Shown here: one piece after another, positions 1 to 64,000 of the stretch
How positions within the stretch are numbered: the first letter of the stretch is position 1
Layout of the letters: the number at the start of each line of letters is the position of its first letter
Assembly: GCA_018396705.1 (NCBI GenBank)
Contig: JAGTQZ010000006.1
Coordinates: forward strand, 1 to 64,000
Direction of reading: 5' to 3'
Length of the DNA: 64,000 bases
Origin: Candidatus Bathyarchaeota archaeon
Lineage (GTDB): Archaea > Thermoproteota > Bathyarchaeia > Bathyarchaeales > Bathycorpusculaceae
Notes under the pieces: model-generated
What the model was told of the DNA's origin: nothing
The model's input: only the letters and a program-made list of their open reading frames with translations
Databases searched by the model: none
Program-made: the position numbers and the translations under genes

Positions 1-81
1 CGGCAGAAATTCGTCTTCCGGTCTAAGGAAGAGTGGGAGAAAGCCAAAAAGGCCATTGAAAGCCTAGCAGCGGAGCTTTAA
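1..81 (+). CDS. C-terminal end of an unidentified protein (partial)
   Basis: An open frame enters from the left edge and gives 26 codons ending in TAA at 79-81. The visible peptide is a charged amphipathic helix (KEEWEKAKKAIESLAAEL). The stop lies four bases before the ATG of the helicase gene, so the two are probably co-transcribed. Too little is visible to name the family. Confidence 0.6.
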   Translation, partial: RQKFVFRSKEEWEKAKKAIESLAAEL

Positions 82-85
82 GGGT

Positions 86-1969
86 ATGCTGGCTGAGAAA
101 CGCTATGTCTGGCACAACCTCTTGAAAGAAAAGGCAGTAGAGGATAGGCTATACCAAAACAGGATTCTAGAGAAAGCCCGCCAATACAATACGCTTGTTG
201 TCTTGCCAACAGCCCTTGGAAAAACCGTCATAGCCCTATTGTTGGCAATTGAGAAGGCTGAAGAAGGTAAAATATTCTTTTTAGCGCCTACAAGGCCTCT
301 GGTTCAGCAGCACCACCAAACCTTTCTGGACAAAACATGGTTTGACGAGAATGAGCTTGTCCTTGTTACAGGGCGTTATCCGCCAAACCATAGATCCGCC
401 CTATACAGTAAGGCGAAGGTTGTTTTTGCAACCCCACAGTGTGTTTGGAACGATTTGAAAAGCGGTCTTTTGAGGCTTGATGATGTTTCGCTTATAGTTT
501 TTGACGAGGCTCATAGGGCTAGGGGGAACTACGCCTATGTGGGCATAGCCACATACTACTTTAGGCAGTGCCGCAAACCCCTAGTTCTGGGTTTAACGGC
601 CTCTCCAGGAGGAAGCGAAGAAAAAATAGCTGAAGTCTGCAGGAATCTTGGCATAACAGCCATAGAGCATCGAACAGACGAGGATAAGGACGTTAAGCCC
701 TACATACAGCCCATAGAGGTTGAATGGCGACGTGTAAAGCCTCCAGAACAGTATTTAGCCGTTAGAGACAAGCTTAGGCAGATGCTTGTTGAACGCGTTA
801 AGGGCCTACAAGCCTTAGGCGTTTTAACCGACAAGCAACCAGCCTTCATAACAAGGCGCGATTTAATTGAGTTTAACGATGAACTGCAACGTAGGCTTGG
901 AGGAGGCGAAGGCGGATACCTATACCAGCTTAAAGTGGAGGCGACAGCAGCCCTAAGCATAGCCCACATGATAGAACTCATAGAATCGCAAGGCCCAGAA
1001 ACCCTTGAAGCTTTCATTGAGAAAAGCCTAAAACGCATGGCCATGGAAGGAAGCAGGGGCCACAAATCAATCCTAAACGATCCACTCTTCATAGAAGCTA
1101 GGAAATCGCTTAGAAGCTGCACAGCAACGGAAAACCCAAAGGTGAAGGAGCTTGTCAAGGTTTTGGAGGCTCAGCTTCAAGCAAAGCCTGATTCTAGGCT
1201 TATCGTTTTTACGCAGTACCGCGATACGGTCAACGCTCTAATCAAGGCCCTAAACAACAATTCTAGGCTCAGGGTTGAACGTTTCGTCGGTCAAGGCGAA
1301 CGGGAGGGCGACCCAGGAATGAGCCAAGAACAGCAGCGTGAAGTCCTTGAAAAGCTTAGAAGCGGAGAAACAAACGTTTTGGTGGCCACAAGCATAGCTG
1401 AGGAAGGCCTAGATATTCCGGAAGTGGACCACGTTGTTTTCTATGAGCCTGTTCCAAGCGAGATACGCTACATACAGCGCAGGGGCAGAACGGGAAGACG
1501 AGTAGCAGGAAAAGTAACAATACTTATCGCAGAGGACACAGTTGACGAGGCCTTCTACTGGTCAAGCATTTCAAGAGCCAGAAAAATGAAGCGGATAATA
1601 AGCCAACTAAACAGGAAGCTGCCAGAACTGCTAAAGGAGAAAGCCACGCCAACCATAACCCTAATGGACTACCAGCCCCAAACACGGCAAGCCCCAATAA
1701 ACACCCAAACACTTCAAGCACAAGCAGAGGTGGCTATGCCCAAAAAAGAGCTCTGGAGACCAAAAACAATACAGACGAAAGGCCTAAGCCAAGCCATGAA
1801 ATGGCTAATGGAAAACCTACCAAACCAAACAATCCCAATAGAAGAAGTCGTTAAACGGGCTTATGAAGAGGAAGGACTGGAAAAGGCGGCTGTAGAAACA
1901 GCCATATGGCGCCTAACACAACAAGGCCAAATATACCAGCCACAACCAGGAAAAATAAGAAAGCTGTGA
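86..1969 (+). CDS. Hef/FANCM-like superfamily 2 DNA helicase without nuclease domain
   Basis: This 627-residue protein should remodel branched DNA or stalled replication forks using ATP. Helicase motif I is PTALGKT (41-47), motif II is DEAH (140-143), motif III is TASPG (171-175), and motif VI is QRRGRTGRR near 465. An insert between the two RecA-like lobes, roughly 215-330, corresponds to the thumb-like insert of Hef and FANCM. Euryarchaeal Hef carries an ERCC4-type nuclease plus HhH after the helicase. Here the protein instead ends in a Pro/Gln-rich linker and a 60-residue tail that looks like a winged helix (MKWLMENLPNQTIPIEEVV onward). The helicase identity is secure; assignment to the Hef subfamily is by motif resemblance. 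Confidence 0.85.
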   Translation: MLAEKRYVWHNLLKEKAVEDRLYQNRILEKARQYNTLVVLPTALGKTVIALLLAIEKAEEGKIFFLAPTRPLVQQHHQTFLDKTWFDENELVLVTGRYPPNHRSALYSKAKVVFATPQCVWNDLKSGLLRLDDVSLIVFDEAHRARGNYAYVGIATYYFRQCRKPLVLGLTASPGGSEEKIAEVCRNLGITAIEHRTDEDKDVKPYIQPIEVEWRRVKPPEQYLAVRDKLRQMLVERVKGLQALGVLTDKQPAFITRRDLIEFNDELQRRLGGGEGGYLYQLKVEATAALSIAHMIELIESQGPETLEAFIEKSLKRMAMEGSRGHKSILNDPLFIEARKSLRSCTATENPKVKELVKVLEAQLQAKPDSRLIVFTQYRDTVNALIKALNNNSRLRVERFVGQGEREGDPGMSQEQQREVLEKLRSGETNVLVATSIAEEGLDIPEVDHVVFYEPVPSEIRYIQRRGRTGRRVAGKVTILIAEDTVDEAFYWSSISRARKMKRIISQLNRKLPELLKEKATPTITLMDYQPQTRQAPINTQTLQAQAEVAMPKKELWRPKTIQTKGLSQAMKWLMENLPNQTIPIEEVVKRAYEEEGLEKAAVETAIWRLTQQGQIYQPQPGKIRKL

Positions 1970-2366
1970 AAAAAGGACTCACTTAATTTTTTAATTGCAT
2001 ACGGCCCGGCCCACTTTTTAATAGAATATAGCGTTACACTTACACCTATAATCTAGTTAGCTTAACTAAGTCAGAGTTGCTTTTCAAGCGTGAAGCGAAA
2101 GTGGACAAACGCGTTTTATCATCATAATTAGATTGATAGTGCTATCAGGCTGTAGGTTAAGAAAAGCAGTAACACCTTATAAGCATCATTTCGAGCCAGC
2201 TACTTATATTGTATTTCTGTCATATCTCGAGCTTGGAAAGTTGTTATAGCTTTAAGCCTAAAAAGATAGAGCGGACCTAATACGCTTAGAAGTTAAATCA
2301 ACGTAACCTTAACATTTTTCTAATTTAATCCTTAAGCTCTATTAAGATCTAAATAAGCCGAAAAGT

Positions 2367-2388
2367 CTCTTTCAAAGGCTGAAAAGAG
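2367..2388. promoter_or_regulatory. Imperfect inverted repeat, possible operator of livGF
   Basis: The arms CTCTTTCA and TGAAAAGAG are separated by five bases and sit about 25 bases upstream of the TATA-like element at 2413-2420. That position suits a transcription factor acting on the livGF promoter. Only the symmetry is visible; no regulator gene is adjacent. Confidence 0.25.
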
Positions 2389-2412
2389 CTATAAACATTC
2401 ATGCGCGTAACA

Positions 2413-2420
2413 TTTATATT
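2413..2420 (+). promoter_or_regulatory. TATA box of livGF
   Basis: TTTATATT lies 26-33 bases upstream of the ATG at 2446, the spacing expected for a leaderless archaeal transcript. This supports the start at 2446 over the in-frame ATG at 2401, which lies upstream of the box. Confidence 0.4.
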
Positions 2421-2445
2421 TCAGAAAACGAAGAAACATGGTCAC

Positions 2446-3177
2446 ATGAATCCTATAATTAAAGTTTCAAGTTTAACCAAAAGGTTCGGCGGGGTAACTG
2501 CTGTATCAAACTTCTCTTTTGAACTTATAAGGGGAGAGAAACTGGGTCTGATAGGCCCCAACGGAGCTGGAAAGACAACGTTATTCAACCTATTAACAGG
2601 AGCATATCGTCCAGACGCTGGAAAGATAGAGTTTGAGGGAATTAATATAGTTGGTTTACCCCCTCACAAGATATGTCGCCTGGGGTTGGTGAAGACTCAT
2701 CAGACTCCTCAACATTTTTGGACTCTTACAGTGCGAGAAAATCTAATGGTACCATTGCTCTCAAGCCGAAACGTTAAGCATAGAGACGCTGAGGAGGAAT
2801 GCTCAAAAATTCTTAAGCTCGTAGGCTTAGATTACCGTAAAAATGTGCCTGCAAACGCCCTCCTCCCAACAGAACTTAGAAGGCTTGAAGTAGCTAGAGC
2901 TTTAGCTACTAAACCTAAGGTTCTCCTGTTGGATGAGCCCTTTGCAGGAACTAGAGAGAAAGAAGCTGAAGAACTCATCCGCATTATAGATGAAATCCGC
3001 AAAATGGGAGTTACAATAATGCTCATTGAACATAGAGTTGGAGTTGTAGCTAAAATGATTGAAAGATTGATAGTTATGCATAAAGGTGAAAAACTGGCCG
3101 AGGGAACGCCGCAGGAAATATTGAAGTCTAAGGCGGTGGTCGAAGCTTACTTAGGCGGTGAGGCTGAACATGAGTAA
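2446..3177 (+). CDS. livG: Branched-chain amino acid-type ABC transporter ATPase LivG
   Basis: This is one of two ATPases powering a high-affinity importer of the leucine/isoleucine/valine class. Walker A is GPNGAGKTT and Walker B is VLLLDEPFAGT; the switch histidine is in LIEHRVG. The long loop HQTPQHFWTLTVRENL is typical of LivG. The signature motif is degenerate, LLPTELRRLEVARAL in place of LSGGQ, which weakens the usual signature but keeps the following R-E-A region. I chose ATG 2446 because an upstream in-frame extension of 15 residues is not LivG-like and precedes the TATA box. It overlaps livF by 8 bases, suggesting translational coupling. Confidence 0.9.
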   Translation: MNPIIKVSSLTKRFGGVTAVSNFSFELIRGEKLGLIGPNGAGKTTLFNLLTGAYRPDAGKIEFEGINIVGLPPHKICRLGLVKTHQTPQHFWTLTVRENLMVPLLSSRNVKHRDAEEECSKILKLVGLDYRKNVPANALLPTELRRLEVARALATKPKVLLLDEPFAGTREKEAEELIRIIDEIRKMGVTIMLIEHRVGVVAKMIERLIVMHKGEKLAEGTPQEILKSKAVVEAYLGGEAEHE

Positions 3178-3892
3178 GCTTTTAGAAGTTAATAATATCA
3201 GCGTCTCTTATCACAAAGGTTCACAAGTATTATGGGATGTATCCCTAGAAATTAATGACGGGGAGTGCATAGCCCTTGTAGGGGTTAACGGAGCTGGTAA
3301 GACTACGCTTATCAATACTATATGTGGCATCATTCACCCTCACAAAGGCACCATAACCTTTGAAGGCAAGAGAATAGATAACCTTGAACCTCACGCCATA
3401 GCAAGCTTAGGCCTGATTCAAGTGCCGGAAGGGGGTGGTCTTTTTTCAAAGTTAACAGTTAAGGAAAACCTTCTCATGGGTTGCTACTTGAAGGAAAAAA
3501 GAAAGAGGGCGGCACAGAAGCTTAAGGAGGTCTACAGCATTTTTCCATGGCTTAAGGATAGAGAAAACCAAGTTGCTGAGTCTCTTAGTGGAGGAGAGAG
3601 ACAAATGCTTGCAATAGCCAGAGGGTTGATGGCGAACCCAAAACTTTTGATTATTGATGAAGTTTCTTTAGGCCTATCTCCACTTGCCATAAAAGAGGTT
3701 TACAGGAAAATTAAGGAGATCAAAAACTTGGGCATAACAACGCTAATAGTGGATGAAAACGCTAGGCGAGCTCTTTCAATTTGCGATAGGGCTTATGTAA
3801 TTGAGTCAGGACGTATTGTTTTAAGTGGGAAGCCGACTGAGCTTCTCGAGAATAAAGAATTTGAAAAAGTTTACTTTGGGGTTGAGGGCTAG
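3170..3892 (+). CDS. livF: Branched-chain amino acid-type ABC transporter ATPase LivF
   Basis: This is the second ATPase of the liv importer, pairing with LivG under the LivHM permeases. It has Walker A GVNGAGKTT, the signature LSGGERQML and a Walker B ending LLIIDEVSLGLSP, followed by a D-loop and IVDENARRAL, where Asn replaces the usual switch His, as is common in LivF. The start at ATG 3170 overlaps the livG stop; a GTG at 3158 is a less likely alternative. It runs toward livM, which ends 26 bases away on the opposite strand, so the transporter is split into two convergent units. Confidence 0.9.
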   Translation: MSKLLEVNNISVSYHKGSQVLWDVSLEINDGECIALVGVNGAGKTTLINTICGIIHPHKGTITFEGKRIDNLEPHAIASLGLIQVPEGGGLFSKLTVKENLLMGCYLKEKRKRAAQKLKEVYSIFPWLKDRENQVAESLSGGERQMLAIARGLMANPKLLIIDEVSLGLSPLAIKEVYRKIKEIKNLGITTLIVDENARRALSICDRAYVIESGRIVLSGKPTELLENKEFEKVYFGVEG

Positions 3893-3917
3893 CTTACCTG
3901 CTAAGTTATATGGTCTT

Positions 3918-4883
3918 CTACTTTACAGTTTCAACCTTTTTAGATGCAGTTTTAGGTGTCGGCAACCTTAACTTTATTTTTGAAATTATCCCACCGGGGA
4001 CGAGTAAAAGTATAATTATTATCAGAGCGCCGTAAACTATTTGGCTTAACCCTGGAAAGCGAGCAAGCACGTACTGATTTAACGTCGCTGTTAAGAAGCC
4101 TCCAATCAATGGGCCGCCGATAGTTCCCATGCCACCAATAACAGTTGCAGCAATTGGCAACAAAACCCACGTGAAAGTAAAGGCTGTTATAGGCCTAAGG
4201 TAGGAACCAAATAGATAAAATGTTCCTCCGATAAGTGCTGTCATGAAAGCCGATATTAGATAACAGTAAAGCTTAACTTGGAATACGTCCACACCACAGT
4301 CTTGTGCAGCACGCTCATTATCTCTTACTGCTATGAGCATAAGTCCAATTCTGCTTCTTTTGATGAGCCATACAATGGTGACCGACGCGATCAAGAGAAT
4401 TAACGCCATGTAATATAGTGATACAGGCAAGACATTAGCAGCTATGTAAAAGCCTCTTCCTGCATAGGTATAGCTCCACTGGACAAACCATGAGTAGACA
4501 GCCAGTGCAAGTACAAGCGTCCCCATTCCCAAGTATAAACCTCTCATTTTGAAGATTAACGGTGAGACTACTAAAGCTAAGAGGGTTGTTGCAGCTCCAG
4601 CGATGAGTAAACTAGCCCAAACGGGTAGACCCCAAAATGTGATTGCTATTGCCATAATATAGGCTGCAAAGCCTATGAAGCCATGTGTACCAAGATTGAT
4701 TATGCCTGTAAAACCTCCCTGCAAATTCCAGATTTCAGCAAGAGATGCATAGATAAAGCAAAAGAAGAGAAACGATGTCCAAACCGGAGGGAACGCTTGT
4801 GGTATAGCTACTAGCAGTGCTATAACAGCGATTAAGCAGCCTATACTAATCTTGTTAACCATAGTTCTACACCTTGTACCCAA
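3918..4883 (-). CDS. livM: Branched-chain amino acid-type ABC transporter permease LivM
   Basis: This 321-residue polytopic membrane protein has about nine hydrophobic segments. It carries the LivM-type cytoplasmic loop that contacts the ATPases, with GLMLIAVRDNERAAQDCGVD near 195-215. Another family hallmark is the Gly-rich stretch VIGGMGTIGGPLIGG near 250. It overlaps the livH stop end by 17 bases and is the last gene of the livK-livH-livM unit. Confidence 0.9.
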   Translation of the reverse strand: MGTRCRTMVNKISIGCLIAVIALLVAIPQAFPPVWTSFLFFCFIYASLAEIWNLQGGFTGIINLGTHGFIGFAAYIMAIAITFWGLPVWASLLIAGAATTLLALVVSPLIFKMRGLYLGMGTLVLALAVYSWFVQWSYTYAGRGFYIAANVLPVSLYYMALILLIASVTIVWLIKRSRIGLMLIAVRDNERAAQDCGVDVFQVKLYCYLISAFMTALIGGTFYLFGSYLRPITAFTFTWVLLPIAATVIGGMGTIGGPLIGGFLTATLNQYVLARFPGLSQIVYGALIIIILLLVPGGIISKIKLRLPTPKTASKKVETVK

Positions 4884-5727
4884 ATATTCCTTCAGGCCTT
4901 AATGCGAGCACAATTAAAATCACGATGTATCCTAAGAGGAGTTGGTATTGAACCCCCAAGTAATAGGCTGATAACACGTGAGATAACCCTATGATTAATC
5001 CTCCAGCCAATACACCTCTCATACTGCCCAAGCCTCCAAGCACTACAACACCAAAGGCTATAGTTAACCAGTCAAGGCTATTCGATGGAACAAAAGTAAA
5101 GGTTAAGCCCATGAGGACTCCCGCTAACCCAGTAGCGATTGTCCCTAGAGCGTAAGTATAAGCGTAGGTCTTCTTAGGGTTAACTCCTAGGAGTTGAGCA
5201 TATACGTGGCCTACAGAAGTAGCCCTAATAGCCATTCCGGTGAACGTTTTCTTTAAGAAAAGGTAATAGATAATGATTGTGACTATGCTAATGAAGAAGT
5301 TTATCACGTAATTTATCGGTACTGTACGACCCAATATCGTTATGCCTTGTATAGCATATGGAGCAAACACCGTCAAAGACTTGGGATTTGCACTCCATAT
5401 TAATATTGCCAAGTTCTCTACAATGACTGATACGCCTATGAGTAGTAATGAAACAACATTAGGATCTCCATATATCACTTTGTTTACTAACACTCGCTGT
5501 ATTGCATATCCTATGATAAATACGATCGGAATTACAGGTATCATACCTATTAGTGGGTCAAGCCCTCTCTCTGCGAAAAGGAGACAGAGATAAGCCCCTA
5601 ATATGGCTAATGCTCCATGCGCTATATTCATCGTCCCTCTTACACCTGCAAAAATTAATGAAAAACCTAAGCCCATAAGGGCGTATATACTACCTAAGAA
5701 TATCCCCATTAATATAAGCTCAATCAT
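4867..5727 (-). CDS. livH: Branched-chain amino acid-type ABC transporter permease LivH
   Basis: This 286-residue permease partners LivM. The N-terminal segment GSIYALMGLGFSLIFAGVRG followed by NIAHGAL is the characteristic LivH opening. The coupling loop GMAIRATSVGHVYAQLLGV lies near 175-195, and VVLGGLGSMRGVLAGGL near 230 is the matching Gly-rich hallmark. It lies 29 bases downstream of a broken dehydrogenase fragment that separates it from livK. Confidence 0.92.
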   Translation of the reverse strand: MIELILMGIFLGSIYALMGLGFSLIFAGVRGTMNIAHGALAILGAYLCLLFAERGLDPLIGMIPVIPIVFIIGYAIQRVLVNKVIYGDPNVVSLLLIGVSVIVENLAILIWSANPKSLTVFAPYAIQGITILGRTVPINYVINFFISIVTIIIYYLFLKKTFTGMAIRATSVGHVYAQLLGVNPKKTYAYTYALGTIATGLAGVLMGLTFTFVPSNSLDWLTIAFGVVVLGGLGSMRGVLAGGLIIGLSHVLSAYYLGVQYQLLLGYIVILIVLALRPEGIFGYKV

Positions 5728-5756
5728 GTAAGTCCTCCCTCCATTTAACTTTCAAT

Positions 5757-5981
5757 TTATAAATGTGGAAATATGATACAAGACATGTAGAAAAAAGGGG
5801 TATGATCGTAGTTTGCCGTAAGCCCTTCTCCTCTAATAGTTCCAACAACTTCCAAGCCCGCGTCGACTAAGATATCACAAATAGCTACTTTAACTCCTTC
5901 TCGGGTGCATTTGAGCGCTGTCACCTTTCCGATACTTATTGCATCACCTGTAATCACTATCACCCTGTCCTTCAGCTTCAC
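5757..5981 (-). pseudogene. Short-chain dehydrogenase (SDR) N-terminal relic
   Basis: Only 74 codons remain of what is normally a 250-residue Rossmann-fold oxidoreductase. The N-terminus (MKLKDRVIVITG) and the second strand (EGVKVAICDIL) are clearly SDR. The cofactor loop is damaged, reading TGDAISIGK where TGxxxGIG is expected. After residue 57 the sequence loses family resemblance and stops. The Asn-Ala-Gly and Tyr-x-x-x-Lys catalytic region is absent. It sits between livK and livH in the same orientation, so it is co-transcribed but should be enzymatically dead. Confidence 0.75.
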
Positions 5982-5997
5982 TGTATTCCCTCAAATG

Positions 5998-7284
5998 CTA
6001 AGGTGGAGGAATTACTATAGGCTCTACGGTGGGCACGGACGGTTCAGAAGACCACACTATCACCAGCGTGAGTTCACCAGTTGACGTTTTCTGTATTTGG
6101 CCTATTAGTGCAGGACCAGGTGAAGTATGGGTCACTGGGTCGTAATCAACTTTTCCAACACAAGTCATAGCAGTAACCTTTCCAATCGATTCGTTAATTT
6201 TCTCAGGATTCACCGAGCCCGCATCTTCAAGCACCTTTATTAGAAACTGCCAGGTGGATATCTGGCATGCTACACCGAATCCCATATGCAGCGTGGTGAC
6301 TTTTGGATATGTCTCCCATATCCAGTCGGTGCCCGGAAATCCTGGTATAGGCCAACTCCAAAGCTCTGTCATCAAGCCCAGAGGTGTATCACCTGGACCT
6401 ATTGCAAGTGCATCATCTAAGCTACCCATGAATCTTCCCCCAATAGCTACTTTAGGCTTATAGCCCATAGATATTGCCTGACGCCAGAAAGTACCAAAGT
6501 CTGTGGGAGCTGTGTTTATATGGAGTATCTCTACTTGGTTCTCCTTTAATGTTGTTATTATACCCGTAAAGTCCTTTGTTCCCGTGGGGAAGAAGCCAGG
6601 GAATACAATTTCGTAGCCCATAGCTTCATAAGCTGGTTTAGAGTTTTGATACCACCATTGGCCATCAGGGTTATCCTCAAGGAGATAGCCTACTTTTTTG
6701 CTTACACCCTGCTCGACGAACTTGTCGAACACCTCACCGTATCCCTTCATCATATCTGGTATGGAGAAGAAGGAGCCAACCCAGCTGTATTTCCAATACT
6801 CAGTCCTGCTCTTCCCTTCGCCTGTAAATATTTCAATCGGGTATTCACATATGTTAGGAATCCCGTACTTCTCGCAGACCGTGTGGTGGGGTATGTTCTG
6901 ATCAGGTTGACCACCAGAGTGCACAAAGCAGACTCCATCCTCAGTTATTGCCTTCGTAACAAGCTCGATATTCTTGGTAACATCACTTTCACCATCGTAG
7001 ACAACTAATTGAATGGGCAGTTTACGGCCGTAATCCTTTAAGTATACTCCTCCTTCATCGTTGATTTTGTCTACAAACGCTTTCACGATCGGATATTCAT
7101 GTAACCCTTCCGTTGCTGCTATACCAACGAATTGGTGTATGTACCCTATTTTAATGGCTGATGGAATTGAGGGGCCGGCAAGTATTAAGTACCACACTGC
7201 TACTCCTGCCACTACAGCTACAACAATTATAATACCAATCACTATCGCCCATATTCTCGCTATAGCCCTACGATTCATAGCCAT
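5998..7284 (-). CDS. livK: Extracellular substrate-binding protein of the liv-type ABC transporter
   Basis: This 428-residue protein should capture the ligand outside the cell and deliver it to LivHM. One N-terminal transmembrane anchor (about 9-36, AIARIWAIVIGIIIVVAVVAG) replaces a lipobox. The rest is a two-lobed periplasmic-binding-protein fold of the LivK/amidase-regulator family, recognisable by IKIGYIHQFVG and GVCFVHSGGQPDQN. The anchor is followed by a short linker and the C-terminus is Pro-rich. It heads the unit livK-(SDR relic)-livH-livM. An A/T box and a short palindrome lie just upstream. Ligand specificity cannot be read; branched-chain amino acids are the family default. Confidence 0.85.
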   Translation of the reverse strand: MAMNRRAIARIWAIVIGIIIVVAVVAGVAVWYLILAGPSIPSAIKIGYIHQFVGIAATEGLHEYPIVKAFVDKINDEGGVYLKDYGRKLPIQLVVYDGESDVTKNIELVTKAITEDGVCFVHSGGQPDQNIPHHTVCEKYGIPNICEYPIEIFTGEGKSRTEYWKYSWVGSFFSIPDMMKGYGEVFDKFVEQGVSKKVGYLLEDNPDGQWWYQNSKPAYEAMGYEIVFPGFFPTGTKDFTGIITTLKENQVEILHINTAPTDFGTFWRQAISMGYKPKVAIGGRFMGSLDDALAIGPGDTPLGLMTELWSWPIPGFPGTDWIWETYPKVTTLHMGFGVACQISTWQFLIKVLEDAGSVNPEKINESIGKVTAMTCVGKVDYDPVTHTSPGPALIGQIQKTSTGELTLVIVWSSEPSVPTVEPIVIPPP

Positions 7285-7302
7285 TCACCTTGGTAGGTTT
7301 CT

Positions 7303-7330
7303 AGGTTTGAACCTTTCCATATATAACTTT
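7303..7330 (-). promoter_or_regulatory. TATA-like element and adjacent 12-bp palindrome upstream of livK
   Basis: Read on the minus strand, TTATATAT at about 7318-7325 lies roughly 35-40 bases from the livK start. Directly downstream, at 7303-7314, is AGGTTTGAACCT, two perfect 5-base arms around a 2-base centre. A protein bound there would cover the expected transcription start, so repression is plausible. The box and palindrome are seen; the function is inferred. Confidence 0.35.
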
Positions 7331-7410
7331 TTCCACAATGCGACAAGGTTTAATTCAAACTCACGTATACCTTCCCATTCTTAGTAGCTATTCAATTAGC
7401 TCCAAAATCC

Positions 7411-8310
7411 CTATCCATGAAAATCTAGTTTTTCAAGTTTAACTCCCGTTATTTGTTCGTAGATTCTAACGGTGGAAGCTATATCTTCAAAACCTCTTCC
7501 CTTTGCAGCTTGCAAAAACTGGTGGGCAAGAGCGACAAAAGGTGTAAATAATTGGTAATCTTTGGCCACATCTAGGAATAGGTTTACGTCCTTACCCATT
7601 AAGGCGAATCTTACTTTAAAGTCCCTTTTCAATATCCTTGGCAAAAGATTCCTCAAAACCCATGAATCCCCAGGGCTGTTAGATGCAAGTTTAAATAGTA
7701 CTTCAGGCGATGCTCCTTGCCGCATTGCCCAAGTAAAGGCCTCAATAACACCGAAAAGATTAACAGCAGCCATCATATTATTTGCAAGCTTCACCACTTG
7801 TGCCATGCCTATGGGTCCTGCATAAAGAACATTATTATTGCTAACAACACTCAGAACCTGTTGAACATTCTTCAGGGTTTCACGGTCACCACTAACTATC
7901 AAAGTTAAGGCAGCCACTTGATCCTCAGAAGGGCCACGACTTACAGCCCCATCAACGTACTTAGCGTTTTTCTTCTCAACCTCTTTAGCAATTTTAATCG
8001 CAGCTTTAGGACCTATCGTGCTTAAATTTATGATTACACAATCCTTTTTAATTTCTTCCAAAACACCATCTTCTCCGAAAACAACTTCCTCTACTTGTAT
8101 TGGTGCTGGCAAACAAAGAAAAATGATATCGGATTTCATGCCCACTTCTTTAGCAGAAGAAGTTGGTGAAGCACCCATCTTAATAATTTCATCTATGGCG
8201 TCTTGGTCTCGCCGGCGCCGATAAACTGAAACTGTATATCCTGCCTCAACTAACCTTTTCAATAAAATTTTACCGATATTACCTACGCCAATAACGCCTA
8301 TGTTATTCAT
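7411..8310 (-). CDS. NADP-dependent beta-hydroxyacid dehydrogenase (3-hydroxyisobutyrate dehydrogenase-like)
   Basis: The protein belongs to the beta-hydroxyacid dehydrogenase family, which oxidises 3-hydroxyisobutyrate and related acids. The dinucleotide loop is GVGNIGK near the N-terminus, followed by YRRRRDQ, whose arginines favour NADP(H). The substrate loop DGAVSRGPSEDQVAAL and the catalytic Lys in MAQVVKLANNMM are present. ATG 8310 gives the normal N-terminus MNNIGVIG; an ATG 18 bases upstream adds foreign residues. 3-Hydroxyisobutyrate is a valine-degradation intermediate, so its place beside a branched-chain amino-acid transporter is suggestive. Glyoxylate or succinate-semialdehyde reductase activity is an alternative. 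Confidence 0.8.
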   Translation of the reverse strand: MNNIGVIGVGNIGKILLKRLVEAGYTVSVYRRRRDQDAIDEIIKMGASPTSSAKEVGMKSDIIFLCLPAPIQVEEVVFGEDGVLEEIKKDCVIINLSTIGPKAAIKIAKEVEKKNAKYVDGAVSRGPSEDQVAALTLIVSGDRETLKNVQQVLSVVSNNNVLYAGPIGMAQVVKLANNMMAAVNLFGVIEAFTWAMRQGASPEVLFKLASNSPGDSWVLRNLLPRILKRDFKVRFALMGKDVNLFLDVAKDYQLFTPFVALAHQFLQAAKGRGFEDIASTVRIYEQITGVKLEKLDFHG

Positions 8311-8485
8311 ACAGGTTTCTCCTAGCACGCTTTGCTTTTTATGAATAATCTCGGCTAATTTTTAAACGTTATCTTAAGAAGCTATGAAACCAATCTTAAA
8401 ATTGCCTACACAATTTAGCATTAGTTTCAATTGAGAGCGCTTTACATTGATGCGAGGGCGATGTTTTATCTTCGACTTGAGATCT

Positions 8486-9259
8486 TCATTTAATTACATT
8501 GATGTTTTTAAAGAATTCTAGCAGTGTTTTTGGCTTGAATGCCTCCAGCTTTGCGCCTTGCAGGTACTTGCCGATTTTTGGGATTAGTCCTACAGCGTCT
8601 GTTCCAAACTTGCATATTGCTGTGTGCTCGAACAAGCCTAAGGGTTCCATTGCTATGATATCGTTTTGGCATTTGGTGTTTCTTAAGGCTTTTTGGATTT
8701 CTAGTTGAGAGGCCCCTAAGACTATAAGCCTGTCTAGAAGAGATTTAATCCATTGCCTGTATGTTGCCAGCTGGGCTTCAGCTAATTCGGCTTCTATGTG
8801 GTTTTCGCTTAGACCTGTTATTTTAACTGTTATTGGCATGTTTTCTGAAAGGCCGTATAGTTCAGCTATTTTCTGGAGGGTGATTTTTCTCCCATCTGCA
8901 AGTTGGGCTTGCAAACGTTGAAGTGAAATGGTTGCGTTCAATGTTTTGGGAAAAACCACACCGATGTCTACGTGGATTTCGTCTCTACTCTTGCTTAAAT
9001 TGGTTATGTAGCCTCTTACCGTTGAGAATTTTTTAAGATCTTTGATATCGGCTGGGCCTAGGCCGATTTCTCTCTCTATAAGGCTTAAGGCGGCTTTTTC
9101 ATCTTCGCCTGAAAAACTTGCCCGGATTCGGCTATTTGCTGTAACCTCAACACTATCTATTTTAACCCTTAGACCTTTAAGCAGGGTCTTTAAATACTCT
9201 TCAACTTGAGTCATCTGTTTTTCGTTGTATATTTTTGAGGCAAGCAAAACCACGGTCAT
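8486..9259 (-). CDS. DUF2110 family archaeal protein
   Basis: This 257-residue protein is conserved in archaea but has no known function. I recognise the DUF2110 layout. An N-terminal alpha/beta part is followed by a middle segment (RGYITNLSKSRDEIHVDIGV) that resembles an S1/OB-type nucleic-acid-binding domain, and then a mixed alpha/beta C-terminus. The ATG overlaps the stop of the HD-domain gene by four bases (ATGA), making it the last gene of the mbf1-to-DUF2110 operon. A role linked to transcription or RNA is an inference from neighbours (TFE, Trm56, HflX). Confidence 0.75.
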   Translation of the reverse strand: MTVVLLASKIYNEKQMTQVEEYLKTLLKGLRVKIDSVEVTANSRIRASFSGEDEKAALSLIEREIGLGPADIKDLKKFSTVRGYITNLSKSRDEIHVDIGVVFPKTLNATISLQRLQAQLADGRKITLQKIAELYGLSENMPITVKITGLSENHIEAELAEAQLATYRQWIKSLLDRLIVLGASQLEIQKALRNTKCQNDIIAMEPLGLFEHTAICKFGTDAVGLIPKIGKYLQGAKLEAFKPKTLLEFFKNINVIK

Positions 9260-9786
9260 TTACAGTCTCCAATTAAGGCGGACATTTCCTTGTGAAGTCT
9301 TTTTATCCGTGCTATTGCTGGCGGCGGCAGCTCTCTTGAAAACTTTTGGATGGTTTCTTCTATTGGAACTCTTTTAGAACCTTCTATGAGCTTGTCTGCA
9401 TACGCAACTATTTTTTCCTCAAGGGTTTGTGGAGTGTAAACGTCTCTTGGCCATCCGAGTTTTTTGGCTTCTTGAGCGGTTATCCCGCCGCCCACATGTC
9501 TCTTTATTATGGTAATTATTGGTTCAGGCAGGCCTAACGTTTTGGCGATTTGCGCTCCGATAACGGCGTGATGGACACTGTGGGTTTTGGCTCGTCCAAT
9601 ATCGTGGAGAAGGGCACCCATTTCCACAAGTTCCAGGTTAACGTTTACTCCTTTTTCAAGGCATTTCTTGGCTATTTCAACGGCCAAGTCTGCTACGGCT
9701 TCACAGTGTTTTATGACATTTTCTGGACAACCGCTTTCTCGCAAAAAGTTGATGGCTTGTTCTTTTGATGGGAACTTTTCACTCAC
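9256..9786 (-). CDS. HD-domain phosphohydrolase, TIGR00295-type
   Basis: This 176-residue metal-dependent phosphohydrolase has its metal motif in LLHDIGRAKTHSVHH at about 58-72 and a later KRHVGGG. It matches the stand-alone archaeal HD proteins of the TIGR00295 type. The substrate is unknown; nucleotides or cyclic nucleotides are usual for the superfamily. Its start overlaps the tfe stop by 8 bases and its stop overlaps the DUF2110 start, so all three should be made together. Confidence 0.85.
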   Translation of the reverse strand: MSEKFPSKEQAINFLRESGCPENVIKHCEAVADLAVEIAKKCLEKGVNVNLELVEMGALLHDIGRAKTHSVHHAVIGAQIAKTLGLPEPIITIIKRHVGGGITAQEAKKLGWPRDVYTPQTLEEKIVAYADKLIEGSKRVPIEETIQKFSRELPPPAIARIKRLHKEMSALIGDCK

Positions 9787-10291
9787 CTAGCTCCTTCCTT
9801 AGCTGTTCAACTTTTTGTGTTAAGACTTTGATTATTTTCTCGTTGTCGTAATGCATTAGCGGTTTTCCACATGTTGGACATTTGAAGACTAATTCAACAG
9901 CTTCTTCGAAGGGTATTCGCTTGCATCCAGGAGTGTAGCAATAGTAGAAGTCGTGGTTTTTCTCGTATTCCAGTCGAATGTTGAGTTTCTCGAAGACTCT
10001 TCGTTTTTGGCTCAATATAAAGCCTTCAAGCTGGTCTGGTTGAAGCTTCCAGTGGAATATGAACCATCCTGTTTTTGGATCCCGCGTCCTTCTGAGACTT
10101 ACAAGCGAATGGTCGTAAAGCTTGTAAAGGATTTTGCGCACGTTGTTGAGTTTAATTCCTGTTTTGTTGGCTATTTCGTCGTCTGTGATTTCACCTGAAT
10201 TTTTCAGTATTTCGATTATTTTTACAGCTTCTTCTTCGCCTAGAGCTTCAGCAATCTTCATCAAAGTCGCATCGTCCAATGCTGATAACAT
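9779..10291 (-). CDS. tfe: Transcription factor E alpha subunit (TFE, TFIIE-alpha homologue)
   Basis: TFE helps TBP and TFB open promoters for archaeal RNA polymerase. An N-terminal winged helix (about 1-85) contains EITDDEIANKTGIKLNNVRK. A C-terminal zinc ribbon has its cysteine pairs in YYCYTPGCKRIPF and KCPTCGKPLM, followed by a coiled-coil tail. I favour ATG 10291, which follows an AAAAAGGG tract and gives the standard N-terminus MLSALDDATL. An in-frame start at 10318 would add nine residues. It sits between trm56 and the HD gene. Confidence 0.93.
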   Translation of the reverse strand: MLSALDDATLMKIAEALGEEEAVKIIEILKNSGEITDDEIANKTGIKLNNVRKILYKLYDHSLVSLRRTRDPKTGWFIFHWKLQPDQLEGFILSQKRRVFEKLNIRLEYEKNHDFYYCYTPGCKRIPFEEAVELVFKCPTCGKPLMHYDNEKIIKVLTQKVEQLRKELGE

Positions 10292-10354
10292 AATGACCCT
10301 TTTTATCCATCTAAACATTAAACCTATTTTCGGTATATATTTGCAAATCTTAAT

Positions 10355-10978
10355 TTAAATCTCTTTTCCGGCTTCAGATTCAAAGTTAACTATCTTAATC
10401 ACTTTTTTGCCTCTCTGCTGGGGGATTATTACAAGCTTAGCATTTTTGAAAGATCTTGCAAGCTCTTTCCCCTCAAAAAACCTGTCCAAGAAAACGGCCA
10501 AGCTGGCGCATTCGGAATGAGGTTGGTTGCTTATGGCCACATTAAAGTCGGATACAGCTGGTGAAAAAAACTCTCCCGGAACCTTTTGGCTTCCAACAAT
10601 AACTAGAATGTCTCTACCATGTGCTTTGATTCTTTGCATTACGTCGCTTGTTTCGATGTTTTCTCCATAAGCCGTAAGATGAACCACTATTCCTCCCCTA
10701 GCTTTCCATTCATTGACAACCTTTCGCCATGGAATACCCATTTCAAAATGGAAGGGGCCTCCCCAGTTTTTCACAACTTTTTCTATGGTTGCTTTTATCC
10801 TTTCGTCTTCTATGTCGGACAATATGAAACCTGAGGCACCCAAGGCTCTGGCTGTTAGGGCTACGTGGGTTGTTAGGCGAATATCTCTTTTGGGACGATG
10901 CCCCCACCTTAAAACGTAAATTTTCGGCTGTATTTCAATGTTGGAAGCTTTCGATTTTCCCTCCAAGTTCTTTGACAC
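10355..10978 (-). CDS. tRNA (cytidine(56)-2'-O)-methyltransferase aTrm56
   Basis: This SPOUT-class enzyme methylates the ribose of C56 in the T-loop of archaeal tRNAs. The N-terminal signature [20 protein letters not shown] is diagnostic. The knotted cofactor-binding part contains [15 protein letters not shown] and [20 protein letters not shown]. The GTG start at 10978 follows an AAGGTGA ribosome-binding site and overlaps the end of hflX by 44 bases, unusually long coupling for this operon. Confidence 0.92.
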
Positions 10979-12185
10979 GACTTATCACCTTCTCGGCAAA
11001 CCATGGAACAGCCTCAAAAATAACATAGGCTTCGTTGCCTGTATATTCTATTTTTTGAACATCTGCGCTATTGAAAAGCCATGAGATGAAAGACATAGCC
11101 TCGTTAGTTATTGGAAGTTTAAATGACACCCGCGCATAATTTTGTAAGATTTTAGTTATCTCCTCTTTTAACTGGTCAAGGTTAAACCCGTAAAGGGCGG
11201 ACACCGGCACTGGTTTCGGCGCCTTACCTTTGAGCATCTCCATCTTTTGTTGAAGTTCTTCTTCAGGTATCAAATCGATCTTGTTGAGGGCTGTTATTAT
11301 TGGGATGCCAGAAGCGCCTATACGGTCTATTGTTTCAAGACATACTGTGAGTTTTTTCTCAATGGTGGCCAGCGGCTCACCGACGTCTACAACCAGCAGT
11401 ATTAAGTCGGAATAAATTGTTTCTTCCAGAGTTGAGTGGAAAGCCTCTATCAAGGTTATGGGCAAACGATCTATAAAACCAACAGTGTCTGTTAATAGAA
11501 ACTTTTTCCTTGAAAACTTGACAAGCCTTGTGGTTGTGGAGAGAGTTGTGAAAAGAGCGTCATCCACAGGAACTTCCTCTTCAGTTAACACTGTAAACAA
11601 CGAGCTTTTCCCTGCATTGGTATATCCGGCTAGAGAGATTGAGGGAAAACCAAGTTCAGTTCTTCTCTCACGGTGAAGCAAACGTTTTCTCCGGATTCTC
11701 TTAAGCTTTTCCATTATAGTTTGGATCTGCCTCTTAACAGTCTCATAGTAGACGTCTACCTCGTAAGCGCCAAGTCCCATGAAGCCAGGCTGCTCGCCCA
11801 TCTTTGCCAATCTAACCTTTTCCTTTGCACGAGTTAATTCGTATTTTAGTCTAGCCAGTTGAATTTGCAGCTTCGCCTCAGTTGTTGAGGCTCTTCTTGC
11901 AAAAATTTCTAAGATGAGTTGAAAACGGTCTATTGCCTCCACACCGGTCTCTTTAGCTATGTTGTAGGCTTGAACCGGCCTTAAAATGTTGTCAAAGATT
12001 ATTTTTTGGGCGCCTGTAGCTTTCACGAGTTCAGCGATTTCCCTAATTTTCCCATAACCAACTTGGTATCGCGGATCTGGGATCCTCACTTGTTCAATTT
12101 TGCCTACAACAGTGTAGCCGGCGGATTCAGCTAAGCTTTTAAGCTCGTCCAGAGTTGAGGGTTCATCGGGTTTGCGGCGTTGCAC
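10935..12185 (-). CDS. hflX: Ribosome-associated GTPase HflX
   Basis: This 416-residue GTPase binds the large ribosomal subunit and can split stalled ribosomes. The N-terminal HflX domain contains [15 protein letters not shown] (family norm: DPxxxIGxGK). It is followed by a long coiled-coil helix and then the G domain, with G1 [11 protein letters not shown]2 TTLSTTTR, G3 [10 protein letters not shown] and G4 NKID. The GTG start lies 15 bases after the mbf1 stop. Linkage to trm56 and tfe is in keeping with an archaeal translation/transcription operon. Confidence 0.93.
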
Positions 12186-12199
12186 TATAACAGCTTTCG

Positions 12200-12724
12200 T
12201 TAGGCTTTTTCCTCCGTCTTTTCCTTGTTGAAACGTATTAAATCGCCGATAGTTAGTGAGGGGCTTGACTGTTTAGGCGCGGCTACGGTTTGAATTTTCT
12301 CTTCTGAAACTGGGACAAGGAGTTTTATCCTCAAAGCGTGTTCAAGTTTGGCTGCCAGCTTATCGTCTGGTTTAATTTTACGGGTTTCAACTTTTTTAAG
12401 AACAGAGACTTTCTCGTTTATCCTTTTGCCAAGCTCCTCATGGGTTAACCCCATTTTTTCCCTTGCCTGCCTAATCCTCACATCATAGTCGTCTATGAGT
12501 TCCAAAGAGGGTTCAACAGTAACCGCTGTTGAAGTCCTTGGCTTGTGAGGTGCTGGCGTGACCTTTATTTTCGGCTTTGTCTGGAGTGCTTGCGGCTGTT
12601 TCGGTTCTTCCATCAGGATCGTTCCATGTTTTGCACACTCGTTGCACACGGTTAGTTTTGCCCCTTCGATTAGGGCTTTGACTGGTTTACTGTGAATTTT
12701 TCTTCCACAAACCTCGCAACGCAA
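12200..12724 (-). CDS. Archaeal multiprotein bridging factor 1 (MBF1)
   Basis: The protein has an N-terminal zinc ribbon (MRCEVCGRKIHSKPVK with a second pair in VCNECAKHG), a Pro/Lys linker, and a C-terminal Cro-like helix-turn-helix at about 80-140 (IRQAREKMGLTHEELGKRI). Archaeal MBF1 associates with ribosomes and has been proposed to link TBP to regulators. The TTG start and an A/T box about 27 bases upstream point to a nearly leaderless transcript. It is the first gene of the leftward operon. Confidence 0.92.
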   Translation of the reverse strand: MRCEVCGRKIHSKPVKALIEGAKLTVCNECAKHGTILMEEPKQPQALQTKPKIKVTPAPHKPRTSTAVTVEPSLELIDDYDVRIRQAREKMGLTHEELGKRINEKVSVLKKVETRKIKPDDKLAAKLEHALRIKLLVPVSEEKIQTVAAPKQSSPSLTIGDLIRFNKEKTEEKA

Positions 12725-12750
12725 GGTGAAAGCGCTCCCTTTGTGAACCC

Positions 12751-12760
12751 TTTTAATATT
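12751..12760. promoter_or_regulatory. A/T-rich box between divergent mbf1 and PUA genes
   Basis: TTTTAATATT lies 27 bases from the mbf1 start on the minus strand. On the plus strand it would place transcription start near 12776-12785. That lies beyond ATG 12773 but before TTG 12821, so it bears on the start choice of the PUA gene. It may serve one or both directions. Confidence 0.35.
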
Positions 12761-12772
12761 TGACAGTCGGTT

Positions 12773-13291
12773 ATGTTTATAGTTGTCGAATCACGCTTTG
12801 TAGGTCAACGGTGTCAAGGCTTGGAGAATCCGCTCAGACGCATCAGAAGCGTGGCAGACTACCAGTTTGGTAAAGGTGTAGGCGAAAAACTGTTTCCAGA
12901 AAACGTTGAAGTTAAATACTCAAAACGTACTGGCAGGGTACGCTACATTTACTTGAACGGGAAAAGGCTTGCCACCCTTCGTCCAATGGATGGACTTTTC
13001 TCATTAAGCATTGAAGGGGCAAAAAGAATAGTAGAAAACAATATTCCAGCCAAATGTATAGTCACAGTTAAAAATGATGTTTCAAAGGTTATAGCCGACG
13101 GCGACGACGTTTTCGCTGTGCATGTCGTAAAGGCTGATAGTGAGATCCGCCCAAAGGATGAAGTTATTGTTGTTAGCGAAAAGGGTGATGTTTTAGCGGT
13201 TGGAAGAGCTGTCTTATCCGGTTGGGAGATGACTGCCTTCAAAATTGGTGTTGCGGTTAAGGTTAGACACGGCTCTTCGGAAGAAAGTTAA
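12773..13291 (+). CDS. PUA-domain RNA-binding protein (archaeosine transglycosylase-related C-terminal type)
   Basis: The N-terminal half contains RRIRSVADYQFGKGVGE, typical of stand-alone archaeal proteins related to the C-terminal region of archaeosine tRNA-guanine transglycosylase. The C-terminal half is a PUA domain (about 95-165) that binds structured RNA, with KCIVTVKNDVSKVIADGDDV and VLAVGRAVLSG. The longest frame starts at ATG 12773, but the in-frame TTG at 12821 (LENPLRRIRS) gives a more usual N-terminus and fits the promoter position better. There is no catalytic transglycosylase domain. Confidence 0.8.
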   Translation: MFIVVESRFVGQRCQGLENPLRRIRSVADYQFGKGVGEKLFPENVEVKYSKRTGRVRYIYLNGKRLATLRPMDGLFSLSIEGAKRIVENNIPAKCIVTVKNDVSKVIADGDDVFAVHVVKADSEIRPKDEVIVVSEKGDVLAVGRAVLSGWEMTAFKIGVAVKVRHGSSEES

Positions 13292-13339
13292 GTATAAGAA
13301 GCTTGAAATAGTTTAGTAGCGTGGGGATGAAGGCTGTTG

Positions 13340-13690
13340 ATGCGTAGACGGATAAGTCCACGTGAAGCCAAACGCATGATGCAACGAATGGGCTTAAGCA
13401 TGGACGCCCTTCCAGACGTAGAGCATGTCATTATAAAAACAACTAACAAAGAGATAATCATTGAAAACCCGGAAGTCGCCGTGGTTGACATTCAGGGACA
13501 AAAAATGTTTCAAGTAGCTGGAGGAAAAATAACAGAGAAAACTGTTGAACGAAAACTGACGATACCGGAAGAAGACGTACGATTAGTGGCTGACCAAACC
13601 GGGAAAAGTCTGGAAGAGGCAAGAAAAGCCCTAGAAGAATGTGAAGGAGACTTAGCTAAAGCCATACTATTGCTTCAGTCTAAAATCTAG
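13340..13690 (+). CDS. nac: Nascent polypeptide-associated complex protein (archaeal NAC)
   Basis: This homodimeric NAC binds emerging peptides at the ribosome exit. It opens with an RRRISPREAKRMMQRMG ribosome-binding basic helix, followed by the NAC beta domain (about 20-65, with EVAVVDIQGQKMFQVAGG). It ends in a UBA domain (about 78-116). ATG 13340 is the likely start; a TTG directly before it adds one residue. Confidence 0.95.
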   Translation: MRRRISPREAKRMMQRMGLSMDALPDVEHVIIKTTNKEIIIENPEVAVVDIQGQKMFQVAGGKITEKTVERKLTIPEEDVRLVADQTGKSLEEARKALEECEGDLAKAILLLQSKI

Positions 13691-13708
13691 ATTTGGCGCG
13701 AATGTTTA

Positions 13709-14626
13709 ATGAACTTTGACATAACCATAGTTGGACATTTATGCATAGATTCCATAAGCCTGCCAAACAAGCAATCGCCTTACACGATTTTAGGCGGCTC
13801 CGCAGCTTACACGTCTCTTTCAGCCAAACGTCTAGGAGCAAACGTTTCCATAATTTCCAAGGTTGGCGGCGACTTCCCGAAGGCCTATTTATGGTGGTTA
13901 AGCCAAGAAGGCATCGACCTTACAGGTGTTCTCAGAATTGAAGGAGAGAAAACAACAAGGTTTGAATTAAAATATGACAGCAGCATGTCTAACCGCACTT
14001 TGAGGCTATTAAGCAAAGCTCCGGTAATCAAAGTTGAAGATTTGCCAAACCTTTTGGATACAAAGGTTGCTCACATAGCACCCATAGCTGATGAAATTCC
14101 ATACGACGTGACCGAAAAAATGAAAAAGTCAACTGAAGTATTATCAATTGACCCCCAAGGTCTTGTCCGCGCCTTCGATGAAAACGGAACTGTTGTAAGT
14201 AAGCCATTAGAAGATAAACGTGTATTAGAACTTGTGAACATTTACAAGTCTTCAAAGGAAGAGATTGAAGCTATTACGGGAATGGCGGATTTACGCGCAG
14301 CCATAAGATCTATCCATGATTTTGGCGTTGAAACAGTTATAGTAACTATGGGGATTAAGGGTGCCGCAATATCTATCGACGGCACAGTTTATGAAATCCC
14401 AGTCTACACTCCTGACAAAATTGTAGATCCAACTGGGGCTGGAGACGCCTTTATAGGCGGTTTTTTGGCTGAATATGTTCAAGGCAAAGAAGTGTTATGG
14501 TGTGCATGCGTAGGTTCTGCTGCAGCCTCCGCGGTTGTTGAAGGGGTAGGCCCAACTCTTATCGGCAGTGGAAGCCAGATTCGCCAGAGAGCAGAGTTGC
14601 TTTACGAAAAAAGAATTAAGCACTAG
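13709..14626 (+). CDS. PfkB-family sugar or nucleoside kinase
   Basis: This 305-residue ribokinase-fold kinase transfers phosphate from ATP to a sugar or nucleoside. The N-terminal Gly pair is in ILGGSAAYTSLSAKRLGANV. The C-terminal signature DPTGAGDAFIGGFL carries the anion hole and catalytic Asp. The substrate cannot be deduced. It follows nac by 18 bases and precedes a small zinc protein, probably in one operon. Confidence 0.85.
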   Translation: MNFDITIVGHLCIDSISLPNKQSPYTILGGSAAYTSLSAKRLGANVSIISKVGGDFPKAYLWWLSQEGIDLTGVLRIEGEKTTRFELKYDSSMSNRTLRLLSKAPVIKVEDLPNLLDTKVAHIAPIADEIPYDVTEKMKKSTEVLSIDPQGLVRAFDENGTVVSKPLEDKRVLELVNIYKSSKEEIEAITGMADLRAAIRSIHDFGVETVIVTMGIKGAAISIDGTVYEIPVYTPDKIVDPTGAGDAFIGGFLAEYVQGKEVLWCACVGSAAASAVVEGVGPTLIGSGSQIRQRAELLYEKRIKH

Positions 14627-14684
14627 ATACATCATATTCCGGGTTGAAGCCTTTAAACGCGGAATCTAAGAAGAAGGGACAACT

Positions 14685-14897
14685 TTGGGGAAGGTTGGAA
14701 AAGGCGTAAAATGCAGCGTTTCAGGATGCGGCAAAGAGGCTGCCCGCTCCCTCTCCGCGGAAAAAGTTAGGATGACTGGATTAAGCGTAAGCAGCGGTGA
14801 AAAACGTGCCTATTTGTGCGAAAACCATTATAAGGAGTTTAAGAAGCGAACCAAAAAGGAACGTAAAATTGAACAGTGGCGATTTAAGGGAGTATAA
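14685..14897 (+). CDS. Small conserved archaeal zinc-binding basic protein
   Basis: The 70-residue product starts at TTG 14685. Its cysteine/histidine set (CSVSGCGKEA, then LCENHYKEF) could hold one zinc ion, and its tail is strongly basic (KKRTKKERKIEQWRFKGV), suggesting RNA or ribosome binding. I cannot assign a function. It sits 19 bases before thrS. Confidence 0.75.
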   Translation: MGKVGKGVKCSVSGCGKEAARSLSAEKVRMTGLSVSSGEKRAYLCENHYKEFKKRTKKERKIEQWRFKGV

Positions 14898-14916
14898 AAA
14901 CTAGAGGGTAAATAAA

Positions 14917-16785
14917 ATGCGGATACTGCAACTTCACTCTAATTATATCGAATACAAGCCAATCCAAAAAGAAATAGCCATGGCTGAAGAAACGAACAAA
15001 GAGACGCGTCGCATAGAGGAAGCTGTTGTTCTATTTACGGCTGTGGAAGAGGGGGACGATGAGATCGTAGCCCGCAAGGCTGTAGACGAGGTTAAAGCCT
15101 TTCTTGAAAAGTTAAAAGTAAACCGCATTTTGATATATCCATATGCTCATTTGAGCAGCAATCTCGCGAAGCCGTCTGAAGCATTAAAAATTCTAAAGGT
15201 CATTGAAGAATACGCAAGGGCTGAAGGCATAGAAACATACCGCGCGCCCTTCGGTTGGAACAAACAGTTCACAATTTCCATAAAAGGACACCCTTTGGCA
15301 GAGCAGTCCCGTATAATACTGCCAACAAAAGCGGAAAGAGAGGAAGCTGAAAAAGTTTCGGAAGCTCTGAAAGCCGAAGAGAAGCTCGTTTCCTACTGGT
15401 ATATCTTGCAGCCTGATGGAAAGATGATCCCAGTAGAGGAATTCAACTTTAAAGGACATGAAAACTTGGAGAAATTTGCAAAGTACGAAATATCCAAAGT
15501 TAGAGCAAGTCAACAAATGCCGCCTCACGTGCCGTTAATGAAGCGTCTTGAAATAGCTGATTATGAGGCTGGAAGTGATCCTGGGAACATTCGATGGTAT
15601 CCAAAGGGCAGGCTGATAAAGTCGCTTATTGAACAGTATGTAACCGCAAAGGCTGTTGAATATGGTGCAATGGAAGTTGAAACCCCAGTTATGTACGATT
15701 TTAGTCACCCAAGCTTGGCGGATTACCTAAACCGTTTCCCAGCGAGGCAATACGTCTTGAAATCTGAGGATAAGGAGCTTTTCCTACGATTCGCTGCTTG
15801 TTTTGGACAATTTTTAATGGTTCATGATGTGCAATTCTCGTATAGGCACATGCCTCTAAAAGTTTACGAGTTAACCCGATACAGCTTCAGACGGGAGAAA
15901 AGCGGCGAAGTGGTTGGTTTAAGAAGACTTAGGGCTTTCACTATGCCAGACTGTCACGCCTTCTGCACAGACTTAGAACAAGCTAAAAAGGAGTTTATAA
16001 CAAGGTTTAAGCTGTGCATACAAGTCTTGGAGGGCATAGGATTAACTAGAGAGGACTATGAGGCGGCGTTCCGCTTCACAAAAGACTTTTACGAAGAAAA
16101 TAAGGAATTCATTAACAGTTTGGCGGAAATCTTTGGTAAACCAGTCTTGGTTGAAATGTGGAAAGAACCCTTCTTCTATTTTAGACTGAAATGGGACTTC
16201 AATTTCGTCGACAATCAGGACAAGGCAGCAGCCCTATCAACAGACCAAATAGATGTTGAAAACGCCAAAAGATATGACATAACTTACGTGGACGAGAAAG
16301 GTGAAAGACGCCATCCACTTATATTACACTGTTCACCGAGCGGTGCAGTGGAGCGGTGCATATACGCGCTTTTAGAAAAAGCCTACAAACAACAACAGAA
16401 AGGCGAATTGCCGATGCTTCCGGTTTGGCTTTCGCCAACACAGGTGCGGTTAATCCCCATGTCAGACAAGTTCCTCGAACACTGCGAGAAAATAGCGGAG
16501 AAACTTGAAGCCAACCAAATCCGCGTGGACATAGATGACAGACCATTAACACTGCAAAAACGGATAAGAGAAGCTGAAATGGAATGGACCCCCTACATAC
16601 TAGTAATCGGACAGAAAGAGATAGAATCAGAAACTCTTCCAGTCAGAGACAGAAAAGCCAGAGGAATCCGCAAAATGACTCTGGAAAACCTAATAAAAGA
16701 AATTAAAAGCCAAGTGCACGACAAACCATTTAGGCCGCTGCCACTGCCCAAACATGTCTCGAAAAGGCCCCAGTTCTACGGTTAA
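14917..16785 (+). CDS. thrS: Threonyl-tRNA synthetase, archaeal type
   Basis: This 622-residue class II synthetase charges tRNA-Thr. The N-terminal ~150 residues form the archaeal editing domain related to D-aminoacyl-tRNA deacylase (LQLHSNYIEY; LIYPYAHLSSNLAKPSEA), which removes mischarged serine. The catalytic core follows, with class II motif 2 in YSFRREKSGEVVGLRRLRAF and the DCHAFC zinc-site region. The anticodon-binding domain starts near 530 (WLSPTQVRLIPMSDKF). Length and order match archaeal ThrS. Confidence 0.95.
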   Translation: MRILQLHSNYIEYKPIQKEIAMAEETNKETRRIEEAVVLFTAVEEGDDEIVARKAVDEVKAFLEKLKVNRILIYPYAHLSSNLAKPSEALKILKVIEEYARAEGIETYRAPFGWNKQFTISIKGHPLAEQSRIILPTKAEREEAEKVSEALKAEEKLVSYWYILQPDGKMIPVEEFNFKGHENLEKFAKYEISKVRASQQMPPHVPLMKRLEIADYEAGSDPGNIRWYPKGRLIKSLIEQYVTAKAVEYGAMEVETPVMYDFSHPSLADYLNRFPARQYVLKSEDKELFLRFAACFGQFLMVHDVQFSYRHMPLKVYELTRYSFRREKSGEVVGLRRLRAFTMPDCHAFCTDLEQAKKEFITRFKLCIQVLEGIGLTREDYEAAFRFTKDFYEENKEFINSLAEIFGKPVLVEMWKEPFFYFRLKWDFNFVDNQDKAAALSTDQIDVENAKRYDITYVDEKGERRHPLILHCSPSGAVERCIYALLEKAYKQQQKGELPMLPVWLSPTQVRLIPMSDKFLEHCEKIAEKLEANQIRVDIDDRPLTLQKRIREAEMEWTPYILVIGQKEIESETLPVRDRKARGIRKMTLENLIKEIKSQVHDKPFRPLPLPKHVSKRPQFYG

Positions 16786-16852
16786 GAACGAAACTGCCAA
16801 AACACATATCAATTCTAAGAAGCATTTCTTCTCAGAAAAGGAGAAATAAGTC

Positions 16853-17743
16853 TTGGAGAAAGAATTACTTGTCTATATAGATGGCGGATACTACCCGAAG
16901 TCACAAGCAAAAATATCCGTTTATGACCACGGATTCTTATATGGTGATGGAGTCTTTGAGGGAATTCGCGCTTATAACGGTGTTGTATTCAAACTGAAAG
17001 AACACATTGACAGGCTTTACCGATCAGCCCACGCCATAATGCTCCAAATCCCAGTGACAAAGGAAGAAATGATAAAGATCGTATTAGAAACTTTGCGCAA
17101 AAATCAGTTGAAAGATGCGTACATACGCCTAATAGTGACAAGAGGCGTTGGAGACTTAGGGTTGGATCCCAGGAAATGCAAAAAACCCACGGTAATCGTG
17201 ATCACTGACACAATTGCACTTCATAAAAGCGAAGCAAAAGAAAAGGGCATATCAGCGGTACTTACATGGGTTAGAAGAGACCCGGTAGACGCAACAACCC
17301 ACGAGGTAAAGTCACTAAACTACTTGAACAGCATACTAGCTAAAATAGAAGCAAACATAAACGGTGCAGATGAAGCCATATGTCTAGACAAAAACGGCTA
17401 CATATGCGAGGGCACTGGGGAAAATATTTTCATAGTTAAAGATGGGCGAATCTACACGCCGCCAAGCTCCACCGGAGCGCTTCGAGGAGTAACCGCTGAA
17501 ACCGTGAGAGAGTTGGCAAAAAGCCTAGGATATGAAGTAATAGAGAAGAACATTACACCCTACGAGGCTTTTACGGCAGACGAAGTTTTCTTGACTGGAA
17601 CCGCGGCGGAAATAGTTCCTGTCCGAGAAATAAACAGTAGACAAATAGGTGCCGGAAAACCGGGTCCTATAACACGAAGGCTTATAGAAGAATTTTCAAA
17701 GCTTGTTCAAGACCCAAAACATGGCATTCCAATCTATCAGTAA
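16853..17743 (+). CDS. ilvE: Branched-chain amino acid aminotransferase
   Basis: This fold-type IV PLP enzyme of 296 residues interconverts branched-chain amino acids and 2-keto acids. The N-terminus [20 protein letters not shown] is typical of the class. The PLP lysine lies in [11 protein letters not shown] (about 146-156) and the phosphate cup in [11 protein letters not shown]. It starts at TTG 16853. It gives a metabolic link to the liv transporter and to the AORs, since keto acids from transamination are oxidised through ferredoxin enzymes in fermentative archaea. Confidence 0.92.
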
Positions 17744-17790
17744 ATTTTTGACGTTACTGAAAGTCTAAAATTCAGATTCACAAAAATTCT

Positions 17791-17806
17791 CTTTCTTATA
17801 AGAAAG
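17791..17806. repeat. Perfect 16-bp palindrome in a convergent gene gap
   Basis: CTTTCTTATAAGAAAG lies between the converging ilvE and surface-protein genes. It could be a protein-binding site or fold as a 6-bp stem with a TATA loop. No gene start is nearby, so a terminator or nucleoid-protein site is as likely as an operator. Confidence 0.3.
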
Positions 17807-17896
17807 GGTATAAAATCGATCGGAATGGAAATTACGCTTAATCGACCCAACGAAATTATGGGCTGGTGGACTTTTGTCAAAGTAGAGACTTGCGGA

Positions 17897-17920
17897 AACC
17901 TTTAGGTAATCGTAAAGGTT
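17897..17920 (-). terminator. Hairpin spanning the stop codon of the surface-protein gene
   Basis: The arms AACCTTTA and TAAAGGTT (8 bp) flank an 8-base loop. On the minus strand the hairpin covers the final codons and the stop of the gene ending at 17902. No U-tract follows, so it may stabilise the mRNA end rather than terminate. Confidence 0.3.
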
Positions 17921-19602
17921 ATTGAAACTTCCATGAACTCATCGGTAATCGCAGTCACAGTTATGCTTTTTCCCAAGTATTTTTGCCAATCAAACGGACA
18001 AAGCAGAACGGTTTCGCCGCCAACGCTTACGGTTACATGTTTTTGTGGAAGAACATACTCGAGTGGAGCTGCCAAATCTTGGACTACTATAACTATTTTT
18101 GACAATGTAAGATTCCACATGGAATACCCTGAGTTCTTAACGGTTAGATTTAGATACTTAGTTCCACCTATCGTAATGCAGTTCACAACGGTTACATTTA
18201 GCTCCGCCACCGGAAGGATAAATGAAAAATTAAATGTATACTCTTGAAGAGTTTGATTAGCGGTCGCGTATACTACCAGCGTCAAGTTTCTGCCATAACT
18301 ATTGAGGAAAAGAGTCCAATTGAAGGCGCATTTAAATGTCTTCTTTTCTCCGGGGCTGATAACTCCATCGGCTACTGGAAATGTATCTTCAGTTTTTTCC
18401 ACCGCAATTTTGGTTATGTTAACAGCTTCAAGAGAGGAGGCGTGGTTAAGCAATGTTATGTTAAAGTGTTCTTTATCTTTTAAGCTGAAAGTGTTCGCAG
18501 CGTCTAAAACCTTAACTATTATTGGTGGTGGGGTCACCGTTACATTCCCTGAAGTTTCAAAATCTTGCGTAAAGTAGGCTACAACGGTTACATTTTTTCC
18601 ACGGTATTCCCGCCAGTTCCAAGAAAACGTGAACTCTTTAGTGGTGTTTGGCGACAGCTCAACGGAGCCACAGTCAAACATGAGCTCAGTACCATTTTCC
18701 AGTATGCATCCAATTTTCTTTACATTCACGGCACTTGAGGATTCCGCATAATTATAAACTGTCACGTTAAACTGATTCGTCTGGTTCTCGTTAAAGCAGA
18801 CGTCTTTAATTACCGCCCGAACAATTCCCATTTCAACTTCCTTGTGGAATATGTACCCCTGCTTTGTGTGGACGTCAAGTTTTATTTGGCGGTAACCGTG
18901 CCAGCTTCCATTAAACTGGAAGCAACGGGAACTGTTTCTTGAAATCATAACGGGATTTGATCTAAAGTCTGGATGTACATTATCAAACGTTATTGACCCC
19001 GGAACAATGTCAGTAATTGTTAAGTTGACTTCTGATTGAGGACTATTGGTCAAGGTGATATTGAATTTTTTGAATGAAATTCTCGAATTAAATTCAGCAG
19101 CAATTTCTAGTCGGACGTTTGGAAGGAGCGCCTCCATGTTGGCGGCTGCTGAATCTGCGGCAAAAACATGTACAAGGATTTTTTCGCCTGGAAATAGGCT
19201 GACGAACTCCCCAAATGTTATTGAAGTATTATTGTTTTCCTTAATTTTTATGCAGGTTATGTTTATAGATTCTCCTTTTTGTATTTTTAGGCCATTTTTA
19301 ATTGAGGGATATGTTTCCACCACATCGTATAGTTGGACGCCGTCCTTCAGGCTTATCGCAATTTTGGATATGGTTGCGTCGGTGGGCGAGTAGGATGGGT
19401 TTAGAACGCTTATGTTGAATGATTCAACGTTTTCCGGGTTGATGTAGATGTTAGTTATTGCCAGGGTGGTCTTCTCGGGAATTCTGATGTAGTGAGCTAT
19501 TGTAAAAGCATACGAGATTATTCCACCTATTACTGCTGACACGATTATTAGAAGTATGAGCGCTATTTTGGATAATCCTTTGATGTTGGCGCTTAAACTC
19601 AT
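17902..19602 (-). CDS. Membrane-anchored surface protein with repeated Ig-like (CARDB-type) domains
   Basis: The 566-residue protein has one N-terminal signal-anchor (about 13-37, ALILLIIVSAVIGGIISYAF). About five beta-sandwich repeats of 85-100 residues are exposed outside. Each has an FNITLLN-type strand, a cysteine or phenylalanine followed by W-x-x-Y, and a GKNVTVVAY-type strand, for example FSWNWREYRGKNVTV and CPFDWQKYLGKSITV. Many N-x-S/T sequons suggest dense N-glycosylation. There is no C-terminal anchor. Function is unknown; a cell-surface structural role is inferred. It runs toward ilvE and is probably monocistronic. Confidence 0.7.
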   Translation of the reverse strand: MSLSANIKGLSKIALILLIIVSAVIGGIISYAFTIAHYIRIPEKTTLAITNIYINPENVESFNISVLNPSYSPTDATISKIAISLKDGVQLYDVVETYPSIKNGLKIQKGESINITCIKIKENNNTSITFGEFVSLFPGEKILVHVFAADSAAANMEALLPNVRLEIAAEFNSRISFKKFNITLTNSPQSEVNLTITDIVPGSITFDNVHPDFRSNPVMISRNSSRCFQFNGSWHGYRQIKLDVHTKQGYIFHKEVEMGIVRAVIKDVCFNENQTNQFNVTVYNYAESSSAVNVKKIGCILENGTELMFDCGSVELSPNTTKEFTFSWNWREYRGKNVTVVAYFTQDFETSGNVTVTPPPIIVKVLDAANTFSLKDKEHFNITLLNHASSLEAVNITKIAVEKTEDTFPVADGVISPGEKKTFKCAFNWTLFLNSYGRNLTLVVYATANQTLQEYTFNFSFILPVAELNVTVVNCITIGGTKYLNLTVKNSGYSMWNLTLSKIVIVVQDLAAPLEYVLPQKHVTVSVGGETVLLCPFDWQKYLGKSITVTAITDEFMEVSITFTIT

Positions 19603-19743
19603 AACGTCACCCGCATAATGAGAAGTCTATTTTCATAAGTTTCTAGGAATAGATAAATATTCCCCCTTTTCAACATGTTCTACGGTGAATCTCACAGCGG
19701 TAAATTTGTTTTAAAGCATCAAGTGCTCCAAGATTTAAAAGCA

Positions 19744-19751
19744 TTTAAATA
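19744..19751 (+). promoter_or_regulatory. TATA box of the first AOR gene
   Basis: TTTAAATA lies about 63-70 bases before the ATG at 19814, leaving a leader of roughly 35-40 bases. The surrounding 210-bp divergent region between the surface protein and the AOR gene holds no other recognisable feature. Confidence 0.4.
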
Positions 19752-19813
19752 CTGAAGTTTTATCTAGGCTATAGCATACAATGCGAAGTTTGTCGTCTAA
19801 GATGGTGTAGTTA

Positions 19814-21646
19814 ATGTTTGGCTGGAACGGCAAATTATTAAGAGTGAACCTAACCAAACAGAAAGCTATAGCGCAGGAATACGACGCTGAAATAGCCGAA
19901 AAGTTTCTCGGTGGCAGGGGTTTCGCCATTAAAATCCTCTGGGACGAGCTTAAACCCGGCATCGACCCGTTATCGCCGGAGAATAAACTTGTTTTGGCAA
20001 CGGGTCCATTAACTGGGTTTGCTCTTCCAAGTAGCGGCAAACTTGTCGTTGCATCCAAAAGCCCCATAACCGGCGGCTATGGTGACGGAAACATCGGAAG
20101 TTACGCGGCTGTACAGCTGCGAAGAGCAGGCTATGACGCGGTGGTTATCGAGGGAAAAGCTGAAACGCCGACTGTTCTCCTTATAGACAACGGCTTAGCA
20201 GAGTTTCTTGATGCAAAAGAGCTTTGGGGTTTAAACACTTTTGAAGTTGATGAAAGACTTCGAAGCGTTTATGGGCCAACTGCAGGCATTCTTGAAATCG
20301 GACCAGCTGGAGAAAACCTTGTAAAATTCGCCAATGTAATCTGCCAAAAAGGAAGAGGGGGCGGAAGGATAGGAATAGGTGCTGTCATGGGATCTAAAAA
20401 CTTGAAAGCTGTCGTGATAAGGGGATCCGGTGAGTTGCCTGCCGCTAATCCGAAGGAGTTAAAGGAGTTAGGCGCTGAAGCCTACAGGGAAGTTTTGACC
20501 AAACCAAACTATGCTTTCTGGAAACGGCAAGGCACCATGATGACGATTGAGTGGAGCCAGGAAAACGGTGTATTACCCACCTACAATTTCAGGGAGGGAA
20601 CATTTGAAGACGCGGATGCCATAGGCGGGTTTTCAATGGAGAAAATCAAGTCTTCCCAACGAGGATGCCCCAACTGTAACATGACATGTGGAAACGCTGT
20701 GCAAGATGCGGACAAAAAAGAGTCAGAATTAGATTATGAAAATGTCGCTATGCTCGGCTCAAACATAGGCATTGGCAATTTGAAAAAAGTTGCAGCCCTA
20801 AGCAGACTTGCGGATGAACTGGGCTTGGACACCATTTCACTGGGAAATGTTATAGGCTTCGCTATGGAAGCCTCAGAAAAAGGACTTTTAAAAGAAAAAA
20901 TCTCATGGGGAGATTATAAAGCGGCTAAAGCCCTTACAGAGGACATTGCATACAAGCGTGGATTGGGTGCCGTTCTGGCGGAGGGTGTCCGTTTCGCAGC
21001 TGAAAAAGTCGGCGGTGACTCGCATAAATGGGCTATGCACGTGAAAGGCTTAGAGATTTCAGCCTATGATTGCCACGCTGCCCCGGCGATGGCTCTGGCC
21101 TACGCAACAAGCCCTATAGGCGCTCATCACAAAGACGCTTGGATAATTTCATGGGAGGTTAAAGCTGGAAGAGAAACATACAATGAGGAGAAGGTTGACA
21201 AACTTATAGAGCTCCAGCGGCTCAGGGGAGGCTTTTTTGAATGTGCTACTGTTTGTAGGCTTCCATGGGTTGAGCTTGGCTTTGAGCTTGAATGGTATCC
21301 AAAATTCTTGCATGCGGCAACTGGAGTAGAGATGAATTGGAATGAACTTAATACTATTGCAGATAGAGTGTACACTTTGATACGGGCATTTTGGATCCGG
21401 GAGTTTGGCGAAAAATGGAGTGTGGAAATAGATTATCCTCCTGCAAGGTGGTTTGACGAACCGTTAAACAAAGGCGCACTGAAAGGCGCAAAGCTTGACA
21501 GAGTAAAGTACGAGGTTATGCTTAACACATATTACCAGAAAAGGGGATGGGACGATAGAGGCATTCCAAAAAAGGCAACTCTTGAAAAACTAGGATTGAA
21601 AGACGTTGCCAAACAATTGAAGAAACATGTGAAACTGTCGGACTAG
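19814..21646 (+). CDS. aor: Tungsten-dependent aldehyde:ferredoxin oxidoreductase
   Basis: The 610-residue enzyme oxidises aldehydes to acids and reduces ferredoxin, using a tungsto-bispterin and one [4Fe-4S] cluster. The N-terminal domain starts with WNGKLLRVNLT and contains FLGGRGFAIKILWDEL. The cluster cysteines are C285, C288 and C292 (GCPNCNMTC), with a distal Cys in FFECATVC (477/481). The pterin-region motif is IGPAGENLVKFANV. The gene is preceded by its own TATA box and converges with proS four bases away. It could work directly on aldehydes derived from amino acids. AOR, FOR and GOR types cannot be separated by eye. Confidence 0.92.
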   Translation: MFGWNGKLLRVNLTKQKAIAQEYDAEIAEKFLGGRGFAIKILWDELKPGIDPLSPENKLVLATGPLTGFALPSSGKLVVASKSPITGGYGDGNIGSYAAVQLRRAGYDAVVIEGKAETPTVLLIDNGLAEFLDAKELWGLNTFEVDERLRSVYGPTAGILEIGPAGENLVKFANVICQKGRGGGRIGIGAVMGSKNLKAVVIRGSGELPAANPKELKELGAEAYREVLTKPNYAFWKRQGTMMTIEWSQENGVLPTYNFREGTFEDADAIGGFSMEKIKSSQRGCPNCNMTCGNAVQDADKKESELDYENVAMLGSNIGIGNLKKVAALSRLADELGLDTISLGNVIGFAMEASEKGLLKEKISWGDYKAAKALTEDIAYKRGLGAVLAEGVRFAAEKVGGDSHKWAMHVKGLEISAYDCHAAPAMALAYATSPIGAHHKDAWIISWEVKAGRETYNEEKVDKLIELQRLRGGFFECATVCRLPWVELGFELEWYPKFLHAATGVEMNWNELNTIADRVYTLIRAFWIREFGEKWSVEIDYPPARWFDEPLNKGALKGAKLDRVKYEVMLNTYYQKRGWDDRGIPKKATLEKLGLKDVAKQLKKHVKLSD

Positions 21647-21650
21647 CATA

Positions 21651-23093
21651 CTAGTATGACCTTGCAAAATAAACCAGCTCTTTCGCTTTACCGCCACAGT
21701 AAACACAGTTGGAGACAGGTTCTTCTTTTTCGAGGGGAACCAGCCTAATGGTTGCTCCAGTTTCTTCCTTTATTTTTTGCTCGCATTCTTGACTGCCACA
21801 CCATGATGCTTTAATGAAACCTCCTTTTGTCTGCAGTACCTCTTTAAATTCATTGTAACTCTTAACTGTGGTGATGTGGTCTTCGAGGAATTTTTTAGCC
21901 TTGTTGAATAAGTTACGTTGTATGTCATCCAAAAGCTTTCTCACGGCGTCGACGGCTTCTTCGTCTTTAACAGTCAACTTCTCAAAAGTGTCTCTTCTTG
22001 CCAAAGTTATCTGACCATGCGCCACGTCTCTGGGGCCTATTTCAATTCTTATAGGCACGCCTCTGAGCTCCCAGTCATTGAACTTCCAGCCAGGCGTATA
22101 CTCCTTTCTATCGTCAAGAACTGTGGATATTCCGGCTTTGTTAAGTTTCTCGCGGATCTCCAGTGCCTTAGCGAAGATAGCACTTGAATCGGCGGTTTTG
22201 TATGGTATTGGCACGATTACAGCTTGTATTGGGGCTATTTTAGGCGGTATGATGAGGCCTTTGTCGTCGCCGTGTACCATGACCATGGCGCCGATGATGC
22301 GAGTGGATATGCCCCAAGATGTTTGCCAGACATAATGCTCCTTCTCATCTTCGCCTATGAATTTTATGTCGAAAACTTTTGAGAAGTTCTGTCCAAGGTT
22401 GTGGGAAGTACCCATTTGCAAGGCTTTGCCATCCGGCATTACAGCCTCCAAGGTAGTGGTGTAAAGGGCCCCGGCGAACTTTTCGCTTTCGGATTTTCGC
22501 CCAACAAGCACCGGAATAGCCAAATAGTTTTCCATTATGTCCCGGTACTCGCTTAGAATCAACATTACTTCTTGATCGGCTTCCTCTTTTGTGGCATGGA
22601 CTGTGTGACCTTCCTGCCATAAGAATTCCCTTGTCCGCAGAAACAGTTTTGTGGCTTTGGTTTCCCATCTTACGACGCTGCACCACTGGTTCACTTTGAT
22701 GGGCAAATCTCGCCAACTTCTGATCCACTTGGCAAAAGTTGCATAAATGATTGTTTCAGAAGTCGGTCTTATGGCTAAGCGTTCTTCCAGCGGTGTGTCC
22801 CCGCCTATTGTGACCCACGCAACTTCCGGGACAAAGCCAGCGAAGTGTTCAGCTTCCTTTTTCAGGAAGCTTTCAGGTATTAAGAGGGGGAAATAGACGT
22901 TTTTATGTCCTGTTCGCTTGATTTTTTCGTTAAAGATTTGCTGGATTTTTTCCCATATGGCATATGAAAGTTCTCTGAAAACCATGCAGCCCTTTACTTG
23001 GGCGTAATCAGCGAGACCTGATTTTAAAATTACTTGCGTGTACCATTCTGAAAAGTCTTCGGATTTTTTAACCGTCACGCCTAAATCTGACAT
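21651..23093 (-). CDS. proS: Prolyl-tRNA synthetase, archaeal/eukaryotic type
   Basis: This class II synthetase of 480 residues charges tRNA-Pro. The core contains FPLLIPESFLKKEAEHFAGF, motif 2 TRTREFLWQEGHT-like residues (LRTREFLWQEGHTVHA), and an anticodon domain from about 280. The C-terminal zinc-binding-like extension has the cysteines SWCGSQEC and CVYCGGKAKE, ending in the archaeal-type tail FARSY. ATG 23093 gives the usual MSDLGVTVKKSEDF start; an in-frame ATG 33 bases upstream is unlikely. Confidence 0.95.
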   Translation of the reverse strand: MSDLGVTVKKSEDFSEWYTQVILKSGLADYAQVKGCMVFRELSYAIWEKIQQIFNEKIKRTGHKNVYFPLLIPESFLKKEAEHFAGFVPEVAWVTIGGDTPLEERLAIRPTSETIIYATFAKWIRSWRDLPIKVNQWCSVVRWETKATKLFLRTREFLWQEGHTVHATKEEADQEVMLILSEYRDIMENYLAIPVLVGRKSESEKFAGALYTTTLEAVMPDGKALQMGTSHNLGQNFSKVFDIKFIGEDEKEHYVWQTSWGISTRIIGAMVMVHGDDKGLIIPPKIAPIQAVIVPIPYKTADSSAIFAKALEIREKLNKAGISTVLDDRKEYTPGWKFNDWELRGVPIRIEIGPRDVAHGQITLARRDTFEKLTVKDEEAVDAVRKLLDDIQRNLFNKAKKFLEDHITTVKSYNEFKEVLQTKGGFIKASWCGSQECEQKIKEETGATIRLVPLEKEEPVSNCVYCGGKAKELVYFARSY

Positions 23094-23330
23094 TGGTGTC
23101 ACTCTCCAGTTTTTGATCACATGCACAATATAATCCTAATGCAGGATTGTGATCTCTAATGGGCAGGCCTCTAGAGAATATAACAATCTGGAATGCAATC
23201 GCCCATTGTTAACCACTTGTAGATAGAAACATAAACAATGATTATTTAAACTTTCTTCGTGAAAGCAAGGGTAAGCGTTTTAACCCTCTTCGCTAGTTAA
23301 AAGGTGGCTGTTAAATGTTAAAGGGTTGAG

Positions 23331-24572
23331 TTGGGGTTGAAGGCCCTTCTTATAATTGGGGATGGAATGGCTGACAGGCCAATAAAAGAACTGAACGGGA
23401 AGACTCCACTTGAAGCTGCCCACAAGCCTTCAATGGATCGCATGGCAAACATGGGTGTCTGCGGTATAATGGATCCTATTGCGCCGGGAATACCGCCGGG
23501 CAGCGACACGGCAACACTTGCAATATTAGGTTATAATGCTTGGAAGGTTTATTCCGGAAGAGGGGCTTTCGAGGCTTTAGGATGGGGACTCGAGGTTAAA
23601 GAGGGTGACGTCTGTTTTAGATGCAACTTCGCAACAGTCAACGAAAACCTTATAGTCTTAGATAGAAGGGCTGGCAGAATATCTGACGCAGACGCGTCCA
23701 AACTGGCAGAAAGCCTAAGTAAAGTTAGACTTTCAAAGAATGTGAAGTTTTCTTTCGCAAACACTGTTCAGCATCGGGCGGTGCTTGTTTTACGCGGTTC
23801 AAAACTGTCGCCATCTGTCAGCGATTCAGATCCAGAAAACACTGGAGAAAAAGTTCGCGAAGTTAAGCCATTAGATAACAGCTCAGAAGCCAAGTTTACA
23901 GCTGAAGTTCTCAATGAGTTAGCACAAAAATTCCATGAAGTCTTGAGAACACATCCGGTAAATAGGGAAAGAACTGCCCGGGGGCAGCCTCCGGCAAACT
24001 ACGTTTTATTCAGAGGAGCCGGTACATCACCAAAAATTAAATCTTTAGGGGAAGTTTACGGTGTTAGAGCAACTTGTGTAGCTGCCACTTCATTGATCCG
24101 CGGTGTTTGCAGAGCCGCTGGCATGCAGTTGCTTGACGTTAAAGGTGCAACTGGGACACCGCAAACTGACTACATAGCAAAGGCAAAAGCCGCAGTTCAA
24201 GCTCTAGAAAACAGCGATTTTGTTTTGCTGCATGTAAAGGCTCCAGACGTCGCCAGCCACGACGGAAATTTCAAACAGAAAGTTGAAATTATAGAGAGAA
24301 TCGATGAGATGCTGGCTTACGTACTTGACAACGTGAATTTAGGCGAAATTCATGTGGCTTTGACGGCTGACCACACAACCTCATGCGCAACAAGAAAACA
24401 TGAAGGCGACCCTGTACCACTAACAATAATGGGGCCGTACGTGCGCAATGACAACGTAGACAAGTTTAGTGAAAGAGCATGCGCACTGGGAGGACTGGGA
24501 AGAATAAGGGGCAAAGACTTGACGCCAATTCTCATGAACTTTCTCGATAGGGTAAAAAAGTTTGGAGCTTAA
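23331..24572 (+). CDS. apgM: 2,3-bisphosphoglycerate-independent phosphoglycerate mutase, archaeal type
   Basis: This enzyme of the alkaline-phosphatase superfamily interconverts 3- and 2-phosphoglycerate in glycolysis and gluconeogenesis. Metal and phosphoserine motifs are visible: GDGMADRP at the N-terminus, IPPGSDTATLAILGYN carrying the catalytic Ser, VKAPDVASHDG and LTADHTTSC. The start is TTG, at 23331 or at 23337 two codons later. It complements pgk and GAPDH found 15-18 kb away. Confidence 0.92.
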   Translation: MGLKALLIIGDGMADRPIKELNGKTPLEAAHKPSMDRMANMGVCGIMDPIAPGIPPGSDTATLAILGYNAWKVYSGRGAFEALGWGLEVKEGDVCFRCNFATVNENLIVLDRRAGRISDADASKLAESLSKVRLSKNVKFSFANTVQHRAVLVLRGSKLSPSVSDSDPENTGEKVREVKPLDNSSEAKFTAEVLNELAQKFHEVLRTHPVNRERTARGQPPANYVLFRGAGTSPKIKSLGEVYGVRATCVAATSLIRGVCRAAGMQLLDVKGATGTPQTDYIAKAKAAVQALENSDFVLLHVKAPDVASHDGNFKQKVEIIERIDEMLAYVLDNVNLGEIHVALTADHTTSCATRKHEGDPVPLTIMGPYVRNDNVDKFSERACALGGLGRIRGKDLTPILMNFLDRVKKFGA

Positions 24573-24736
24573 CAGAGTTACTGAACGGCTATTAAGCACT
24601 TTGCAATTGGACCCACGTTTACAAAATTACCTTTCCGCTAACTCCGCGATTACCTTTATTATTATTTTGCATATCCAATGGAACAGCTGCAGCGTGAGTT
24701 ATAAAGAATTTAATTGCATAAACAAGGTTGATGGTT

Positions 24737-25336
24737 ATGGGAACTTTTTCGATTCTGGCAGTCTCTAAAGATTATAAACTTATGGGTGTTGCAGTGGCTT
24801 CAGGCTCAACAGGCGTAGGCTTCAGAGTACCTCACGCAATGCCAAACGTTGGAGTAATTGCAACACAAGCCTACACTAATATGGCATATGGAATTGACGG
24901 TTTAAAGTTGTTGGCCAGTGGCCTATCACCAGAGCAAGCTTTAAAGAAACTTCTAGCACAGGACCCTCAAAGGGAAATAAGGCAGGTTGCCATAATGGAT
25001 TTTACAGGCAAAAAAGCCACGTTCACCGGTGCTGAGGCCCCAGAAGAACGGGGAGAAATCGTTGGCGAATATTACGTTGTCATTGGCAACCTTCTAAAGA
25101 GCGTCAATGTTCTTGAAAATATGGCAGAACGTTTTGTCAAGACGCATGGAAATTTTGCGCTAAGACTTCTGGAAGCTTTGAAAGCTGGAAGTGAAAGCGG
25201 TGGAGACAAGCGAGGCGAAAAATCTGCGGCTATAAAGGTCATAGACAAAGCCAAAGTACTGCTTGATTTAAGAGTTGATGAAAGTTCAAACCCTATTCAA
25301 GAGCTCATGAACCAATTTAGAAAGTGCACACCATAG
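24737..25336 (+). CDS. DUF1028 family protein (Ntn-hydrolase-like)
   Basis: The 199-residue protein opens with GTFSILAVSKDYKLMGVAVAS, then GFRVPHAMPNVGVIATQAYTN, the standard DUF1028 pattern. The family is predicted to have an Ntn-hydrolase fold and no established reaction. A promoter-like TTATAAAG lies about 25-45 bases upstream near 24700. ATG 24737 is preferred over TTG 24728. Neighbours do not clarify its role. Confidence 0.82.
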   Translation: MGTFSILAVSKDYKLMGVAVASGSTGVGFRVPHAMPNVGVIATQAYTNMAYGIDGLKLLASGLSPEQALKKLLAQDPQREIRQVAIMDFTGKKATFTGAEAPEERGEIVGEYYVVIGNLLKSVNVLENMAERFVKTHGNFALRLLEALKAGSESGGDKRGEKSAAIKVIDKAKVLLDLRVDESSNPIQELMNQFRKCTP

Positions 25337-25519
25337 ACTTGAAAACATAAGCAATTCTCATAACAGAACACTGAAGCCTAGATGAGCTTGTTGGACAATC
25401 TTGTTCAAGTTATCTTTAATTAACGTAAATATTGCGTGACCCTTTGGTTCTTTTTTCGCTTCTTACAAAGTCATTGGGGCACTGTTTTTAATTTAAACTT
25501 CTGTTTATATTGATCTTGA

Positions 25520-26143
25520 ATGTTGAAAATTGCTAGAGAAAAACAGCGACTTCGAGAAAAAATTTGGCGGGAGATGGAAAGGTCTGGAGTGGTAACTTTT
25601 CCGCTTCCATGCTGGGGTAGAATACCAAATTTTGTCGGAGCTGAAAAAGCAGCTGAGAATCTTCGCCAGATTGAAGAATGGAGAAGGGCGAAGGTCATCT
25701 TTGCTAACCCGGATTCACCTCAGCGGAAGGTTCGGGAAAACGCCCTAAAAGATGGAAAAATCCTTATAATGGCGTCTCCAAGGCTTCAGAAGGGCTTTAT
25801 TCTAATAGATCCAGCGAAAGTGCGAGGAAAGGAGCATTTAGCCTCAACAATAAAAGGTGCATTTAAATATGGAGTTACAGCGCAAGAATCCCCAAAACCA
25901 GACTTAATCGTTGAAGGATCAGTAGCTGTTGATATTGAGGGGCATAGGCTTGGGAAGGGACACGGTTACGGTGACATAGAAATAGAAATATTAAGAAAAA
26001 AGTTTGGGGAAATCCCAGTTGCCACAACAGTCCACGACATACAAGTGGTGGAAAAAGTTCCTTTTGAAGCGAAAGACAAGAAAGTTTCCATAATAGTTAC
26101 GCCGACAAGAATTATTCGTGTAGCCGCGCAACAGAAAAACTAG
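25520..26143 (+). CDS. 5-formyltetrahydrofolate cyclo-ligase family protein
   Basis: The 207-residue protein matches the archaeal branch of the cycloligase family, which in bacteria closes 5-formyl-THF to methenyl-THF using ATP. Visible features are an N-terminal helix with KQRLREKIWREME, a central ASPRLQKGFILIDP, and RLGKGHGYGDIEIEIL, the conserved substrate-loop glycines. The C-terminus VATTVHDIQVVEKVPFEAKD is also typical. In archaea the cofactor may be a pterin other than folate, so the exact reaction is open. Confidence 0.82.
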   Translation: MLKIAREKQRLREKIWREMERSGVVTFPLPCWGRIPNFVGAEKAAENLRQIEEWRRAKVIFANPDSPQRKVRENALKDGKILIMASPRLQKGFILIDPAKVRGKEHLASTIKGAFKYGVTAQESPKPDLIVEGSVAVDIEGHRLGKGHGYGDIEIEILRKKFGEIPVATTVHDIQVVEKVPFEAKDKKVSIIVTPTRIIRVAAQQKN

Positions 26144-26191
26144 AGGAGGAACTAGCGTTTTGCTTTGCCGAAAGCCAAACTATGCTGGTTT

Positions 26192-28060
26192 TCAGCGAAG
26201 CTTTTCAAGGGCTTTGTCAACATCATGTAATCCAAGCTTTTTTAGAATATCAGATTTTGGAATACCCCGCTCATCCCAACCTACAAGCGCATAGTATTTG
26301 CGTTTCTCCTCGTCTACACGAGCTTTCTCAAGGGTCTTACCCTTAAACGGTCCGGATGGCAAGGGTTCATAGAACCGTGGTGGGTTATCATCGTGGATTT
26401 CTGGATTCCATTTTAAGTCTGGGCCGCCCAGCAATAACATGGCTCTTTGCAGCTGTATTATTTTCATGGCCTTTGTGCTAACCCACTCGTCTTTCGTCAA
26501 TTCTATGCCGGTAACCGCCTTGTAAAAGTCAAAGACTAGGTTGCTGGGTAAGCCGAAGGTGTTAAAGAAACAAATTACTCCGGAATCATCGAAAATTCTT
26601 ATGTGCTCACTATTAGGTTCATCTAGCGGCATATAGGCAACTGAAGTGTGATCTCCACACTGCACTGAGCAAACGTAAGAGCATATATGCGGATAGTCCT
26701 TTCCGCTCCGAATGCCGTGGGCACCAACTCCAATACCCTTAACTTGCACGGCATATGGCATAACATCCACACCCTTTAGCCCACCTATTTTCAAAGCAGC
26801 TCGATAGGTTCCCTCGGCTAAAATATTGCCTACGCCTTCTCTATAGGCAATTTTCTTAGCTAAAACAGCGAAGGCTTCGGCATCCCCCCATTTAGGCTCG
26901 ATGCTGTCTAAATCTTCTTTCGTTAATATCCCTCTCTGGAAGAGTTCTGCTACAAAACCCAACACGTTGCCTGTTTGAATACCGCAAAGCCCCAGATCAT
27001 CAATGACTGAAGCCATGTAAACGTTTGCTTCAGGAGTGAAAATGCCTAAGTTTGTGCCCAAATAGGCTTGCAGCTCATAGTCCGGGTTGTCGGTTATGGC
27101 GCCTTTGAACTGTCCAAACCGTACAACAGCCAGTTTAAGGCATGTAGTTGGACAGCCGAAGTCACCCCAATACTGTTTTATCCATACACGGTTTTCAAAC
27201 TTGTCAACGCCGAAACTTTTCTCGTTATGCCACTCCTCCTGCCAGTTCCGCACAGGCTCAGAACTCGTCATAGCCCCAAACTCATAACCGCCTGAACCTG
27301 TCCCCCAACGCCTCCAAGACTCATTTTCATAAGCGTTATTGCAAACCTCCTGCATAAGCCGCTGGACAGCCTCTATGTCGGCGACTTCAGGCAAAGGCCC
27401 TGTTCCCTTGACAGCTATAGCCTTAAGTTTTTTAGCGCCCATTACGGCGCCGTATCCACCATAACCAGCAGCATGCGACCACTTAGCTGCCACCACAGCT
27501 GTTCGCACTTTGTTTTCTCCAGCTGGGCCAATATAGAGGATGGCTGGCTCTTTCCATTCGCCTTTCAGCGGGTAACGCTGTTTCAAAATGGTTCTGCACT
27601 CCCTAGTTAATGTGGCAACTGTCCGTTTGGCGTCCATGCCCCAGACATGAGAAGCATCCCTAATTTCGATGTCGCCGTCTTTTATGAAGAGATATATGGG
27701 TTTTTCAGACTCTCCAGAAACGATGATGCCGTCGTAGCCAGCGCATTTCAGTTCAATGCCGAATTCGCCGCCAACCGTTGAGCCGACCACCCCGTTGCTC
27801 TGCGGAGACTTACCTGAAACACAGATCCTTCCACCTGGAAAAAATCCAGTAAGCGGTCCTGTCAAAAATAAGAGTGTGTTTTCTGGTCCAAGCGGATCTA
27901 CGGTTTCCCATCGGTTGCCAAGCCTATCCCAGAGAATTTTTGCAGCTAACCCTCGACCGCCCACATAGTCTCTTAGAACTTCCTCGTTGAAACGCATTTC
28001 TTTGACGTTTTTGGTTGAAAGGTCAATTTCGAGAAACTTTCCAGCATAACCACAAATCAT
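26192..28060 (-). CDS. Second AOR-family tungsten oxidoreductase, with Asp replacing one cluster cysteine
   Basis: The 622-residue protein has AOR hallmarks: MICGYAGKFLEIDLSTKNV, YVGGRGLAAKILWDRLG and IGPAGENKVRTA. The normal C-x2-C-x3-C cluster motif reads D300-F-G-C303-P-T-T-C307, with the distal Cys at C497 (VICFFNTFG). The codon is GAC, so the Asp is real in the sequence given. Its ATG at 28060 overlaps the polyferredoxin stop by four bases (ATGA), so this AOR probably works as a complex with that subunit, as in WOR5-type or AorAB enzymes. The substrate is unknown. The long upstream extension to 28198 is not used, because it runs antisense-like through the partner gene. Confidence 0.88.
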   Translation of the reverse strand: MICGYAGKFLEIDLSTKNVKEMRFNEEVLRDYVGGRGLAAKILWDRLGNRWETVDPLGPENTLLFLTGPLTGFFPGGRICVSGKSPQSNGVVGSTVGGEFGIELKCAGYDGIIVSGESEKPIYLFIKDGDIEIRDASHVWGMDAKRTVATLTRECRTILKQRYPLKGEWKEPAILYIGPAGENKVRTAVVAAKWSHAAGYGGYGAVMGAKKLKAIAVKGTGPLPEVADIEAVQRLMQEVCNNAYENESWRRWGTGSGGYEFGAMTSSEPVRNWQEEWHNEKSFGVDKFENRVWIKQYWGDFGCPTTCLKLAVVRFGQFKGAITDNPDYELQAYLGTNLGIFTPEANVYMASVIDDLGLCGIQTGNVLGFVAELFQRGILTKEDLDSIEPKWGDAEAFAVLAKKIAYREGVGNILAEGTYRAALKIGGLKGVDVMPYAVQVKGIGVGAHGIRSGKDYPHICSYVCSVQCGDHTSVAYMPLDEPNSEHIRIFDDSGVICFFNTFGLPSNLVFDFYKAVTGIELTKDEWVSTKAMKIIQLQRAMLLLGGPDLKWNPEIHDDNPPRFYEPLPSGPFKGKTLEKARVDEEKRKYYALVGWDERGIPKSDILKKLGLHDVDKALEKLR

Positions 28061-28593
28061 AATAGATGTTCTCCCTCCTCCCCAAGGATTTTGGCAGCTA
28101 GGTCCCGAGCTATTTCTTCTGGAATTCGAGCGTAAAGCTTGTAAGGATGTGTCCTCCGAGGCACTGCTCGGAGAACGCCCCACAATCCTTCTTGGCAAAC
28201 TTTAACGCATTGGGGATTTCCGCCGCACAAATCGCAAATTAAAATCCTATTTTCCGTCGGATGCATATGAGGAATTCTTCCGGGACATGCCTCGATGCAT
28301 TTTCCACAGCCAACGCAGGTATTTGCGTCCACAAGCACGGCGCCAGTTTCTTTACTCACGGATAGGGCTTTGGTTGGGCAAGCCTCAATGCATGGATAAT
28401 CTTCGCATTGGGCGCAAAAATGGGGAAATTCGACGCCCGGCGCAAGCATGAAAATTCTTATTCGGGAAGCTTCAGGCCATATGCGCTTTTCATGAAAAAG
28501 TGAACAGGCTATTTCGCATCTTCTACAGCCGCTGCACTTTGAAAGTTCTCTGGCAATCCACATAGTTTCACGTTTTTCAGCCTCAGCCAACAA
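28057..28593 (-). CDS. Polyferredoxin (four-cluster 4Fe-4S) electron-transfer subunit of the second AOR
   Basis: The 178-residue protein has sixteen clustered cysteines arranged as CSGCRRCEIAC, CAQCEDYPCIEACP, CVGCGKCIEACP and CDLCGGNPQCVKVC, enough for four [4Fe-4S] clusters. It should carry electrons from the AOR active site to ferredoxin or another acceptor. It is the first gene of a two-gene operon and is translationally coupled to the AOR catalytic subunit. Confidence 0.9.
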   Translation of the reverse strand: MLAEAEKRETMWIARELSKCSGCRRCEIACSLFHEKRIWPEASRIRIFMLAPGVEFPHFCAQCEDYPCIEACPTKALSVSKETGAVLVDANTCVGCGKCIEACPGRIPHMHPTENRILICDLCGGNPQCVKVCQEGLWGVLRAVPRRTHPYKLYARIPEEIARDLAAKILGEEGEHLL

Positions 28594-28632
28594 TAAAACC
28601 TCCGGAAGCCTAGGATTTTGATGATGAAAAAC

Positions 28633-28644
28633 TTTAATTTAAAA
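28633..28644 (+). promoter_or_regulatory. TATA-like box upstream of the VTT-domain gene
   Basis: TTTAATTTAAAA lies about 76-87 bases before TTG 28720 and downstream of the more distal in-frame start at 28618. This argues that translation begins at 28720. Confidence 0.35.
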
Positions 28645-28719
28645 TTTGACCTGCCACGGTCTCTGGTTTACGGTAAGCTCTTTAAGACTGATAAACCTAA
28701 AGATAAGGGAGGCGGGACT

Positions 28720-29415
28720 TTGGCAGCGGAAGACCTTCTAAGACAAATCACTGATTGGTTGCAAAACTTTTCCATGCAACATGGATACTTTGGCGTTTTC
28801 CTAATAAGCCTGTTTGGCTCCATGTCAATTTTTTTCCCAGTTCCATACACGGTGGTGATTTTTACACTAGGCTCCATCGAGACATTTAATCCGATATTAA
28901 CAGCATTTGTATCTGGTTTAGGCTCAGCTGTGGGAGAGTTTTCAGGTTACTTGCTTGGACTTGGTGGAAGGAAAATAATAAGTGAAAAAGGCAAGCGTAA
29001 CGTTGAGTTCTTCCTGAAAATTTTCGGGAGATATAGTGTCCTAGCAATATTCATTTTCGCATTGACGCCACTGCCGGATGATTTGCTGTTCATTCCGCTT
29101 GGGGTGATGCACTACAGTTTTTTGCGGGCGTTTATCCCAGCCTTTCTAGGTAAGCTTTGCATGAGCCTAATAATAGTCTACAGCGCCCGCTTCACGGTTG
29201 GGGTAATCCGCGAAATCTTCGGAATAGAGAGCGACTGGGTTTCAGCCATCATCGGCACAGTCACCGCCTTAATCCTACTTGTAATAGTCTTCATCCTAAT
29301 GTTTAAAGTGGACTGGGAGAAAACCCTTGAAAAACGCAGAAAACCTAAAGGGAGGGGGCTAGCGAAAATAAAAGTTTACGCAAAACCATTTTCCACAAAC
29401 GTAATAGGAAGATAA
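28720..29415 (+). CDS. VTT-domain (DedA/SNARE-associated) integral membrane protein
   Basis: The protein has about five hydrophobic segments and the VTT core: PVPYTVVIFTLG, GSAVGEFSGYLLGLGGRK and LTPLPDDLLFIPLGVMHY. DedA-family members act in lipid scrambling or flipping and membrane homeostasis. I prefer TTG 28720 because GGAGGCGGG lies just upstream and the added N-terminus from 28618 is not family-like. The tail is basic and cytosolic. It precedes endoQ by 15 bases. Confidence 0.82.
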   Translation: MAAEDLLRQITDWLQNFSMQHGYFGVFLISLFGSMSIFFPVPYTVVIFTLGSIETFNPILTAFVSGLGSAVGEFSGYLLGLGGRKIISEKGKRNVEFFLKIFGRYSVLAIFIFALTPLPDDLLFIPLGVMHYSFLRAFIPAFLGKLCMSLIIVYSARFTVGVIREIFGIESDWVSAIIGTVTALILLVIVFILMFKVDWEKTLEKRRKPKGRGLAKIKVYAKPFSTNVIGR

Positions 29416-29430
29416 ACACAAATTTGCGAG

Positions 29431-30735
29431 TTGGCGGAGAACTTGAGGGTCATAGCCGACCTACATATTCATGGACGCTACAGTCGGGCGACAAGCCAAA
29501 GCATGCGCGTGGAGGAGATCGCCCGTTTCGCCAAAATTAAAGGCTTAAACCTTGTTGGCACAGGAGACTTCACTCACCCCAAATGGTTAAAGGAACTGCA
29601 GGAGACTCTTATACAAGATGGGAACTCTGGACTCTATAAGATTGCCGGCAACCCAGACTTTCCAGTTTACTTCATGATAACAACAGAAGTCAGCACAATA
29701 TTCACGTTTGAAGGCGAAGTTAAAAAAATTCACCATGTAATTCTAACGCCAAGCATAGAAACAGCCACCCAGATCAACGAACGCCTAGCAAAGTACGGAG
29801 ATCTAGCAGCCGACGGACGCCCAACTCTAGACATAAGTGCCCCAGAGCTTGTTGAGGAGGTTATGAAAGTCTCCAGCGATAACATGGTTTTCCCAGCCCA
29901 TGCTTGGACACCATGGTTCAGCATTTTCGGCGCCTTCAGCGGCTTCAACAGCGTTGAAGACTGCTACCAGGACATGACAAAACACATCTACGCCCTCGAA
30001 ACAGGCCTCTCCTCAGATCCGCCCATGAATTGGCGGCTGAGTAAACTGGACAGGTTCACATTGGTTTCAAACAGCGACAGCCACAGCTACTGGCCATGGC
30101 GCATGGGAAGAGAGGCCAACGTCTTCGAGGTGGAAAAACCTAGCTACCAAGAGATAATAGACGCCATTAGGAAAAAGGACAAAACACGGTTCAAATTCAC
30201 CATCGAAACAGATCCAGCCTATGGAAAATACCATTGGACAGGCCACAGAAACTGCCGTGTCTCGCTGCCGCCAAAAGAAGCCATAAAACTCGGCAACATA
30301 TGCCCAGTATGCCGCAAAAAACTGACAAAAGGTGTTGAACAACGAGTTGAAGAGTTAGCAGACCGCCCAGAAGGCTTCATTCCAGATAACGCTATAGGTT
30401 ATATGCATTTGCTTCCCCTCTCCGAAATTATTGCAACAGCTATTGGTGTTGACTCACCCTCAACGCAGCAGGTTTGGAGCATTTACAACAAGCTGATTGA
30501 AAAATTCGGCGACGAATACAGGGTGCTGATCGATGCGCCGAAACAAGCCCTAAAAGAAGCAGCAGATCAAAAGATCGCCGAGGCAATAATAAGGGTTAGA
30601 GAAGGAAAAATAAAGGTGATACCAGGCTATGATGGCGTTTATGGACATCCCATAATTTTCGATGAGGAAAAAACCTCAAATATAAAACGCTTAAGAGAAA
30701 AAGTTCAACAGTTAAACCTTACAGACTTCATGTAA
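29431..30735 (+). CDS. Endonuclease Q (EndoQ), PHP-domain DNA repair nuclease
   Basis: EndoQ nicks DNA 5' of deaminated bases (uracil, hypoxanthine, xanthine) and abasic sites. The N-terminal PHP metal motif is ADLHIHGRYSRATSQ at about 9-23, with further ligands in VGTGDFTHPKW, VFPAHAWTPWF and VSNSDSHSYW. A zinc finger near 283-310 (NCRVSLPPKEAIKLGNICPVC) is characteristic. The helical C-terminus contains GVDSPSTQQVWSIYNKLIEK. The start is TTG 29431. An endonuclease IV gene lies elsewhere in the window, so both deamination and AP-site incision activities are encoded here. Confidence 0.88.
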   Translation: MAENLRVIADLHIHGRYSRATSQSMRVEEIARFAKIKGLNLVGTGDFTHPKWLKELQETLIQDGNSGLYKIAGNPDFPVYFMITTEVSTIFTFEGEVKKIHHVILTPSIETATQINERLAKYGDLAADGRPTLDISAPELVEEVMKVSSDNMVFPAHAWTPWFSIFGAFSGFNSVEDCYQDMTKHIYALETGLSSDPPMNWRLSKLDRFTLVSNSDSHSYWPWRMGREANVFEVEKPSYQEIIDAIRKKDKTRFKFTIETDPAYGKYHWTGHRNCRVSLPPKEAIKLGNICPVCRKKLTKGVEQRVEELADRPEGFIPDNAIGYMHLLPLSEIIATAIGVDSPSTQQVWSIYNKLIEKFGDEYRVLIDAPKQALKEAADQKIAEAIIRVREGKIKVIPGYDGVYGHPIIFDEEKTSNIKRLREKVQQLNLTDFM

Positions 30736-30805
30736 AGCCTATTTTTACATTCTTTATCTGTATTTATGTTGCACATTCGCACAACAAAGCTTATTAAGTC
30801 GCAAT

Positions 30806-31162
30806 ATGTACGATAGCTTGATAGCAATGTTACCCATAAGCCAACAAACATTCAAAGAAAACGAGAAAATCGTTAAAATAATTGACCGAGTATTAAAGCA
30901 GATTTTTGGAAGCGAAGCAACCAAGTTAATTTACAGATACTTGGAAAATCATTATGGTGTAAAACGCAGTGAAATTGCCGATAAAATCGACATATTTGCT
31001 AAGGGACTTGAGGAATTTTTGAGGACAGGCGCGTATGTAATTGAACGAAAGATTCTGGAAGACATTTATTCAAATTATGGTCTACTCCGCAGATTAGAGC
31101 TAGAAAGAAGCCAAAACGATGATTTTGCAAATCAAATAAAAATGTTAATGAGACGAGCTTAA
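30806..31162 (+). CDS. Small helical protein resembling the NitrOD5 output domain
   Basis: The 118-residue protein carries a pattern I associate with NitrOD5, an output domain described in archaeal signalling proteins: a helix with FGSEATKLIYRYLENHYGV, then FAKGLEEFLRTGAYVIERKIL. It stands alone here, with no receiver or sensor domain. The start may be ATG 30806 or ATG 30827 (MLPISQQTF). No neighbour indicates a partner; tldD begins 109 bases downstream. Confidence 0.6.
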   Translation: MYDSLIAMLPISQQTFKENEKIVKIIDRVLKQIFGSEATKLIYRYLENHYGVKRSEIADKIDIFAKGLEEFLRTGAYVIERKILEDIYSNYGLLRRLELERSQNDDFANQIKMLMRRA

Positions 31163-31271
31163 ACATAAAAGGCATAGATAGTGCTTCTCCTAGATTTTAT
31201 TGAGTAGACTTATTAGCACCCTTCTGCAAATAAACTTCTCAACAGAATTTAGCGTTTAGGAAGAAAGCACA

Positions 31272-32657
31272 TTGAAAGATTTATTGACTAAGATTATAGA
31301 ATTGGCTGTCCAAAAGTTCAGTGCGGAATACGCGGAGGCCAGGGCGCAAAAGATTTTCAAAACAATGTTGACAGTCAAGGAAGAGAATGTTGAATCTGCA
31401 AAGGAGGGGATCGAAAGCGGCATTGCTTTAAGGGTTCTTGTCGACGGAGCATGGGGTTTTGCTTCTGTAGGCTCCTTTGACAGGGACATATTGGCAGATG
31501 CTGTTCATAAGGCATGTAAAATGGCAAAAGCAGCCAGTTTGCAAATCAAGAGTCCAGTAAAACTCGCTGAAAACAAGGCCATCGAAGATAGCATCTCAAT
31601 TAAGCCTAAAAAGAAACCCTCAGAGATATCTGTTGAAAATAAAATTGGAACCGTTTTGGCCATTGCAAAAAACGTTCTAAAAAGTGACAGCCGCATTAAA
31701 AGCTGCACAGTAGATTATTTAGATCTCGTCGGAGTCAACTATTTCATGAATAACGAAGGCACATATATAGAGCAAGACAAGCTTTATGTTTGGTCAAGAG
31801 TTCTAGTCACTGCAAAAGAAAAAGAGGTCTTCACATTTAGCCGTGAAGAGGTCGGCTCAACAGCAGGCTACGAGATATTTGACATCGAAGCACCAGAAAT
31901 CATAGGCGAAAGAGCTGCAAAAAGAGCCATAGATCAACTAAGAGCAAAGACCCCGAAAGGTGGAACCTTTCCGGCTGTTTTAGGGCCAAACGTGGTTGGA
32001 GTTTTCGTCCATGAAGCATTCGGACATTTAGCTGAAGCAGATTTAACACTTTCAGGCTCGGTTCTCATGGATAAGCTTGGCAAAAAAGTAGCTTCAGAAG
32101 TTGTCACAGTCTACGATGACGGAACAATTGAAGGAGCTTTTGGCTCCTTCAAGTATGATGATGAAGGTATTCCAGCACAAAAAACGCTTCTGATCAAAGA
32201 TGGAGTAGTTGTAGGCTTAATGCACAATAGGGAAACAGCCAAGAAGTTTAATACACAACCCACCGGTAACGCTAGAGCGGAAGACTTTCGCGTGGAGCCG
32301 ATAATACGTATGCGCAACACTTTCATGGCTCCCCGGGACTACTCTTTGGGAGAATTAATCGAAGACATAAAGTTTGGATATTACTTCAAAAGCTTCAGAG
32401 GGGGACAAGCCAACTTAGATGGCACATTTCAAGTAGGCATCCAAGAAGGATACGAAATAGTAAAAGGCGAGATAGGTGAGCCTATACGCAACGCCTCGAT
32501 AAGCGGGAACACTCTTGAAACATTGCATAAAGTAGACGCTGTTGGAAAAGATTTTGAACTTTGGCCTGGAAGATGCGGCAAAGGACAGACTGCTTTTGTC
32601 TGTGATGGTGGACCGCACATAAGAGTTCGCGAGGTGCTGGTCGGTGGCAGTGCTTAA
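31272..32657 (+). CDS. tldD: Metalloprotease TldD
   Basis: This is the catalytic subunit of the TldD-TldE heterodimer, which threads and cuts unfolded peptides. The zinc motif HEAFGH is at 247-252 of 461 residues, followed by [14 protein letters not shown] Gly-rich C-terminal half with [20 protein letters not shown] completes the fold. It starts at TTG 31272 behind GGAAGAAAG. The stop overlaps the tldE start by 14 bases, matching subunits made in equal amounts. Confidence 0.92.
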
Positions 32658-34008
32658 AGAGGAAGAAATAATAAGTCTGGCAGAGTTTGCCGTAAAACTC
32701 GCGCTAAAAGAAGGCGCAGATGAAGCAGAAGCCTTTGCCTATGAAGGTTTAACGACAACCGTAGCCATAGAAAGGGGACAAATCGCTAAGAGCTCAAGAA
32801 TCATTGACAATGGATTAGGCATAAGAACAGTGGTAAACAAGACTATAGGCTTTTCCTACACAAACATTCTAATGGACAAGGCAGCCATTGAAGAAGCCGT
32901 GGTAAAGGCGCTAAAAGCTGCAAGGGCAAGTAAGCCGGACAAGAATTGGCAAGGCTTTCCAACCAAAAAGTCCTTCACCAAAATCGAGGATATTTTTGAT
33001 GAGACACTCTGTGAGTTGTCTCCGGAAGACTTAGTAAAAAACGCCTTACTTATGTTGGAGGCTTGCGAAAAAACCGACAAAAGGGTTTTTCCAATTGAAG
33101 GTGGTGTTGGCGCCTCGTATTTATTAAAGGCCATTGCGAATTCTAATGGCATTGCTAGTTCCGACCAAGGAACAATAGTTGAATGCAGCCTAGCCACAAT
33201 AGCCCAAGAAAGTGGCGAAGTGACACCTGTATGCTTTGAATTTAACGTTGAAAGGCTTTATAAAATAAACCCAGAGTGGGTTGGTGCTGAGGCTGCACGG
33301 CAAGCTGCTTCAGCTTTAAAAGCTAAACGGGCGGAAACAAAAAACATGAAAGTTATATTCGCACATTTTGCGTTACAGCAGCTTCTTCACTATACCTTGA
33401 TGGATGCTGTTAAGGCAGATTATGTGCAAAGGGGACAATCAGCCCTTCAAGGCAAAATAGGCGAGAAAGTAGCCTCTGAAACGTTGACAATTTATGACGA
33501 TGGGCTTATGAAGGGAGGGCTTCGAACATGGAAATTCGACGGAGAGGGTGTTCCCCAGCAAAAAACTGTGGTAATAGAAAATGGCATATTACGGGGATAT
33601 CTCTATGATAATTACACGGCAAAGAAAGAAGGAAGAGAAAGCACGGGAAACGCATTTAGAGCGGGATATCTATCAACGCCACGCATCGAACCTACAAACT
33701 TCCACTTTGCACCCGGGAAAAAGTCGCCAGAAGACCTTATAGGCGAAATTAACGAGGGGCTCCTAGTTTATTCTGTGCAAGGTGCTCATAGCAGCAACCC
33801 TGCGAGCGGTGAATTCTCGGTTGTGGCAACACCAGCATGGAAAATCGAGAAAGGCAAAATCGTCTATGCCATCAAGGGCGCCATGCTTGCCGGAAATATC
33901 TTCAACGTCATTAAGAACATTTCAGCGTTAGCAAACAATGAAAGAAAAATCGGCCAGTTGGTTGCGCCGTGGGTGCTTGTGGAAAACGTTAAAGTTATTG
34001 GCAAGTAA
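32644..34008 (+). CDS. tldE: TldE/PmbA family protein, non-catalytic partner of TldD
   Basis: This 454-residue paralogue of TldD lacks the HExxxH zinc motif (the aligned region reads [16 protein letters not shown]), as is normal for TldE. The shared fold is visible in [19 protein letters not shown] and [18 protein letters not shown]. The GTG start lies inside the end of tldD. The pair forms a peptide-degrading heterodimer; in archaea the natural substrates are unknown. Confidence 0.92.
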
Positions 34009-34041
34009 AAAACTTCCAACTATACAAAGAAGTGGCTTCAG

Positions 34042-34983
34042 ATGGCGAAAATCAATCTAAAGCAGCATTTATTGAAAGTTAACACGCTGCGTATCGTAGT
34101 GCAATTCCTATCCTTCATATTCTTCAGCGCTACAGTCTTCAATTTAAGCCCACTTCCAGTTCTGTTGCCAATAATGTGGACTTGGGGGCTGCAATATAAC
34201 ATTGTAGGCGACGCTTTCACAGCGATACAGTTTATGCCCACAGGTTGGCAACAGCCCATTCAAACTTTTCCATGGCTTGCAATAGCCTCCTTCCTAATAG
34301 CTGGTGTTTTAATTGGAAAGTCACTTTGCGGCTGGATCTGCCCCTTCGGCTTCGTCCAAGACTTAATAGGCTTCATCAAAACAAAAAAGGTTGAAGTTTC
34401 GCCAAAAACCAATGACAACATGAAGCTTATAAAGTATTTTATTCTAGGCATTATACTTTTTATTACCATAACATTCTCGTTAGCCAAACTCTTGAAAACC
34501 CATGAGAATTATGAAAAAGCAATGGGGGTTTTTGCTTATGCTCCCTTTACAGCTGTGAGTCCTGCTGAAACATTATTTGCAATGTTGCCGAAAATGGTTA
34601 GAAACTTTGCGAGCGCCTTAACGGAAAAACCAGTTTACGATGTTTTGGCTGGAATATTGGATTTGCCTCCTCTATTCTGGGTTCAACTGTTCATTTTAAT
34701 AGGTGTGTTAATTTTAGCCGCACACATTCCAAGAGGCTGGTGTAGGTACTTATGCCCCCATGGAGCGATAATGGCAGTTTTAAATAGGTTCAGTTTCATC
34801 GGCTTAAAGCGGGACCCAGTGAAATGTGTTAAAGGTGAATGTCGAGAATGTGTTAAGGCTTGCCCCATGCAAGTGCGTATTTTGGAACACTCATGGGAAA
34901 AATTTGGTGACCCGGAATGCATATATTGCCTAAAATGTGTTGATGCGTGTACAAACAATGCAATTGGACTTAAGTATCCATAA
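34042..34983 (+). CDS. Membrane polyferredoxin of the NapH/NosR-like family
   Basis: The 313-residue protein has about five membrane segments with the twin motifs CGWICPFGFVQDL (about 92-104) and CRYLCPHGAIM (about 231-241), typical of NapH/YccM. It ends in two [4Fe-4S] motifs: CVKGECRECVKACP and CIYCLKCVDACT. It would pass electrons between quinones or another membrane donor and a soluble or external acceptor. No terminal reductase is adjacent, so the partner is unknown. It follows tldE by 33 bases but may have its own promoter. Confidence 0.85.
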   Translation: MAKINLKQHLLKVNTLRIVVQFLSFIFFSATVFNLSPLPVLLPIMWTWGLQYNIVGDAFTAIQFMPTGWQQPIQTFPWLAIASFLIAGVLIGKSLCGWICPFGFVQDLIGFIKTKKVEVSPKTNDNMKLIKYFILGIILFITITFSLAKLLKTHENYEKAMGVFAYAPFTAVSPAETLFAMLPKMVRNFASALTEKPVYDVLAGILDLPPLFWVQLFILIGVLILAAHIPRGWCRYLCPHGAIMAVLNRFSFIGLKRDPVKCVKGECRECVKACPMQVRILEHSWEKFGDPECIYCLKCVDACTNNAIGLKYP

Positions 34984-34985
34984 AA

Positions 34986-36188
34986 TCATGCCCAAAAAGT
35001 TCGTGAGTACTCGTTTAAGACACGCTCGTAGACATCCTTTGTTTGTCTGCTTATTTTCCGCCAGTTAAATTTTTCCACGACCATGCGATATGCGTTTTCC
35101 CGAAGCTTGTTAGCATAATCCTCATCAAGCAGAACTCGCACAACACCCCATGCTAAAGAGTCGGGATTGTTTGCATAAACTTTCACACCGGTCACGTCAT
35201 GCTCAACTATTTCGGATAACCCACCCGTGTCTGAAACTACAACTGGACTTTTTGCGGCCATGGCTTCAAGGGCCACTATACCGAAGGGCTCGAAAAGCGA
35301 AGGCACGACAGAAACGTCTGCACATTTTTGCAGACTTCGCAAAGTTTCATCGTCCACGAAATCTGTAAACAAGACTTTGTGGGCTAAACCCATGCGTTTA
35401 ACGTGTTCCCAAAGAGGTTCTTTCATGTAGCCGCTTCCAACAATTACAAATTTCGCGTTAACTTTCTCCAAAATCTTTGGAACAGCGTTTATCAAGACTT
35501 GAATACCCTTTTCATAGACAAGTCTTCCAACGAAAAGCACTATCTTCTCTTCGGGCAACGCAAACCGTCGCCTGAATTGGCTTAAGTTCCCCATGTCTTT
35601 TTCATATTCTATTGCATCAACACCGTTTGGAATCATAACAAGCTTATCTTCTGGAAGGCCGAAAGCCCATTTAACATGAGACACCATGTAGTTGCTGCAG
35701 CATATAACTCTCCAAGCCTCATATGTAAGCCAAGCCTCAGTTTCATGAATCATCCTTTCATAATCGGAGTGAAGGCCGTTCCGCCGGCCTATCTCTGTGG
35801 AATGAATAGTTGCCAGAAGGGGCCTTCTGAAAACATGTTTTAAGCCTATCCCAGCGTTTGCCACAAGCCAGTCGTGAGCATGGAAAATGTCCACCCCGCC
35901 TAGATTTTTGACAATAGCTGCTGCCTCTTTTTGCATGTTCATGTTCATTAAGTAAACCCAGCTTGCAAAATCCGGCGAAGGATTCTTGTAAGAGTCTATT
36001 CGAAAAACTTCGACGCCATCCACAACCTCATGCTCCGGTGCACCTGGAAAATCACAAGTAACAACATAAACTTTCATGCCTTCCTTTGCGATATTTCTTG
36101 ATAGATAGTAAACGTGAGGCGAAATTCCACCAATAATTCTTGGCGGAAACTCCCAAGTAAGCATCATAACCTTTAACTGGTTAGTCAT
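34986..36188 (-). CDS. GT4-family glycosyltransferase (glycogen synthase-like)
   Basis: The 400-residue GT-B enzyme has an N-terminal Rossmann lobe with MLTWEFPPRIIGGISPHVYY and HAHDWLVANAG. Its C-terminal donor-binding lobe opens FVGRLVYEKGIQVLI and carries the catalytic E-x7-E motif EPFGIVALE, followed by SDTGGLSEIV. Enzymes with this start often extend alpha-glucans or make trehalose-type products. The ATG overlaps the stop of the half-GT gene by four bases, and GH57 lies upstream in the same operon. Confidence 0.87.
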   Translation of the reverse strand: MTNQLKVMMLTWEFPPRIIGGISPHVYYLSRNIAKEGMKVYVVTCDFPGAPEHEVVDGVEVFRIDSYKNPSPDFASWVYLMNMNMQKEAAAIVKNLGGVDIFHAHDWLVANAGIGLKHVFRRPLLATIHSTEIGRRNGLHSDYERMIHETEAWLTYEAWRVICCSNYMVSHVKWAFGLPEDKLVMIPNGVDAIEYEKDMGNLSQFRRRFALPEEKIVLFVGRLVYEKGIQVLINAVPKILEKVNAKFVIVGSGYMKEPLWEHVKRMGLAHKVLFTDFVDDETLRSLQKCADVSVVPSLFEPFGIVALEAMAAKSPVVVSDTGGLSEIVEHDVTGVKVYANNPDSLAWGVVRVLLDEDYANKLRENAYRMVVEKFNWRKISRQTKDVYERVLNEYSRTFWA

Positions 36189-36820
36189 AGGCCACTCCTC
36201 GACGCCCTTAAGTTTCGGTAAATTTTTAAAATAGCTTTAGGCCAATGTTCAGTTTCAGGGTTTACGATCTTCACTTTGGCTTCCGAAACTTTGTATATTC
36301 GGATGACTTCGCTTGCCATCCATTCAGACTTTACAACAACAGCTTCTGCCTCGTAAGTGCCAAGCCATTCTATGCTTTTTATGGCCATGTTAAATGGAGA
36401 ATTAGCCCCACGGGAACGATGATCCTCCAAGCTTTCAACAGAATAGATGAAAGGAACATTAAGCGCCTTTTTTAAAGTAACAGCTGCGGGTATAAAATGC
36501 CAATCCTGCACGTCTATGAGGTCTATCTGTTTTCCACACTTATAATATATGTTGGCGGCTGCTCGCTCAACTTCTTGATTTAGGGTTAAGACCCATGTAA
36601 GAACACTAATATGTGTTTTGACGGGATTTGTAACTCTGTGAACTTTCACTCCTTCTTCTTCAAACTCACCGGTCAAATAGTCATGATATGTTACAAGAAA
36701 CGTTTCTATCTCGCTTTTAGCAAGCTGCCGCGCCAATTCTCTAACATAACTCGCAAGTTTTCCAACAATTCTTGGAGGGTACTCCCACGAGAATATTATA
36801 ACACGCATCTGTGCCGCCAA
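36185..36820 (-). CDS. Half glycosyltransferase: GT-B N-terminal domain only
   Basis: The 211-residue protein aligns with the N-terminal lobe of the GT4 enzyme encoded just downstream: FSWEYPPRIVGKLASYVREL versus LTWEFPPRIIGGISPHVYYL, and VDIFHAHDWLVA versus IDLIDVQDWHFI. It stops where the donor-binding lobe should begin, so there is no E-x7-E. The donor-contact Gly-Gly is changed to Gly-Lys and the catalytic-site His to Gln (AHDW to VQDW). It is coupled by ATGA to the full enzyme. It is therefore probably a pseudoenzyme or regulatory subunit, not a frameshifted GT, since the downstream gene has its own complete N-lobe. ATG 36808 is an alternative start. Confidence 0.7.
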   Translation of the reverse strand: MAAQMRVIIFSWEYPPRIVGKLASYVRELARQLAKSEIETFLVTYHDYLTGEFEEEGVKVHRVTNPVKTHISVLTWVLTLNQEVERAAANIYYKCGKQIDLIDVQDWHFIPAAVTLKKALNVPFIYSVESLEDHRSRGANSPFNMAIKSIEWLGTYEAEAVVVKSEWMASEVIRIYKVSEAKVKIVNPETEHWPKAILKIYRNLRASRSGL

Positions 36821-37072
36821 CTACGTGAAGAGCGCGCAGACTTTGATTATTCCTCTCCCAGTTAAGTAATACCATTTTTTCCCCTGGTTATCTGCAAAGC
36901 TTTCAACATAGCCCTCGCAGCGGTATCCGTCTAAGATTCTTTCAATGTCCCCCACATCTAACCGCAGAAAATGAGCAAGTTCCTCGCTTTTTCTGGCTAA
37001 ATCTGGAGCGGTAGCACATAAGTTATGCAGCGTCTGCAAAATTTTTTCAGCGAGAGGGAGATCCTCAATCAT
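36821..37072 (-). CDS. Small winged-helix-like protein
   Basis: The 83-residue protein has three helices and a beta-wing-like end: SEELAHFLRLDVGDIERILDG, then YVESFADNQGKKWYYLTGRG. This is the pattern of a winged helix-turn-helix of the kind used in small archaeal regulators or in protein complexes. It ends exactly where the half-GT begins and lies 56 bases after the GH57 gene, so it belongs to the polysaccharide operon. Its role as a regulator of this operon is inference. Confidence 0.6.
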   Translation of the reverse strand: MIEDLPLAEKILQTLHNLCATAPDLARKSEELAHFLRLDVGDIERILDGYRCEGYVESFADNQGKKWYYLTGRGIIKVCALFT

Positions 37073-37128
37073 TGTTTCACCTCAATGGAACGCGAACAAC
37101 ATGTTTCATACTAAGGGTTGACCTTCGC

Positions 37129-38676
37129 TTAAAAGTATTCTGTTGCCTCTTCAAGTAAGCCAAGCACTTTTACAAGTCTTGCTCGGAAAACTTTACTCAA
37201 GACTTTACGTAATTCCTGTCCTTCCAGGTCTGCAAGTCTTATTTTCTTTAACTCTTCAGCTAATACTTCATCACGCAGCGAATATCTTGCCCAACTCTCA
37301 AAGTCCCCACGGCTACAGTGAAACTTTAATGATTCAACATCAACTTTCCTCAAGGCCTTCAGCATGCCTTTGAGACTCCAAGCCATAACCCCCGTATAGT
37401 TTTCCTCTCCGACACTCTTATAAAATAGGAATGGTTCGTTGGCAACTACCGCAACTAAACGGACGCGACTTTCGAAATCAAGAATGGCTGCTTGAGCTGT
37501 TATATAGGCGTCTACCGGAGTGTTAAAGGGACTAAAGTAAGAGTGAACCTCGCCTGGCGCCCCACCCCCGGTAAACATGTAGTAGAGATGATCGCTTGTT
37601 TGGAAGTACCGCCATATCCTTAACAGATACTTGTCCTCCGTTTCTTTAACAACTGGTTCAAGTCGCCTGACAGAAGTGTAATAGGCCCACTGCATAGTGT
37701 TTCCAAGCCAGCAGCTTGTGTCCCGTTCTAAATCAGCCCAAGAAACTGTTCTGCTGGCTTCAGGAATATCGATTTCATCGACAGGCTCATACTTTTCAAT
37801 AACTTCGGATGGTGTCGCCATTTGGAGATGCTCCCATTTCAGAATCTCTTTTGGTAAATGTTTCAGAAATTCGTGAATGCCTGTTTCTGGCCAGTGATGT
37901 TCGCCGAAGGTTTCATAGTCTGGGAAAATGTTTATGCAATGTCCCTGAGTTGCCGCTAGCCAGCTTGCGTATTTGTCTGCTGTGAGAGGCCATTCGCTCC
38001 ACCATCTGGCTGAAAATCTGAAGCCAATATCGTCAGTCAGTCTATAGTTTCTAAGGAGTGTTTTGATTTTTTTGCAGCCTTTAGGCTTGTATAAGTGGTT
38101 GGGTGACTTTCCATGAAGTATTCGCTCTGTGCCTTCTGTGAAGATTCCAGTAAAGCCTAGCTCCTCTGCTATTTTGGCTATTGTGTTATTGTAGATTAGC
38201 TCCGTGTTCTCAAAGACTTTGGGGGTGTAGCCCAACAAGTCTCTTGTTGCTTGCTGGTGCATTTTCACTTGTTCAATAAATTCATCCTTTTCTGGATATA
38301 CGCTTGCCAAAGAATGATAATATGTTTGGTTTAGGAATTCTATGTTACCGGTTTCTGCAAGCTGTTTGAAGGATTCAAGAAGATCTTTGTTGAACATCTC
38401 GCATTGTTCTAGGAAAATGCCGGAAATGCTAAAAGAAAATTTAACTTGTTTTTTCTCCCTTTTATATTCGTCGATGAGGTTTAAGATTATCTGGTTTGAT
38501 GGAAAATAGCATTTTTTGCAGGCTCTTTCGAAGATTTCTCTGTTGAGGGCATGATCGAAATAGTAGTCAAAAAGTTCTTTTTTACTCATTCGTTTAAAGG
38601 TTTCACCGCTCCAAAAGAAATTTTTTCTTAGGCGATATGGCTGATGTACTTCAAACACGAAAACTATGTCTGTCAA
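37129..38676 (-). CDS. GH57 family alpha-amylase/glucan-processing enzyme
   Basis: The 515-residue protein begins MTDIVFVFEVHQPYRLR, with the GH57 HQP motif, and contains PDYETFGEHHWPETG around 258-272, the catalytic Asp region. GH57 enzymes cleave or branch alpha-1,4-glucans. No signal peptide is present, so it acts inside the cell. The TTG start at 38676 follows AGAGGTT. With two GT genes and a winged-helix gene downstream, intracellular glycogen or maltodextrin turnover is the natural reading. Confidence 0.88.
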   Translation of the reverse strand: MTDIVFVFEVHQPYRLRKNFFWSGETFKRMSKKELFDYYFDHALNREIFERACKKCYFPSNQIILNLIDEYKREKKQVKFSFSISGIFLEQCEMFNKDLLESFKQLAETGNIEFLNQTYYHSLASVYPEKDEFIEQVKMHQQATRDLLGYTPKVFENTELIYNNTIAKIAEELGFTGIFTEGTERILHGKSPNHLYKPKGCKKIKTLLRNYRLTDDIGFRFSARWWSEWPLTADKYASWLAATQGHCINIFPDYETFGEHHWPETGIHEFLKHLPKEILKWEHLQMATPSEVIEKYEPVDEIDIPEASRTVSWADLERDTSCWLGNTMQWAYYTSVRRLEPVVKETEDKYLLRIWRYFQTSDHLYYMFTGGGAPGEVHSYFSPFNTPVDAYITAQAAILDFESRVRLVAVVANEPFLFYKSVGEENYTGVMAWSLKGMLKALRKVDVESLKFHCSRGDFESWARYSLRDEVLAEELKKIRLADLEGQELRKVLSKVFRARLVKVLGLLEEATEYF

Positions 38677-38753
38677 ACTTAACCTCTCTGGAAGCCATCT
38701 GAGCTTTATGTTTTGTTGACGGTTTTATTTGTGGTTTGCTATTTTTAGATAGG

Positions 38754-38768
38754 ATTCGGATTCCGAAT
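38754..38768. promoter_or_regulatory. 15-bp palindrome, likely operator in a divergent promoter
   Basis: ATTCGGA-T-TCCGAAT is a perfect inverted repeat around one base. It lies between the divergent GH57 operon and the nuclease-fold gene and is followed at once by an A/T box (near 38771-38783) suited to the rightward gene. A regulator bound here could control either direction. Confidence 0.45.
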
Positions 38769-38827
38769 TCATAATTTATTTATCCTTACGACAGCTTCAT
38801 TTTCTTTAAAACAAAGGTGGACACACT

Positions 38828-39547
38828 GTGTCAATTGAAAAACTCACCATAGGAAGTCATCATGAGTTGGAACAAATGATTGCAAACGAAATAAATCTCA
38901 TTGAAAAAGATTTAACGGTAATTTGTAGCGACGTCCCAGTCGGGGAAAAAACCACATTGGATATTTTATGCCACGACAGCAACGGACAGCTCGTCATTGT
39001 ACAGTTGAGTGTTCAAGAAGATGACGTCATGCTGCTCCGGGGGTTGCAAAGCTTCGACTTTGTTGATAAGTTTAAGGCTTTCCTAAAAGCTACATACAAC
39101 AAGCATAAGATTGATGACAAAGAAAAACCGCGGCTAATACTGATTGCGCCAAGCTTTTCAGATGCTGTAAAAAGAGCTGTAGAAAGCATGAAAGGGATAC
39201 GCATAGACCTCTACGAATGGGAATACCTCAAGCTTGGAGACCATAAAGGTCTCCGCCTCCAACCCATTTTTGCATGGAAACACGTCGAAAAAACAAAGGA
39301 GAAAGAGGAAAAATTACAGGAAAAAAGGCAGGAACCAAAAGCACCAAAGAAAAAGGAGGAACCAAAAGAGGAAGCACGGCCCCAACCAGCTCCAGAAGAG
39401 AAAGAAACCTTAAAGCTTGAACAACAAGAGTTAAAACCGGAATCTCCAAAAGAAGAAAAAACTATTCCGACGTCTACTCCACCAACTCCAAAAATGCCCC
39501 CAGAAAAACAAAGGGAGGAACCCAAAAGAAAGTTAAAGCTCTTCTAA
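38828..39547 (+). CDS. NucS/RecB-like nuclease-fold protein with degenerate active site and charged disordered tail
   Basis: Residues 1-150 follow the PD-(D/E)XK pattern of the NucS/DUF91 C-terminal domain: an opening helix SHHELEQMIANEINLIEKDL, then D45 in TLDILCHDSNGQLVIVQLS. Where active members have E-x-K, this one has Q59-L60-S61, so two catalytic residues are missing. Residues 151-239 are a low-complexity Lys/Glu/Pro tail with no hydrophobic core, ending in PKRKLKLF. The GTG start follows AAGGTGG. It may bind DNA or a partner without cutting. The fold assignment is by pattern only. Confidence 0.6.
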   Translation: MSIEKLTIGSHHELEQMIANEINLIEKDLTVICSDVPVGEKTTLDILCHDSNGQLVIVQLSVQEDDVMLLRGLQSFDFVDKFKAFLKATYNKHKIDDKEKPRLILIAPSFSDAVKRAVESMKGIRIDLYEWEYLKLGDHKGLRLQPIFAWKHVEKTKEKEEKLQEKRQEPKAPKKKEEPKEEARPQPAPEEKETLKLEQQELKPESPKEEKTIPTSTPPTPKMPPEKQREEPKRKLKLF

Positions 39548-39657
39548 TCCACAGAACTTTCAGTATTTATACTACACTAAAAGCCACATAGAAACTTACA
39601 GTACAGAATGTTATTAGTCTGCCGAAGAAGTTACACAAAAAGTAAATGGGAAGATGC

Positions 39658-40887
39658 TTAAGGCTTACGAGAAGCAGCCTTTTCAAGAGCCACTACGCCT
39701 GGAAGCTTCTTGCCCATTAAGAATTCGATTAGGGCACCGCCCGCCGTGCTTACGTAGGATATTTTGTTGGATAGGCCTAGTTCTTGTAATGCTGCAATTG
39801 TATGGCCTCCTCCTGCAAGTGAGAAAGCCTTTGAATTTGCAATTTCCTCGAAGATTCTCTTTGTTCCAAATATAAATTCGCTGTTTTCGAAAACGCCCAT
39901 TGGTCCGCTTACAACGATTGATTTTGCATCGCGAAGTATTTTCGCATAGATTTCAACGGTTTTTGCACCAATGTCAAATATTGGGTAGTCTACTGGCAGC
40001 TTTTCAACCGGAACCTCTTTGCGCTTCTTTTCAACCTCCACGGCAACGTCTGCCGGAACCTTGATTTTGTCGGGATATTTCTTTATGAGCTCTTTTATAC
40101 CTGGAACAAGGCCCATCAGCTTCTTTTCTTCCAGAAACTTCATGTTAGGTTTGCCTAGGTCATATCCCTTTGCAACCATGAAAACGTGGCCAACAACACC
40201 GCCTGTCAACACGTAATCTGCTATTGCATTGTCCAACACGTATTTTGAGATTTCAAGGGAGTCATCTGCTTTGGCGCCGCCGAGAACGTAAACGCATGGT
40301 TTTTCAGGGTTTTCCAGCACACGGCTTAAGGATTTCAGTTCGCGTTCCATTATACGGCCAGCAACGCTTGGCAGCACCGCTGTAAAACCAACCATGGAAA
40401 CGTGGGCTCTGTGGGCTGCAGCGAAGGCGTCGTTAACAAATATGTCAGCCAAGGGGGCCAGCGTCTGGACAAGTTCTGATTTCGCATGTTCTTCTGGTGT
40501 TCCTTCTTTTGTTTCTCCTGCGAAGTTTCTGACGTTTTCTAGAACGAGGATTTCGCCGCTTTTCAGTTCTTTGATGGCTTTTTTGGCTTTTTCTCCGAAA
40601 ACGTCGTCTACAAATTTGACCGGTTTGTTAAGGACTTTGCCAAGGATTTCCGCATGCTGCTTTAGCGGTATAAAGTCCGGATCACCTTTTCGACCTTGAT
40701 GGGCCATCACAACAACTTTTGCGCCTTTTTCAGCCAATTCTTTGATAGTTGTCTCACCGTGGGCCCTAATTCTTGTATCATCCAAAACTTTCTTCGTTTC
40801 TGGATCCACTGGAGAGTTGAAGTCAACTCTCACAAGGACTACTTTGTTTTTTACATCGACATCATCTAGAGTTAAGAATTTAACCAC
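39658..40887 (-). CDS. pgk: Phosphoglycerate kinase, archaeal type
   Basis: The 409-residue kinase transfers phosphate between 1,3-bisphosphoglycerate and ADP. The N-lobe has VLVRVDFNSPVDP and MAHQGRKGDPDF; the hinge region has FVNDAFAAAHRAHVS and YVLGGAKADDS. The C-terminal nucleotide site SLAGGGHTIAALQELG and STAGGALIEFLMG are intact. It lies 68 bases downstream of the GAPDH gene in the same direction; the two catalyse consecutive steps. Confidence 0.95.
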   Translation of the reverse strand: MVKFLTLDDVDVKNKVVLVRVDFNSPVDPETKKVLDDTRIRAHGETTIKELAEKGAKVVVMAHQGRKGDPDFIPLKQHAEILGKVLNKPVKFVDDVFGEKAKKAIKELKSGEILVLENVRNFAGETKEGTPEEHAKSELVQTLAPLADIFVNDAFAAAHRAHVSMVGFTAVLPSVAGRIMERELKSLSRVLENPEKPCVYVLGGAKADDSLEISKYVLDNAIADYVLTGGVVGHVFMVAKGYDLGKPNMKFLEEKKLMGLVPGIKELIKKYPDKIKVPADVAVEVEKKRKEVPVEKLPVDYPIFDIGAKTVEIYAKILRDAKSIVVSGPMGVFENSEFIFGTKRIFEEIANSKAFSLAGGGHTIAALQELGLSNKISYVSTAGGALIEFLMGKKLPGVVALEKAASRKP

Positions 40888-40955
40888 AACATCTCCCTCT
40901 TTCTTTTTGAAAAAAATAAGGGGTTGTTTGTTTTTAAGCTTTATATTAGCTTCAG

Positions 40956-43408
<2,453 letters not shown>

Positions 43409-43411
43409 GGG

Positions 43412-43831
43412 CTATTTCCCTTCTTTAATTAGGCTTTTATGCCATTCAACAGCCGCATTGAAGTCCATAAGGTTTTTGAGTTCAGTTTGCAAGTTTGAGG
43501 GCTTTATGACGAGCAGCCAACCCTTTCCGTAGGGGTCCTCGTTTAAGAGTTCTGGTTTTGACTGTACTTCCTCGTTCACCTCTTCTATTGTTCCACTTAT
43601 AGGTGCTACTAGATCGGATACTGCTTTCACGGATTCAACAGTACCGTAGGGCTCGTTTTGCTTTGTAGTGGTTCCAGAGCTTGGAAGTTCCGCATAGACG
43701 ATTTCTCTAAGCTGTTTTTGGGCATAGTCTGTTATGCCAACACGAACCTTGTCGCCTTCGACTTTTACCCACGCAAAATCCTTTGAATAATAGAGACCCT
43801 CTGGAACTTCGTATCCGTCAACTTTAACCAC
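43412..43831 (-). CDS. gcvH: Glycine cleavage H-type lipoyl carrier protein
   Basis: The 139-residue protein carries lipoate on K69 in GTVESVKAVSDLVAP, the standard H-protein site. The N-terminal YYSKDFAWVKVEGDKVRVGITDYAQ and C-terminal DPYGKGWLLVIKPS are also typical. No glycine-cleavage P, T or L gene lies in the window. It is followed by a flavin disulfide reductase gene, with which it may share an operon. An A/T box, TTTAAATGCTTT on the minus strand near 43870, may be its promoter. Confidence 0.92.
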   Translation of the reverse strand: MVKVDGYEVPEGLYYSKDFAWVKVEGDKVRVGITDYAQKQLREIVYAELPSSGTTTKQNEPYGTVESVKAVSDLVAPISGTIEEVNEEVQSKPELLNEDPYGKGWLLVIKPSNLQTELKNLMDFNAAVEWHKSLIKEGK

Positions 43832-44064
43832 GACATTCCACCTCGCATGTAGTTGATAATCTAATATCTTTAAAGCATTTAAAATTTAACTGTCAAAATT
43901 TACTGTCCTCCATCAATTTCGTTGTTGTCGACGAACTGCAAAATTGATAGCCCCTTACTATAGTTTTGTTTGAAAAGCTTGCGTTTCATGCTTGCGGCTG
44001 TATTGTCTTGGAAAACGTTTAATTAATTGGTTTGATGTAAAGCTGTGCAGATGGAAGGATAGGT

Positions 44065-44436
44065 TTGGGTGAAGAGTTGGCAAAACTCCCCCCACAAGTT
44101 CAGGAGCGTCTCTTGAGGCTTCAGCAGCTCCAGCAGACTTTACAGTCTGTTTTAGCTCAAAAACAGCAGGTGGAATTGGAGTTAACGGAGATTGAACAAG
44201 CGCTAAGCGAACTGCAGAAGGTTGCAGATGACACCATCATATACAAGTCTATAGGTTCTTTGCTAGTTAAAACTGACAAGGCGAAGGTCACTGCAGACTT
44301 GAACGAGAGGAAAGAATTGCTAAACATGCGGGCTTCTGTTTTAGGTAAGCAAGAGGAACGCTTGCGCAGCCAGATGAAGGAGCTGCAGGCTAAGCTTCAA
44401 CAAGATTTGGCTCCAACTTCGGGAACACAGCAGTAA
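44065..44436 (+). CDS. pfdB: Prefoldin beta subunit (GimC)
   Basis: The 123-residue protein is two long heptad helices joined by a short beta hairpin (IYKSIGSLLVKTDKAKVTADL), the prefoldin beta plan. It co-assembles with an alpha subunit to hold unfolded proteins for the thermosome. It starts at TTG 44065. The order prefoldin beta-DUF3194-DHH is a familiar archaeal block. Confidence 0.93.
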   Translation: MGEELAKLPPQVQERLLRLQQLQQTLQSVLAQKQQVELELTEIEQALSELQKVADDTIIYKSIGSLLVKTDKAKVTADLNERKELLNMRASVLGKQEERLRSQMKELQAKLQQDLAPTSGTQQ

Positions 44437-44448
44437 TGGCGTAAATCT

Positions 44449-44769
44449 TTGGGTGGAAGCTTGGAAGAGCTTGGCTTGCCAGAGCTTACGCCAGAGCAGA
44501 TTGAAGAGTTATGTTTGATAGTTGAGGAGGCTGCACGAGGCTACATCCTGTCAAGAGCCCCATCCAAACGGGTGGAAACCTTAAACATAAGCGCAGATGT
44601 AGAAACGGAAAGCGGGAAACCTTTAACATTAAATGTGGAGGTTGAGTTGACACTTTCACCCCTTGTGCGAGACTTTGACGCCCAGAAACTTGCAGACGAG
44701 GCTGTGAAAGAAGCATTTGCCACGGCTGAAAAATACTTGAGGGAACTGAAGTGTCGTTTGCGGAAATAG
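44449..44769 (+). CDS. DUF3194 family protein
   Basis: The 106-residue product has an N-terminal helical part (LTPEQIEELCLIVEEAARGYI) followed by a beta-rich middle (VETLNISADVET, LTLNVEVELTLS) and a final helix. I recognise DUF3194, found after prefoldin beta in archaeal genomes, with no known function. It overlaps the next gene by 19 bases. Confidence 0.75.
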   Translation: MGGSLEELGLPELTPEQIEELCLIVEEAARGYILSRAPSKRVETLNISADVETESGKPLTLNVEVELTLSPLVRDFDAQKLADEAVKEAFATAEKYLRELKCRLRK

Positions 44770-45743
44770 CCAAAATATTGGATGAACAGAATGTCAAACA
44801 TGTCACCCTGTTATGTCACCATAACGCGGATCCAGACGCCATATGTTCAGCCTACGCTCTATCAATCCTAATAAAACAGCATAAGCCCCAAGCAACCGTA
44901 GAGATTGGTGCAGCTCAAGGCATTAGCCGCCTTTCAAAGCACATTTTGAAAAGCTTACCGATAACCGTTGAAACAGAACCAAACATTGAAAAGGCGGATG
45001 TGATAATGTTTATGGACACAAACACAATACAGCAGCTGGACAACTTAGCCGAGAAAGTGAAGGCTTCAAAAGCCCCAATAATAGTAGTTGACCATCACGC
45101 AGTTCACCCGGAGACGGAAAAAATAGCTAAGCTATGTATAACGGATGAGAACGCTTCATCAACGTGCGAGATAGTCTACAATTTCTATAGGCAGTTAGGT
45201 GCGAAGGTTGGAGAAACCGAGGCTAAAGCCCTTTTCTTGGGCATCGCCTTTGACACCCGTCACTTTGTCTTAGCTAATTCCTCAACGCTAAAAACCATTG
45301 CAGAGCTTATAGACATGGGGGTAAACGCCCAAGAAGCGTTAGCTATGCTTTCGCTTCCCATGGATTTCTCTGAAAGGGTGGCCCGACTAAAAGCATGTAG
45401 GAGAGCTAAACTCTTCAAGATAGGTGAGTGGATAATAGCCCTATCACACGTAAGTGCTTATCAGGCTTCGGCGGCCCGTGCAATAATAGATTTAGGTGCT
45501 CACGTGGCGGTAGTGGCGGGACAGAAAAATGACAGCCTCGAAATAAGTCTTCGATGCACAAGGGAATTCCATGAAAAAACCGGCATTCACTTGGGCAGAG
45601 ACATAGCTAAACCTTTAGGCGAATATCTCCGAGGTATGGGCGGAGGCCACGCGACAGCCGCAGGTGTCAACGGTTTCGGCGAGCTTGAAGCTGGGCTTAA
45701 AAAGTGTTGGAGGCTTTTGAAGGAGCGGATAGCTCAAACTTAA
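44751..45743 (+). CDS. DHH/DHHA1-family phosphoesterase (NrnA/RecJ-like)
   Basis: The 330-residue protein has DHH-family metal motifs HHNADPDAICSAYAL near 24-38 and VVDHHAVHPE near 103-112, and a C-terminal DHHA1 domain with GGGHATAAGVNGFGE. Relatives degrade short oligoribonucleotides, cyclic dinucleotides or pAp. It starts at GTG 44751 within the end of the DUF3194 gene. Confidence 0.88.
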   Translation: MSFAEIAKILDEQNVKHVTLLCHHNADPDAICSAYALSILIKQHKPQATVEIGAAQGISRLSKHILKSLPITVETEPNIEKADVIMFMDTNTIQQLDNLAEKVKASKAPIIVVDHHAVHPETEKIAKLCITDENASSTCEIVYNFYRQLGAKVGETEAKALFLGIAFDTRHFVLANSSTLKTIAELIDMGVNAQEALAMLSLPMDFSERVARLKACRRAKLFKIGEWIIALSHVSAYQASAARAIIDLGAHVAVVAGQKNDSLEISLRCTREFHEKTGIHLGRDIAKPLGEYLRGMGGGHATAAGVNGFGELEAGLKKCWRLLKERIAQT

Positions 45744-45799
45744 ATTTAAGTAGCTACTCTTAAATGAGAAAAAGTTTAGGATGCTGTGGAAAACCAATC

Positions 45800-46654
45800 A
45801 TGGCTATTATCGAAACAAAAAACCTAACATACACTTACTCAGGCGCCGGATGGCCGGCAATTAAAGAAGTCTCCATAAAAATTGAAAAGGGCGAATTCGT
45901 GTTAATTACCGGCCCAAGCGGATGCGGAAAGACAACACTCTGTCGATGTTTTAACGGGCTTATTCCCCATTTCTATCAAGGCGAATTGAAGGGCGAAATA
46001 ACGGTTGCCGGATTAAAAGTGCGGGAACATCCTGTCTACGAATTGGCAACTCATGTAGGCATGGTTTTTCAGAATCCTGAAAACCAGCTTTTCGCATTAA
46101 CTGTAGAAAAGGACGTGGCTTTTGGACTAGAAAATCTTGGAGTGTCAAGGGAAGAAATCCGCAAGCGAGTGGACTGGGCACTTAAATTAACTGGAATATA
46201 TGAGTTGCGGGAGCGTACACCCACAGAACTTTCAGGAGGACAGCAGCAACGTGTAGCCATAGCCTCTGTTTTAGCCATGCAGCCCGAAGTGATGGTTCTA
46301 GATGAACCTACATCTTTTCTTGATCCCCTTGGAGCCAAAAAAATATTTGAAATCATTTACGAACTAAACAAGAAGCTTGGCATAACCATAGTGCTTGTTG
46401 AGCATAGGTTGGATTTGACGGCAAAGTACGCTGATCACATCATAATAATGGATGGAGGACGCGTTGTTTTAGACGGGGAACCCCGTGAAGTTTTGAGCCT
46501 AGAAGAAGCCCGCTTAATTGGAGTTGGCATTCCAAAGGCTACACGCCTTTACCAAATGTTGAAGGCGGATGGAATGAAACTCTGTGAAAAACTACCACTA
46601 TCATCAGAGGAGATGGCTGAAAAAATTAGGGAGGCGCTTAAAAGCCGTGATTGA
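45800..46654 (+). CDS. ecfA1: ECF transporter ATPase EcfA1
   Basis: This is one of two ATPases of an energy-coupling-factor vitamin or metal importer. Walker A is GPSGCGKTT, the Q-loop is MVFQNPENQLFA, the signature is LSGGQQQRVAIA, and Walker B is MVLDEPTSFLDP. ATG 45800 gives the standard MAIIETKNLTYTY start; an upstream in-frame ATG at 45764 adds twelve unrelated residues. It overlaps ecfA2 by 8 bases. Confidence 0.92.
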   Translation: MAIIETKNLTYTYSGAGWPAIKEVSIKIEKGEFVLITGPSGCGKTTLCRCFNGLIPHFYQGELKGEITVAGLKVREHPVYELATHVGMVFQNPENQLFALTVEKDVAFGLENLGVSREEIRKRVDWALKLTGIYELRERTPTELSGGQQQRVAIASVLAMQPEVMVLDEPTSFLDPLGAKKIFEIIYELNKKLGITIVLVEHRLDLTAKYADHIIIMDGGRVVLDGEPREVLSLEEARLIGVGIPKATRLYQMLKADGMKLCEKLPLSSEEMAEKIREALKSRD

Positions 46655-47471
46655 AGCTCAAAACGTTTATTTTACTTATCCAAGTGGTGTTGAGGCATTA
46701 AGAGGTGTTTCTCTAACAATTCGAGACGGTGAATTTGTGGCCATAATGGGAGAAAACGGCGCTGGAAAAACAACCCTCGTGAAACATTTTAATGGACTTC
46801 TAAAACCAACAAAGGGAAGGGTGCTTGTAGATGGGACGGAAACCACAAAGGTCAGTGTTGCCGCTTTGGCACGTAAGGTGGGCTTTGTATTCCAAAATCC
46901 AGACCATCAGCTTTTCTGCGAAACCGTAGAGGATGAAATCGCCTTCGCCTTAAAAAATTTTGGCTTCAGCGAAGACATAATAGAAAAACGTGTCACATGG
47001 GCGCTTAACTTATTGGGGTTATCACAGTATAGGAAAACGTCGCCTTTCATGCTTAGTGGTGGCGAGAGAAAGCGTGTCGCCTTAGCTTCAGTGCTAGCTT
47101 GGGACCCAAAAATATTAATCCTAGATGAACCAACTATTGGACAGGATCACGGCCAAAAGGAAAAGCTCCGCCAATTCATTTTGCAGATGAATGCTCAAGA
47201 AAAAACCGTGGTAGTTGTAACGCATGACGTGGAGTTTGTCGCTGAATGCAACCCACGAGTGTTACTTATGCGCGCTGGAAAAATTGTTGCAGACGGGGAA
47301 GCACGAAAAGTGCTCACAAATCCAGAGGCGCTGGAGCAAGCATCTTTAGTGCCGCCGCAAATAGCCCAAATTTTTCTAAACCTTTCAGACATAGGATTTC
47401 CGAGAGAAGTGATAGACCTTTACGAGGCAAGAGAGATCATTCTAAAAGCTTATAGGAGTCGAAAACCATGA
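46647..47471 (+). CDS. ecfA2: ECF transporter ATPase EcfA2
   Basis: This is the second ATPase, with Walker A GENGAGKTT, Q-loop FVFQNPDHQLFCETVEDEIA, signature LSGGERKRVALAS and Walker B LILDEPTIGQD. The GTG at 46647 (VIEAQNVYFTYPSG) is preferred because GGAGG lies about ten bases upstream and the longer frame from 46584 reads out of register through ecfA1. Its stop overlaps the ecfT start (ATGA). Confidence 0.92.
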   Translation: MIEAQNVYFTYPSGVEALRGVSLTIRDGEFVAIMGENGAGKTTLVKHFNGLLKPTKGRVLVDGTETTKVSVAALARKVGFVFQNPDHQLFCETVEDEIAFALKNFGFSEDIIEKRVTWALNLLGLSQYRKTSPFMLSGGERKRVALASVLAWDPKILILDEPTIGQDHGQKEKLRQFILQMNAQEKTVVVVTHDVEFVAECNPRVLLMRAGKIVADGEARKVLTNPEALEQASLVPPQIAQIFLNLSDIGFPREVIDLYEAREIILKAYRSRKP

Positions 47472-48262
47472 GTTTCTTCGACGGACTACGGTTTAGAAGA
47501 GTCAGCTCACCGATCCACAACCTTGATCCTAGAATAAAATTCATTTATGCATGTGTAATTTTCGCGGTGGCAATAATTTTTTGGCAGTTGCTTCCTCTCA
47601 CCGTGCTTTTTGTTATGCAAGTTCCTTTAGTGCTTATTGCTGGTGTTAAGCGTGAGTGGATTCGCTCTATGAGAGGCGCAGCTTTCCTAGCCTCAATAAT
47701 TTTCCTCACAAACTTCATATACTCTTTCATCGCCTCCGGCTATGCAGTTACGTTTGCCTCTTTAGAACATGCCCTAGCAATGACACTGCGGTTTTTAGTG
47801 CTGGTAAGCTCTTTCTCCATATTCTTCCTAACTACTTCGCCGGATCATTTGGGGCTAGCCCTAGAACAGTCACGGGTACCGTACGAATTTTGCTTCGCCT
47901 TTACAACGGCGGTGCGCTTCGTTCCAGTTTTAGCTGAAGAAGCCCAAACAATAATAGACGCTCAAAAAGCAAGAGGTCTAGAGCTTGAAAAGGGAAACTT
48001 TCTGAAAAGAGTTAGAAATTACATTCCAATTCTCATACCGTTAATTGTAAGCGCCATACGCAGAAGCCTCGAGCTAGCTGAAGCCATGGAATCCCGCGCT
48101 TGGGGAGCAACCAAAAAACGAACAAACCTATATGTTTTGAAAATGCACCGGGAGGATTACATTTTCGCAGTCATAACAGTTGGTATACTAGCTATAGCAA
48201 TCTTCATTCGCTTATACTTTCATATACCCTACCTAGAAGAACTTTTAACCGGAAGAGTTTAA
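47468..48262 (+). CDS. ecfT: ECF transporter transmembrane coupling protein EcfT
   Basis: The 264-residue protein has about five to six membrane helices. The two cytoplasmic coupling helices carry the Arg motifs AQKARGLELEKG and MESRAWGATKK, which contact the two ATPases. No substrate-specific S component is encoded next to it, so this is a shared group II-type module whose S proteins lie elsewhere. Confidence 0.9.
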   Translation: MSFFDGLRFRRVSSPIHNLDPRIKFIYACVIFAVAIIFWQLLPLTVLFVMQVPLVLIAGVKREWIRSMRGAAFLASIIFLTNFIYSFIASGYAVTFASLEHALAMTLRFLVLVSSFSIFFLTTSPDHLGLALEQSRVPYEFCFAFTTAVRFVPVLAEEAQTIIDAQKARGLELEKGNFLKRVRNYIPILIPLIVSAIRRSLELAEAMESRAWGATKKRTNLYVLKMHREDYIFAVITVGILAIAIFIRLYFHIPYLEELLTGRV

Positions 48263-48310
48263 CCGCAAGACTTTTAATATAGACTGGCTTGTAAAAAGGT
48301 TTCTCGGAGT

Positions 48311-48919
48311 TTGAAAAACTTGAGATGGTTAAAAGCTGCGGCGGAAGAAATCATTACAGGAATAAAAAGCGCCATTGAAGAGCTTAACCCAAACGAAGTG
48401 GAGCGTTTCATCCAGCTACTATTAACAGCAAAAGACAAGAAAATATTCGTTGTAGGCATGGGAAGAAGCGGTTTTGTAGGTCGAGCCTTCGCGTTGCGCT
48501 TAATGAACTTAGGCTTCAACGTTTACTTTCTAGGAGAAACCATCACACCAGCAGCGGTGAAAGGGGACCTCTTAATAGCCATATCTGGAACGGGATCGAC
48601 GAAAATGGTTTTAACCGCAAGCGCAGCTGCAAAGGAAATAGGTGCAACCGTCGTGGCGATAACTTCTTTCCCAGAATCGCCTTTGGGGCAGATAGCAGAC
48701 CTTGTTGTTACAATTAAAGGCCGAACAAAAGCCGGATGGCCCCGTGAAGAAGATTATTTGGCCAGACAACTCATGGGCGAAAAAGAGCCTTTAACACCCC
48801 TTGGAAGCATTTTCGAGAACAACTGCATGGTTTTCTTGGACGGACTAATAGTAGAGCTAATGCACCGAATGGGAACAACAGAAGAAGACTTAAGGCGTAG
48901 GCACGCAACCATAGAATAA
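48311..48919 (+). CDS. hxlB: 6-phospho-3-hexuloisomerase (SIS domain)
   Basis: The 202-residue SIS-fold isomerase converts hexulose-6-phosphate to fructose-6-phosphate in the ribulose monophosphate pathway. In archaea this pathway runs in reverse to make pentoses. Key stretches are IFVVGMGRSGFVGRAFALRL, LIAISGTGSTKMVLTAS and the C-terminal MHRMGTTEEDLRRRHA. Its usual partner, hexulose phosphate synthase, is not in the window. Confidence 0.9.
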   Translation: MKNLRWLKAAAEEIITGIKSAIEELNPNEVERFIQLLLTAKDKKIFVVGMGRSGFVGRAFALRLMNLGFNVYFLGETITPAAVKGDLLIAISGTGSTKMVLTASAAAKEIGATVVAITSFPESPLGQIADLVVTIKGRTKAGWPREEDYLARQLMGEKEPLTPLGSIFENNCMVFLDGLIVELMHRMGTTEEDLRRRHATIE

Positions 48920-48933
48920 GCATTCCCCGGGGT

Positions 48934-49020
48934 GTGGACAAGATTAGAGCAAAATGGAAAAAGAAAAGAATGCGCAGACAAAAGAAGAAAAGACAGAAAA
49001 GAAAAGCTAGGTATAAGTAG
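48934..49020 (+). CDS. rpl41e: Ribosomal protein eL41
   Basis: A 28-codon frame starts GTG and ends TAG at 49018-49020. Its product, rich in Lys and Arg, contains RAKWKKKRMRRQKKKRQKRK, matching the eL41 pattern RAKWRKKRMRRLKRKRRK. eL41 is a single basic helix buried at the subunit interface of archaeal and eukaryotic ribosomes and is routinely missed because of its size. It lies 14 bases after the hexuloisomerase stop. Confidence 0.9.
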   Translation: MDKIRAKWKKKRMRRQKKKRQKRKARYK

Positions 49021-49166
49021 CACGTTTAACGGATTTTCGTCTTTTTAAAGTCTGCGTTTTTAAGTGTGTTAAAGATTAGACATACATATAGCTTATTAAG
49101 ACTAACGATAGAGTATGATATCGAAAAGAGCAGCCTAAATGCTAAACCATACAAAAAGGGGGAAAA

Positions 49167-50720
49167 ATGCCCAAAACACCAAAAAACACAAAAACAAAAG
49201 AAGAAACAGAATTCGGGGCAATAATAGAAGTAAAAGAAAGAAAGCCAGCAGTCTTCAGAGAAGTATATCCAATACAGGAGCCGTATGTCTACGCGGCAAT
49301 TGTGAAAGATCCGGAGACTCAGAAAACCCGCTATGAAGTCATAGAACCAACCCTCACAAAAGAGGAGGAAGAACACCTAAAAGAAGTCAAAATTATCCTA
49401 ATGGAAGAAATAGATGTAAACCTAAAAGAAATAGAGACGAAGGAAAAAGCCGAACAATACCTCAAAGAGAAAGCAAAACAAGTAATCAAAAAATACCACA
49501 TAAAAATCCCACCGGAATCCGTTGATAAGCTCTTATATTACCTTACAAGGGATTTCATTGGCTACGGCAAAATAGACCCATTAATGAAAGACCATCTTAT
49601 AGAAGATATCTCAGCTGATGGAGTAAACATACCAATATATGTTTGGCATAGAACATACGAGTCGCTTCCAACAAACATAATATTTAAGGATGAGGTGGAA
49701 CTCAATTCGTTCATAATCCGCTTGGCATATTTAGCTGGCAAAAACATTTCAATAGCATCTCCAATTCTGGACGCTTCGCTACCTGACGGAAGCCGCATAC
49801 AACTTACTTACGGAAGCGAGGTGACCAGAAGAGGCTCAACCTTCACTATCCGCCGTTTCAGAGTGGATCCTTTAACAATTTCAGATCTCATAGCCTTTAA
49901 CACGCTTTCCTCGGAGATGGCCGCCTATCTATGGTACGTTATAGAAAACCGTGCATCAGTGCTTGTAGCCGGAGGAATAGCATGTGGAAAAACCACCATG
50001 CTGAATTGCTTGTCCATGTTCATAAAGCCTGAAATGAAAATTGTAAGCGTAGAGGACACTCAGGAGTTGAACTTGCCTCATGAAAACTGGATACCATCCG
50101 TCGTAAGGGAAGGCTTCGGATACGAAAATAAAAGTGCCATAACACTTTTTGACCTTTTGAAGGCAGCTGTAAGACAAAGACCTGACTACATAATCGTGGG
50201 TGAAATCCGAGGAGAAGAAGCCTACACGCTGTTTCAAGCTATGGCAACGGGACATCTTGGAATGTGCACCATCCATGCCGAGTCCGTTGAAGCCGTAATA
50301 AACCGTTTAGAATCCGAGCCTATGAATATTCCAAAGCCGCTCATAGCCATGACTGATTTGATAATGGTTATGACGAGAACAGAAATTGAAGGGAAACCAG
50401 TCAGAAGAACCCTAACAGCAACAGAAGTTGTAGGACTTGACGCTAAAACAGGCAAAATAATGACAGAGGAAGTTTTTCGTTGGAAACCTAAAGAAGACAG
50501 GTTTGAGTTTCTAGGTCACAGCAGCCTCATAGAAGAGCACATCAAAAAGCTTGAACTAAGCGGGGAAGACGTTAGACAGGAACTCCAACGCAGAAAAACC
50601 GTTCTTGAATGGATGGTTAGAAAGGGCATCCGCAGACACACAGAAGTAGCCAACATAATCCGCGAATACTACGCTAATCCAGCAAGAGTTTTCCAAAAAG
50701 CAAGGATGGAACTAGAATGA
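49167..50720 (+). CDS. Type II/IV secretion-pilus assembly ATPase (TadA/GspE-like)
   Basis: The 517-residue hexameric motor extends a type IV pilus-like filament. After a charged N-terminal region (to about 110) comes the N2 domain (GKIDPLMKDHLIEDI). Walker A is GGIACGKTT at about 269-277, with Cys273 where Ser, Thr or Ala is usual. The Asp box is VSVEDTQEL and Walker B is YIIVGEIRGEE (341-351). The His box MATGHLGMCTIHAES follows. The start follows AAGGGGGAAAA. It opens a five-gene operon with two membrane platform proteins and two pilin-like proteins, and its stop overlaps the next start (ATGA). Confidence 0.92.
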   Translation: MPKTPKNTKTKEETEFGAIIEVKERKPAVFREVYPIQEPYVYAAIVKDPETQKTRYEVIEPTLTKEEEEHLKEVKIILMEEIDVNLKEIETKEKAEQYLKEKAKQVIKKYHIKIPPESVDKLLYYLTRDFIGYGKIDPLMKDHLIEDISADGVNIPIYVWHRTYESLPTNIIFKDEVELNSFIIRLAYLAGKNISIASPILDASLPDGSRIQLTYGSEVTRRGSTFTIRRFRVDPLTISDLIAFNTLSSEMAAYLWYVIENRASVLVAGGIACGKTTMLNCLSMFIKPEMKIVSVEDTQELNLPHENWIPSVVREGFGYENKSAITLFDLLKAAVRQRPDYIIVGEIRGEEAYTLFQAMATGHLGMCTIHAESVEAVINRLESEPMNIPKPLIAMTDLIMVMTRTEIEGKPVRRTLTATEVVGLDAKTGKIMTEEVFRWKPKEDRFEFLGHSSLIEEHIKKLELSGEDVRQELQRRKTVLEWMVRKGIRRHTEVANIIREYYANPARVFQKARMELE

Positions 50721-51730
50721 AAAAGGAAAAAATCTCTGAAAAATACAAGAAGCTCTACGCGAGCTTGCTTTCGCAACTGAAATGTTTACTTTCAAAAATC
50801 AATGGAAAAATAAGCGCTGATAAAAGTGAAAGCTTCCGCTTAGAATCTAGAACCCCCAGCCTAGCGTCCCTTGCATATAAATTTATGGGCGAAAAAGTTG
50901 GAAGAGTTCTGCCGCTTTTCTCAGATTTGGATATACATTTGCAAAAAGCTGGGATTAAAACTAATTTTAGAGTTTACGTTAGTTTAACAGTTTTTTCAAC
51001 AATTTTAGTCTCACTTTTGGTGCTTGTTTGTATACCGTACCTGCTTGTCTACGCCTTTCGAGTGCCAGTTCTTCATGCATTGCTATTCGGTTTTGGCGGC
51101 AGTCTATTCGCGGTTGCTTTTTCAATCATCGGATTCTACGTTTATCCAGTCTATCGCGCCGACAAAATTAAGCGAGATTTAGAAGACGAATTGGCCTTTG
51201 CAACGGGGTATATGGCAATCCTTGCAAGCGCGGGTGTTCCACCTGAGAAAATTTTTCATTCATTGTCAAATCTTCCAATACAGTTGGCAGTTTCAGTTGA
51301 AGCTAAAAACATAATCCGCGACGTAAACCTTTTCGGCCTTGACATAATATCAGCATTAGAAAACGCCTCGAGAAAGTCGCCTTCCAAACTGTTCAGCGAA
51401 ATGCTGGAAGGCCTCATATCGACAATACATTCTGGAAGCAACCTCGCCGCATACTTAAGGGAAAGGTCTAAGCAACATATGAAATTGAAGAGGATAAGCC
51501 TCCGAAAGTTTTCAGACACGTTGTCCATTCTCTCAGAGTTCTATGTGGCTTTGCTGGTAACAGGTCCATTACTGCTGATAATCATGCTTGCGGTTATGGC
51601 TATGATGGGTGGTGGAAGCCTAGGCTTTCTGGGTCCAGATTTGCTGCTTAGAATCATCACATACATTGGAATACCCGTAGGTTCAACAATGTTTCTTATA
51701 ATATTGGATTCGGTTTCGCCAAAGTGGTAA
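50717..51730 (+). CDS. Pilus assembly membrane platform protein (TadC/GspF-like), first
   Basis: The 337-residue type II secretion F-domain protein has membrane segments at about 92-118 and 122-145 and two more near the C-terminus (LYVALLVTGPLLLIIMLAVM; TYIGIPVGSTMFLIILD). The cytoplasmic domain has DELAFATGYMAILASAGVPPEKIF, the family signature. It docks the ATPase and pulls pilins from the membrane. It pairs with the second platform gene three bases downstream. Confidence 0.88.
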   Translation: MKKEKISEKYKKLYASLLSQLKCLLSKINGKISADKSESFRLESRTPSLASLAYKFMGEKVGRVLPLFSDLDIHLQKAGIKTNFRVYVSLTVFSTILVSLLVLVCIPYLLVYAFRVPVLHALLFGFGGSLFAVAFSIIGFYVYPVYRADKIKRDLEDELAFATGYMAILASAGVPPEKIFHSLSNLPIQLAVSVEAKNIIRDVNLFGLDIISALENASRKSPSKLFSEMLEGLISTIHSGSNLAAYLRERSKQHMKLKRISLRKFSDTLSILSEFYVALLVTGPLLLIIMLAVMAMMGGGSLGFLGPDLLLRIITYIGIPVGSTMFLIILDSVSPKW

Positions 51731-51733
51731 GCT

Positions 51734-52549
51734 ATGTCAAAGATGGGAAAAACCTTAAAGCGGATCCTGCAGATTGCATCAGCCGTCTTAGCAGCGACTA
51801 TTGTAGTTCTTGGTTTTTTGTCCGCTTGGGGAACCCCAGTTTTCGACGAATTTTTGTTCTTTGCCATCTTGGCCGCTTTCACTCCGCCTACAGTCTTAAG
51901 TTACATTGAATACCAGTGGAAGAAAGCTGTGGACGAACATTTACCAGACCTTTTCAGAAGCATAGTGCAAGCTCAAGAAACCGGCATGACCTTACCCCGC
52001 GCTTTGGAAGAAGCTGCAAAAAGAGATTATGGACCTTTAACGGCTGAACTGCGCAAAATGACTGCACAGATTTCTTGGGGCATGACCCTTGAAGAAGCAT
52101 TAGTGTCCTTTGCAAAGCGAGTTGATACGGTTCTTGTACAGAGAACTGTTCCCCTAATAATTGAGGCCAGCCGTTCTGGCGGATATATAGAGAAGATTTT
52201 TGACCCTATGGGTAAATTTGTACAATCAACACTACTGCTTAACAAAGAGCGCCGTAACAGAACACGCCCATACATCGCAATAATTTATGTAGCTTTCTTT
52301 GTCTTCATATTCACTATCGTACTATTGTTCAAATCTTTCTTTATAGACATACAAGGCTTGCCGTTACTTGGCGCTACTATAATGGCGCCTGAAGAAGTTA
52401 AGCGTTTATTCTTTCACATGACGGTTATCCAGGCCTTTTTCGGAGGCTTAGTAGCGGGCAAAATGGGCGAAGGAACGCTAAGCGCTGGTCTAAAGCACAG
52501 TCTAGCGCTTATGATATGCGGCTACATAGCCCTGAAACTCTTTATGTAG
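51734..52549 (+). CDS. Pilus assembly membrane platform protein (TadC/GspF-like), second
   Basis: The 271-residue partner platform protein carries the F-domain signature PDLFRSIVQAQETGMTLPRA and KMTAQISWGMTLEEALVSFA, with four predicted membrane segments. Archaellum systems and many archaeal pili use one FlaJ-like protein with two F domains, whereas Tad systems use two separate proteins (TadB, TadC). This arrangement is Tad-like. Confidence 0.88.
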   Translation: MSKMGKTLKRILQIASAVLAATIVVLGFLSAWGTPVFDEFLFFAILAAFTPPTVLSYIEYQWKKAVDEHLPDLFRSIVQAQETGMTLPRALEEAAKRDYGPLTAELRKMTAQISWGMTLEEALVSFAKRVDTVLVQRTVPLIIEASRSGGYIEKIFDPMGKFVQSTLLLNKERRNRTRPYIAIIYVAFFVFIFTIVLLFKSFFIDIQGLPLLGATIMAPEEVKRLFFHMTVIQAFFGGLVAGKMGEGTLSAGLKHSLALMICGYIALKLFM

Positions 52550-52565
52550 AAGGTGGCAGTGGAAT

Positions 52566-52988
52566 ATGCGCTTGTTTTGGAGATTTTCCATAAATAAAAG
52601 GGCTGTGAGCCCGGTTCTCAGCAATCTTTTGCTTATGGTTGTGGCTGTAGCCGCCATGTCAATAGCAGCCACGGCCACGTATGTTGTTACAACAAACCTT
52701 AGGGAAACTATGGGCGAACGCTTTGTAGTAGAGGACGTTTGGTTCAACAATGCGACCGGTGTCAGCTGCATAAGCATTTACATACGTAACACCGGAAAAA
52801 GCGCCATCACCATTTCAGCAGTTTACGTAAACAACACTCCTGCATATGGATTTGCAAAACTTGATTTAGGGTTGGGCGACCATGGATGGCTTAACATAAC
52901 ATATCCTTGGGAAAAAGGTCACGTATATTACATAAACGTCGTAACCTCAAGGGGGAATCACATTGAGGGCTATTACAAGGCACCTTAA
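52566..52988 (+). CDS. Small type IV pilin-like protein with class III signal peptide
   Basis: The 140-residue protein has a short basic leader and prepilin cleavage region NKRAVSPVLSN (cut after Arg12), then the hydrophobic N-terminal helix LLLMVVAVAAMSIAATATYV. The mature C-terminal domain (about 55-140) is a small beta sandwich ending INVVTSRGNHIEGYY. It is probably the main or an accessory subunit of the filament. The next gene overlaps its end by 26 bases. Confidence 0.85.
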   Translation: MRLFWRFSINKRAVSPVLSNLLLMVVAVAAMSIAATATYVVTTNLRETMGERFVVEDVWFNNATGVSCISIYIRNTGKSAITISAVYVNNTPAYGFAKLDLGLGDHGWLNITYPWEKGHVYYINVVTSRGNHIEGYYKAP

Positions 52989-55626
52989 AAAAATAAAAAG
53001 CAACAGAGACGGTGTAAGCAACGTCCTAGTTGTAATGCTAAGCCTAATCCTAATAACCGTCATAGTTGCAAACGTGGTTATATGGAGCCAACAGATGAAT
53101 CAATTGGACATTGAAAGAATGCATGAATCAGTAAGCATAACAAATGCTGGTCACCTAACACATTCAGAATGGTTTACAGCTCAAAACGAGTTCTCATGGA
53201 GTGGGGGGAATAGAACGGGTGGTTCCTACGTTGATACAAAAACCATGGATGATCAACATGAAAGTTTCATAGAGGGACTCCAAACAATCTACAGTTTCAC
53301 CGCCAACGATGAGACATTCGTTGATCAACAGAGCAACGTCGACAGCTTGAACGATATTGGGACTCACAGTAATTTCAACGCCATGAAAGCTGGACCAGAC
53401 GCGGTTTACGACACTCTAACTGAACAAATAGTCACCATTGAAGACCCAGCTTCCAAAACAAACGCCATAATTGCTTACAGGAGCAACACTGGAACATACA
53501 CGCTTAGCTCGCCTAAAAACAGAATATGGACTGGCAATTCCGCCTTATGGGGTAGCGAGGTTGAAATGCCAACTGCCGGAAGCCCAGTCCGCTGGGTTAG
53601 AAGCGAATACTGTCCGGTAAAGTCCAGAGGCTACGAAGTAATCGTTATGACAATTTCGGATGACCGTCACTATGACCTTTACATTTGGAACGGCTCTCAA
53701 TGGCTCGTATTCAATAACATAGGCTACTTTGCGGGCACAACATTCTACAGAGGCTTCGACATAGCCTACGAACATGCCTCTGGAAGAGCCTTAATAGTGT
53801 ATTCACGTGGAACCGCAACCGAAGGACAAGAAATCGGCTACAGAATATGGGATGGAACCACATTATCACAAGAATATTTGCTTGGCTCACCATACACCAC
53901 TGGCATAGTATATTGGATTAACTTAGCTTCATGTCCCGGAACACGAGCCGGAACAGCAGACGACAACGAAATCGCCATGATTTTCATCGACTCCAACGCA
54001 GATGTTTTCGGCTACATTTGGACTGGCTCAAGTTGGAGTGCAATGGGACAAACGGCTGTTTGGGATGCTACAGCAGCCATAGCCACAGAAGAATGCATAG
54101 CAGTCGCCTACGAACAGCTAAGCGGAAGAGCCATGTTCATTTGGGGAGACGCCACAGCAACAGACAACTATTACAGAATATGGGACGGCACAACCCTTAC
54201 GGCAGCCACGCTTCTAGACATAGCTGCTCAAGGTGGATTAACAAACTGGGTTACATTAAAATCTCAACCTAACTCTAACGGTTTGCTTTATTTGGTGGTG
54301 GATGCAGGTAGCGACTTAAACACTGCATATTGGAACGGGAATTCATGGACGGTTCACACGGAACACGACGCTGCTGTTGACACGCATGCTGCAAGATGCG
54401 CAGATTTCGCTTGGGACCCTGTTGGAAGCACTGGCTTACTCGTCTGGGGCACCGCAGCTAACAGCATATCCCGCAAAACGTTCACACCGCCGAACACGTG
54501 GAGCGCCGCAACCACGGCAACCGCTGCTGGAACGCATCCATGGGTTCAGTTGCGAACAAACCCACGTTACGTCAGCGGAGACAAATACGTTATAGGTGCA
54601 GACCTAAACAGCAACTTTGACATTGGCTCAATAACATGGGACGGCACAACGTTCACCATAACTGAAGGTGTGATAACAACCGACACCACGGTTTCAACAT
54701 ACGAATGCTTTGAAATAGCATTCATGAATTTTGGACCTCTAACCTTAACATATCAACTTGACTTGGAAGTGCAGTGGGTAAACGCCAATTACACCAGACC
54801 CAACGAATACCTATGCATATACGCCGGCACATTAAACTCTGAAAGCCTACAAGTTGACGTTTGGACTGGTTCTTCATGGGTTACAATTATAAACGCTCTA
54901 ACCACTGGATGGAACAACGTTTCAGTCTCAGACTACTTAACATCAAGCACATTCACAATAAGATTCAGAGACACAGAAACATTAGAGGACAAAACACAGA
55001 GCAGCTGGCAAATAGACTGTGCATTACTACACACGTGGGAAACAAGCTTGAGGAGAAGCTACCGCCTCGAATTGTTTAACTCCTTTACAATAGACTTGTC
55101 AATTTATCCACTAGATCGCATTTACGGCGTTGAAATAGTGGTAAGATATAAGGTTTCAGAAACTAATGAACGCTGGCTTATAAAAGCTTATGACTGGTCT
55201 TCTGGAAACTTTAGTGATGAAGGCTTTAACATTACAGAAGGGAGTAAGCCTACAAGCCATGAATGGAACAATTACGCCGTAAGCATAACCGAAAATTGGA
55301 CTAGATACATACAGAGCAACGGCACAGTCCAAATAATGTTCTGTGACGCAGACTTAAGTGAAGATCAGATTTTTGTCGACATCGATTTCATAGGCGTCCG
55401 TGTTATCCTCAATGGCATATTCTTAGAACTGAAAAACAGTGGGGCTACAACAGCCCATGTAGTAGCCATATGGGTTATGAACACGACTCACCACATGCGT
55501 TTCGACTTAGACTTTTTCATAAATCCCGGAGAAAGCGCAACTCTCAGGATAGTTACCATAACCCCACCGACTGGTGACTTAACAGTTAAGATTGTCACTG
55601 AAAGGGGTAACATAGACGCTTTTTAA
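52963..55626 (+). CDS. Giant pilin-like adhesin with nested beta-sandwich and about eight-bladed propeller
   Basis: This 887-residue protein starts at TTG 52963 behind GGGGGAA. Residues 1-65 are a prepilin N-terminus (RDGVSNVLVV, then hydrophobic LSLILITVIVANVVI). Residues 816-887 (LELKNSGATT to KIVTERGNIDAF) resemble the C-terminal domain of the small pilin upstream. Between them, residues 110-155 and 595-695 look like two halves of one beta-sandwich module (DIGTHSNFNAMKAGPDAVYD, then LDLEVQWVNANY and SSWQIDCALLH). Residues about 158-590 hold repeated W-x-G blades: IWTGNSALW, IWNGSQW, YRIWDGTTL, YIWTGSSW, YRIWDGTTL, AYWNGNSW, the weaker TPPNTWS and ITWDGTTF. A second sandwich domain covers about 697-815. 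Likely a filament-displayed adhesin; the ligand is unknown. Confidence 0.75.
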   Translation: MRAITRHLKKIKSNRDGVSNVLVVMLSLILITVIVANVVIWSQQMNQLDIERMHESVSITNAGHLTHSEWFTAQNEFSWSGGNRTGGSYVDTKTMDDQHESFIEGLQTIYSFTANDETFVDQQSNVDSLNDIGTHSNFNAMKAGPDAVYDTLTEQIVTIEDPASKTNAIIAYRSNTGTYTLSSPKNRIWTGNSALWGSEVEMPTAGSPVRWVRSEYCPVKSRGYEVIVMTISDDRHYDLYIWNGSQWLVFNNIGYFAGTTFYRGFDIAYEHASGRALIVYSRGTATEGQEIGYRIWDGTTLSQEYLLGSPYTTGIVYWINLASCPGTRAGTADDNEIAMIFIDSNADVFGYIWTGSSWSAMGQTAVWDATAAIATEECIAVAYEQLSGRAMFIWGDATATDNYYRIWDGTTLTAATLLDIAAQGGLTNWVTLKSQPNSNGLLYLVVDAGSDLNTAYWNGNSWTVHTEHDAAVDTHAARCADFAWDPVGSTGLLVWGTAANSISRKTFTPPNTWSAATTATAAGTHPWVQLRTNPRYVSGDKYVIGADLNSNFDIGSITWDGTTFTITEGVITTDTTVSTYECFEIAFMNFGPLTLTYQLDLEVQWVNANYTRPNEYLCIYAGTLNSESLQVDVWTGSSWVTIINALTTGWNNVSVSDYLTSSTFTIRFRDTETLEDKTQSSWQIDCALLHTWETSLRRSYRLELFNSFTIDLSIYPLDRIYGVEIVVRYKVSETNERWLIKAYDWSSGNFSDEGFNITEGSKPTSHEWNNYAVSITENWTRYIQSNGTVQIMFCDADLSEDQIFVDIDFIGVRVILNGIFLELKNSGATTAHVVAIWVMNTTHHMRFDLDFFINPGESATLRIVTITPPTGDLTVKIVTERGNIDAF

Positions 55627-55634
55627 CTTGCGCG

Positions 55635-56630
55635 TTAACTCTTGCCTAATTTATCTTTTAGGGCTTTTATCACTTCTTTGGCGTCTTTAGCCTCTATCAC
55701 TTTGATGTTGTAGAGTTCAGCCATTTTTTTCGCGTTTTCGCTTAATTTTGGAATAGCCACTAGAAAGGCGTGTTCTGGTGAAACATCATACATTTTAGCG
55801 AAAAGCGCTATGACCGGCTGTTCTATCACAGCGTTTTCTGTGGCTATGGCCACGTCCATGACGACTACTTTTCCCGTTTTGCCCCCTCTGTGGGCGGCTA
55901 TGTCGAACATGTGATTTGCGCCGGACTTACCCTTGATAAAGGCTGGAGCCTCCACTTCAAACCCGCTTTCGACTAGAAACTCCCTTATTGGGGCAACGAA
56001 AATCCATCCAGCGGTTATTTCGCCTTTTACATTTTCATTTAAAGTGTAAGCGTAGACATCTCGTATTTCAACATCTTCAAATGTAAGGTCGGATTGGCAG
56101 TTCCTGCAAAAATGTCTTGTAACGGGTATGTCAAAGCTTTTGCCGCATTCTTTGCATGTGCACCATATCCCAGCTTTCCGATGATCAACGTCCGGCTTTT
56201 TCAGTTCCTCGTGACATTTAGGGCATACAAGTTTTCCGTCTCTCCGGAAGTTTTCCTCCAGACCCATATACCCACATTTAACATGTTCTATTAGGGAACC
56301 TTTTTGAATATTGAAGGATTTGCAGTATGGGCAACAGTAGCGAGTGGAAACGTTTTGCGAACCGCAACTTGGACAGTATATGATTTTATCGTAGAGTCTT
56401 CTTTCAAGGACGCCAACCTCATATAGCTTGTTAAGGAAATCTTCAGCTCCGGAGGTTTCACCCAAAATCGCTTCTATTTCTGGATACCTGTAACCCAACT
56501 TTGGATCGAAGAATGGTTTAAGCTCAATTATTTCCCCGCTTAGAAATTTGCTTAAAAAAACTTGAACAGCTCGTTCCTTGTACAGTTCAAGCCGCTCAGA
56601 TTTTCCAGCTTTTAGCATTAAGGTTCCCAT
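55635..56630 (-). CDS. Multi-zinc-ribbon protein (TackOD1-like) with C-terminal nuclease-like fold
   Basis: The 331-residue protein has an N-terminal helical/winged part, then zinc-binding pairs: CPSCGSQ with CCPYCKS, VKCGYMG with CPKCHEEL, and CTCKECGKSF with FCRNCQSD. This order resembles the TackOD1 output domain of TACK archaea. The C-terminal ~110 residues (NHMFDIAAHR, KVVVMDVAIA, EHAFLVAIPKL, YNIKVIEAKD) follow the core of restriction-endonuclease-like folds, but the E-x-K is replaced by D-x-A. It may be a nucleic-acid-binding or signalling effector. No kinase or receiver gene is adjacent. Confidence 0.6.
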   Translation of the reverse strand: MGTLMLKAGKSERLELYKERAVQVFLSKFLSGEIIELKPFFDPKLGYRYPEIEAILGETSGAEDFLNKLYEVGVLERRLYDKIIYCPSCGSQNVSTRYCCPYCKSFNIQKGSLIEHVKCGYMGLEENFRRDGKLVCPKCHEELKKPDVDHRKAGIWCTCKECGKSFDIPVTRHFCRNCQSDLTFEDVEIRDVYAYTLNENVKGEITAGWIFVAPIREFLVESGFEVEAPAFIKGKSGANHMFDIAAHRGGKTGKVVVMDVAIATENAVIEQPVIALFAKMYDVSPEHAFLVAIPKLSENAKKMAELYNIKVIEAKDAKEVIKALKDKLGKS

Positions 56631-56776
56631 GCTAGCTATTGGGCAAGCCTATTTTAAGGTGCTAACACTTATTTAATAAGATTATTCATTATTGTTAAAC
56701 TTTCTACGGGAAACATGCTCCAGAAAAGTTTAAAGTTTTGTTGTTACTTTCTGCTTTCATAAAAAGTGTGTCTAGA

Positions 56777-56935
56777 ATGAGCGCAAAAACAAAGCGGCTG
56801 GTACGCTGTACGAAATGCGGCTTCACTTTTGATATATCCTATGGGAGAGCCTTCGCTTGTTCAGGATGCCCATCCACAGTGCAGTGTGGGTATGCCAAAT
56901 GCCCAAAATGTGGACATGAGTTCCCCCTACAATAG
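56777..56935 (+). CDS. Small zinc-ribbon protein
   Basis: The 52-residue protein starts at ATG 56777. It carries CTKCGFTFDIS, CSGCPSTVQCGYAKCPKCGHEF, enough cysteines for two zinc sites. It is conserved-looking but of unknown function. In-frame starts upstream (GTG 56768, ATG 56738) add residues that do not look coding. Confidence 0.7.
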   Translation: MSAKTKRLVRCTKCGFTFDISYGRAFACSGCPSTVQCGYAKCPKCGHEFPLQ

Positions 56936-57022
56936 CTAAGAAAGGAGATTAGGAAATAGACATATTTTTTAATTTGAACATCCAATAAAGTCGGACAGTG
57001 CTGATCTAAAAATGTTTAATTT

Positions 57023-57886
57023 ATGATGGTGGTGGTTGCGACGCAAAAGCCTCGCTTGGGGTTAGTGTTTCGTTTGTCGACATTAAAAGGTTTTGCGGCA
57101 CTACTATTGTTTATTGTCTCAGCCGCCATAGTTGAATATTTAGTCGTCGCTTATGCCGAAAGTCTAGGAGTGAAAGACGAAACTTGTTTCCAGATTCCAT
57201 GGCTAGGCTTCACGATTAGCCCATTATTCCATTTAGTTCCGATTGTAACGGTCATTGTACTTGCTGCAAGCTGGACTTGCATGGTAAAATACATCGCCAT
57301 GAAGGCGACAGAAAAAACTAAACTAACTGCAAAAAAGGAAAAAGTTCCAAAGGGAAAAAGAATTGGGCTGAAAGAAGGGATAAGCAGGATTTTAGGCAAA
57401 ATAAAGTCTGGATTGCTGAAAGTGAAAAGCATTGCTTATATATGGGATAAGTTAAGTTTTGCAAAAGCTGCTGTGAAGAGCGCTACGGTAATATTGTTGG
57501 CTTTTCTTGCATTAATTCTGCTAGTTTCGGCTTTAATGAATCCCTGGCTTGTTTACGGAACCTTTGTGAAACTCTACCAAGGCAACCAACAATTGCTTGA
57601 GCTTGTAAAGGCAACTAACATCGCTTTGCAGGGATTCGCTGAAAGAGTTACACCGATTGGATGGATATGCTTCGCAGTAGACAACGTCATTAAAGCCGCT
57701 GCGCCTAGCATTAGGGGTTTCGCTTCAACTTTGGAAGCGCTGGCAAAGCCTCTGGCGGATTTGCCTCCGGCCAGCAAGTACTTAGTTTTCCAGAACATTG
57801 CATCTTGGGTCTCCGCTTTGGCTGTTCTAGCTTATGGAGCTTATATGCGTAAAAGTTATCGCTATAGAAAGGTAAAGAAAGTTTAG
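57023..57886 (+). CDS. Four-helix membrane protein of unknown function
   Basis: The 287-residue protein has hydrophobic segments at about 23-46, 63-87, 150-176 and 262-277, separated by a strongly basic loop (about 95-140, rich in KK and GK). Its tail RKSYRYRKVKKV is basic too. I recognise no family. An A/T box, ATTTTTTAATTT near 56962, lies upstream. The next gene, endonuclease IV-like, follows by 9 bases and may be co-transcribed. Confidence 0.65.
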   Translation: MMVVVATQKPRLGLVFRLSTLKGFAALLLFIVSAAIVEYLVVAYAESLGVKDETCFQIPWLGFTISPLFHLVPIVTVIVLAASWTCMVKYIAMKATEKTKLTAKKEKVPKGKRIGLKEGISRILGKIKSGLLKVKSIAYIWDKLSFAKAAVKSATVILLAFLALILLVSALMNPWLVYGTFVKLYQGNQQLLELVKATNIALQGFAERVTPIGWICFAVDNVIKAAAPSIRGFASTLEALAKPLADLPPASKYLVFQNIASWVSALAVLAYGAYMRKSYRYRKVKKV

Positions 57887-57895
57887 GGCTTAGGG

Positions 57896-58759
57896 ATGGC
57901 TGACCGTCCGAGATTCGGCCCAGCCGGGGTTCCTCCAAGCTTTAAAGCCATGAAGGCCGCTTTGACGGATGTCCCTAGGCTTTTACGGGAAGAGGGACTG
58001 GACGCTTTTGAGTATCAAGCGGTTCGTTGGGGTGCAAAACCTCAAATAAGGAGGGAAGACGCGGAAAAATTCGGTTCAAAAGCCAAGGAAAACGATGTAC
58101 TGTTGAGCCTCCACGGATCCTATTTCATAAACTTTTGCGGCGACAAAGAAACCATCGAAGCCAGCAAAGCTCGCCTAGTTGCATGCGCCACCGCCGCCCA
58201 GTGGATGCAAGCCAAAATAGTTGTTTTTCATCCAGGGTTTTACGGCAGGAAAACGCCAAGAGAGGTTTTCGCAAGCTGTTTGGAGGCCTTGAAAGACGTC
58301 GCAGAAAAACTAAGGTCGATTGGAGTGAGAGACGTTAAACTTGGCCCAGAGACTATGGGGAAGCCCTCCCAGTTTGGAAGCCTAGAAGAGGTTTTAGCAC
58401 TATGCGAAAGTGTTGAGCAAACTCAGCCAGTTATAGATTGGGCGCATTTACACGCGCGAGAACAAGGCTTGTTTAAAACAGTTGACGACTTCCGCAGGAT
58501 TGTGGAAGCCGTTGAAAAACGTTTAGGAACAGACGCTGTGAAGAATATGCACTGCCACTTCACCAAGGTGGAGTTCACAGAAAAAGGCGAAAAATGCCAT
58601 CACACCATGGATGAGGGGGGATATGGACCGGACTTTTCCTTACTTGCAAAGGTTATCGCAGAGTTTAGGCTTAACCCGGTTATAATAAGTGAAAGCCCAG
58701 TGCTAGACGTGGATGCAATAAAAATGCGAGACATACTCAGAAAAGAGTTGTATACATGA
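57896..58759 (+). CDS. nfo: Endonuclease IV-like AP endonuclease (xylose isomerase-like TIM barrel)
   Basis: The 287-residue protein keeps the trinuclear zinc ligands of Nfo: SLHGSYFINF, VVFHPGFYG, LGPETMGKPSQFG, PVIDWAHLHARE and NMHCHFTKVEF, with a late ISESP. It would cut DNA 5' of abasic sites in base-excision repair. Similar archaeal proteins are annotated as deoxyribonuclease IV. A sugar isomerase role is a weaker alternative. Confidence 0.83.
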   Translation: MADRPRFGPAGVPPSFKAMKAALTDVPRLLREEGLDAFEYQAVRWGAKPQIRREDAEKFGSKAKENDVLLSLHGSYFINFCGDKETIEASKARLVACATAAQWMQAKIVVFHPGFYGRKTPREVFASCLEALKDVAEKLRSIGVRDVKLGPETMGKPSQFGSLEEVLALCESVEQTQPVIDWAHLHAREQGLFKTVDDFRRIVEAVEKRLGTDAVKNMHCHFTKVEFTEKGEKCHHTMDEGGYGPDFSLLAKVIAEFRLNPVIISESPVLDVDAIKMRDILRKELYT

Positions 58760-58805
58760 TTGTGTCTTGAGTTGATTGACGAGGCGATACCTTTTTCTGT
58801 AAAGC

Positions 58806-60077
58806 GTGCATGCTGTTTTTTGGTGTCTTGAGCTGGTTAGACTTAAAGGCTTTCAAAAACTCACAACGGTAGAAGAGGCAAAAAAGAGACTGTTTGAAAG
58901 CTTAAGAATTGAGAGGAAAGTTGTAACTGTTCCGCTATATGAGGCGCTCAACCGCGTCTTAGCCGAGAACATTGTAGCAAAGGAAGATTTACCAAGGTTT
59001 GACAGATCTGCAGTGGACGGTTATGCAGTCAAAGCGGAAGATACTTTTGGTGCATCACAGTTTAAGCCAAAAACATTGAAACTCATAGCTGGCAACGAAG
59101 TGAAGAATGGAGAGGCAAAACAAGTTTGGACTGGAAACCCACTTCCAAAAGGCGCAGATGCAGTTTTGATGTTGGAATATGTTAGACGCATCAACGGTGA
59201 AATAGAGGTTTTGGCTGCTGTGACACCTGGCGAAAATATTTCCAAGAAAGGCGAAGACGTAGCGAAAGGCGCTGTTGCTATAAAGTCTGGAACTCGTTTG
59301 AAACCTCATCATTTAGGGCTTATAGGGGCTTTAGGCATAAGCCAAGTGCAGGTCTTTGAAAAGCCAAAAGTGGCAGTTTTAGCCACGGGAAACGAGCTTG
59401 TAGAATTAGGGCAAAAGCCGAGAGAGGACCAAATTTTTGAGGTTAATAGGTTGGTTATCGCTTCCATGTGCCGTGAACTTGGCGCTGAAGCATTAGATTT
59501 GGGAATAGCAAAAGATGATGTGAACATGATTTCAGAAAAGATTAGGCTGGGACTGGAAAAATCAGACGTTGTCATTACAACCGGCGGCACAAGCGTAGGC
59601 GCTCCAGATTTAGTTCCCACAGCCATAAATAGTGTGGGCGAACCCGGCGTGATAGTTCATGGAGTAGCTATGCGCCCAGCCATGCCCACAGCTCTTGCGG
59701 TCGTCCAAAACAAGCCCATAATAGTTCTTTCAGGCAATCCCGTCGCCGCCATATTTGGTTTTGAGGTTTTTGCACGACCTCTGATTCTCAAAATGTCGGG
59801 AGTGGAACACGAGTCAAGGCCTGTTGTAAAAGCGAAGTTAACCCGAAGAACCTCAACAGCTCTTGGCAGAAAAACATTTGTGCGGGTATATGTTTTCCAG
59901 CGGAACGGTGAATTTTACGCTGAACCCATAAGCGCCAAGGGCTCTGGTGTGATTTCAACCATGACCAAGGCTAACGGGTATGTAATCGTTCCAGAAAACC
60001 GTGAAGGCCTAGAGGAAGGCGAAACGGTGCTAGTGCACCTTTTTGATAATGTGGAGGAGGCAAACGAAAGTGTTTAG
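58806..60077 (+). CDS. moeA1: Molybdopterin molybdenumtransferase MoeA, first copy
   Basis: MoeA inserts molybdate or tungstate into adenylylated metal-binding pterin. The 423-residue protein has PRFDRSAVDGYAVKAEDT, the substrate-loop TGNPLPKGADAVLMLEYV, and the MogA-like domain TTGGTSVGAPDLVP and VLSGNPVAAIFGFEVF. The only in-frame start near the expected N-terminus is GTG 58806, which adds about a dozen odd residues, so the true start is uncertain. The second moeA overlaps its end by 8 bases. Confidence 0.92.
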   Translation: MHAVFWCLELVRLKGFQKLTTVEEAKKRLFESLRIERKVVTVPLYEALNRVLAENIVAKEDLPRFDRSAVDGYAVKAEDTFGASQFKPKTLKLIAGNEVKNGEAKQVWTGNPLPKGADAVLMLEYVRRINGEIEVLAAVTPGENISKKGEDVAKGAVAIKSGTRLKPHHLGLIGALGISQVQVFEKPKVAVLATGNELVELGQKPREDQIFEVNRLVIASMCRELGAEALDLGIAKDDVNMISEKIRLGLEKSDVVITTGGTSVGAPDLVPTAINSVGEPGVIVHGVAMRPAMPTALAVVQNKPIIVLSGNPVAAIFGFEVFARPLILKMSGVEHESRPVVKAKLTRRTSTALGRKTFVRVYVFQRNGEFYAEPISAKGSGVISTMTKANGYVIVPENREGLEEGETVLVHLFDNVEEANESV

Positions 60078-61314
60078 GAGACTGTTAACTCTTGAAGAGG
60101 CAAAGCAAACAATCCAAAAGCATTTTGAAGTTAAACCGTTAGGTGTGGAAGAGGTTCCACTACTGGAAGCTTTTAACCGTGTACTAGCCGAAGATGTAGT
60201 GGCTGAAATTGATATTCCGCCTTTTAACCGTTCAACAGTAGATGGCTACGCCGTGAAAGCTGAAGACACTTTTGAGGCGGATGAAAGTAAACCGATAAAG
60301 TTGAGACTTTGCGGAACAGTGAATGTTGGGGAAAAACCCAAAATTATAGTCAACCATGGAACTGCGGCGGAAATAATGACCGGTGCTCCCATACCTGAAG
60401 GCGCAGACGCTGTTGTAATGTTTGAAAACACGGAGCGAAAAAATGATCAAGTCTATGTTTACACAGCTGTAGCAAAAGATGAAAATGTCATGAAAGCTGG
60501 AGCAGACGTGAAGAAAGGCGAAACTGTGGCATGGAAGGGGCAAATTTTGACACCGCTGGAAATAGGAGCCATAGCAGCTGTTGGGCGTGCCAAAGTTAAA
60601 GTTTACAAAGCTCCACGGGTGGCGATTCTTTCCACTGGTGCAGAAATAACAGAACCGGGCAAGCCTCTGGCGCCGGGAAAAATTTATGACATAAACGCTT
60701 ATAGCTTAAGCGCCGCAGTTTTAGAAAGCGGCGGAAAACCAGTTTACCTGGGTGTTTTTCCAGACGACGCGACCGAACTTGAAAAAGCATTGAAAACAGC
60801 GTTGGCTTCAGCCGACTTGGTTGTAACTTCTGGCGGTGTTTCAGTCGGTCCAAAAGATATAACGCCCACAACATTAAACCGTCTTGGAAAGCCCGGCGTC
60901 ATTGTCTGCGGAATAGCAACGAAACCTGGAAAACCTGCAACAGTAGCAGTGGTAGATGGAAAGCTTGTATTCGCCTTGCCTGGACACCCAACTTCTGCGA
61001 TGCTGATTTTCCACCTGCTAGCACGTCCAATGATCGAACAAATGGCTGGAAGAAAACCTACACAATTCGCCACTGTTAAGGCTTCAGCTTCGACGCGGAT
61101 GTTTCCAGTTAAAGGAAGGAAAACCTTTGTAACTGTTAAGCTTAGAAAAGATGCTGACCGCTTAGTTGCAGAGCCCGTTCCCACAGGGCTCTCGGGCGCC
61201 ATAACAACCCTTCTAAGAGCGGATGGCTTTATTGAAATTCCCGAAAACCAACAGTTTATAGAGGAAAACGAAGAGGTTACGGTGTACCTTTTCAAAAAGT
61301 ATGCGAAAAACTAG
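60070..61314 (+). CDS. moeA2: Molybdopterin molybdenumtransferase MoeA, second copy
   Basis: This is a clear paralogue of the upstream protein: IPPFNRSTVDGYAVKAEDTF, MTGAPIPEGADAVVMFENTE, TSGGVSVGPKDITPT and ALPGHPTSAMLIFHLL. GTG 60070 is chosen because GGAGGAGG lies upstream and the frame before it runs inside moeA1. Archaea with tungsten enzymes often carry two MoeA types, thought to favour molybdate or tungstate. Two AOR genes in the window would need such a cofactor. Confidence 0.92.
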   Translation: MFRRLLTLEEAKQTIQKHFEVKPLGVEEVPLLEAFNRVLAEDVVAEIDIPPFNRSTVDGYAVKAEDTFEADESKPIKLRLCGTVNVGEKPKIIVNHGTAAEIMTGAPIPEGADAVVMFENTERKNDQVYVYTAVAKDENVMKAGADVKKGETVAWKGQILTPLEIGAIAAVGRAKVKVYKAPRVAILSTGAEITEPGKPLAPGKIYDINAYSLSAAVLESGGKPVYLGVFPDDATELEKALKTALASADLVVTSGGVSVGPKDITPTTLNRLGKPGVIVCGIATKPGKPATVAVVDGKLVFALPGHPTSAMLIFHLLARPMIEQMAGRKPTQFATVKASASTRMFPVKGRKTFVTVKLRKDADRLVAEPVPTGLSGAITTLLRADGFIEIPENQQFIEENEEVTVYLFKKYAKN

Positions 61315-61316
61315 GA

Positions 61317-61676
61317 CTAAAACTCCAGCTTTCTCCGTCTAGACGCCACGTATACTGTGAATACCCAAGTTAAAATCAAGTATGCAGTCACAACCACGTC
61401 TACTAGGATATAGCTTCCCATAGTGTAATAAAGCATGGAAAAAGCTAAAACCGTAGCCATAAAAGTTACGACAAAAATGCTCCATAGAGCCCAAAACCTT
61501 CGCCTCAACAATCCATAGGCTGTTGCCAAACTGATTATGCCAAGTAATCCCATGTGAATCAATCTGAGATCTACAACGGCAAGAACAACAAAACATGCAA
61601 TGCCGACTGCCACATGGAAAATGGAAGCAGCGAAAAATCCGCGTTCTTCAATCTTTATCTTTGATTTTAAGCCCAT
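61317..61676 (-). CDS. Small four-helix membrane protein
   Basis: The 119-residue protein has four closely spaced membrane helices (FFAASIFHVAVGIACFVVLA, LIHMGLLGIISLATAYGLL, FWALWSIFVVTFMATVLAF and YILVDVVVTAYLILTWVFTV) and basic ends. ATG 61676 is preferred; an upstream in-frame start at 61739 adds residues that do not look membrane-like. Function unknown. It converges with moeA2, two bases apart. Confidence 0.65.
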   Translation of the reverse strand: MGLKSKIKIEERGFFAASIFHVAVGIACFVVLAVVDLRLIHMGLLGIISLATAYGLLRRRFWALWSIFVVTFMATVLAFSMLYYTMGSYILVDVVVTAYLILTWVFTVYVASRRRKLEF

Positions 61677-61810
61677 GAACGATGCCTTCCAAGTTGACGA
61701 ATTAATTGAGGCAATGTTGTTTAATAAATTTTTACACAATAGTGGATATTCCAGGTTTTGAAATACCCCTTTTATAGGAGATGCCGGCTTTGCCTATTGG
61801 AGAAAGGAGA

Positions 61811-63493
61811 ATGAAAAAGCCTGCGGATAAGTATCTGATGTTATCAATTACTGTTTTGACAGCATTGAGTCTTGTTTTTATTCAGACGTCGGCAGCCATT
61901 AGTTGCGGTTGCTGGGACATCAAGCCCCCGAAGATTCATTGGGTGATGCAATATCCGGAAACTCCAGAGTATGAAGACAACGTTTTGGTTTTGGCGTATA
62001 TCACGGATTCTGGAAGCGGCGTCGCCAACGCAACTTTATACTGGACAATCAACGGACAACAAACAACTGAAATAAAAATGAATGGAAAAGACGGCTTATT
62101 CTATGCAGAGATCCCGGCCTTGCCCTACAATTTAACAATAGCCTACGTTGTGTATGCTTACGACAAAGCTGGAAACAAGGCGTGCTCTCAGAGGTATACT
62201 TATGTAGTAGACGACTTTCACCCTCCGGCTATAACGTTTATTCAGCAAATTCCATCCAAGCCAAACTATAATGAAACCGTTACAATAATCGCTAACGCTA
62301 CAGAACCGGCAAACGCCAGCGGTGTCAAAGAGTTTCGCCTATCCTACTGGAACGGCCTTAACTGGACAACGGTAATTATGGAGCTAGATGGAGCATTGTA
62401 TACCGCGGCAATCCCAGAATTCCCGTATGGAACAACAGTCCAGTACAGGGTTTCCGTTGTTGACAGGGCTGGAAACATAGCAGAGTTGGACGTGTACGCT
62501 TATGAAGTTGAAGACCGATACATGCCAGTCGCAGTTTTACTCACTCCTAAAAACGGAAGTTTTGTATCAAAAGTTTTGAATATCACATTCTATGCATACG
62601 ATGACAACTTTTACGAGGCAAATCTTACGCTTGACAGCATACTTCAAGCCTCATGGAATCAAACCGGCACTTACACTTATGCGCTGGACACTGCAACACT
62701 TAGTAGCGGCTTACATGCGCTGACACTGGAAGCCTTAGACAAGGCCAGAAACAGGGTAGAGAACACTGTATATATAACCGTCGACAACACAGCACCTACG
62801 ATTGAAATCCGACGGCCTTTGGACAAAAGCTTTGTTAACGGGCTAGTACTAGTTGAAATCAGCGTCTATGACGATAACTTTGAACATGCAGAACTGAAAA
62901 TAGACGGTGTGAGTTATATATTTGAAACGAATCATTACATTTACGCATGGAACACCTTGAAGGTCGGTGATGGCGAACACAAAATCACGTTGACAGCGGT
63001 TGATAAGGCTGGGAACAAAGCTGAAAAACAAATAGCAGTCACAGTAGACAACACGGCTCCAATAATAGATAGTGTTGCATGGACGCCGAGAACGCCTTCA
63101 ACTAACGAAACAGTTACTGTTTCTGCAAAAATAAGAGAAAATGGCAGTGGATTAAGGGATGTCTCATTATGGTTTAGGTGTATAGGCGAAGAATGGCAAA
63201 AAAGGCCAATGACTTTGAAAAATGGCAATTGGACCGCCATAATCCCTGAATTTAAAGAAGATGTAACTGTGACTTTCTATGTGGAATGCGTCGACAAGGC
63301 AGGCAACATTGCACGGTCGGCGGAAAATTATTACGTGGTTAAAGCAGTTATAACCGAGGGGTTCATGGGCATTCCATTGCATTGGCTTGCTGTGGCAGTG
63401 CTAGCCATTTTTGCAGTTTTAGCTTCAACAGCCTATTATCTGATGAAGAAAAAACGTGGTGCAGCCTCTACTTTTTTGTCCTTGAGTCCATAA
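61811..63493 (+). CDS. Secreted cell-surface protein with Ig/cadherin-like repeats and C-terminal anchor
   Basis: The protein of about 560 residues opens with a signal peptide (LMLSITVLTALSLVFIQTSAA). Five beta-sandwich repeats follow, of two kinds. Three are A-type, with GSGVANATLYW and ending VVYAYDKAGN or similar. Two are B-type, with TPKNGSFVSKVLNITFYAYD or PLDKSFVNGLVLVEISVYD, each ending LDKARN or VDKAGN. A membrane helix (WLAVAVLAIFAVLASTAYYLM) and a basic tail close it. Many sequons suggest glycosylation. It probably forms part of the cell surface. ATG 61781 is an alternative start. Confidence 0.72.
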   Translation: MKKPADKYLMLSITVLTALSLVFIQTSAAISCGCWDIKPPKIHWVMQYPETPEYEDNVLVLAYITDSGSGVANATLYWTINGQQTTEIKMNGKDGLFYAEIPALPYNLTIAYVVYAYDKAGNKACSQRYTYVVDDFHPPAITFIQQIPSKPNYNETVTIIANATEPANASGVKEFRLSYWNGLNWTTVIMELDGALYTAAIPEFPYGTTVQYRVSVVDRAGNIAELDVYAYEVEDRYMPVAVLLTPKNGSFVSKVLNITFYAYDDNFYEANLTLDSILQASWNQTGTYTYALDTATLSSGLHALTLEALDKARNRVENTVYITVDNTAPTIEIRRPLDKSFVNGLVLVEISVYDDNFEHAELKIDGVSYIFETNHYIYAWNTLKVGDGEHKITLTAVDKAGNKAEKQIAVTVDNTAPIIDSVAWTPRTPSTNETVTVSAKIRENGSGLRDVSLWFRCIGEEWQKRPMTLKNGNWTAIIPEFKEDVTVTFYVECVDKAGNIARSAENYYVVKAVITEGFMGIPLHWLAVAVLAIFAVLASTAYYLMKKKRGAASTFLSLSP

Positions 63494-63577
63494 AATTTCT
63501 ATTTGCATAACCTTCTGAATCGAAAGAGTTTAGAACTTAATGCTGAAATGTTTACAAGCAAATGGAAGGATGTTCAA

Positions 63578-64000
63578 ATGGGTTACCGAGAGCTTTTTGT
63601 TTCCCAGCCAAACGTTTTCAGCGGTTTTCAAAGGTCTTTTGAAGAGGCTGATTACGTAGTTTTGGGTGTGCCCTTCGATGTTACAAGCACCTACAGAACT
63701 GGGGCGCGGTTTGGACCAAACGCCATTAGAGCAGCTTCCATAAACATTGAAACCTATAGCTTTCGCAGCGGTGTAGATGTGGAGGATCTGCGGATCCATG
63801 ATTTAGGCGACTTGCACGTTTCCACAAATACTGAGCAAACATTGGAAAGACTTGCAGTTGTTGTCAAAGAGATTAAAGAAGCAGGAAAAATGCCAGTTGT
63901 GGTTGGAGGCGAACACACTATAACCTTTGGTGTTTTGAAGGGTTTGAGCAGTGACCTTTCACAAACAGCGATCGTAAGTTTTGATGCGCATCTCGACCTC
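63578..64000 (+). CDS. speB: Agmatinase/arginase-family ureohydrolase (partial, runs off the right edge)
   Basis: The first 141 codons are visible. Family marks are VLGVPFDVTSTYRTGARFGP, VVVGGEHTITFG and the manganese-binding SFDAHLDL at the edge. Agmatinase turns agmatine into putrescine and urea. ATG 63578 is preferred, as GGAAGG lies 7 bases upstream; an in-frame ATG at 63548 is possible. The C-terminal metal ligands lie outside the window. Confidence 0.88.
   Translation, partial: MGYRELFVSQPNVFSGFQRSFEEADYVVLGVPFDVTSTYRTGARFGPNAIRAASINIETYSFRSGVDVEDLRIHDLGDLHVSTNTEQTLERLAVVVKEIKEAGKMPVVVGGEHTITFGVLKGLSSDLSQTAIVSFDAHLDL

Follow-up and report, generated by a model that had tools for sequence, protein, structure and literature searches.

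The pilus locus of this Candidatus Bathyarchaeota archaeon raises the question of how a pilin of 887 amino acids, encoded directly behind one of 140, can still serve as a filament subunit, and of what its additional residues do. The gene closes a conserved operon for an archaeal type IV pilus in a genome of 1.7 Mb and lies in the stretch of 64,000 nucleotides analysed here (the window). It begins with a TTG codon and overlaps the small pilin gene by 26 nt. The operon and the parts of its last gene product are the following.

49167–50720, + strand: pilus assembly ATPase (T2SSE; PF00437, E 1.2e-37), syntenic in relatives
50717–51730, + strand: platform protein 1 (T2SSF/TadC-like; PF00482, E 2e-15)
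51734–52549, + strand: platform protein 2 (T2SSF/TadC-like; PF00482, E 2.9e-17)
52566–52988, + strand: small pilin of 140 aa, a constant companion of the variable pilin
52963–55626, + strand: variable pilin of 887 aa, holding three insertions nested in one another
52963–53157, + strand: pilin, first part (residues 1–65), prepilin signal and helix; profile PN at 9–60, 82 bits; continuous with 816–887 in naked orthologues
53158–53280, + strand: sandwich A, first part (66–106); A1 at 68–104, 55 bits; contiguous with A2 in orthologues of about 300 aa
53293–53430, + strand: sandwich B, first part (111–156); B1 at 119–154, 70 bits
53455–54729, + strand: eight-bladed lectin-like propeller (165–589), from profile, AF2 model and fold matches; stand-alone in L089 and L086/L087
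54745–55047, + strand: sandwich B, second part (595–695); B2 at 596–693, 145 bits; sole copy in this genome
55051–55407, + strand: sandwich A, second part (697–815); A2 at 700–814, 156 bits; PF14741, E 0.0013
55408–55623, + strand: pilin, second part (816–887); PC at 818–886, 94 bits; matches small pilins, E 2.8e-13

The order EcfT–SIS–ATPase–TadC–TadC–small pilin–variable pilin–TackOD1 (convergent)–EMC3-like is widely kept in relatives, and the small pilin lies immediately upstream of the variable pilin in 60 of the 72 loci, as counted from the locus listing. Downstream, 55635–56630 (− strand) encodes a zinc-ribbon protein with a TackOD1 domain that is convergent to the pilus operon in most loci of the order, possibly a regulator or a case of mere conserved synteny. 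It is followed at 57023–57886 (+ strand) by a membrane protein of 287 aa with a faint likeness to EMC3/TMCO1 (E 0.09), whose place beside the pilus locus is also kept in relatives.

Both Ends of the Variable Pilin Are Those of a Pilin

The claim of an earlier note that the termini match a pilin is confirmed by the prepilin signal, the helix and the naked orthologues. The N-terminus carries a class III signal with a charged stretch, a Gly at the cut between G17 and V18, and a hydrophobic helix (KSNRDG↓VSNVLVVMLSL), which occupies residues 19–53 in the AF2 model, while naked orthologues of 142–147 aa match both ends of the 887-aa protein. The likeness of residues 816–887 to the small pilin, also proposed there, holds as well, the two profiles aligning end to end (hhalign probability 98), with an E value that is optimistic because the small-pilin set was gathered with the same iterated profile. 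Moreover, the profile of the naked pilins matches the solved filament subunit 8fk7 from end to end (E 2e-10), and this sequence alignment places the predicted insertion point at the turn that joins strands one and two of the pilin domain.

The genome contains one detected prepilin peptidase (Peptidase_A24 plus Arc_PepC_II, in a frame of 285 aa, G000:C4:219833-220573), encoded on a different contig from the operon. The signal, the operon with its ATPase and TadC-like proteins, the peptidase and a small beta-domain are all those of a predicted archaeal type IV pilin, and the joining of this pilin to domains that are not specific to pilus biology makes it a candidate modular one. No match to Pfam Pilin_N (PF07790) occurs anywhere in the genome; this family represents one subgroup of pilins and is no prerequisite for being a pilin.

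Three Nested Insertions at One Syntenic Slot

Half-domain profiles were built for the pilin ends, for sandwiches A and B, for a third sandwich, C, which occurs in relatives, and for the propeller. They give the domain order PN-A1-B1-PROP-B2-A2-PC, in which the pilin (1–65 and 816–887) encloses sandwich A (66–106 and 697–815), which encloses sandwich B (111–156 and 595–695), which in turn encloses the propeller (165–589). This order supports the proposed plan of a pilin split by a sandwich that is in turn split by a W-x-G propeller, as do the propeller modelled by AF2 from 24 sequences and the naked and one-layer orthologues. However, two nested insertions had been counted where there are three, the segments 66–106 and 697–815 being a further inserted sandwich. 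That sandwich A is itself an insertion follows from the naked pilins, present in eight genomes, in which the equivalent of residues 1–66 runs directly into that of 816–887.

Sandwich A corresponds to Pfam GH114_assoc (PF14741), which scores above cut-off in relatives and only at the E value listed in the 887-aa protein. Its homology to C has moderate support (hhalign E 4e-5, probability 70); homology of B to A or C is unsupported (E 0.021 and 0.0061, respectively). The two halves of B had been taken for one split sandwich, and they do occur as an ordered pair in many other proteins, but as a contiguous module they were never seen, the gap being at least 140 aa in 39 pairs; a contiguous homologue was likewise sought among the fetched loci, and none was found.

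To follow the insertions, 163 genomes of the order were searched, 106 of which gave matches, and pilin loci were fetched from many of these. A scan of genome contigs with the 887-aa protein alone as query returned no relatives, and viral contigs scanned with the B and A-plus-pilin profiles gave no match. At the same slot in related Bathyarchaeia, the variable pilin ranges from the naked forms through pilins with A of about 300 aa up to a protein of 976 aa. Twelve orthologues of about 290–320 aa align end to end with residues 1–112 joined to 690–887, which puts the insertion point relative to these pilin-plus-A forms at about 105/697; in 11 of the 12, from 11 genomes, A is empty, with 1–8 aa between A1 and A2. 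Other orthologues carry differing inserts of roughly 150–660 aa at this same site.

Complete relatives have balanced brackets of the forms pilin>A, pilin>A>C>x, pilin>C>B>x, pilin>A>C>B>x (L033, L042) and pilin>C>B>B>x (L079), and, over all fetched proteins, paired sandwiches are nested in 48 cases and tandem in one; most of the exceptions are truncated at contig ends, masked in part, or have one half split or undetected. The nesting is confirmed without any structure, because naked and one-layer orthologues occupy the same locus. In all fetched loci, B and C always hold cargo (smallest gaps of 140 aa and 154 aa, respectively), while A is often empty, and B and C may exist solely as cargo carriers.

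Nested sandwiches (C>B>C, B>B and B>C) also occur in other surface proteins (L101, L106, L095, L103, L118), so that recursive insertion is a property of the sandwiches that extends beyond pilins. At residues 402–551 of the L042 protein, one B sandwich has a second insertion, a LamG domain, in another loop besides that of the main cargo.

A Propeller with a Lectin-like Fold

The innermost insert had been described as a W-x-G propeller of about eight blades, which is borne out by the motifs at 189, 242, 296, 353, 407, 457 and 559, plus W513, with a spacing of about 53 aa, and by eight blades in the AF2 model. A single-sequence prediction of the 887-aa protein was unusable (pLDDT 36), and the model used here is based on the 24-sequence alignment, the depth of which lies mostly on the propeller, with only two or three sequences over the pilin and A parts. 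It reaches a pLDDT of 72.9 overall and mostly 85–95 over residues 165–589, with a pTM of 0.56. The W-x-G motifs fall on matching strands, and the last blade combines strands 168–190 with strand 583–587, which, read from strand order without coordinates, looks like a velcro closure. Structure prediction therefore upholds the propeller with confidence but not the nesting of A1 and B1, since residues 47–162, i.e., most of both, have a pLDDT below 50 and the model cannot display A and B closing around their inserts.

The top PDB fold matches of the propeller are PLL, PHL, BP39L and AAL-type lectins (E about 1e-10 to 1e-8), and the best 29 are all lectins of the PLL/AAL kind, which assigns the propeller to this fold class with a different number of blades. 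Sialidase structures appear further down the list with poor superposition, and a sialidase identity is disfavoured by this ranking. Searches of PDB sequences with the 887-aa protein or the A8 profile gave no meaningful match; the NCBIfam model beta_propeller_lectin does not match the 887-aa protein and is reached by a single related propeller, L089, with 21.5 bits against a cut-off of 200; and Pfam and NCBIfam scans matched no enzyme family. From its fold the propeller may bind sugar, but counting against this are the identity of about 10% to its best structural matches and the eight blades instead of the seven of PLL, as described for that family (PMC6943638), or the six of AAL, as given in the PDB entry title. 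A role as an adhesin is plausible from the modelled lectin-like fold. Related propellers (L128–L153) were also observed in large proteins of Elusimicrobia, Caldiserica, Patescibacteria, Woesearchaeota and others, without a named family.

Exchange of Heads and Shells

Sixty-seven orthologues display 24 combinations of shell and cargo, with 13 innermost cargo clusters, and several clusters recur in more than one shell: X1 in A>C, A>C>B and C>B>B; X4 in C, A>C and C>B; and X5 in A, C>B and A>C>B. The propeller type of the 887-aa pilin is found within A>B in that protein, within A>C in L031, and in tandem behind an uninterrupted pilin in G157 (L110/L170). Its nearest relatives are the propellers of pilins L031 (61% identity) and L032, both housed in C and not in B. 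Within the genus of the 887-aa pilin the cargo differs, being the propeller, another insert (G077) or a DUF2341 protein (G078/G079), with an identity of 59–66% in the N-terminal pilin part. Other cargo in relatives comprises LamG (L042) and DUF2341 (L068, L077, L168). On a machinery tree built from the ATPase and both platform proteins of 41 loci, the shell must have changed 15 times or more, the cargo 20 times or more and the combination 25 times or more, these counts being raw minima.

We regard it as an even proposition that the pilin, like every sandwich inserted into it, has a recursive cassette site in the loop that follows its first strand and takes up new domains there again and again. 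Lineages would then swap glycan-binding heads, and even the shells enclosing a head that stays, without giving up the filament subunit. If so, the pilus of this bathyarchaeial order would serve recognition and evolve in the manner of the tips of phage tail fibres. Nesting is a natural route by which a small filament subunit comes to bear a very large head. Since forms with no layer, one layer, two layers and more all occur at one locus, the steps are directly comparable, and it becomes testable whether the exchange of pilus heads is how uncultured archaea select surfaces or partners. Such pilins are easily missed: in the scanned proteins, no Pfam or NCBIfam model exceeds its cut-off on the pilin part, on B or C, or on the propeller.

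Probable Function of the Variable Pilin

The variable pilin is probably a filament subunit that displays an exchangeable, predicted glycan-binding head from one loop, with the pilus as display platform. The prepilin peptidase would cut after G17, and the N-terminal helix would polymerise as in other pilins. The nested stack, an architecture shown by comparison of orthologues, emerges in the order A, B and propeller at a point that alignment places in the first beta-turn within the small pilin domain, and each insert leaves the loop after the first half of its host, so that every host could still close. The outermost, lectin-like propeller would probably bind a glycan on a surface, a polymer or a partner cell. 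The distribution of other cargo at the same site across the order shows that heads are exchanged and the pilus core kept, by a molecular mechanism that is itself conjectural. The protein is best read as a recognition subunit of the pilus, because an ordinary small-pilin form exists, the head is lectin-like, and it is exchanged with LamG, DUF2341 and others.

The variable pilin may be built in regularly and often together with the small pilin, giving a shaft studded with propellers all along its length and not a single one at the tip, as could be expected from an operon with only two pilin genes, like that of the Ups pili, where UpsA and UpsB are thought to be the major subunits of mixed pili (PMC7064770), and from naked forms that are ordinary filament-sized pilins. 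We hold this possible but rather doubtful, as a shaft would hardly have room for small pilins with heads of roughly 750 residues each, and the comparable bulk of ComZ and PilB was judged to fit the tip only (PMC6561018, PMC8179133); the size of the head favours the tip. It is unlikely that the system is instead a secretion-type pseudopilus, with the propeller as a glycan-degrading enzyme or a substrate holder rather than an adhesin. Such a device would fit the low-ranking sialidase structures in the fold list and the inserted domain of GspK from type II secretion (PMC8179133), but the best fold matches are lectins, enzyme families are absent from the Pfam and NCBIfam results, and the cargo of relatives consists of LamG and DUF2341.

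The nested architecture itself could be questioned if the protein were a tandem surface protein with a pilin-like signal, in which similar repeats happen to follow one another in this order. One relative does have a tandem form (L110/L170, pilin then propeller) and the model leaves 47–162 unresolved, but such an arrangement is contradicted by the orthologues with no or one layer at this locus, by sharp junctions and by the 48:1 ratio of nested to tandem relations, and is highly improbable.

Relation to Known Pilins and Adhesins

Modular pilins, as well as insertions of single domains into the pilin sheet (PilB, ComZ, GspK), are already known. In bacteria, modular type IV pilins are widespread, with more than 1,200 proteins and 264 architectures reported in PMC8179133, whose text does not contain the word 'Archaea'. 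PilB and PilC of Streptococcus sanguinis, described there, likewise present a bulky binding module on the filament; however, their module follows the pilin, whereas that of the 887-aa protein interrupts it and is itself interrupted twice. ComZ of Thermus and GspK share a large domain inserted in the pilin fold and a probable location at the tip, but with one level of insertion versus three here (PMC6561018, PMC8179133), and the ComZ insert lies between the penultimate and last strands instead of between the first ones (PMC6561018). The portions consulted of both papers describe no cargo exchange at one locus for ComZ or GspK. Nesting to a depth of three or four levels at one exchangeable site appears to be undescribed in the open literature searched.

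Among archaea, the closest functional precedent is UpsA of the Ups pili of Sulfolobales, which also belongs to an operon with two pilins and contains a poorly conserved region proposed to bind species-specific glycans (PMC7064770). UpsA varies by a stretch of about 15–20 residues, in contrast to the whole domains that distinguish the pilins studied here. The naked forms resemble UpsA weakly, with a best E of 6.6e-6 among eight members, and L164 reaches 22.9 bits, below the NCBIfam equivalog cut-off of 130.

The PilY1/PilC tip adhesins are another case of a propeller on type IV pili; PilY1 is not a pilin. In a census of archaeal pili, the text of which contains neither 'insertion' nor 'propeller', Makarova et al. 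2016 (PMC4858521) placed DUF2341 in PilY adhesins and in archaeal pilus loci, and this same domain recurs as cargo in relatives of the 887-aa pilin.
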